Source: a virus. From it: DNA of 28,640 nucleotides. The notes below the pieces were generated by a model, which saw only the letters and a list, made by a program, of their open reading frames with translations, had not been told where the DNA came from and made no database searches. The first letter of the stretch is position 1; every line of letters starts with the position of its first letter. The stretch spans positions 1 to 28,640 of the IMG/VR virus record IMGVR_UViG_3300031539_000231; one strand, 5' to 3'. Of this stretch, positions 1 to 28,640 are shown in pieces. Made by a program: the position numbers and the translations under genes.

Positions 1-8
1 GGAGGCCC

Positions 9-14
9 CATAAT
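9..14 (+). promoter_or_regulatory. Possible -10 element of a promoter entering from outside the window
   Basis: CATAAT matches five of six bases of a sigma70 -10 element. It lies about 44 bases before the first credible start codon. Its -35 partner would lie outside the window, so it cannot be verified. It is listed because the three other promoter candidates in this window also stand just before gene blocks. Confidence 0.2.
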
Positions 15-57
15 GGGTGAGTCGAGCGAGGGACGCCGACGAAAGAGGAGAAAAACC

Positions 58-342
58 ATGACTGACACGACCGCCGACATCCTCAGCCTGCTTCGCCGCT
101 GCGACCTGAATCACGCGGCTCTCAGCGCGGCGAAGCCGGGCGACGCGTTCCGCCTCTACGGGCGCGTGTACACCGTCACGGCGGTGGAGATGGTCGGCGT
201 GACGAAGCAGATCAAGGTCAAGTCGGGCCGGTCGAAGACGTCGGTCTGGCTCGCGCCGCACAGCCGCGCGGATGTGATGGTCGGCACGATGCCGCATTGC
301 TGGACCCGCTACGGCTGCCCGGCCGACATCGAGGCAGCATGA
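58..342 (+). CDS. Small phage protein of unknown function (94 aa)
   Basis: The start at 58 is chosen over an in-frame ATG at 13 because a clear ribosome-binding site (AGAGGAG) sits about 7-12 bases before it and nothing similar precedes 13. The 94-residue product has a helical N-terminus (about residues 1-25), then a probably beta-rich middle containing FRLYGRVYTVTAVEMVG, then a Lys/Arg stretch (KQIKVKSGRSK). No family is recognised. Its stop codon overlaps the next start as ATGA, implying translational coupling. It opens a run of small genes leading to the Mom-like gene, so an accessory or early role is plausible, by position only. Confidence 0.7.
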   Translation: MTDTTADILSLLRRCDLNHAALSAAKPGDAFRLYGRVYTVTAVEMVGVTKQIKVKSGRSKTSVWLAPHSRADVMVGTMPHCWTRYGCPADIEAA

Positions 343-515
343 ACACCCGGCCAGTCGCCGCTTGGGACTACCGGACGAACCGCAAAAGCTGCGCGTTCTT
401 CGGGTCGTTTTACCTGAATATCGTGCACGAGTACGGGCTCGTCGCCGACGCAACCGTGTGCGCCGAGTTGCAGACCTCGGACCGGCTCGCGAAGGTCTAC
501 AAGCGCGCCAAGTGA
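339..515 (+). CDS. Small phage protein of unknown function (58 aa)
   Basis: The ATG at 339 overlaps the previous stop codon by four bases (ATGA), which fixes the start better than an in-frame ATG at 297 inside the previous gene. The product is aromatic-rich near its N-terminus (WDYRTN, CAFFGSFYLN) and ends in a basic tail (KVYKRAK). Two cysteines are present but not as a metal-binding pair. No family is recognised. It is probably co-translated with the gene before it. Confidence 0.6.
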   Translation: MNTRPVAAWDYRTNRKSCAFFGSFYLNIVHEYGLVADATVCAELQTSDRLAKVYKRAK

Positions 516-533
516 GCCAACCGAGGAGAGACC

Positions 534-728
534 ATGCTGACCATCACCTACCTGGGCCGCGAGTACTACATCACCGAAGCGCGCGAGATGACGGCGCTGG
601 CTAAGGCCATCAAGGCCGACGAGTCGGTGGTAGAGCTCCAGGCGATGATGAGCGGCAAGGTGTACGGCGCGCCTCTCTCGCGTGAGCAGATCCTCCGCTC
701 CGGCGGCCTCATCAAGAGCTTCGGATGA
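534..728 (+). CDS. Small phage protein of unknown function (64 aa)
   Basis: It has a strong ribosome-binding site (GAGGAGAG) 4-11 bases before ATG 534, within the leader CCGAGGAGAGACCATG. A nearly identical leader precedes the gene at 1889. The 64-residue protein begins with a short beta-like segment (MLTITYLGREYYI), followed by helices. The stop overlaps the start of the Mom-like gene (ATGA at 725-728), so the two are probably co-translated. In phage Mu a small zinc-finger protein, Com, is encoded before mom and controls its translation. This protein has no cysteines and is not a Com homologue by motif. Confidence 0.65.
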   Translation: MLTITYLGREYYITEAREMTALAKAIKADESVVELQAMMSGKVYGAPLSREQILRSGGLIKSFG

Positions 729-1486
729 GCGCTCGCGAGATCGAGCTCCGCATCATCCCGCGCCACGAGGCGGACGAGTGTGTCCGCCGCTGGCACTACA
801 GCGGGAAGACCTACGTCAAGAGCGTGCTCCACGTCGGGGTCTTCTGGCGCGGCGACCTCCTCGGCGCCATCCAGTGCGGCGAGGGGGTCTGCACGCCGTG
901 CATGGCTCACATCGTCGAGGGCACGACGGCAGCCACGTACATCGAGATCAACCGCATGGCGTTCTCTGACGCGCTCCCGCGCAATGCCGAGTCGCGCGCG
1001 CTCTCCGTGCTCTGGCGCATCATCCGCCGCGAGCGTTCCGCCGTGGAGTGGGTCGTATCGTACTCGGACGCCACACAGTGCGGCGACGGCGCCATCTACC
1101 GCGGCGCCGGGATGCTGCTCATAGGGTGCCGCAAAAACTCGACGCTGTGGCGCACGCCGGACGGTGACATCGTCAGTAACGTCGGCATCACGTCGACGCC
1201 GTCTTTCGCTGCTCGGTGGGGCAAGGGGCGCCGCGAGTGGCGCGCAAACGGCCTCGTGTGCCTGGCCGGATATCAACTCTGCTACGCTCGGTTTTTCATG
1301 GACGACGCGCGCAAGCGCTTGCTGCGTCCCGTGCTACCGTACTCATCGATCCCCGAGGACGCCCGCATGGTCCGAGGGGTCCGTGCGCTCACCAGCGAGG
1401 CTGGCTCCGGTACCCCACCGGATGGGCGGTCGCACCGACCTGAGCGCTCCACGTCTCCCGTCCCGTATCAAACCACCCTTTTTTGA
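725..1486 (+). CDS. Mom-like DNA-modification protein (GNAT-fold acyltransferase family)
   Basis: The 253-residue product looks like the phage Mom family, acetyltransferase-fold proteins. The founding member, from phage Mu, modifies adenines in phage DNA and shields it from restriction. The family-like blocks seen here are WHYSGK at residues 23-28, a stretch from EINRMAFSD to SRALS at 74-94, SYSDATQCGDGAIYRGAGM at 112-130, and a C-terminal FFMDDARKRLLRPVLPY at about 190-206. Length is close to Mu Mom (about 240). Residues 210-253 are a polar Ser/Pro/Arg-rich tail that looks disordered. It is coupled to the previous gene by an ATGA overlap and followed by a non-coding gap with a new promoter, so it ends its operon. 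No Com-like regulator and no methyltransferase lie next to it. The family call is from memory of conserved motifs. The modification made is unknown. Confidence 0.75.
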   Translation: MSAREIELRIIPRHEADECVRRWHYSGKTYVKSVLHVGVFWRGDLLGAIQCGEGVCTPCMAHIVEGTTAATYIEINRMAFSDALPRNAESRALSVLWRIIRRERSAVEWVVSYSDATQCGDGAIYRGAGMLLIGCRKNSTLWRTPDGDIVSNVGITSTPSFAARWGKGRREWRANGLVCLAGYQLCYARFFMDDARKRLLRPVLPYSSIPEDARMVRGVRALTSEAGSGTPPDGRSHRPERSTSPVPYQTTLF

Positions 1487-1504
1487 GGGGGCTTGATTTA
1501 GTCA

Positions 1505-1533
1505 TTGACGGTCGAGATGGACGGCATTAGGGT
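1505..1533 (+). promoter_or_regulatory. Sigma70-like promoter before the 1572 gene block
   Basis: TTGACG (1505-1510) and TAGGGT (1528-1533) are separated by exactly 17 bases, in one of the few non-coding gaps. The -35 matches five of six consensus bases. The -10 keeps the key TA...T positions only. Transcription would start near 1540, at the foot of a hairpin (1537-1561). The -35 and spacing are shared with the candidate at 14144-14172. Confidence 0.5.
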
Positions 1534-1536
1534 TGT

Positions 1537-1561
1537 CCTGTCAGCAAGAGACGCTGACGGG
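1537..1561 (+). promoter_or_regulatory. 5' leader hairpin touching the ribosome-binding site
   Basis: CCTGTCAGC (1537-1545) pairs with GCTGACGGG (1553-1561) over nine base pairs, including one G-U, around a 7-base loop. The last three bases of the right arm are the first three G's of the GGGGAGA ribosome-binding site for the gene at 1572. No U-tract follows, so it does not look like a terminator. It could protect the 5' end of the mRNA or modulate translation. Confidence 0.5.
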
Positions 1562-1571
1562 GAGAGACACC

Positions 1572-1865
1572 ATGACGACCATCGACGCCATCAAGACCCT
1601 GCGCTCCAACATCCTCGCGGCCCGCCAGGCCGTGGCCGACATCGAGGCCCAGGGCCTTCCGGCGGCTGAGCGTAGCCGCGCCATCACCAAGGCTGGTCCC
1701 CGCGGCTATCAGGCCGTCATCAGCGCCATCGAGGCGGACCCGAGCGGCGAGGGCCTCGACGTCGACGTGCTTGACGCAGCATGGGACGCCGCCGAGGCGT
1801 GCCAGGGCTTCGGCTGGGAGTGCCCGGCGGTTGTGCGCTTCCTGGCCCTTACCGAGTCCCTGTGA
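1572..1865 (+). CDS. Small helical phage protein of unknown function (97 aa)
   Basis: ATG 1572 has GGGGAGAGA upstream and is preferred to an in-frame ATG at 1533, which lies inside the promoter/hairpin region. The product is Ala-rich and mostly helical. It has a regular N-terminal helix (IDAIKTLRSNILAARQAV), an Ala/Asp-rich second half, and a short aromatic segment (CQGFGWECP) near residues 78-86. No family is recognised. It is the first gene after the promoter at 1505-1533 and so is probably made early or at high level. Confidence 0.65.
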   Translation: MTTIDAIKTLRSNILAARQAVADIEAQGLPAAERSRAITKAGPRGYQAVISAIEADPSGEGLDVDVLDAAWDAAEACQGFGWECPAVVRFLALTESL

Positions 1866-1888
1866 CCCATCTACCGAGGAGAGAGACC

Positions 1889-2110
1889 ATGACGACGCGA
1901 CGATTTGACATCGAGATCGACGGCAACCGACTGGGCCACGTGTGCGCCAAGAGCGCGTGGGATGCCGCCGCGCGATTCGTCGCCGGCCCCTGGAGCGGCG
2001 GCGGGGACGTCGACGCGCTCCGGTACGAGTGCCCGGTGGGACGCGACGGGTACGAGTACGCGCTCGGCGAGACGCGCTTCGTCGTGCGCCTCATCAAGAG
2101 GCCGGCGTGA
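1889..2110 (+). CDS. Small phage protein of unknown function (73 aa)
   Basis: The start at 1889 follows the leader ACCGAGGAGAGAGACCATG, nearly the same as that at 534. Upstream in-frame starts lie inside the previous gene and lack such a site. The 73-residue protein reads as a small alpha/beta fold: RRFDIEIDG strand, AKSAWDAAARFV helix, then YEYALGETRFVVRLIKR strands. No family is recognised. Its stop overlaps a GTG start (GTGA at 2107-2110). Confidence 0.65.
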   Translation: MTTRRFDIEIDGNRLGHVCAKSAWDAAARFVAGPWSGGGDVDALRYECPVGRDGYEYALGETRFVVRLIKRPA

Positions 2111-2289
2111 CCCACGGCGGAAAGCGACCCGGCGCGGGCCGTCCCGCGACCGGGCGCCGCGTGCGCACGCACTCGGTGTGCCTCACCGCGGACGAGCTCG
2201 CGCGCGTCCTCAGCTACGCGCCAGGGCCCAAGCCGAGCCTGAGCGCGTCGGTGCGTCGTCTGCTCGCGCTCGTTGAGGGCAAGCCGTGA
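2107..2289 (+). CDS. Small basic protein with a GGKRPGAGRP motif, possible DNA binder (60 aa)
   Basis: The GTG at 2107 overlaps the previous stop. The product opens with THGGKRPGAGRP, a Gly/Arg/Pro motif found at the N-terminus of many small phage DNA-binding proteins and terminase small subunits. A segment follows (about residues 20-57: RTHSVCLTADELARVLSYA, then a helix SASVRRLLALV) that could form a ribbon-helix-helix-like dimer. A DNA-binding or regulatory role is inferred, not shown. It lies in a chain of coupled small genes between the promoter at 1505 and that at 3021. Confidence 0.65.
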   Translation: MTHGGKRPGAGRPATGRRVRTHSVCLTADELARVLSYAPGPKPSLSASVRRLLALVEGKP

Positions 2290-2582
2290 GCGAGTACCGC
2301 GTGACCGAGTACGGGCCCGACGAGCCCGACCGCTGGACCGACCCGGAGTGCTTCCGCGTCATCACGGCCGAAGGCGTGCGCGAAGCGGCCGTGTGGTTCT
2401 GCGAGCGCGCTGATCCCGCATGGATGCTGAGCAAGCGCAGCGGCGATGGCGAGCACATCCGGCGGTTCACCGTCTACGTGCTCACACCAGCGGGCGAGGT
2501 GTGGGATGTGCCCATCGTAGCAGGCGTGTCGTCGTGGACGTACCGCGACGACGACCGCAAACCGATGCGGAGGCAGCCGTGA
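2286..2582 (+). CDS. Phage protein of unknown function (98 aa)
   Basis: GTG 2286 overlaps the previous stop as GTGA. The 98-residue product is acidic in its N-terminal third (EYGPDEPDRWTDPE), has a helix near residues 28-43 (EGVREAAVWFCERA), and then probable beta strands (IRRFTVYVLTPAGEVWDVPIV). A short basic C-terminus follows. No family is recognised. Its stop overlaps the next GTG start at a junction with GGAGG seven bases before the GTG. Confidence 0.6.
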   Translation: MSEYRVTEYGPDEPDRWTDPECFRVITAEGVREAAVWFCERADPAWMLSKRSGDGEHIRRFTVYVLTPAGEVWDVPIVAGVSSWTYRDDDRKPMRRQP

Positions 2583-2770
2583 CTCGCCGGCTGCTCGCGC
2601 GGGAGCGCCGCGCCTTCAACCGCGCTCGTCGGGGCCCCGCGCTCCGCGAGCCGTTCCGCGGGCTGCGCTGGCCCGACGGTGCCCAGGGGCGCCGGTGGTG
2701 GTCCGCATGGCAGGGCACGCAAGCCCAGCGTCGGGCGGCCGACGCCGCGACGGGAGACGCGTTCGAATGA
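2579..2770 (+). CDS. Small very basic protein of unknown function (63 aa)
   Basis: The GTG at 2579 follows GGAGG and overlaps the preceding stop. About one residue in four is Arg (RRLLARERRAFNRARRG), with a Trp-rich middle (LRWPDG, RRWWSAWQGTQ). No domain is recognised. Basic character suggests nucleic-acid contact, but composition alone is weak evidence in a GC-rich genome. It is linked to the next gene by ATGA at 2767-2770. Confidence 0.5.
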   Translation: MTRRLLARERRAFNRARRGPALREPFRGLRWPDGAQGRRWWSAWQGTQAQRRAADAATGDAFE

Positions 2771-3024
2771 GACGCGCCGACGTCATCCGCGCGGAGCTCG
2801 AGCGCATCCGCGACCGCGTGCCGGCGTGGCTCGAGGCCGAGGGCGCGCCGCGTGGGCGCTTCACGGCGAGGTGCATCGACGTCGCCTTGCGGCGGCATGG
2901 CTACGTCGCGCCAGGCACGGCGTGCCGGATGCTGCGCCGGATGCGCGACGAGCTCGGCGTGCGCTGCGTGGACCGGGCGCGTGGGTTGTATGCGCTCGAG
3001 ATGGCCCGCACTGCGAAGTCGTGA
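2767..3024 (+). CDS. Small protein with a possible winged-helix fold (85 aa)
   Basis: ATG 2767 overlaps the previous stop. The protein reads as an N-terminal helix (residues 1-22), then a compact segment from about residue 28 to 78 (GRFTARCIDVALRRHGYVA, then CRMLRRMRDELGV, then RGLYALE). The order of two helices and a short beta hairpin resembles a winged helix-turn-helix. No named family is recognised, so a regulatory role is only suggested. It ends the block; the next promoter overlaps its stop codon. Confidence 0.6.
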   Translation: MRRADVIRAELERIRDRVPAWLEAEGAPRGRFTARCIDVALRRHGYVAPGTACRMLRRMRDELGVRCVDRARGLYALEMARTAKS

Positions 3025-3049
3025 CACACGACCCCGGATGGGGCACAAT
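3021..3049 (+). promoter_or_regulatory. Sigma70-like promoter of the replication module
   Basis: GTGACA (3021-3026) and CACAAT (3044-3049) are separated by exactly 17 bases, with five of six and four of six consensus matches. The -35 overlaps the stop codon of the previous gene. Transcription would begin near 3056, inside the left arm of the inverted repeat at 3053-3090. The next genes are the replication initiator and helicase. Confidence 0.5.
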
Positions 3050-3052
3050 AGC

Positions 3053-3090
3053 GAAACGCCGTGCGGTTTGGCCACCAAGCACGGCGTTTC
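3053..3090. repeat. Perfect 12-bp inverted repeat in the leader of the replication module
   Basis: GAAACGCCGTGC (3053-3064) is the exact reverse complement of GCACGGCGTTTC (3079-3090). The 14-base loop contains a second small stem (TTGG-CCA-CCAA, 3068-3078). A ribosome-binding site (AGAGAGGA, 3091-3098) follows directly and the start codon is at 3104. There is no U-tract. It could be a 5'-end stabilising hairpin, a translational control element, or, as DNA, an operator at the transcription start. Confidence 0.75.
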
Positions 3091-3103
3091 AGAGAGGACC
3101 AGC

Positions 3104-3259
3104 ATGCACAGTGTGATGGATGAGGCTGCGTGTCGCAAGCTTCGGGAATGGCGCGAGTTGTCGCGCGAGCTCGTGGACATGGGCGCGGGTGATCTCGCCG
3201 CCATGATCGAGGACGCGCGGATGCGCCTGGCGCGGGAGGCTCGACGTGGGCGCCCGTGA
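3104..3259 (+). CDS. Short helical protein of unknown function (51 aa)
   Basis: ATG 3104 is the first start after the leader hairpin and has AGAGAGGA six bases upstream. Longer in-frame versions would run through the promoter and hairpin. The 51-residue product is almost entirely one or two charged helices (CRKLREWRELSRELVDMG, AAMIEDARMRLAREARR). No family is recognised. It overlaps the next gene by 14 bases, so the two are probably coupled. As the first gene of the replication transcript it could be an early regulator or helper. Confidence 0.55.
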   Translation: MHSVMDEAACRKLREWRELSRELVDMGAGDLAAMIEDARMRLAREARRGRP

Positions 3260-3614
3260 CATCGCGGCGGCCTGGGAGGCCGGGGACGAAGCGAACGGCT
3301 GGACGATGCCACCACCCGAAAGGCGTGGACGACGCCACCCGATCACCGACGAACCCATCATCCCGCGCCTTCCAGGAAGCGCGCCGCCGGTCGATCGCGA
3401 GTCGCAGGCGATGATCGCCGCCATGTCGCTGCTGTCCATCCTGCCCGAAGAGGACCACGCTGCCGCAATGCAGCTCCTCGGCGGCAAGGCCTTTGCGCTC
3501 CCCGACGCGACCCGTCGCATGCTGCTCGAATGGTGCGACGCGCTCGCCCTGTCGTGCGCCGATGCGCCTCACCAGCTTGACGTGCTCAACCACTGGCGGG
3601 AGGCCTTGCGCTGA
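3246..3614 (+). CDS. Phage protein of unknown function before the replication initiator (122 aa)
   Basis: GTG 3246 overlaps the previous gene by 14 bases. Residues 1-45 are polar and Pro/Arg-rich (WTMPPPERRGRRHPITDEP), suggesting a flexible tail. Residues about 55-122 are helical (AMIAAMSLLSILPEEDHAAAMQLLGG, RMLLEWCDALALSC). No family is recognised. The stop shares one base with the start of the initiator gene at 3614, so a role in replication, for instance as an accessory loader, is possible by position only. Confidence 0.6.
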   Translation: MGARDIAAAWEAGDEANGWTMPPPERRGRRHPITDEPIIPRLPGSAPPVDRESQAMIAAMSLLSILPEEDHAAAMQLLGGKAFALPDATRRMLLEWCDALALSCADAPHQLDVLNHWREALR

Positions 3615-4426
3615 TGGGCTGGGCACGACTGGACGACGAGGCCGCCGAGAGCCTCAAGGTGCGGCGCGCGGGGACCCAGGCCGCCGCGCTCTGGTACGCG
3701 TCAATCACGTGGTGCGCGAAGCACCGCACCGACGGCGTCATCGAGCGCGAGCTCGTGTCAGACATCTGGCGCCCTATCGGCGAGGCCTTCGACCACGAGG
3801 CCGCCGCCGCACGACTGGTCGAGGTCGGGCTCTGGGATGAGCACCCGCAAGGGTACGCCGTCCACGACTTCCTCGACTACAACCCGAGCCGCGAGGAGGA
3901 GAACGCGCGCCGTGCTCGTGACACCCAACGTCAGCGCCGCCGCCGGTCTGGCGATGTCACGGGTACGATGCCCGTGCTCCGTCCAGCGGATGTCACGCCA
4001 TCTGTCACGCGTGACGTCCAGCGTGACACCGAGGAGACGTCCAGCGTGAGTCACGCTACCCCGACCCGACCCGACCCGACCAAGAGTGCTCGCGCGCCCG
4101 CACGCGTAGCACCATCCGGGCCAATCACGTCAGCGGCTCAGCTCCGGGCGCGGCTCGAAGCGGTCATCCGGCAGGCAACGGGGACCGGGCCCTTCCTCGA
4201 CCACCACCGAGGCCGAACCGAAGCGATGCTCAGTCGCCACACGCCGGAGGAGCTCTCGGCCGAGGTCGAGGCCTTCGGGGCGTGGCTCGCAGGCCTGGAC
4301 GTGGCGAAGCGCCCGTCCGAGCCGTTCCTGCGGTTCTGCGACCGGCTGGGATCGTGGGCGAAGGCCGAGCCTGAGCGGGCGCGACCCGCGATCCGCGTCG
4401 GACCGTACTTCGGGGGTGAGTCGTGA
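3614..4426 (+). CDS. Replication initiator/organiser-like protein
   Basis: The 270-residue protein has a typical phage replication-organiser layout. Residues 1-95 look like a winged-helix domain (LWYASITWCAKHRTDGVI, AAARLVEVGLWDEH) ending in the frequent phage motif VHDFLDYNPSREE at 83-95. A basic, low-complexity linker follows at about 96-170. Residues 171-250 form a helical C-terminal domain that could contact the helicase. Such proteins bind an origin and load a DnaB-type helicase, and the next gene is one, overlapping by four bases (GTGA). The DNA encoding the linker (about residues 114-148) holds the repeat cluster reported as a candidate origin, as in lambda O, where the iterons lie inside the gene. 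The family is called by pattern only. Confidence 0.65.
   Translation: MGWARLDDEAAESLKVRRAGTQAAALWYASITWCAKHRTDGVIERELVSDIWRPIGEAFDHEAAAARLVEVGLWDEHPQGYAVHDFLDYNPSREEENARRARDTQRQRRRRSGDVTGTMPVLRPADVTPSVTRDVQRDTEETSSVSHATPTRPDPTKSARAPARVAPSGPITSAAQLRARLEAVIRQATGTGPFLDHHRGRTEAMLSRHTPEELSAEVEAFGAWLAGLDVAKRPSEPFLRFCDRLGSWAKAEPERARPAIRVGPYFGGES
3953..4056. repeat. Iteron-like repeat cluster, candidate replication origin
   Basis: TGTCAC or its complement GTGACA recurs at 3955, 3991, 4003 and 4023, with one-mismatch GTGACG at 4011 and an outlying copy at 3918. GTCCAGCG recurs as a direct repeat at 3981, 4016 and 4039; the last two lie in a 14-base repeat (GACGTCCAGCGTGA, 4013-4026 and 4036-4049). 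Two palindromes are present: GTCACGCGTGAC (4004-4015) and GCGTGA-G-TCACGC (4044-4056). The cluster lies in the linker-coding part of the initiator gene. Confidence 0.5.
4061..4080. repeat. Tandem CCGAC repeat, four copies
   Basis: Four exact copies of CCGAC follow the iteron-like cluster and encode Thr/Arg/Pro/Asp residues of the initiator linker. They could be part of the origin or simply slippage in low-complexity coding DNA. Confidence 0.7.
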
Positions 4427-5691
4427 GCGGGGACCGCGTCACCGAGGCGGCGCTGCTCGGCGCGACCCTGCGAGCTCCGCGCGACATTTTCCGCGTGGAT
4501 GCCGTGCCGGTTGCTGACGACTTCTGGGATGCGCCCACGGCTGAGGCCTGGCGCGTCGCGTGCGCCCTCCTGGCCGACGGGAAGGCCTTGGGGCTGGACA
4601 CGCTGCTCGGAGCCCTGGCGGGACGTCAGGACGCCGTGGATGCGGCGCGAGCGGCGTGGATGGCGTCCAGCGTGCCGGACCGTGGCGCGGTGGAGCTGCT
4701 CTGCACACAGGTGCTCGAGGCGAGCCGTCGTCGTCGACTGCGCGCCGCGCTGCTCGAAGAGGTCGCGCGACTGGACCGAGGCGAGACGTCGGCGGCGGTC
4801 GTGGCGAGCGTCGAGGCGAAGGGGCTGGAGATCGTCAGCGGCACGGACGCGTGCGCGCCGGAGTCCGTGGCTGACATCGCCGAGACCGTGTGGAAGATCG
4901 ACGACGACCCTGCGAAGGCTTCGCGCATCCGGACCGGCATCCGCCAGCTCGATTGGGTGTGCGAGCACGGATGGGGCCGCGGCGAGGTTCACGTCATCGC
5001 CGGCCGGCCAGGCATGGGCAAGAGCGCGTTTGCGGGCCATCTCGTGAAGGGCATGGCGCGCAACGGGCATCCGGCGATCGTGGCGTCGATCGAGATGAAG
5101 CGCGAAGCGTGGGTGAGGCGGTACCTGAGTGGCGACCGTGAGCGGGACCGAAAGGCCTTGAAGGGTCTGCCGCTCTGGATCTTCGACCCCGGCACTCTGA
5201 CATCGCCCGCGCTTCGGGCCATGGCTCGACGCTTCGTGGTGACCCGAGGTGTGCAGGTCGTGGTGGTGGACTATCTCCAACTCATGAAGAGCGGACTCAA
5301 GACCCGGTCGCGCGAGGAGGAGGTCGCCGAGGTGAGCCGGTCACTCGTCGCGATGGCGAAGGATCTCGACGTGCTTGTGATCGCGCTCGCTCAGCTCAAC
5401 CGCGGCTCCGAGAAGGCGGCGGACAAGCGTCCGCACATGTCGGACCTTCGAGAGAGCGGACAGATCGAGCAGGACGCGCACACGATCACGATGCTGTACC
5501 GAGACGAGTACTATCACCCGTCGACCGACGCGACGCGGGATGTCGTCGAGCTCCACCTGCGGAAGAACCGCAGCGGCGCAGCAACGGACCCGAACGAGCC
5601 GATCCTTGCGCGCTTCGACAAAGCCGCGATGCGGTTCACGACGATGGAGCAAGACGAGTGGACGGCGTACGCGATGGCGGTGGGCGGATGA
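4423..5691 (+). CDS. DnaB-type replicative DNA helicase
   Basis: The protein unwinds DNA ahead of the replication fork as a hexameric RecA-fold ATPase. In the 422-residue product the Walker A motif is GRPGMGKS (residues 194-201), the Walker B strand is VVVVDYLQLM (279-288, Asp283), and the DnaB-family motif LAQLNRGSE with the following SDLRESGQIEQDA lies at about 323-354. The N-terminal 110 residues are a helical domain like the DnaB N-terminal collar, and the whole protein is a little shorter than bacterial DnaB (about 470). GTG 4423 overlaps the initiator stop. The order initiator then helicase is the classic phage replication pair. All ATPase motifs look intact. High confidence in the family. 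Confidence 0.95.
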   Translation: MSGDRVTEAALLGATLRAPRDIFRVDAVPVADDFWDAPTAEAWRVACALLADGKALGLDTLLGALAGRQDAVDAARAAWMASSVPDRGAVELLCTQVLEASRRRRLRAALLEEVARLDRGETSAAVVASVEAKGLEIVSGTDACAPESVADIAETVWKIDDDPAKASRIRTGIRQLDWVCEHGWGRGEVHVIAGRPGMGKSAFAGHLVKGMARNGHPAIVASIEMKREAWVRRYLSGDRERDRKALKGLPLWIFDPGTLTSPALRAMARRFVVTRGVQVVVVDYLQLMKSGLKTRSREEEVAEVSRSLVAMAKDLDVLVIALAQLNRGSEKAADKRPHMSDLRESGQIEQDAHTITMLYRDEYYHPSTDATRDVVELHLRKNRSGAATDPNEPILARFDKAAMRFTTMEQDEWTAYAMAVGG

Positions 5692-5891
5692 CTGAGGCGG
5701 CGTGCATGCTCTGCGACGCCCGAGCCGCGTTCCCCGTGGGCGGCGACTGGGCTTTCCCGTGGGCCCTCGGTCGCGTGTGGCGGCTGTGTCCGTCGTGCGG
5801 GGCGTCGGACTACGGGCCGAGGCTGCGGGCGCTCAGCGAGGCGCGTGCTGCCGCGGAGACGGGTGCGAAGAAACCGAGGAGGGCGCGATGA
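5688..5891 (+). CDS. Small zinc-ribbon protein (67 aa)
   Basis: ATG 5688 overlaps the helicase stop (ATGA). Two CxxC pairs, C6-C9 and C34-C37, are spaced as in a zinc ribbon, with an aromatic-rich segment between them (DWAFPWALGRVWRL). A basic C-terminal tail follows (KKPRRAR). The partner is unknown. Its place between helicase and resolvase suggests a nucleic-acid or replication accessory role. Zinc binding is inferred from cysteine spacing only. Confidence 0.7.
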   Translation: MTEAACMLCDARAAFPVGGDWAFPWALGRVWRLCPSCGASDYGPRLRALSEARAAAETGAKKPRRAR

Positions 5892-6091
5892 GCTACGAGC
5901 ACGACCGATGGTGCGCGATGTGGGTGCGCAACGGCTGGGAGGCGCGGGTCAACGCCGCGGAACGGAAGCGCGCACGCAAGGCTGCAAAGCGCACGCGGGA
6001 TGCGGAGCGGACGACGGTGGGGAAGCGCGCCGCTCGTCACGAAGAGCGCCGAGCGGACACGCGCCGTGACGTGAGGGAGGCGCAGCCGTGA
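5888..6091 (+). CDS. Small highly charged protein of unknown function (67 aa)
   Basis: ATG 5888 overlaps the zinc-ribbon stop and has GGAGGGCG just upstream. After a Trp-containing start (HDRWCAMWVRNGWEARV), residues 20-67 are nearly all Arg, Lys, Glu and Ala, predicting one long charged helix. No family is recognised. It ends in the residues EAQP and is coupled to the resolvase gene by a GTGA overlap. Confidence 0.6.
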   Translation: MSYEHDRWCAMWVRNGWEARVNAAERKRARKAAKRTRDAERTTVGKRAARHEERRADTRRDVREAQP

Positions 6092-6474
6092 GCCGATCGA
6101 TCACGGTCACCATCCCAGGGCCGCCTGCGTCGTGGGAGCGGGCCACGGTCCACAACGGGCGCACCCTTACGAGCGCCAAGATGCGGAGGGCCAAGGCTCA
6201 CGCGCGCGCCTCAATTCAGGCGGCGGCGCTTGCGCAGCGGTGGCAGCCGGCGACCGGACCCGTCAGGCTGACGATCGCTTTCGTGCGCAACCGCAAGCCC
6301 GACGCAGTGCCGGACGTGGACAACCTCTGCAAGCTGCCAGCCGACTGCGCGAACGGCGTCCTCTGGGACGATGACTGCCGCGTGGTGGAGCTCCACGCCG
6401 TCAAGCGACGGCCGGGCGAGGGCGAGGCGGAACAGACGATCATGACGGCGGAGGCGCTCGATGACGAAGGCTGA
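6088..6474 (+). CDS. RusA-like Holliday junction resolvase
   Basis: RusA-family enzymes cut four-way DNA junctions, clearing recombination intermediates before packaging. The 128-residue length matches the family (about 120). The signature is PDVDNLCK at residues 75-82 (Asp76, Asp78, Lys82), then NGVLWDDDCRVVELHAVK at 89-106 with the third acidic position in DDD 94-96. The N-terminus ITVTIPGPPASWER is also typical. GTG 6088 overlaps the preceding stop and has GGGAGG upstream. It is the last clearly replication-related gene before the packaging region. All acidic catalytic positions appear present. Confidence 0.9.
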   Translation: MSRSITVTIPGPPASWERATVHNGRTLTSAKMRRAKAHARASIQAAALAQRWQPATGPVRLTIAFVRNRKPDAVPDVDNLCKLPADCANGVLWDDDCRVVELHAVKRRPGEGEAEQTIMTAEALDDEG

Positions 6475-6754
6475 GCGGAAGGCGGCGCAAGAGGCCGAGG
6501 ACCGAGCGTATCGCGCGGCGCGGGAGCGTCACGCCGAGGCCAAGCGGCGCGTGCGCGAGGTCGCCGTCCGGCTCTTTGGGTCGGAGGTGGGCTGCGGCGA
6601 CGGCGGGTGCGTCTTCGGGCACCCCGGCGGCATGCACACGAACGGCGGGTGCTCCTGCATCCCGAAGCATCGCGACGGCGTGCACGAGGCCGCTCGCGTG
6701 GCACGGATGCTGTCGATGATCGCGCATGAGCTCGCGAAGCCGGAGGACGCATGA
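6461..6754 (+). CDS. Small cysteine-rich protein of unknown function (97 aa)
   Basis: ATG 6461 lies 14 bases inside the resolvase gene. The N-terminal 40 residues are a charged helix (KAAQEAEDRAYRAARERHAEAKRRV). The middle has four cysteines and several histidines in CGDGGCVFGHPGG and NGGCSCIPKHRDGVH (about residues 45-75), which could bind zinc or another metal. The C-terminus is helical. No family is recognised. Metal binding is an inference from cysteine and histidine clustering. Confidence 0.6.
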   Translation: MTKAERKAAQEAEDRAYRAARERHAEAKRRVREVAVRLFGSEVGCGDGGCVFGHPGGMHTNGGCSCIPKHRDGVHEAARVARMLSMIAHELAKPEDA

Positions 6755-6840
6755 TCGGTTGGCTCGTGTGGAACTGCTACGTGCGACCCGTGGGCTACGT
6801 GCTCGCGGTCTGCGACTACGTGCGATGGAGGATGCGATGA
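6751..6840 (+). CDS. Very small coupled ORF, possible 29-aa peptide
   Basis: A 29-codon frame starts at an ATGA overlap with the gene before (6751-6754) and ends in an ATGA overlap with the gene after (6837-6840). The peptide begins MIGWLVWNCYVRPVGYVL and is rich in Trp, Tyr, Val and Cys, so it could lie in a membrane interface. Both overlaps match the tight coupling used throughout the window, which is the main reason to believe it is translated. No function can be given. Confidence 0.5.
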   Translation: MIGWLVWNCYVRPVGYVLAVCDYVRWRMR

Positions 6841-7145
6841 CGCCGAACGAGGTGTGCGTGGCGCTCATGGCGTGGGAGCGCAGCCCGGGCCGCCGCGTGG
6901 CGTACGTCGAGCAGAGCGGACCCCGTCACACATGGACGCTGTGGCAGGACGGCACACAGGTGGGGCACGTCCGGGGGCGGTGCGCCGCGGGCGAGCGGGC
7001 GGAGCGAGAAGAAGCCGGCCTTTGCAATACGCGATGGGCGCAGGTCGTGATGCGGCACGCCGCGTGGTCTTGGGAGGCCAGCGACCGCACGCGCGAGGCT
7101 CTCGGGCTGGACGAGCCGCCACAGTCGCGGCAGACTGATTCGTAA
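6837..7145 (+). CDS. Phage protein of unknown function (102 aa)
   Basis: ATG 6837 has GGAGGATGCG just upstream and overlaps the 29-codon frame before it. The protein starts with a helix (NEVCVALMAWERSPG), then beta-like segments (RRVAYVEQSG, TWTLWQDGTQVGHVRG), then a Trp/Arg-rich helix. No family is recognised. It is the last small gene before the terminase small subunit, from which it is separated by 13 bases. Confidence 0.6.
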   Translation: MTPNEVCVALMAWERSPGRRVAYVEQSGPRHTWTLWQDGTQVGHVRGRCAAGERAEREEAGLCNTRWAQVVMRHAAWSWEASDRTREALGLDEPPQSRQTDS

Positions 7146-7158
7146 GGAGGCCTCGCGG

Positions 7159-7641
7159 ATGCGACACGCCAACGATCGAGACAAGCCCGACCCGAATCCG
7201 GGTCCGAAGAGTGGGGGTCAGCGGCCACAAAAGGCCACGCTGAGCACGCAGCAGGTCGCCGCCATCGCGGCAATCGCTCGCGGAGACACCTACGACGACG
7301 CCGCAGCGGCCGCAGGGGTCCATCGGCGCACGCTGTACGAGTGGCGGACCGAGGACGAGGGATTCCGCGCCACGCTCGACGCCACGCTCGACAGCATCCG
7401 CGACGAGGTCGCGACTGGGCTGGTGCGAGCGGCCACGAAGGCGCTGAAGCGGCTTGAGAGCCTCGCCGAGCACTCGGACGACGAGTCGGTGGGACTGAAG
7501 GCCGCGACCGAGATCCTCAACCGCGTGGACGGCGCGGCCAAGAGCGGCACCGTCGGGGCGGCTGAGGCTGCCGTGGTGGTGCAGGTGATGGCCACGGATG
7601 CGGCGGCCGAGCTGAGACGACGAAGGGAGACGGGCGAATGA
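7159..7641 (+). CDS. Terminase small subunit-like protein
   Basis: The small terminase subunit recognises phage DNA and directs the large subunit to cut and package it. This 160-residue product has a Gly/Pro/Lys-rich start (PNPGPKSGGQRPQK), then a helix-turn-helix segment at about residues 27-66 (STQQVAAIAAIARG, YDDAAAAAGVHRRTLYEWRTED). Helices that could form the ring oligomer follow, then a charged C-terminus. This is the usual layout of helix-turn-helix small terminases. The start has the best ribosome-binding site nearby, AAGGAGG, about ten bases upstream. The large terminase lies four genes on; in many phages the two are adjacent. Confidence 0.75.
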   Translation: MRHANDRDKPDPNPGPKSGGQRPQKATLSTQQVAAIAAIARGDTYDDAAAAAGVHRRTLYEWRTEDEGFRATLDATLDSIRDEVATGLVRAATKALKRLESLAEHSDDESVGLKAATEILNRVDGAAKSGTVGAAEAAVVVQVMATDAAAELRRRRETGE

Positions 7642-8042
7642 GCCGCTACGGGACGCTCACCGACGAGCAACTTGCGGCTGAGGTTCACGCGCGTCGGCAT
7701 CCGTACACAATCTCCGAGGCGCTGGGGATGGGGCGTGAGGCCCTTATCGCACGACTTGTGGAGGACGACGGGTTCACGGAGGTGGAGACGATGAGCCGGA
7801 GGGAGCGGAGGCAGATGAAGCGAGAGATTCAGGCAGCAGACCAGCGCAACGCCGAGGCAGAGCCGGCGGCCAACTCGACGGGCCCGCAGCACTCGTACGG
7901 CCTGCGCCACGAGGGTGAGGGGCTCTACGTCGTCGTGCGCGTCGAGGGCGCGCGCGAGCAGGTGCTGACGCGACCGGAGTACCGGGCCTATGCGCTCGGG
8001 GCGTTGGTGGACCGCATCGAGGAGGACCCGTGGGGAGCCTGA
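7638..8042 (+). CDS. Phage protein of unknown function in the packaging region (134 aa)
   Basis: ATG 7638 overlaps the small terminase stop (ATGA). The first 45 residues are helical (LTDEQLAAEVHARRH, EALGMGREALIARLVEDDG). A charged helix follows (SRRERRQMKREIQAADQRNAEAE), then a compact C-terminal part (YGLRHEGEGLYVVVRVEG, EYRAYALGALVDRIEED). No family is recognised. It ends 13 bases inside the next gene. Confidence 0.6.
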   Translation: MSRYGTLTDEQLAAEVHARRHPYTISEALGMGREALIARLVEDDGFTEVETMSRRERRQMKREIQAADQRNAEAEPAANSTGPQHSYGLRHEGEGLYVVVRVEGAREQVLTRPEYRAYALGALVDRIEEDPWGA

Positions 8043-8263
8043 GCTTCGCCGTGGCACTCGTCGTCGTCGCCGCGCTCGCGTGGGACGCATGGCGGCGCTG
8101 GCTCATCGCGCGGTCGACCGACCTGCGCGAGGACGTGAAGCGGCTGGAGGCCGCCGTGCTGCTGTGCGCGAAGTCGGCGGTGGTGGACGCCGAGCTCGCG
8201 CGGTGCGCGGAGGAGATCGTGCGGCTCAAGACGCAGTCGACGCTGGGGCGGAGGCACGCGTGA
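8030..8263 (+). CDS. Small membrane-anchored coiled-coil protein (77 aa)
   Basis: The GTG at 8030 lies 13 bases inside the previous gene. Residues 4-18 form a hydrophobic helix (LSFAVALVVVAALAW) followed by WRRW, consistent with one membrane span. Residues about 30-66 form a charged amphipathic helix (DLREDVKRLEAAVLLCAK, ELARCAEEIVRLKTQ) that could be a coiled coil. The layout resembles small inner-membrane lysis proteins such as i-spanins, but the gene lies between the terminase subunits. Function is unknown. Confidence 0.6.
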   Translation: MGSLSFAVALVVVAALAWDAWRRWLIARSTDLREDVKRLEAAVLLCAKSAVVDAELARCAEEIVRLKTQSTLGRRHA

Positions 8264-8544
8264 CTCCGCTGTCCGGCACGGAGATCGGACTGCTCGAGGA
8301 GTTCGAGCGTCAAGCGATCCGCGCATCTCAGGATGCGCAGACGCGGCTTGCCATCGCCCGCGACTTCGTGCTCGCGTGCGGCGTCCGACCGATGGACATC
8401 CGCTTTGCGAAGCGTCTCGCCGAGTGGCGCGTCGAGATCCGTGACGGTGATGGCACGCCCTGGCGTGTGGCGCATCGGCAGTGGTGGCACGTGGACCGGA
8501 GCGACGGTTACGTGGCGACCCTCTGTATGCAGTGGATGCCATGA
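8260..8544 (+). CDS. Phage protein of unknown function (94 aa)
   Basis: GTG 8260 overlaps the preceding stop. The protein is helical through about residue 58 (EIGLLEEFERQAIRASQDAQTRLAIARDFV, IRFAKRLAEWRVEI), with a Trp-rich C-terminal part (WRVAHRQWWHVDRSDGYV). No family is recognised. It lies between the terminase subunits and is joined to the next gene by ATGA. Confidence 0.55.
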   Translation: MTPLSGTEIGLLEEFERQAIRASQDAQTRLAIARDFVLACGVRPMDIRFAKRLAEWRVEIRDGDGTPWRVAHRQWWHVDRSDGYVATLCMQWMP

Positions 8545-8693
8545 CCGGCCCGCGCCACGGTGTCGACGGCTGGGAGCTCGTGGCCTACGACCGCGAGTGG
8601 ATGCCCGACGTCGCTCTGCTCACGTACGAGCATCGGCGGCTTGGGCTCCGTGAGGTGCTGCGCGGGCTGGTGACGGGCCAGGTCGTGGCGTGA
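8541..8693 (+). CDS. Very small phage protein of unknown function (50 aa)
   Basis: ATG 8541 overlaps the previous stop (ATGA), and the stop at 8691-8693 overlaps the large-terminase start (GTGA). The product carries WELVAYDREW and a C-terminal helix RRLGLREVLRGLVTG. No family is recognised. Its reality rests on the two coupling overlaps. Confidence 0.5.
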   Translation: MTGPRHGVDGWELVAYDREWMPDVALLTYEHRRLGLREVLRGLVTGQVVA

Positions 8694-10189
8694 CCAGCCT
8701 TGCCCACATCGACACGGGCTCGCTGCTCGCTGGCGTGTGGTCGGTGCCGGACCTGACATACCTTCTGCACGACGGGCAGATTGAGCTCAGGGAGCTCGCG
8801 CGAGGGAGTGACCGCGTCACCGACGTGGTCCTCTGCGCTCGCCGGTGGGGAAAGAGTTGGGGCGCGGTGGTGGACACGGCCGAGGAGTGCGTGGCGCTCG
8901 ATCAGCTCGGCATGCGCGACCGCTTCCTGCTTGCGGCTCAGACGCAGAAGGACGCAGAAGGTATCATCGCGCCGCACATGGAGGACGTACTCCGCGACTG
9001 CCCGGCGAAGTACAAGCCACGCTTCAACGCCCAAAAGTTGCGGTGGACGTGGCCGCATGGAAGCGTCGTGCAACTCGCTGGCACCGACGGAAAGAACCGC
9101 GACCGTCTACGTGGCCGCGGGGCTCGTCGCGTGCGAGTGGACGAAGCCGGCTTTCACGACGACTTCGAGTACCTCATTCGCTCGGTTCTGCTGCCACAGG
9201 CGCTGCGCGTGCGATCGCGGTGGATGCAGCACGGTTATGAGCACCCGTCGCTCGCGCGCTTCGGGCCGCCTGGCAAGGTCACGATGCTGTCGACGCCGAG
9301 CCGGTCGCCCGAGCATCCCTTCATGAGCAAGTACGTGCTCGAGGCCGAGGCTCGCGGCGAGCTCCGGACAAAGACCATCTACGACGCGCCCCACATCACG
9401 CGCGAGGCGGCCGACCTCTTCATCGCCGAGTCCGGCGGCGCGGAGAGCACGGACGTTCGGCGCGAGTACTTCTGCGAGCGCGTCGTCGACGAGTCGCGTG
9501 CCATCGTGCCCGAGTTCACGCGGCACCGTGCGGACCTCATCTGCGACCGACCCAAGCCGCGATACCACCGCTGCTACACGATCGCGGACTTCGGGTTCAG
9601 CGACATGACCGTCGTCGGCTTTTGGGAGCACCACTTCGACGACGACCTCTTGTACCAGCGCGACGAGCTCGTGTTCCGCAACGCGTCGACCGCGACGATC
9701 GCGCCTGCCATCGCCGAGCGCGAGGTGGAGCTCTGGGGTCGCGCGTCTGACGAGCGATGGGGAGACCCGAACAGCACGGCGTCGACGGCGGTGCGCGAGA
9801 GCGAGATCACCATCAACGACTTCGTCGAGTACCACGGCCAGCGGTGGAGCGCGTGTCGACGCGACCGGCTACACCCGGCGGTCAACGCGTTGCGTGTCAG
9901 CGTGGGACGTGGCGGCATGGCGTGGCACCCGCGCTGCACGACGACGATCGCTCACTTGGGCGGCGGCATCTGGAACGCGAGCCGCTCGAGCTTCGAGCGA
10001 AGCGGTGAACACGGACACTTCGACGGCGTGGCGATGGCGATGTATGCCGAGCGCCACATCGACCGCTCGCGGAACCCTTACCCGGCGAACCCGCTGACGG
10101 GGCATGATGACGCGTTCGTGAGGCATGATAGGTTGCAAGAGCAGCAGCACGGAGCGGTGCAAGCGCTGTTCGGAGGGAAGCGGAGATGA
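8690..10189 (+). CDS. Terminase large subunit
   Basis: This is the ATP-driven motor and nuclease that pumps DNA into the head and cuts it. The 499-residue protein has a Walker A ARRWGKSW at 50-57, a Walker B RRVRVDEAGF at 146-155 (Asp151-Glu152), and a coupling motif MLSTPSR at 199-205. In the C-terminal RNase H-like nuclease, acidic residues stand in IADFGFSDMT (Asp300, Asp305) and HFDGVAMAM (Asp445). These match large terminases in order and spacing. GTG 8690 overlaps the previous stop. Downstream are a membrane protein and the portal, the usual partner. Confidence 0.93.
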   Translation: MTSLAHIDTGSLLAGVWSVPDLTYLLHDGQIELRELARGSDRVTDVVLCARRWGKSWGAVVDTAEECVALDQLGMRDRFLLAAQTQKDAEGIIAPHMEDVLRDCPAKYKPRFNAQKLRWTWPHGSVVQLAGTDGKNRDRLRGRGARRVRVDEAGFHDDFEYLIRSVLLPQALRVRSRWMQHGYEHPSLARFGPPGKVTMLSTPSRSPEHPFMSKYVLEAEARGELRTKTIYDAPHITREAADLFIAESGGAESTDVRREYFCERVVDESRAIVPEFTRHRADLICDRPKPRYHRCYTIADFGFSDMTVVGFWEHHFDDDLLYQRDELVFRNASTATIAPAIAEREVELWGRASDERWGDPNSTASTAVRESEITINDFVEYHGQRWSACRRDRLHPAVNALRVSVGRGGMAWHPRCTTTIAHLGGGIWNASRSSFERSGEHGHFDGVAMAMYAERHIDRSRNPYPANPLTGHDDAFVRHDRLQEQQHGAVQALFGGKRR

Positions 10190-10584
10190 TGTTCGGCGAA
10201 TCGAAGGAAGAGCGCATCCGGCTCGAAGCGTACGGCGTGCTCTCGCGTGAGCGGGCGCGGCTCAAGACTCGCATGGTGGAGCGCGGCTTTCCCGCAAACC
10301 GTATGTGGTGGCTCGAGAGCCCGTCCGAGGAGCGCATCGGCTGGCGTCTCGTGCTGCTGCGTCAGAGCCTTGACGCGTACGAGCAAGGCTTTCCGCCCGA
10401 GGACGTGGAGCGCGTGCTCGCGGAGGTGTGCGTCACGGACGCGCCGGACACGATCACGCCGGGTCGCGTGCTGCACGCTGAGGCAGTGGACCACGTCCAC
10501 CGTGCCAGGATGCGCCGGGCGTGGTACGGTATCGCCGGGGCCGCTGTTGCAGCGGGCGTCGCTGCCGTGGTCCTCGGAGGCTGA
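10186..10584 (+). CDS. Tail-anchored small membrane protein of unknown function (132 aa)
   Basis: ATG 10186 overlaps the large-terminase stop. Residues 1-110 are soluble, charged and mostly helical (SKEERIRLEAYGVLSRERARLK, EERIGWRLVLLRQSLDAYEQG). The last 20 residues are a hydrophobic Gly/Ala/Val helix (YGIAGAAVAAGVAAVVLGG) reaching the C-terminus, a tail-anchor layout. No family is recognised. A membrane-anchored protein between terminase and portal is unusual. The hydrophobic end might instead pack in an oligomer. Confidence 0.65.
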   Translation: MMFGESKEERIRLEAYGVLSRERARLKTRMVERGFPANRMWWLESPSEERIGWRLVLLRQSLDAYEQGFPPEDVERVLAEVCVTDAPDTITPGRVLHAEAVDHVHRARMRRAWYGIAGAAVAAGVAAVVLGG

Positions 10585-10587
10585 CGC

Positions 10588-12708
10588 ATGTCTGGAGGCC
10601 CGTTTCCTTTCACCAGCACGACCGGCAACGCCCCCGGCGCCGGGCTCGGGTACTACTGGCTCGCATCGCCCGCGGATGAACTGCCCGCGCTGATGAAAGC
10701 CGCGTGGGACCGCTACCTGCGGCACCTCCAGATGACGGGCCGCCTCGACCTGTGGTCGCGCGCGCATCAGCTGTACTACGGACTCGACGCGTCCGGTGGG
10801 TGGTCGTCCTCGGCGGCCGTGGCCTACGGCGGCGAGCAGGGCGAGTACGTACAGCTCCGCGTGAACGAGTTCCGTTCGCTGCTGGAACACACGCACACAC
10901 TCATCACCGGCACGCGGCCAACGCTCATGGCCCGCGGGATGAACGCCAGCGCGTCGAGCCAGACCGCCGCGCGGCTCGCCGAGGGTGTCTTCGAGTACTA
11001 CCTCGAAGAGCGGCATCTCGAGCAAGCCATGCAGCAGGCGTCACGCTTCGCGCTGCGCTACGGCGAAGGCTGGGTCTACGTGCAGTGGGATCCGGACGCG
11101 GGCGAGCCGTACGAGGTCGAGCGCGCGCAGACTGACGGCGGCGAGGACGTCGAGCGCATCGTCTACCAGGGCGAGATGATGACGCGCGCACTGATGCCGG
11201 TCGACGTCATCCGCGACCCGTCGTGGGACATCAGCGTGAGCGACGAGCAGTGGGTCATCGTCCACACGCGGCGCTCGCGCTGGGACCTCGTCGCGCAGTT
11301 CCCGGACATGGCCGAGCAGATCAAGGCGGCGCCCTCGTGCCCGTCCATCTCGGTCGACGTCTGGAGTCGCACGCAGAAGGACAGCGTCGACCTCGTCAGC
11401 GTGCTCGAGCTCTACCACTCCCGCTCGCCCGCGCTGCCGCAGGGCCGGTACGCGATGGTGGTGGGTGACGCGCTGCTCGCCGAAGGGCCGCTTCCGTACG
11501 ACACGATCCCCATCTACGCGATGAGGCCCGACACCGAGGCGAAGACCGCCTTCGGCTACACAACGTCGTGGGATCTGATGGGCCTGCAGGAGGTGCTCGA
11601 CAGCATCATCAGCGTCGTCGCGTCCAATCACGACGCGTACTCGCTCCGCAACGTGTGGACCCCGCGCGGGAGCGGCCTGGACATCACGGAGCTCCGCGGC
11701 GGCATCAAGCACCTGGAGTCGACGGCGAAGCCCGAGCTCATCGACCTCATGCCGGACAACACGAGCTCGCTCGGATTCGCCGAGACCGTGATGTCGCACA
11801 TGAGCAGCATCTCGGGCATCAACAACGTTGCGCGTGGGCAGCCCGACCCGAACGTCAAGAGCGGCGCCATGGCGGCGCTCATCCACTCGATGGCGGTGCA
11901 GTACAACTCGGGGCTACAGGCCTCGTACGCGCAGCTCTTCGAGCGCGTAGGCACGCACTTCCTCGACGTGGCCAGGCGCTACATGACGACCCCGCGCCTC
12001 GTGGCCATCAGCGGCTCGCGCGGCCGCACTTGGGTGCAGGACTTCCGCGGCTCGGACCTCGCAGGCGTGCGTCGCATCGCGGTGGACACGGGCAACGCCA
12101 TTCTTCGCACGTCGGCGGGACGCCAGGAGACCGCAAACACCTTCCTCCAGAACGGCATCATCCCACAGGACCCGACGGGTGCGAGTCAGTACCTCGCGAT
12201 GATCACCACGGGCCGCTTCGAGCCGCTCACCGACCGCCCTGACACGAAGTGGCGCGGCATCCAGAGCGAGAACGACCGGCTTGTGAAGGGCGAAGAGTCG
12301 CGCGTCCTGCTGACGGACAACCACATCGAGCACATCGAGGCGCACCTCGGACTGCTCGACGAGCCCGCCGTGCGTGAGGACGAAGCCGTGACGTCCGCCA
12401 TCCTCGACCACATCCAGCTCCATCTTGAGCTGTACCAGGAAATCAGCGCGACGAACCCGAACCTGCTGAGCATCATCGGCATCCCCCCGATGCCGCCCCC
12501 GATGCCCGAGGCGCCACCGATGCCGATGCCCGAGGCTGGCCCGATGGGTCCGACGCCGGGCGGGAATCCAGGCCCGATGCCGCCACAGGGGATGGACGGC
12601 ATGCCGATGAATCTACCGCCCAGCGCGGGTGACGTGCAGGCGCCGAGGATGCCCACGCTACCGGGGCAAGAGGGGCAGTATGATCCGGCGACAGGGCAAA
12701 GCGTATGA
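10588..12708 (+). CDS. Portal protein
   Basis: The portal forms a twelve-fold ring at one head vertex through which DNA enters and leaves. The 706-residue length is close to the P22 portal (725) and the gene lies between the large terminase and the scaffold gene. Portal-like features are the N-terminal helical region around residues 25-60, the RVNEFRSLLEHTHTLITGTRPTLMARG segment near 92-117 (given in part: NEFRSLLEHTHTLITGTRP), a beta-rich middle, and the long-helix region around residues 400-470. Residues about 632-683 are a Pro/Met/Gly-rich tail built of PMP repeats, probably flexible. The start has GGAGG about 10 bases upstream. Identity rests on length, order and pattern, not on a single catalytic motif. 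Confidence 0.82.
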   Translation: MSGGPFPFTSTTGNAPGAGLGYYWLASPADELPALMKAAWDRYLRHLQMTGRLDLWSRAHQLYYGLDASGGWSSSAAVAYGGEQGEYVQLRVNEFRSLLEHTHTLITGTRPTLMARGMNASASSQTAARLAEGVFEYYLEERHLEQAMQQASRFALRYGEGWVYVQWDPDAGEPYEVERAQTDGGEDVERIVYQGEMMTRALMPVDVIRDPSWDISVSDEQWVIVHTRRSRWDLVAQFPDMAEQIKAAPSCPSISVDVWSRTQKDSVDLVSVLELYHSRSPALPQGRYAMVVGDALLAEGPLPYDTIPIYAMRPDTEAKTAFGYTTSWDLMGLQEVLDSIISVVASNHDAYSLRNVWTPRGSGLDITELRGGIKHLESTAKPELIDLMPDNTSSLGFAETVMSHMSSISGINNVARGQPDPNVKSGAMAALIHSMAVQYNSGLQASYAQLFERVGTHFLDVARRYMTTPRLVAISGSRGRTWVQDFRGSDLAGVRRIAVDTGNAILRTSAGRQETANTFLQNGIIPQDPTGASQYLAMITTGRFEPLTDRPDTKWRGIQSENDRLVKGEESRVLLTDNHIEHIEAHLGLLDEPAVREDEAVTSAILDHIQLHLELYQEISATNPNLLSIIGIPPMPPPMPEAPPMPMPEAGPMGPTPGGNPGPMPPQGMDGMPMNLPPSAGDVQAPRMPTLPGQEGQYDPATGQSV

Positions 12709-12986
12709 CGTCGTTCTGGCCATCGGTGCGTCGCGTCGCTGAGTACGTTCAGGCGTGGGACGAGTACCAGGCCGAGACGTGCAAGAGCGCGACGGAGTCC
12801 CGTTGGGGACTTGTCGAGCAGCTGTGGGACGGCCTCAGCGATGACGAGCGGGAGGCCGTGCCGGAGCGGTGTCGGCCAGTCGAGGCACGGGTGAGCTTTA
12901 CGCCGTTGCCGCTGCCCAAGGGCTACAGCCCGGTTCACGAGCGCACGATCACGATTCGGCTGAATGACGAAGAGGAGGGAGCATGA
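12705..12986 (+). CDS. Small phage protein of unknown function between portal and scaffold (93 aa)
   Basis: ATG 12705 overlaps the portal stop and ATGA at 12983-12986 joins it to the scaffold gene. The protein is helical and Trp/Glu-rich for about 55 residues (RRVAEYVQAWDEYQAETCKS, LVEQLWDGLSDDEREAV). It then has a short beta-like part (ARVSFTPLPLPKGYS, ERTITIRLND). No family is recognised. Position suggests a head-assembly helper. Confidence 0.6.
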   Translation: MTSFWPSVRRVAEYVQAWDEYQAETCKSATESRWGLVEQLWDGLSDDEREAVPERCRPVEARVSFTPLPLPKGYSPVHERTITIRLNDEEEGA

Positions 12987-13924
12987 GCGAAGAGACCATG
13001 GGCGCAGAGCCCACGAGCGAGCCGCAAGGCGCCGCGCCCGCCGGTGGCGCACCGACCGCGCAGGACGCGGCGCAGCAGATCGGCGAGGCGATGGAGTCGG
13101 GGGAGCTCAGCGAAGCCGACCTTGACCGCGTCGTGACCGTGAAGGTCAACGGCGCCCCGCAGCGGATGAAGGTCCGCGACGTGGTCAGCAACTACACGCT
13201 CCGCGCCGCGAGTCACCAGAAGTTCGAGGAAGCCAACCGCATTCGGAAGGCCGCCGAGAGCGAGCGCGAGCAAGTCAAGAGCCTCGTGCAACTGCTTCAG
13301 GATCCCGATGGGATGATGGCCGTCGCCGAGCAGATGGGCATCCCGCTGCGTGAGCTAAAAGCCCGCATCGACCGCGAGCTCGCCACGCCGGACGACGTCA
13401 AGCGCATGCGCGACATCGAGCGCCGCGAACGCGCCTTGAAGGAGCGCGACGAGGCCGAGCAAGCTGCGAAGCGCAAGGCTCGCGAAGATGCCGAGACACG
13501 GACCGCGCGTGAGCGGTACGTCGCAGACATCACCTCAGCGGCCACATCCGCTGGGCTGCCCAAGACTCCGGTCGTTGTGCGGGCCATGGCGCAGCTCATG
13601 CTCGCCGCACAGGATGCGGGCGCACCCATCACGGCCGCCGAGGCCGCTGAGAGCGTGCGCGAGGAGTTCCGCGGGCTCGTCGGTGGCGTCGTGAAGGACT
13701 CCGAGCCTGATTCGCTCCGTACGCTGCTCGGACAAGAGAAGCTCGAAGCGCTCCGCAAGAGCGAGGTGGAGCGCGCCGTGAAGAACCGCGACGCGAGCCG
13801 CCCGTCCGTGCGCCGTGCAGCGGGAGCGCCCGACCCGAACCCCGCGCCGCGCAAACTCAGCGCGCTCATGTCGCCGGAGGAGTACTCGCGGCACCTCGAC
13901 GAACTCCAGGGGCGCCGCAAGTGA
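12983..13924 (+). CDS. Capsid scaffolding protein
   Basis: Scaffolding proteins guide coat assembly and then leave. The 313-residue protein has the expected build: a disordered Ala/Pro/Gly start (residues 1-30), a small domain around VVTVKVNGAPQRMKVRDVV (residues 49-67) common in phage scaffolds, and long charged helices at about 75-185 (ERREQ/KERDEAEQAAKRK type). A C-terminal helix-turn-helix (SPEEYSRHLDELQGRRK) ends in basic residues. In P22 a short basic C-terminal helix-loop-helix of the 303-residue scaffold binds the coat. Gene order portal-scaffold-coat is kept. Start ATG 12983 has GGAGGGAGC upstream. Confidence 0.82.
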   Translation: MSEETMGAEPTSEPQGAAPAGGAPTAQDAAQQIGEAMESGELSEADLDRVVTVKVNGAPQRMKVRDVVSNYTLRAASHQKFEEANRIRKAAESEREQVKSLVQLLQDPDGMMAVAEQMGIPLRELKARIDRELATPDDVKRMRDIERRERALKERDEAEQAAKRKAREDAETRTARERYVADITSAATSAGLPKTPVVVRAMAQLMLAAQDAGAPITAAEAAESVREEFRGLVGGVVKDSEPDSLRTLLGQEKLEALRKSEVERAVKNRDASRPSVRRAAGAPDPNPAPRKLSALMSPEEYSRHLDELQGRRK

Positions 13925-14136
13925 CCCGTCGCAAGCTCCGGCGATTCCGTCGCCAGCGCAGCCTCGTGATGCGCTACGAGGCGCACGGGCCACCGAAGCG
14001 GATGCGTGCGCAGTTCTGGAACGCGTGCGACGCGGTCGATAACTACACCCGTCGGACCGTGCCGGACTGCCTCGACAACGTCTGGCGACGCGTGTTTCCG
14101 GCCGCACTGGTCCGCGCCGCGATGGGCCTGGACTGA
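13921..14136 (+). CDS. Small basic protein between scaffold and coat genes (71 aa)
   Basis: GTG 13921 overlaps the scaffold stop. The first 17 residues are strongly basic (TRRKLRRFRRQRSLVMR). The remainder is a mixed helical segment with WNACDAVDNY and LDNVWRRVFPAALVRAA. No family is recognised. It ends the operon segment before the capsid promoter. A nucleic-acid contact role is suggested only by charge. Confidence 0.5.
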   Translation: MTRRKLRRFRRQRSLVMRYEAHGPPKRMRAQFWNACDAVDNYTRRTVPDCLDNVWRRVFPAALVRAAMGLD

Positions 14137-14143
14137 GGCGCGT

Positions 14144-14172
14144 TTGACGGGGGCGTCGGCCCCCGCTACATT
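14144..14172 (+). promoter_or_regulatory. Sigma70-like promoter of the major capsid gene
   Basis: TTGACG (14144-14149) and TACATT (14167-14172) are separated by exactly 17 bases, in the longest non-coding gap of the window. The -35 is identical to that at 1505. The spacer holds a perfect inverted repeat (14148-14165). Transcription would start near 14179, about 144 bases before the capsid start codon. Confidence 0.6.
14148..14165. repeat. GC-rich palindrome in the capsid promoter spacer
   Basis: CGGGGGC (14148-14154) and GCCCCCG (14159-14165) form seven perfect G-C pairs around the loop GTCG. As RNA made from upstream it would be a strong hairpin, but the following bases (CTACATTACC) are not a U-tract. 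It may terminate or process the upstream transcript, or be an operator within the promoter. Confidence 0.65.
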
Positions 14173-14322
14173 ACCACCACACATCAGGCTCCGTAGCCTC
14201 GAGGGCGTGACCCTCCGACCCGCTGGCAAGCGCAGCCCCAGCGGAGACGAGTGACCCGAATCGACACGTGAAGGCGCCGAAGAAACCGACCCGAAAGGGT
14301 CACTTTCCTCGGAGATTCCATC
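14173..14322 (+). promoter_or_regulatory. Structured leader of the major capsid gene
   Basis: The leader holds GAGGG/CCCTC (14201-14215), a 7-bp stem CCGCTGG/CCAGCGG (14220-14244), and GACCC-GAAA-GGGTC with a GNRA loop (14288-14301). GTGACCC occurs at 14207 and 14251, and both copies can pair with GGGTCAC at 14297-14303, so exclusive folds are possible. The ribosome-binding site GGAGA (14311-14315) lies just after. No protein-coding frame is apparent in it. Confidence 0.5.
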
Positions 14323-15582
14323 ATGACTGTCGATTCCACCACCCTCGACGGGTGGTTCAAAGACCGCTACGAGACCAACGGCCGGACCATCGTTCCGGAG
14401 TTCTCGGACGTCGCGACGTCCATCCCCTTCCGTAGCGACCAGATGAAGCTGGGCGCGGAGTACGTCTTCAACGCCCGCGTGCGTCGCGCCCACGGCGTGA
14501 CCTACGGTGGCACGGCCGCGACGGCGTTCACGCTGAACGCGGTGCGCTCGGGCCAGACCACGGACGGCCGTCAGGCCAGCTACCAGATGGTTATGCGCGA
14601 GCAGATCGCCTACGGCGTCATCAGCCGCGCGCAGACCAGCGAGCAGGCCTTCGGCAACGCGTTCGATGAGGTCGTTCGCGACATCGAAAACTCGTTCTCG
14701 TTCTACCGCGAGCTCGGCCTCCTCTACGGCAGCTCCAGCATCGGCACCATCACGGCGGGCGGCTTCGGTGCCGTCACGTCGGCCACGCTGACCATCACCC
14801 AGGGCACCTGGGCGGCGGGCATCTGGGCGCAGATGGAAGGCGCGGCGGTCGACATCTACTCGGCGCCGGGCGGCGCGCAGCGCAACACCACGGGCGCGAT
14901 CGTCGTGGGCGCGGTGGACTTCGGCGCGCGTACCGTGGCCATCACGGGCGCGGCGGCGGACATCAACGCCATCACGGCGAACGACGTCCTCATCCCCTTC
15001 GGGGCCGACGCCAACTGGGCGCCGGGCTTCGACGTCCTCGTTCCGAGCTCCGCAACCGTGGTCCACGGCATCAACCCGGCGACCTACGGTCTCTGGCAGG
15101 GCAACTCGATCGCGCTCACGGCCGCGATGACCTTCGCTCAGGCTCAGAAGGGCTCCGCTCGAGTCGCCGTCCGCGGCGGCATGGGCAAGCTCGTCCTTCG
15201 CGTCTCCCCGCTCACCTGGGCGGACCTCAACAACGACGTGGCGGCGCTCCGGCGCTACGCGGCGGCTGTGAAGGCGGACGCGGACCTCGGCACGCAGTCG
15301 ATCAGCTTCTACGGTCAGACCGGCGCGGTGGAGATTCGTCCTCACCCGATGGTCAAGGCGGGCGAGGCCTTCGGCACGATGGACAGCTACTTCAAGCGCG
15401 TCGGCTCGGCGGATATCAGCTTCCGCCTCCCCGGTGCGGACGGCCAGCAGCCGCGGTTCTTCCGCGAACTGGACGGCGTCGCGGGCGTCGAGCTCCGTGC
15501 GTGGAGCGACCAGGCCCTCGTGACCTTCAACCGCGCCAAGCAGGTGAAGTTCACGGGCATCGTCAACACGCAGGCGGCGTGA
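14323..15582 (+). CDS. Major capsid (coat) protein
   Basis: The coat subunit builds the head shell. The call rests on its place directly after the scaffold, its length (419; P22 coat 430, HK97-fold proteins about 300-450), and the only dedicated promoter plus leader among the structural genes, fitting the most abundant virion protein. The sequence begins TTLDGWFKDRYETNGRTIVP, has helical stretches near residues 95-130 (NAFDEVVRDIENSFSFYREL), a Gly/Ala/Thr-rich beta-rich middle (about 140-260), and a C-terminal part with repeated beta patterns. No HK97-fold motif can be proved by eye. Its sharp codon bias, with few rare codons, also fits high expression. Ribosome-binding site GGAGA is 7 bases before the ATG. 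Confidence 0.8.
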   Translation: MTVDSTTLDGWFKDRYETNGRTIVPEFSDVATSIPFRSDQMKLGAEYVFNARVRRAHGVTYGGTAATAFTLNAVRSGQTTDGRQASYQMVMREQIAYGVISRAQTSEQAFGNAFDEVVRDIENSFSFYRELGLLYGSSSIGTITAGGFGAVTSATLTITQGTWAAGIWAQMEGAAVDIYSAPGGAQRNTTGAIVVGAVDFGARTVAITGAAADINAITANDVLIPFGADANWAPGFDVLVPSSATVVHGINPATYGLWQGNSIALTAAMTFAQAQKGSARVAVRGGMGKLVLRVSPLTWADLNNDVAALRRYAAAVKADADLGTQSISFYGQTGAVEIRPHPMVKAGEAFGTMDSYFKRVGSADISFRLPGADGQQPRFFRELDGVAGVELRAWSDQALVTFNRAKQVKFTGIVNTQAA

Positions 15583-15585
15583 TCG

Positions 15586-16161
15586 ATGGGCTCGGTAATC
15601 ACGATCCGGTACGGCACCGACCTCCCCGCGGCTGACGTCGCGCAGAGGTTGGACTCTACCCGGACGGTCGACTTCAATCGACTCAAGCGCGAGCTCTCGG
15701 ACCTCGTCGACCCCGTCGCGACTCTTCGCGGCGCGGCCTACGTGGTCACGGTGGACGACGTCTCAGCCGGCACGGTCCTCGCGGACGCGTCGGTCACGGC
15801 GACGATCGCCTTCGGGAACATCACGGCGGGCGACATCCTCGTCATCGGCAACGTCACGCTGACGTGGGCGGTGGCGGCGGCCAACGAGAACGAGGTCACG
15901 ATCGGAGCCGACCTGGCTGCGGCGACCACGAACTTGACGGCGGCCATCAACGCGCACTCGAAGCTCAACGGAGTCATCTCGGCAACGGGCGTGACCGGCA
16001 CGGGCGTGGTGACCATCACCTACCCCGGCGCGGGTCGCGAGGCGGCGCTCATCGCGCTCGCCGAGACGGGCGATGCGCTGGTGCTCTCGGCGACGAGCTT
16101 CACGAGCGCGTCCACGATGGCGGCGGAAACGCCGATTCTTTCGGTGCGGAAGGGAATTTGA
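15586..16161 (+). CDS. Beta-rich structural protein, possible head decoration protein (191 aa)
   Basis: Residues 1-50 are mixed (ITIRYGTDLPAADVAQRL, NRLKRELSDLVDPVATLRG). Residues about 52-190 are Val/Thr/Ala-rich and read as an Ig-like beta sandwich: TATIAFGNITAGDILVIGN, TLTWAVAAANENEVTIGAD, LTAAINAHSKLNGVI, GVVTITYPGAGREA. The sequence resembles a domain common in phage structural proteins, in which an 'AGD..t.ngvt.t' strand pair is followed by an 'l..aINa' helix. Placement directly after the coat fits a decoration or head-fibre protein, but the domain also occurs in tail proteins. The start at 15586 follows the capsid stop by three bases, without a clear ribosome-binding site. Confidence 0.65.
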   Translation: MGSVITIRYGTDLPAADVAQRLDSTRTVDFNRLKRELSDLVDPVATLRGAAYVVTVDDVSAGTVLADASVTATIAFGNITAGDILVIGNVTLTWAVAAANENEVTIGADLAAATTNLTAAINAHSKLNGVISATGVTGTGVVTITYPGAGREAALIALAETGDALVLSATSFTSASTMAAETPILSVRKGI

Positions 16162-16163
16162 TC

Positions 16164-16394
16164 ATGCGGATGGACCCGGAACGAGCGGCGCTCGAATCGA
16201 TCATGACCGACGCGGGTACCGCCCGCCTGGGTCCATCCCGCGTGCAAAGCGGCTCGGGCGCTGCGGAGATCCTCCGCGCGCTTGGGCAGCAGCTCCTCGA
16301 CGAGGCCGATGCGATGGAGGGTGACGAGCCCGAAGACGACATGGCCGAGTCGGGCGAGTACGAGCTCGAAGACGACGACGACATGATGGAGTGA
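16164..16394 (+). CDS. Small very acidic protein of unknown function (76 aa)
   Basis: The ATG at 16164 comes two bases after the previous stop. The C-terminal half is almost entirely Asp/Glu (DEPEDDMAESGEYELEDDDD), preceded by a helical part (AAEILRALGQQLLDEADAME). The product should be strongly negatively charged. No family is recognised. Such proteins near coat genes may act as small assembly factors or DNA mimics. Neither is supported beyond charge. Confidence 0.6.
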   Translation: MRMDPERAALESIMTDAGTARLGPSRVQSGSGAAEILRALGQQLLDEADAMEGDEPEDDMAESGEYELEDDDDMME

Positions 16395-16397
16395 GCC

Positions 16398-17354
16398 GTG
16401 GCCTACACGACCACGGACCTCCTCGCCGCCATCAAGCGTCGTGCGCAGCTTCCCGCGGCGAATGGCGCGCTGAGCGATGCGGACCTGCTGGACCTCGCCA
16501 CGCTGGCGATGCGAACGCAGGTGCAGCCGCTCTTGCGCTCTCTGCGCGAAGACTATTCGGTCGTCGTGCAGCGTCAGGCCATCGTGGCGGACCGGCGCAC
16601 CTATCCGATCCCCTCGCGAGCCGAGGGCGGCGCCGTGCGCGACCTGTGGATGGTCCGCATCGCCGAGCCTCAGACCGAAGTGCGTGTGCCTTACATTCCG
16701 CCGGAAGATCGGCCGATGTATCAGAGCGTCCGCTCGCAGTGGTGGGACGGCATCGGCGCTTACACGGTCGAGGGCAACGACATCTGGCTCTCCCCGATTC
16801 CGTCGGGCGTCGAGGCGCAGTACACGCTCTCCATCCGCTACTACCTCCGCCCTGGGCGCTTCGTGCCCACGAGCGACTGCATGGAGGTCATCTCGTGGAG
16901 CGCAGGCCCGACGACCGTTGTGACGGTGGACACCGTCGGCAGTTACACGACCTCGTCGCGCGTCGACATCATCGGCGGAGCTCCTCCTTTTCGTCCGCGG
17001 GCGATCGACATCGGGCTCGATGGCGTGTCGACGGGGCCGGACCAGCTGACGATCATCCCCGCTGACTACGAGGGCTTCATCGAGGACGGCACTACGGGCG
17101 ACTACGTCTGCGAGACCGACACGACATGCGTGGTGACGTGTCCCGTCGAAGCGCAGGAGGCGCTCATCGCGGCGACTGTCGCGAGCGTCTACGAGGTGCT
17201 CGGGTACGAGCGGGAGCTCTCCGTAGCAGTGGCAATGCGCGACACGGCGATGCAGGCTGTCCGGGTCCTCATGGAGCCGAGGACGGAGGGAGCATCACGT
17301 GTCCTACTCGATCCGCGCAGTCCTCTGCGCCGTGGCCGTCGTTCTAGCTGGTGA
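16398..17354 (+). CDS. Head-tail adaptor protein (P22 gp4-like position)
   Basis: The 318-residue product begins YTTTDLLAAIKRRAQLPA, then LDLATLAMRTQVQPLLRSLREDYSV (in part) and a beta segment AIVADRRTYPIPSRAEGGAV. This helix-helix-strand opening is common in podophage head-to-tail adaptors that close the portal. Aromatic beta segments follow (WMVRIAEPQ, GAYTVEGNDIWLSP, TLSIRYYLRPG). The C-terminal helix is VEAQEALIAATVASVYEVLG. P22 gp4 (166 aa) is half as long, so this would be an enlarged version. GTG 16398 is three bases after the previous stop with GGAG near 16388. Gene order coat-adaptor-nozzle supports the call. Confidence 0.68.
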   Translation: MAYTTTDLLAAIKRRAQLPAANGALSDADLLDLATLAMRTQVQPLLRSLREDYSVVVQRQAIVADRRTYPIPSRAEGGAVRDLWMVRIAEPQTEVRVPYIPPEDRPMYQSVRSQWWDGIGAYTVEGNDIWLSPIPSGVEAQYTLSIRYYLRPGRFVPTSDCMEVISWSAGPTTVVTVDTVGSYTTSSRVDIIGGAPPFRPRAIDIGLDGVSTGPDQLTIIPADYEGFIEDGTTGDYVCETDTTCVVTCPVEAQEALIAATVASVYEVLGYERELSVAVAMRDTAMQAVRVLMEPRTEGASRVLLDPRSPLRRGRRSSW

Positions 17355-17367
17355 GGGGTGCGAGCCG

Positions 17368-20238
17368 ATGGCGACCGACCTGACACTACGCGCGGCAGGA
17401 CTCCACACCGACCCCAACCCGCACTCGGACGCGCCCGCCGGCGCGCTGCGCATCGCGGACAACGTCGTGATTCGCAGGGCCGGCGTGCTCGAGCCGCGGC
17501 CCGGCTTTCGCGCGGAGGGGCTCAGCGGCGGCGACCGCTTCGTGGGCATCCACTCGGCTCCGACCGGCGACACGTCCGAATACTACGTGCAGGGGACGGC
17601 GTCTCTCAGCGATGACACGGCATCGGTCGTCGACATAACGGGCGACGTCGTCGACAGCATTGCGCAGGTAGGCGATCACCAGGGCGCGCATGTCGCGCGG
17701 GCGGGCGATTACCTATACATCCCGAGCACGTTCTCAGCTGGCGTCGTGGCTGCTGTGTCGGACCAGGCGGCGCGCGCCGCGGGCCTCCCTCGCCCGCAGA
17801 CGCCGGTGCTTTCGGCGCTGCTTCAAAACGCGGTGCAGTGGCTCGACGATACGGATCTCGTTGCGTACCGGCTTGTGTTTGAACGCGAGATTGGCGACGT
17901 GGTCTATGTGTCGCCACCGAGCGGCCGACTCGTCGTGGAAAACACGAGCGGCGGCTCGCGCGCCGTGCTTCTGCGCCTCGACTTCGCCGATGCGCCCGCC
18001 GTGCAGGCGGGCTGGCTCGTGAAGGCGTACCGCAGCGAGACGGTTACGACCGGCATCACTCCCAGCGACGAGCTTGCGCTTGCTGCGGAGTACGTGATCA
18101 CGTCGACCGACGTGACGAACGGCTACTGCGAAATCGGAGACACGACCGAAGCTGTCGACCGCGGCGAATCGCTGTACACAAACGCGACTCAACTCGGCGC
18201 TTTGCAGGAGAACGGACGTCCACCACAGGCGAATGTGATCGCGGCGTTCTCGGAGATGCTCTTCTTCGGCGATGTGACAGAGCGTGCGCGGATGCAGATC
18301 AAGTTTCTGCGTCCGCCGTCGCTCATCACGCGGTCGATTGCGCAGACCACGACGAGCGCGGCGGCCACAAGCATCAACTTTTCCGGTTTGCCAGCGACGA
18401 CCGATTACACCTCGTATTTTGCGACGTTTCGCGACCTCTACGTGATGCGCGTGGACTCGGTTCTTGGTGCACACTACGTGGAAGTTGCGGGCGGCGGGGT
18501 GCCCGCTCTTACGTACTTCCCAGGCACAGGAACGGGCGCTGGCATCGGCGGCACAATCAACATCAGCGACACCACTACGGGCGCCGATGCGTCGATCGTC
18601 AACACGAACGGCGTGTTTTGGCTGTCGGTTGTTCCGAGCACGGACAGTCCCGGAACCGTGGTTCCGTACTACTGGTATCGGACCGCCAACGACCCTGGCG
18701 AAGACCTCGCGAACGGCGAGATCGTGCAGGGCTCTGGCAACGGCGAGGACGTCAGCGCGCTCGCTGCGAGCATCGCGAAGACGATCGGGCTCACCGCGTT
18801 TGCTGTCGACAACACGACCATCATCATCGAGCGCGACACGAACAGCGCGAGCATCGCGCTCGACACGAACTTCATCGTACGAGTCCCAGCAGGCCAAGAA
18901 CCGAACATCAACATCGACGGCACACGCGGCACGCCTGTAGCGCAAGGCGCAGCGCCCGGATACGTGCCGTATACCGCGAGCTCGCGGCGCTTCCCGAACC
19001 GCGTCTACTACAGCCGCAAGCAAGAGCCCGAGCACGTTCCGCCGGTCAACTTCATCGACATCGGCGCAGACTCCGAACCCATCATCGCGATGCGCGCCAC
19101 GCGCAGGGCGCTCTTCGTGTTCAAGACGGATGGCATCTGGATCATCTCTGGCGACACGCCCGAAACCCTGCGCGTTGAGCAGATCGACAGCACGGCCCGC
19201 GTGCTCCACCCGAAGGCCGTAGCGGTCGGCGGCGACCGCGTCTTCGCGTGGACCGATGCCGGCGTGATCATGCTCTCCGAGGGTGGCGTCGCTGCGAACC
19301 TCTCCGCGCCCGCCATCGAGCCCGACCTGCGCGCGATCCAAGTGGCGCTGCAAGCCACGACCGACCCGGCCAGCGGATCCACGCTCGGGTGCTTCCTGCG
19401 CTACCAAGACGGCGAGGAGCGGCTCCTCCTCGGCGTGCCCGCGGCGGTCGGGGATGCCTACGTCGCGAGCGTCTATCAGTACGACATGCGCACGCAGGCG
19501 TGGACGAGGTGGGACTCGGGCGATCGGGAGTACTCCGACGCGACGAGCATCGGCGGACGCATCCTCTTCGCTGGGCAGAACGACGCAGCCGAGGGCGACG
19601 TGTGGCGCGAGACGCTTGCGAGCGACGAAGCGCCGCACGCGGACGAGACGCAGACGCTCAGCCCTGGCGCGCTCACCATCGTCACGCAGACGACCGCCGA
19701 GGTTGTGGTGATCGGGGCCTTTGTCGTCCCTGTCGGCGCGTGGGTGTTCCAGGACTCGCCAGGCACGCCGTTCCGCGGCGTCGTGACGTCGTACACGGGC
19801 GGAAGCCCGGCGACGATGACGATCACGAAGGCATCGGGGACGCTGCTCGTCGGCGGCGAAGTGCTCTTCGACGTCATCGTCTATGAGCCTGTCGAGCAGT
19901 GCATCGAGTGGATCGCAAAGACCGCGCAGGTCCCGACCGTCACGAAGCACTGGCAACGTGGCGTGCTCACGTACGAGAGCGACCGCCGCATGTACGATGC
20001 GACGCTGAGCTTCCGCTCGGACATCATCCACACGGCAGCATCGGTCACGACCGAGCACACGCTGCACGACGACGCGCTTCCTGAAGACGTGCCCTTCATG
20101 GTCACGCGCGACCACGCGCGAGCCGCGATCCTCTTCCCGAAGCTCTGCATCTCGCAGGGCGGCGCGCAGTGGGCGCTCTCCGTGCTGCATCTGGACTACG
20201 AGCTCGGGTCGTCTCGAGCAGGGAGGCGAGGGCGCTGA
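17368..20238 (+). CDS. Large tail nozzle-like protein (P22 gp10-like position)
   Basis: This 956-residue protein probably forms the tail nozzle beneath the adaptor. It opens ATDLTLRAAGLHTDPNPHSD, with PAGALRIADNVVIRRAGVLEPRPGF (in part) near residues 28-52, an opening typical of podophage nozzle proteins. A beta-propeller-like central part contains NRVYYSRKQEPEHVPP and TRRALFVFKTDGIWIISGD. There are no catalytic motifs or membrane segments. ATG 17368 is chosen because a GTG start at 17299 would overlap the previous gene by 56 bases and adds a hydrophobic stretch that looks accidental. GAGGGGTG precedes 17368. P22 gp10 is only 472 residues, so this protein is roughly twice as long, with an insert of beta-rich sequence. 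The stop shares one base with the fibre start. Confidence 0.7.
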   Translation: MATDLTLRAAGLHTDPNPHSDAPAGALRIADNVVIRRAGVLEPRPGFRAEGLSGGDRFVGIHSAPTGDTSEYYVQGTASLSDDTASVVDITGDVVDSIAQVGDHQGAHVARAGDYLYIPSTFSAGVVAAVSDQAARAAGLPRPQTPVLSALLQNAVQWLDDTDLVAYRLVFEREIGDVVYVSPPSGRLVVENTSGGSRAVLLRLDFADAPAVQAGWLVKAYRSETVTTGITPSDELALAAEYVITSTDVTNGYCEIGDTTEAVDRGESLYTNATQLGALQENGRPPQANVIAAFSEMLFFGDVTERARMQIKFLRPPSLITRSIAQTTTSAAATSINFSGLPATTDYTSYFATFRDLYVMRVDSVLGAHYVEVAGGGVPALTYFPGTGTGAGIGGTINISDTTTGADASIVNTNGVFWLSVVPSTDSPGTVVPYYWYRTANDPGEDLANGEIVQGSGNGEDVSALAASIAKTIGLTAFAVDNTTIIIERDTNSASIALDTNFIVRVPAGQEPNINIDGTRGTPVAQGAAPGYVPYTASSRRFPNRVYYSRKQEPEHVPPVNFIDIGADSEPIIAMRATRRALFVFKTDGIWIISGDTPETLRVEQIDSTARVLHPKAVAVGGDRVFAWTDAGVIMLSEGGVAANLSAPAIEPDLRAIQVALQATTDPASGSTLGCFLRYQDGEERLLLGVPAAVGDAYVASVYQYDMRTQAWTRWDSGDREYSDATSIGGRILFAGQNDAAEGDVWRETLASDEAPHADETQTLSPGALTIVTQTTAEVVVIGAFVVPVGAWVFQDSPGTPFRGVVTSYTGGSPATMTITKASGTLLVGGEVLFDVIVYEPVEQCIEWIAKTAQVPTVTKHWQRGVLTYESDRRMYDATLSFRSDIIHTAASVTTEHTLHDDALPEDVPFMVTRDHARAAILFPKLCISQGGAQWALSVLHLDYELGSSRAGRRGR

Positions 20239-21125
20239 TGGCTGTCATCACGCCAGAGTTGGACACGATCGAGTCGCTGGCATCGGCGGTGAGCACGACA
20301 GGTCTCGTGCTAGCGGGCCGTCAGAGTGCGCAGACGGTGCAAGTGCCTGCGTCGCTGCTAGCCGGAGCCACGGGGCCGGCCGGGCCAGCGGGCCCAGCTG
20401 GGCCGCCAGGTCCGGCGGCATCGGACACGCTCACGTCTGTGCGACGTACGGTGATGCCGGTCTCGGGCGGGTCGGGAACCGACTCGGTGACCCATATGAG
20501 TGCGGTGACGGTTTTTGCTAGCGCTACCACCGCGCGGACGACGGTGCCGGCCAGCGCGACGTGGCTTGAGAGGCAAAATCGCAACGCGTGTCAGACGTCC
20601 ACCGTGTCACGGTCCACGGCAGGCAAGAGGACCGGCGCTCTTTGGAGCCTCGGCAGCCCGAGTCGCACTCAGACGGTGGTGGGTCTTCTTGGGTCCGCTA
20701 TCGCGGACATGCGAGCGATAATCGGGCTTGTCGCGGGAATGAGCTCATATCTCGGCACAGGCACGCAGCCGAGTAGTAATAGCATTCCGGCGGGAGTGTA
20801 TCTCGGACTCGATTCGACCGACGCAAACTTGCAACTCATGCACAAAGCCAGCGCGGTTTTGGCAACAAAGGTCGATCTCGGCGCGTCTTTCGCGCGCGCT
20901 GCGAGTATGTCTGTGCGGCTCGAGCTAGAGCTATCTCCCGGATCTGTCGTGTATCGCGTGACGCGACTGGACGCGGCGGGAACCGCGTCGGGCACGCTGA
21001 CGACCGGCATACCGGCGGACTCGGCGCTGCTTTTCCATCACTGGCAGTGCGCGACCAACGCCACCGGTACGCAGGCCGCGGCAATCGATTGCGTGGCATT
21101 TGAGGGGCAAAATGACATCTCGTGA
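20238..21125 (+). CDS. Tail fibre with a collagen-like repeat
   Basis: ATG 20238 shares its A with the stop before it, and GGGAGG lies upstream. Residues 1-45 look like an N-terminal attachment segment. Residues about 48-62 are Gly-X-Y triplets (GPAGPAGPAGPPGPA), which form a triple helix in phage fibres. The remainder (about 65-295) is a beta-rich tip whose pattern (YLGLDSTDANLQLMHKAS, KVDLGASFARAAS) resembles receptor-binding tips of other fibres. It lies where P22 has its tail needle. From about 20500 to 21120 the DNA uses more A/T-ending codons (for example GCGATAATCGGG, AGTAGTAATAGC) than its neighbours, suggesting recent exchange of the tip. The receptor is unknown. Confidence 0.75.
   Translation: MAVITPELDTIESLASAVSTTGLVLAGRQSAQTVQVPASLLAGATGPAGPAGPAGPPGPAASDTLTSVRRTVMPVSGGSGTDSVTHMSAVTVFASATTARTTVPASATWLERQNRNACQTSTVSRSTAGKRTGALWSLGSPSRTQTVVGLLGSAIADMRAIIGLVAGMSSYLGTGTQPSSNSIPAGVYLGLDSTDANLQLMHKASAVLATKVDLGASFARAASMSVRLELELSPGSVVYRVTRLDAAGTASGTLTTGIPADSALLFHHWQCATNATGTQAAAIDCVAFEGQNDIS
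20381..20423 (+). repeat. Collagen-like Gly-X-Y coding repeat
   Basis: Five consecutive Gly-X-Y triplets are encoded by near-repeats of GGGCCGGCCGGGCCAGC type. The segment is a usual recombination point between fibre shaft and tip. Confidence 0.7.
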
Positions 21126-21131
21126 GCTCGC

Positions 21132-21500
21132 ATGATCCGCTTTGTCCAAGCGCTGGTTCCCGCGGTACTCGGCATCGACGCGCGCGCTGAGTGGGCGGAT
21201 GTGCGCGACCGCTTCCGGCGCTTTGTGGGCGAGACACGGCTCGCGCTCGACGCGCTTCCGCGGGCGCAGGAGCGTGATATCCGATACGACCCGGCCGATC
21301 CGGATCTGACGATAGATGTCGACATGCGTCCGCGCGTCGTGGTGTGCGCGTACGCGTCCGCGGCGGGCGCTCCCGTAGCGACGTCGTCCACCCTGTGGCG
21401 CCCTGGCTCTTCGGGCCGTACCGTGGTACTCTCCGGCATCGCTGGACTGTCCTCGGGTACCCGATACGACGTCAGGCTCTTCGTAATGGGAGATGCGTGA
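21132..21500 (+). CDS. Small accessory protein next to the tail fibre (122 aa)
   Basis: Six bases after the fibre stop, ATG 21132 opens a 122-residue protein. Residues 1-45 are helical (RFVQALVPAVLGIDARAEWADVRDRF in part). Residues about 60-122 are beta-rich and end in GLSSGTRYDVRLFVMG, which resembles the last strands of a fibronectin type III or similar beta sandwich. It could be a fibre chaperone or a minor tail component. No family is recognised. The stop shares one base with the next start. Confidence 0.6.
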   Translation: MIRFVQALVPAVLGIDARAEWADVRDRFRRFVGETRLALDALPRAQERDIRYDPADPDLTIDVDMRPRVVVCAYASAAGAPVATSSTLWRPGSSGRTVVLSGIAGLSSGTRYDVRLFVMGDA

Positions 21501-22438
21501 TGGCTGATCCGAGAGTTCCAGGCGCGGGCGGTGAGTGGGAGGGCGGAGGCTCTGACCCGCGTGAGTCGAAGTCCACGTCGGTCACGGACATCGATCCGCA
21601 GACCGGCCAGCCGTACACCTACCGCCAGCGGATGGAGTTCTCCGGCAGGCGTGGGAAGAAGCGACGCCAACTTGCGCGAGACAAGCGCCGCCGTGCGTAC
21701 GCGGAGCTCCGAGGCCGCGAGGACTACTATGGCGGGATCTTCAACGACGAGCTTGGTGGCATCGGCGGCGCGTACGACGGCCTCGAAGGCCCGTCAGAGT
21801 TGGACCTCCTCGGCGGCACCGAGAACGCCGATTCGCAGCTAGCGACCGCCGAGTCCGACTCCGGCGCCATCGCAGCGCAGCGCGCGGCGCTCGAGCAGCT
21901 TTCGAGCATGGCGCAGGGCGGCTACACCGCCGAGGAAGCCGCCGCAATGCAGCGGATGCGCTCGGAGACGGCGCAGCAGGAGCAGAGCCAGCGTCAGGCC
22001 GTCCAGCAGCAGATGGCGATGCGCGGCATGTCCGGCTCGGGCGCGGAGCTCGCCGGGCAACTCGCGGCGCAGCAGGGCGGGGCCAACCGAGCCAACGAGA
22101 TGCAGCTGGAGACGCAGGCGCAGGCCCAGCGGCGCGCGTTGCAGGCGCTCTCGATGCAAGGCGACCTGTCGAGCGGCATGCGCGGTCAGAGCTTTGACGA
22201 GGCCGCAACCCGCGGTGGTGCCGCGGACGACTTCACGAGGTGGAACCTCGACAGGCGTGGGGGTGCAGCGCAACAGCGCTACGCGAACCGCTTCGGCCAA
22301 GCGCAGGCGCAGTCGAGCGCGGCCGGTCAGACGGCGCAGCTCGCAGGACAGCGTCGTCAGCAGGTCCAAGACCAGTACGACAAGAAGAAAAACAAGGGTC
22401 TCGAAACGACGACCCAACTCACCGAAGCGGCGCTCTGA
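21500..22438 (+). CDS. Ejection (internal virion) protein, first of three
   Basis: The 312-residue protein has a disordered, charged start (residues 1-45), a basic stretch (GRRGKKRRQLARDKRRRA) at about 48-65, and from about residue 110 a long Gln/Ala/Met-rich helical region (SETAQQEQSQRQAVQQQMAM, QLETQAQAQRRALQALSMQ). The latter could form long coiled coils. P22 ejection proteins are small, helical, rich in Ala/Gln and encoded as a trio after the tail genes; this is the first of a trio here. They leave the virion with DNA and help form a channel through the cell wall. Start ATG 21500 overlaps the previous stop. A GTG at 21497 is possible. Function is inferred from composition and order. Confidence 0.6.
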   Translation: MADPRVPGAGGEWEGGGSDPRESKSTSVTDIDPQTGQPYTYRQRMEFSGRRGKKRRQLARDKRRRAYAELRGREDYYGGIFNDELGGIGGAYDGLEGPSELDLLGGTENADSQLATAESDSGAIAAQRAALEQLSSMAQGGYTAEEAAAMQRMRSETAQQEQSQRQAVQQQMAMRGMSGSGAELAGQLAAQQGGANRANEMQLETQAQAQRRALQALSMQGDLSSGMRGQSFDEAATRGGAADDFTRWNLDRRGGAAQQRYANRFGQAQAQSSAAGQTAQLAGQRRQQVQDQYDKKKNKGLETTTQLTEAAL

Positions 22439-24735
22439 TGGCGATGTCGGACCGAGAGATGCGCGCTGCCGAAGAGGCGCGACGCAAGGCGGAAGCCGAG
22501 GACGAGGCCGAGGAGCGCGCCGCGCGCATGGAGGCCGAGGCCGAAGAGCGTCAAGCGGCGCTCGAAGCGGCCGCCGAGGCGCGTCGTCAGTCCGCGGCGG
22601 AAGGCTTCGAGCGTCGGCCCGTGCGTGAGGACGAGCGCGGCGCGCCCGTGCTCAATCGGGAGCGAGCGGCGCTTGAGTCCATCGCGTCCGAGCCCGAGCG
22701 CGATGACGTGCCCGCGTTCACGATGACGATCCCCGAGGATGAGATCCGCACGACGGTCAACATCCCCGAAGACGAAATCCGATTCACGCCGAACCCGCCC
22801 CCGGCTGCTCCCATGACTGCGCAGCCTCAGCCGGCGGCAGACCCGTACGAGCGCGTTCTCGCCGCCTCCGCGCGCTTCCAACAGCAGCCGGCGCCAGGCG
22901 GTCGCACCGTCGACTTCGCCGCGCTCGACGCGCAGGACGACGCCGCCAACATGGCGTCGGCGCAGCAGGCCCAAGCCGGCCTCGCGCAACCCCCACCGAC
23001 CACGGCGCCCGCTCCGGCGCCGGTCGCATCCCCGGCTGGGCCGGGGGCTGCCCTCGCTCCCTCCTCCTCTCCCTCGCTCGGGCAGCCTCCGGCCACGCCA
23101 CTACCACAGCAGCAAGCGCGCGCCGACGCAGAGCAGCGCGCGCAGGAGCCTGCGGGCTCACGCATCCCGCTCGACGTCCGCACGGCTGCGATGCCGTCGC
23201 TTCGAGACGACTCCGAGCCCGCGCTTCGAGCCTCGACGATGCCAGCGCCAGGCGCGGCGGCTCCCGCGGCAGCGGCGGCGGGGCCGGGTGCGAACGAAAC
23301 GCAGGCGCAGGAGGCTCTCAGGGCCGAACGCGCGATGAAGATCTTCGGCATGCTCACGAAGCTGGGGCTCGGACTCGGCGGCGCGGCCCTCCAGGCCCGC
23401 GGCGGCTCCCCGGTTGCGGCGATGCTCATGGCGCGTGGCGGTGGCGCGGTCGGGAACGCGCTCATGGGCGCGAGTCCCACGCAGCAGCAGGCGCGCATCT
23501 CCCAGGCTCGCGGCCAAGACGAGGCGCGCGTGCGGGCGGACGAAGACCTCGACCTCCGACGCGTCGCGCAGTCCGCGCAGGAGCGGCGCCAAGCGATGCT
23601 CGACGCGCAGCAGGAGGAGCGACTCGGCCTCGAGGGGCGGCGCGTGTCTGCGATGGAAGAGGGACTCGGCCTTCGTGCCGAGCAGACGGCGGCGCAGGCT
23701 GAGGCGGCGCGCGCGCTTGCGGCTCAGCGTCAGTCGCAGGGCGAGATTTCGCGCATGGAGGCCGACGAGGCCCGCATGTCGCGCGACCCCGAATCGCCCG
23801 TGTCTCGGCAGGCGCAATCGGAGCTCCGCGCGCTCATGTCGCGCGTGCCCGAGGACGAGCGCATCAGCGACGAGGAGATCGGCGCGCTCTCTGCCTCGGC
23901 GGCTGACACGCTGTACAACCAGGTGGCTCGCCGCTATGGGCTCCGCACGCGCGAGACGCGACGAGGCGGTGGTGGTGGCGGCGGTGGTGGTGCGGCGGAC
24001 GCTCTCGGTCCGACGCGGAGCTTTCGCGAGTTCGCCGCTCGCGAGTACCCGCAGCTTGACGGCATGGACGAAGCTGCGCGCGAGGCGATGGTGTCGCAGG
24101 CGTGGAGCCAACTCTCCAGCGCCGAGCGCCGCGCGTACATCGGCGGATCGGCCATGAGCGACACGCGCGAGGACGATGAGCGCGTCGCGCGCGCAAACAA
24201 CATCCCTGGATGGCGTTGGCGCGACAGCGCAGCGCCGCCGGACTCTGTCACGCTTCGAGCCGGCCAGGATGCCGCCGAGGGCGCCGCGGCGGCGCGCGAG
24301 AACCTCACGCAGATGCTCGACATCTCTGCGCGCGTCACGACGAGCGACCGTCTTGCTGGCGTCATCGGCGAATCGCAGCTCGTGGCCGACTACCAAGCCG
24401 CGCGCAACGCGTTCATTGGCAGCCTTCCCGCGCTTCGGAACACCGGCGTCATCAACGAGGGCGAATACCAGCGTTTCGCGCGGGAGTTCCCCGACGTCGT
24501 GAGCATCCGAACGGTCGGCAACATCCGCAACAACGTCACGTCGGCGCAGACGACGATTGGACGCGGCTATCGCATCAAGATGCAGTCGCTTGGCTTCGAG
24601 CCCGACGAGGGTAGCGGTGGCAGCCGACCCGCCGCCGTCACGCGCTTCCGCGACCCCGACGGCAACGAGTACCGCTTGAGTGACCCGCGAGCCATCGCGC
24701 GCGCCCGTGCGGCGGGGTGGGAGGCGCAGCCGTGA
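22438..24735 (+). CDS. Ejection (internal virion) protein, second of three (765 aa)
   Basis: ATG 22438 shares its A with the previous stop. Domains by composition: residues 1-65 a charged Glu/Ala/Arg helix, 98-115 a tandem IPEDEIR motif, 120-300 Pro/Ala/Gln-rich and disordered, about 300-350 a Gly/Leu/Ala-rich hydrophobic segment (LTKLGLGLGGAALQARG, AAMLMARGGGAVGNALMG), about 350-500 Gln/Glu/Arg/Ala-rich long coiled coils, a run of nine glycines at about 509-517, and a C-terminal globular part (518-765) with RSFREFAAREYPQLDGM. Long coils plus a small hydrophobic segment fit proteins that refold from virion to membrane. P22 gp20 has 471 residues. No lysozyme motif was seen. Confidence 0.6.
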   Translation: MAMSDREMRAAEEARRKAEAEDEAEERAARMEAEAEERQAALEAAAEARRQSAAEGFERRPVREDERGAPVLNRERAALESIASEPERDDVPAFTMTIPEDEIRTTVNIPEDEIRFTPNPPPAAPMTAQPQPAADPYERVLAASARFQQQPAPGGRTVDFAALDAQDDAANMASAQQAQAGLAQPPPTTAPAPAPVASPAGPGAALAPSSSPSLGQPPATPLPQQQARADAEQRAQEPAGSRIPLDVRTAAMPSLRDDSEPALRASTMPAPGAAAPAAAAAGPGANETQAQEALRAERAMKIFGMLTKLGLGLGGAALQARGGSPVAAMLMARGGGAVGNALMGASPTQQQARISQARGQDEARVRADEDLDLRRVAQSAQERRQAMLDAQQEERLGLEGRRVSAMEEGLGLRAEQTAAQAEAARALAAQRQSQGEISRMEADEARMSRDPESPVSRQAQSELRALMSRVPEDERISDEEIGALSASAADTLYNQVARRYGLRTRETRRGGGGGGGGGAADALGPTRSFREFAAREYPQLDGMDEAAREAMVSQAWSQLSSAERRAYIGGSAMSDTREDDERVARANNIPGWRWRDSAAPPDSVTLRAGQDAAEGAAAARENLTQMLDISARVTTSDRLAGVIGESQLVADYQAARNAFIGSLPALRNTGVINEGEYQRFAREFPDVVSIRTVGNIRNNVTSAQTTIGRGYRIKMQSLGFEPDEGSGGSRPAAVTRFRDPDGNEYRLSDPRAIARARAAGWEAQP

Positions 24736-24739
24736 GCCG
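24719..24739. repeat. 21-base junction sequence shared with 6075-6095
   Basis: The 21 bases at 24719-24739 are identical to 6075-6095. Both begin GGGAGG and run through the last codons of one gene and the GTGAGC start of the next. Each upstream gene ends in the residues EAQP and each downstream gene starts with Ser-Arg after the GTG. A related junction lies at 2573-2582 (GGAGGCAGCC then GTGA). Confidence 0.75.
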
Positions 24740-26636
24740 CGACCGGTTCATGAAGCTGGCGAAAGAGGACGGCTTCGAGGATCTCGGAGGCGGCAACGCG
24801 ATCACGCTCGACGAGCAGGAGGTCACGGGCCGAATCCCGGAGCGCGATCGCATCCTCGACATGCTCCGCTCCCTCGGCATCCTCGCTGACGAGGACGCGC
24901 CCGCCGCCATGGACCGCGCGACCGGCCTCGTGCGAGGGGTCGCCGAGGGCGCGACCGCGGGATGGGTCGACGAGCTCGCGGGCGGCCTGGCGGCAGGCAT
25001 GTCCGAGGAGCAGCGGCGCGGACTCGGCCGTCTCATGGCTCCCGAGGGCCAAGAGGACCGCTACGCCGACGCGGCGGCGCGCGTCACGTACGAGGACGTG
25101 CGCGACACGGCCCGCGGCCAGCAAGCGCGAGCGGCCGAAGCGGCGCCGGGCCAGTTCATCGCTGGCAGTGTCGGCGGCGCTCTCGGCGTCGGGCGTTTCA
25201 TCCCGCAAGCGGGCGCAGGCATGTCCGGCGGTAGCGCCGTTGGAGCTCGTATCGCGCAAGCGGCGGGCGAGGGCGTGCTTGCGGGCGCGGGTGGCTCGCA
25301 GGCGGCCGACATGGAAGGCATCGCCGAGGACGCGGCCACGGGCGGCGCGATTGGCGGCGGCATCGCAGGCGGCATCGCGGGCATCGGCGGACTCGGACGT
25401 CTCCTGCGCGCTGCCCAGGGCGGCGTCACGCAGACTGCCGACGACGCGGCACGCGTGTCCGACTCCATCACGGAGCTCGAGCGCATCGGCTCGCCCATCG
25501 AGTCCGACCGCATCCGATTCAAGCCCGCGACGCTTCGCGAGGCGCTTGCGCGTGAGCCCGCCGACCCGAGTGCGGTCGACGATGCCATGGATTGGTTCGC
25601 GGACATGCAGGAGCGCATTCGCCGCGAGTTCATCGACCAGGGCCGCTACGGTCGCAGTGGACGCGCGGCGCTAGCCAACCTGCGCGCGGAACTGAATGAC
25701 CAGACGGTCCGCGCAGAGCGCGCCATCGAGCGCGGCAACGTCGGCGAGGTCTACGCTGCGCTCGACCAGGGCAAGCGCGCCATCGGCCGCATGCAAGGCC
25801 GCGTCGGCCCCATGCGTGGCCGCGACCCGAACCCGAACGCAGACCCGCAAGCGGCCGAGGCGCTGCGCGAGTGGTACGGCGAGGTTCGCGCGGCGCTCGA
25901 GCGCCCCGAGTGGGGCGGCGCATCCGCGCTTCAGCGCGGGGACAACCCGGCGTGGACGGCGGCGATTCCCGCCCGACGCATCGCGGCTCGACGCTTCTTG
26001 GAAGACTCGCCCGAGCGCCCCAACGAGTGGGACCCGATCCAGCGCGCCAAGCGGCCCGCGGTCGAGTCCACCATGCAGCGCGCCGCGGAGCCCGCGGAGC
26101 AGGACTACGTAGACGACCTCGTGCGCTACACCCGCACACGCGCCGACCTCGTGCAGCGGCTCGGCCGACACTACGGCTCGCCGCTCGCCGAGACTGCGGC
26201 GGACCGTGCAGCGCGCGCGACTCCTGAGGGTGTGCCAGGTGGCTACCGCGACGCGGCTCCGCGCGTGGACGACGCGGTCGACTCCGCACAGGTCCGGCGC
26301 GCGCGGGAGCTTGCGGACGGCGTAGATCGCATCGTGTCCGCGGCCCGCAACCCCAGCACGGCGCGTCGCGTCGGCCAGGTACTCGCGCGCTCCCCATACG
26401 GACGCGCGGCGGCCACGGCCGGCGATGTCGCAGGCCAGCCGCTTGAGGCCATCGGCGAAGCGGGTGCGCAGGCCGCGTCCCGTGGAGCTCCGCGCGCGGC
26501 AGCTACGGTCGCGGCGACGCCTCGTGCGCCCGAGCTTCCGGTCGCCGAGACCGACGATGAGCGCGTGCTCCAGATGCTCCCTGAGGAGCCCGACGAGACC
26601 GACGACGAGCGCGTGATGCGCATGCTAGGAGATTGA
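24732..26636 (+). CDS. Ejection (internal virion) protein, third of three (634 aa)
   Basis: GTG 24732 overlaps the previous stop with GGGAGG upstream. The length is close to P22 gp16 (609 residues), the last ejection protein. Features: helical start (RDRFMKLAKEDGFEDLGGG), then glycine-zipper hydrophobic segments at about 60-85 (GVAEGATAGWVDELAGGL), 142-185 (FIAGSVGGALGVG, AGAGMSGGSAVGARIA) and 205-223 (GGAIGGGIAGGIAGIGGLG). Charged helices follow at 240-560. The C-terminus repeats ETDDERVxxML twice. Glycine zippers pack helices inside membranes, fitting a channel or membrane-crossing role. No transglycosylase motif is seen. An in-frame ATG at 24717 exists but lacks the coupling overlap. Confidence 0.6.
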   Translation: MSRDRFMKLAKEDGFEDLGGGNAITLDEQEVTGRIPERDRILDMLRSLGILADEDAPAAMDRATGLVRGVAEGATAGWVDELAGGLAAGMSEEQRRGLGRLMAPEGQEDRYADAAARVTYEDVRDTARGQQARAAEAAPGQFIAGSVGGALGVGRFIPQAGAGMSGGSAVGARIAQAAGEGVLAGAGGSQAADMEGIAEDAATGGAIGGGIAGGIAGIGGLGRLLRAAQGGVTQTADDAARVSDSITELERIGSPIESDRIRFKPATLREALAREPADPSAVDDAMDWFADMQERIRREFIDQGRYGRSGRAALANLRAELNDQTVRAERAIERGNVGEVYAALDQGKRAIGRMQGRVGPMRGRDPNPNADPQAAEALREWYGEVRAALERPEWGGASALQRGDNPAWTAAIPARRIAARRFLEDSPERPNEWDPIQRAKRPAVESTMQRAAEPAEQDYVDDLVRYTRTRADLVQRLGRHYGSPLAETAADRAARATPEGVPGGYRDAAPRVDDAVDSAQVRRARELADGVDRIVSAARNPSTARRVGQVLARSPYGRAAATAGDVAGQPLEAIGEAGAQAASRGAPRAAATVAATPRAPELPVAETDDERVLQMLPEEPDETDDERVMRMLGD

Positions 26637-26639
26637 ACC

Positions 26640-26987
26640 ATGGACACTAACGCACCCCTTTTCGTCGGCGGCCCGGTGGCCACGGGCATCGTCAACGCTG
26701 GCACCGTCGCAGCGGGCGAGCCGCAGCGCATCAGCGGCACCGGCACGACGAGCGCGGCCTCGACCGTCGCGCTTCCCGCCGGCCGCATGGCCACGCTCAT
26801 CGCAGGCGCCAACGCCATCCGCTTCCGACTCGGGGCAGCCGCTCCGACCGCGGAGGCCACGGACGTCTACCTGCCCGCGGGCGGGCGCTTCGACTGGTAC
26901 GTGACCGTGGCGACCGCATGGGTCAGCGTCGAGGCTGGCGACGGTTCGAGCGCATTCGAGGCGTGGGTTTGGGTCTCGAGCCTGTGA
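26640..26987 (+). CDS. Small beta-rich structural protein (115 aa)
   Basis: ATG 26640 has AGGAGA about eight bases upstream. The protein is Ala/Gly/Val/Thr-rich and reads as alternating strands (RISGTGTTSAASTVALPAGR, NAIRFRLGAAAPTAEATDVYLPAGGRFDW in part). It ends in FEAWVWVSSL. It resembles small beta-sandwich proteins that decorate heads or tails in many phages. No exact family is named. It lies between the last ejection gene and the SGNH hydrolase, so a tail or fibre accessory role is also possible. Confidence 0.6.
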   Translation: MDTNAPLFVGGPVATGIVNAGTVAAGEPQRISGTGTTSAASTVALPAGRMATLIAGANAIRFRLGAAAPTAEATDVYLPAGGRFDWYVTVATAWVSVEAGDGSSAFEAWVWVSSL

Positions 26988-26994
26988 GGTCGTG

Positions 26995-28344
26995 ATGAAC
27001 GGTTCCGCATCACGTATCCCCAAGCTCATCCGCCGAGGCGGACGCTCGCCCGTGGTGAGGGGTGGCGGTCCGCTTGCGCCCGCGCAGACGGCGCTCAAGA
27101 ACTGGTGGCAGCCGTCAGGGCTCACGGTCGGGACGTCCACGTGGCTCGACGACGGCACCGAGGGCGCGACGCTCACGCAGGCATTCGCGAACCCCGTGAC
27201 AATGGGCATACCCATCGACGGTCGACAGGCCATGAGTGGGATCGCTCTCAGCGCGCTGGAGAACGCGACGACGGACATCGCGGCGGCGGCTCCGCGTGAG
27301 TCGTGGATCGTGCTGCGTCCCGACGACCTGTCGACGCAACTCGCGTTCGACGGTCTTGCGGGCACGAACCGCAACACGCTTTTCGTGAACGCCACCGGAG
27401 CGATCAGAGGGAACGCGGGCATCACCCTTGCGAGCGCGGCCGGCCAAGCGATGGAGCACCGCGCGATCCTCTTGCGCGTTGTCGTCAACGGCGACGGGTC
27501 GGGGGCCATCTATCGTGTGGCGAGCGTGGCGGGCGCGACGTCCTCGCCGATTGCGTCCGGAGCCATCGGGTCGGGGCGATGGGCCGGCATCACGCTCGGA
27601 TCGAGCAACACCGGAAGCTTTGCGTGGCTCGGCGAAATAGCTGAGGTGCTGCGTTACAGCGCTGTACTCACGGGCTCCGACCCCGCGACGACCGCGGCCT
27701 ACCTTTTAGCGAAGTACCCGAGCGCCGCGAAGTTCACGCGCACGCCGGTCTACCTCAACTGCATCGGCGACTCCATCACGCAAGGCCAGTTCTCGGAGAG
27801 CGGACGAAGCTACCGCCTGAAGCTGTTTACTGCGTTTGAGACGAGCGACATTTCGCCGACTGAGACGATCATCTACCGAGGCACTACAGAGGACCGCTGC
27901 CTCGACCACGATGGCGTGTCTGGTGACACTATCGCGGAAGTTGATGCTCGCGTGGCAGCCAGCATATCGGCGAATGCCCCGGATGTGATGGTGCTCCTCG
28001 TGGGTACCAACGACTGCCAGGATGCGGGCTACGATGGGCCCACGGCGCAGGCGGCGTACGCGTCCCTGCTGGCAACCATCCACACGGCGGATGCGACGCT
28101 CCCCATCGTCGTCGTGCTCGTGCCACCACTCACGAACACGACGCACAACGCGCGCGTGAACGACCTCAACCCACGGATTGAAACCGCGGTTGCGGCGGCA
28201 GCGTCGACGATCACGGTCGTGGACCCGCGCGACGCTGGGTGGACGACGGGTGCGGGCTACACGACGGACGGCGTGCACCCGAACGACGCGGGCGAGACAG
28301 CGCTCAGCACGGTCATCGAGGCCGGGATTCGGGCGGCGCTGTGA
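26995..28344 (+). CDS. SGNH/GDSL hydrolase with lectin-like N-terminal half
   Basis: The C-terminal half (about residues 250-449) carries the four SGNH blocks: GDSIT (258-262, Ser260), SGDT (309-312, Gly310), GTND (337-340, Asn339) and DGVHPN (425-430, Asp425, His428). These enzymes remove acyl groups, often acetyl, from carbohydrates. The N-terminal half (about 35-242) is beta-rich and ends GEIAEVLRYSAVL...YLLAKYP, a pattern seen at the end of LamG/concanavalin-like domains. As a virion or tail protein it could bind and de-acetylate a surface polysaccharide during adsorption. A GTG three bases earlier (26992) is an equally close start. All catalytic residues are present, so activity is expected. 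The substrate is unknown. Confidence 0.85.
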   Translation: MNGSASRIPKLIRRGGRSPVVRGGGPLAPAQTALKNWWQPSGLTVGTSTWLDDGTEGATLTQAFANPVTMGIPIDGRQAMSGIALSALENATTDIAAAAPRESWIVLRPDDLSTQLAFDGLAGTNRNTLFVNATGAIRGNAGITLASAAGQAMEHRAILLRVVVNGDGSGAIYRVASVAGATSSPIASGAIGSGRWAGITLGSSNTGSFAWLGEIAEVLRYSAVLTGSDPATTAAYLLAKYPSAAKFTRTPVYLNCIGDSITQGQFSESGRSYRLKLFTAFETSDISPTETIIYRGTTEDRCLDHDGVSGDTIAEVDARVAASISANAPDVMVLLVGTNDCQDAGYDGPTAQAAYASLLATIHTADATLPIVVVLVPPLTNTTHNARVNDLNPRIETAVAAAASTITVVDPRDAGWTTGAGYTTDGVHPNDAGETALSTVIEAGIRAAL

Positions 28345-28640
28345 CCCGCGACTCCGACAGCACGCGCCCGTCGATTCCCGCGTGGGCTGTCGGGATTCTC
28401 GTCAGCCTGCTATCCGCTGGCGCATCGGCGGCGGTCACGTACGGTGTCACGGTGACTCGTGTGTCCACCGTCGAGCGCGACGTAGCGGCGGCGATGGTGC
28501 GCATCGACCGGAGCGAGGCCGCGCGGTCGGAGACCGAGCGCACGCTCGCCGTCGTCGTGACCCGTCTCGACGCGATTGCGGCGACGCAGCGCGAGCAGAG
28601 CGCGGACCTTCGCGCCGTGCGGGACTCGCTCGACGCGCTG
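28341..28640 (+). CDS. Membrane-anchored coiled-coil protein, 3' end outside the window
   Basis: GTG 28341 overlaps the hydrolase stop (GTGA). Exactly 100 codons are visible with no stop before the window end. Residues 13-38 form a hydrophobic segment (PAWAVGILVSLLSAGASAAV) giving one membrane span. Residues 43-100 are a regular charged helix with heptad-like spacing (VERDVAAAMVRIDRSEAARS, VVVTRLDAIAATQREQSADL), probably a coiled coil. Such proteins often accompany phage lysis genes, which would be expected next but are not in view. No family is named. Confidence 0.65.
   Translation, partial: MTRDSDSTRPSIPAWAVGILVSLLSAGASAAVTYGVTVTRVSTVERDVAAAMVRIDRSEAARSETERTLAVVVTRLDAIAATQREQSADLRAVRDSLDAL

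Follow-up and report, generated by a model that had tools for sequence, protein, structure and literature searches.

In lambda and Stx phages, the replication origin occupies the central part of the initiator gene (O) and contains several iterons that bind the initiator; additional iterons make the protein longer, and in lambda the iterons are paired with an AT-rich tract that is crucial for unwinding (PMC7466680). Iteron plasmids such as RK2, F and R6K combine a winged-helix Rep protein with clustered sites beside an opening region, and bacterial oriC places DnaA boxes, a double-strand cluster, beside the DnaA-trio, a short-period repeat that is read single-stranded (PMC10797057). For the mycobacteriophage RepA prophages Miko and Rachaly, an origin has been proposed to lie within repA or directly ahead of it, with no repeated motifs reported in the regions that those authors examined (PMC7157519). 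In-gene origins are already known in lambda and its relatives, and suspected for the mycobacteriophage RepA prophages. Here, we describe a locus at which clustered repeats, a C-rich pentanucleotide array and a hairpin lie within the linker-coding part of a phage initiator gene. We consider it likely that this region, positions 3917–4112, is the phage's replication origin, located inside the initiator gene and working by the binding, opening and linker scheme set out below.

The window that we analysed is an entire IMG/VR record of 28,640 bases. Its replication initiator gene (3614–4426, + strand) encodes 270 amino acids, and a profile search matched residues 1–163 to the replication initiation protein family phrog_2447 (E 1.9e-33); homologues are annotated as RepA-like replication initiators. 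The stop of this gene (4426) is overlapped by the start of a DnaB-like replicative helicase gene (4423–5691, + strand; PF03796, E 3.2e-61; phrog_19, E 2.5e-79). An AlphaFold2 model of the initiator comprises, in order, a winged-helix domain (residues 1–90, 3614–3883, + strand; pLDDT mostly >90), a long basic helix (residues 93–111, 3890–3946, + strand), a disordered linker and a helical C-terminal part. Comparison of the model by VIA-align returned winged-helix matches, the top one to an ORC subunit (Z 8.2), which shows only a common fold. A Foldseek search with the model gave no confident match, and a sequence comparison with the PDB gave no credible relative. The lambda O family was absent among the profile matches of the initiator, an absence that is no proof of non-homology. 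Elsewhere in the window, a gene for a Mom-like DNA modification protein occupies 725–1486 (PF25680, E 1.5e-38), and a perfect 12-bp inverted repeat, GAAACGCCGTGC / GCACGGCGTTTC, with a 14-nt loop lies at 3053–3090, upstream of small ORFs that precede the initiator gene.

An earlier note on this DNA had pointed to iteron-like repeats in the initiator gene as a candidate origin, and the sequence features that it listed are all present: TGTCAC at 3955, 3991 and 4003, GTGACA at 4023, GTCCAGCG at 3981, 4016 and 4039, and two palindromes, GTCACGCGTGAC (4004–4015) and GTGAGTCAC (~4046–4055). They lie, as it had proposed, in the coding region of a low-complexity linker, which is repetitive and modelled as disordered (residues 121–170, pLDDT ~50), and there is no AT-rich stretch beside them, the surroundings being ~70% GC. 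Two further copies had been overlooked, GTGACA at 3918 and GTCACG at 4050. A word search placed half-sites at 3917–3922 (CGTGAC, − strand), 3956–3961 and 3992–3997 (both GTCACG, + strand). GTCACGCGTGAC is a full palindromic iteron with half-sites at 4004 and 4010, and GTGAGTCAC includes the half-site at 4050. Two of the three GTCCAGCG copies fall within an exact 14-nt direct repeat, GACGTCCAGCGTGA (4013–4026 and 4036–4049, + strand), the first copy of which overlaps a CGTGAC half-site at 4022–4027. In all, the GTCAC half-sites span 3917–4055. The putative binding unit is the palindromic GTCAC half-site, rather than GTCCAGCG.

We made the comparison with synonymous codons that the earlier note had suggested, using 5,000 recodings drawn from the window's own codon usage. 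All three words were in excess (P ≤0.0002): GTCACG/CGTGAC occurs six times in a 110-nt region against 2.07 expected, a count reached in 0 of 5,000 samples; TGTCAC/GTGACA four times against 0.37 (P 0.0002); and GTCCAGCG three times against 0.36 (P 0.0002). Across the whole 28.6-kb record, the density of GTCACG/CGTGAC peaks in this region.

Directly 3′ of the iteron words, and missed by the earlier note, is a pentanucleotide array, (CCCGA)4CC (4060–4081, + strand), the only chain in the record of at least four CCC at 5-nt spacing. Its 22-nt period-5 run was reached in 0 of 5,000 synonymous resamplings. The array is translated within TPTRPDPTK, and the opposite strand is G-rich. Because the period is five and the codon three, a CCCGA array encodes rotations of PDPTR in all frames; the corresponding peptides are PVPSR for CCCGT, PIPSH for CCCAT and PNPTQ for CCCAA. 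Four nucleotides past the end of the array begins an imperfect hairpin on the − strand (4086–4112; 11 bp with a 1-nt bulge; DNA fold −10 kcal/mol, z −2.1).

We then compared this locus with its relatives. Sixteen annotated phage relatives mostly have the same order of elements but different words and pentamers: GTCAC in MenE, Verity and Gudmit, GTAAC in EMoore, GTTC/GAAC in MrSmee and TGTCCCC in prophiT36. SF3, also among the 16, has no array. For a wider survey, loci were picked by N-terminal homology alone, 80 from IMG/VR and 80 from bacterial genomes (Actinomycetota by title), giving 134 initiator genes after dereplication. The query was a 7-row alignment; the window protein alone yielded no relatives, and a 21-row alignment was too diverse. 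Against a null in which synonymous codons are permuted within each gene, chains of at least four CCC at 5-nt spacing occur in 83 of 134 genes (8.4 expected). At least three tandem copies of period 5 are found in 52% of genes, against 1.5% in the null; other periods from 4 to 15 reach 0–4%, and only 5 and its multiple 10, which accounts for the 4%, stand well out. In the fetched loci there are 83 chains of at least four CCC in 108 kb of initiator gene and one in 578 kb of flank. The window array, with a length of four, is at the low end of the range. No CCC chain longer than two is present in 33 of the 134 surveyed relatives, and most whole contigs checked for such relatives also lack an array elsewhere in the genome.

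Arrays were also sought in IMG/VR by DNA scans that made no reference to genes. CCCGA arrays lie within an initiator homologue in 46 of 80 cases among the matches listed, CCCGT arrays in 48 of 80 fetched loci and CCCA[AT] arrays in 16 of 80 fetched loci. With a control pentamer matched in composition, there were 17 stretches in total, and none of the 17 lay in an initiator. Many arrays from these scans fall in no recognisable initiator, and five contigs carry at least one CCCGA array, in an ORF or between genes, and have no recognisable replication genes. Seven loci have CCCAA or CCCAT arrays in initiator or primosomal genes of other families (phrog_9474, 270, 1701, 9327; DUF1376), which suggests that the array extends more widely than actinophages. 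Its extension to phage replication proteins at large was only partly borne out. Of nine hand-picked unclassified array ORFs, eight matched replication or primosome families, as against ~3 of 52 CCCGA/CCCGT ORFs in a larger set, and for CCCAW ORFs the commonest replication families had five members each among 50 scanned, 11 of these being controls.

The orientation of the array is not constant. The G-rich strand is the coding strand in 14 of 48 CCCGT initiator loci; these inverted arrays therefore encode a wholly different peptide, and a fixed strand polarity is therefore not general. Eleven initiator homologues with an inverted array have GGGAC on the coding strand and TGRDG in the protein; several of them have what looks like an HNH-nuclease-type segment ahead of the linker. 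Inverted arrays are not accounted for by any strictly strand-polar model. In a single odd case, at 4784 of locus L071, an initiator-like ORF has a CCCGA array on its non-coding strand, flanked by GTCGGAACTGAGTAC-type words.

One explanation for all these repeats would be selection on, or drift in, the protein: low-complexity linkers rich in V/T/R/D and R/P/D/T might generate them through amino-acid bias or slippage, and the linker is indeed disordered and repetitive; microsatellites also expand easily. This explanation fails badly against the codon nulls, all of which preserve the protein. Moreover, the CCC and the 5-nt step are kept while the NN positions vary (for example, CCCTTCCCTTCCCGACCC) and with them the linker peptides, which include RPDPT, SRPVP, SHPIP and TQPNP. 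Finally, the full module occurs as non-coding DNA in phages whose initiator is without the linker. In two contigs, L035 and L085, it lies in intergenic DNA, with GTTCG sites, five CCCGA and a hairpin, GTGAAACC-TAAC-GGTTTCAC, and the two stems differ by a compensatory C-G to A-T change; the L035 initiator, 6 kb from the module, has a short linker without an array. In L390 and L393, whose initiators have no array, the module consists of GTCAC sites, three CCCGA plus CCC, and a hairpin, ATCCCCTCTC-TTAC-GAGAGGGGAT. It lies ~60 nt or more past the stop codon of a gene that encodes an HECGH motif, the end of the ORF being 85 nt from the start of the array; we read this gene as ImmA/IrrE-like. Since in two lineages the module is non-coding and the initiator array-less, the constraint acts on DNA and not on protein, and in our view no other finding speaks as strongly for a function of the module as DNA. 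Together with the codon nulls, these cases largely refute protein-only and slippage explanations, to which we give almost no credence. We conclude instead that the linker is dictated by the DNA signal: because the module DNA is translated, it sets the disordered sequence (VTRD..., RPDPT...) that joins the DNA-binding and C-terminal domains, as is evident from the sequence and the model.

The iteron words and hairpins of relatives are similarly constrained. Within the 130 nt upstream of the array, the top-ranking 5-mer or 6-mer is in excess of the codon null (p<0.05) in 36–37% of genes, against 4–5% for N-terminal and downstream control segments; this null is conservative, because the V-T-R-D protein is kept. 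Where GTCAC and GTGAC occur within 12 nt of each other, the gap is 2 or 3 nt in 41 of 41 pairs, and other half-sites have spacings of their own (TAAC-3-GTTA, GTTC-4-GAAC). A perfect stem of at least 7 bp is present within 45 nt after the array in 48% of genes, as compared with 4% in the null and 0% in a control segment. The hairpins start at most 1 nt from the array end in 36 of 47 cases, and all but one of the 47 have a loop of 3 or 4 nt, as all but one have a C-G closing pair (46/47 each). On the G-rich strand, 37 of 47 loops are GNA or GNNA (7% in the null); C(GNA)G and C(GNNA)G loops form unusually stable DNA minihairpins. The window hairpin may be a weak counterpart of these perfect minihairpins. 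As for base composition, only the ~10–20 nt past the array reach 58% AT in relatives, falling then to 45%.

Palindromes and hairpins could instead belong to a transcription or RNA element, the palindromes being an autoregulatory operator and the C-rich tract with its hairpin an mRNA signal, for instance a regulatory hairpin or a site at which Rho loads. Operators are typically palindromic dimer sites, hairpins and C-rich, G-poor RNA commonly mark RNA signals, and TAAC and TGAC loops would be UNAC tetraloops in RNA. Yet the site is mid-gene, and the TAC/TTC triloops and TACC/TAGC/TGCC loops are better matched by GNA/GNNA on the DNA strand than by UNAC/UNCG in RNA. Arrays that are inverted relative to the gene, and the array 6 kb from the initiator in L035, also speak against this explanation, which we consider unlikely. 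A reading of the hairpins as UNCG RNA tetraloops was rejected, as perfect stems leave triloops.

Counting only words strictly downstream of the residue's codon, we found that residue 107 (Gln in the window, 3932–3934) follows the iteron class: in the survey, GTCAC goes with Q in 25 of 29 cases, GTTCG with M in 18 of 21 and TGTCC with K in 3 of 3. The blind-scan loci, which were fetched separately although some phages may be shared, gave 12/14, 5/6 and 10/10, respectively, in an ungapped comparison. Among 42 proteins thinned to <60% N-terminal identity, which removes shared ancestry only partly, mutual information with the iteron word was highest for column 107 and second highest for column 103 (p 0.001 each; residue 103 is encoded at 3920–3922). 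Both residues belong to one helix, at a distance of four positions, and their combinations (103+107) are T+V or N+Q with GTTAC and E+K with TGTCC. From this covariation we infer that the basic helix binds the iterons. The tracking of the initiator's helix by the iteron word also bears on whether the same protein might use this DNA for partition, packaging or recombination and not as an origin. Iteron clusters are known at partition sites too, and one array-bearing ORF from the blind scans matched ParB-like families; against this, the array lies consistently within replication initiators of several PHROG families, and helicase or loader genes adjoin. We therefore consider such a role very improbable.

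The codon-null excess, the covariation of iteron and helix, and the separability of the module as a unit from the gene are the grounds for reading the site as an origin. The best-supported reading is the one put forward in the earlier note, of an origin inside the gene whose linker-coding part contains the sites bound by the initiator, with the amendments that the span it gave was too short and that the unit is not GTCCAGCG. In the scheme that we propose, the initiator would bind palindromic GTCAC(N2-3)GTGAC with the basic helix located just after the winged-helix domain, as the covariation suggests. The resulting nucleoprotein complex would open the adjoining CCCNN array, the G-rich strand would be kept apart by the GNA/GNNA-capped minihairpin and GGG tracts, and the C-rich strand would offer a landing place for the DnaB-type helicase of the next gene; these last three steps are the least secure. 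Array and hairpin would thus serve opening and strand capture. We favour sequestration of the G-rich strand by the hairpin, GGG tracts and possibly, with at least four tracts, a quadruplex, so that the helicase loads on the opposite strand. By analogy with the DnaA-trio, a filament-like read-out with a 5-nt step would be about as likely. A minimum of cumulative GC skew near the repeats, which the earlier note had thought worth seeking, was not seen: the record minimum is at 1750, with only an inflection at ~4250. From there the skew climbs steadily to ~9000, a rise that would fit rightward replication from the linker without proving it.

On balance, we lean towards regarding the CCC array at exact 5-nt steps, with its abutting GNA/GNNA minihairpin, as an undescribed origin element that takes the place of the AT-rich tract in origins of actinophages and some other phages, whether within the initiator gene or outside it, and that is coupled to an iteron helix code. 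We found no description of a CCCNN array and minihairpin at a phage origin, or of such a code, in the literature searched, which covered few subscription journals and so speaks only weakly for novelty. For many actinophages and prophages, the origin would become locatable from sequence alone, the widespread RPDPT/SRPVP linkers would be explained as translated DNA signals, and a two-residue recognition code for phage initiators would be open to experiment. Also raised is the question of how the strands separate at a GC-rich origin that has no AT-rich tract.

The site is like that of lambda in that clustered repeats, beyond codon chance, lie within the initiator gene. It is unlike lambda in that no AT-rich tract adjoins it, a C-rich pentamer array (with a minihairpin in many relatives) being present instead, and in that the half-sites are short palindromes with a proposed basic-helix read-out, with no O-family match seen. 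The comparison with Miko and Rachaly is one of actinophage initiators, theirs being the RepA of parABS plasmid-prophages. The DnaA-trio is a 3-nt motif by an AT-rich unwinding element, whereas the window array has a 5-nt step and an invariant CCC, is GC-rich and belongs with an unrelated initiator. As in iteron plasmids, a winged-helix initiator is combined with clustered sites next to a proposed opening region. Plasmid oriV iterons are longer direct repeats, of ~17–22 bp, and the plasmid opening region is AT-rich; the window has short palindromic half-sites, and its longest exact direct repeat is one 14-nt pair. The best reading is thus of a lambda-like in-gene origin in which a CCCNN array and minihairpin stand in for the AT-rich opener, this different conserved partner accounting for the lack of an AT-rich tract.
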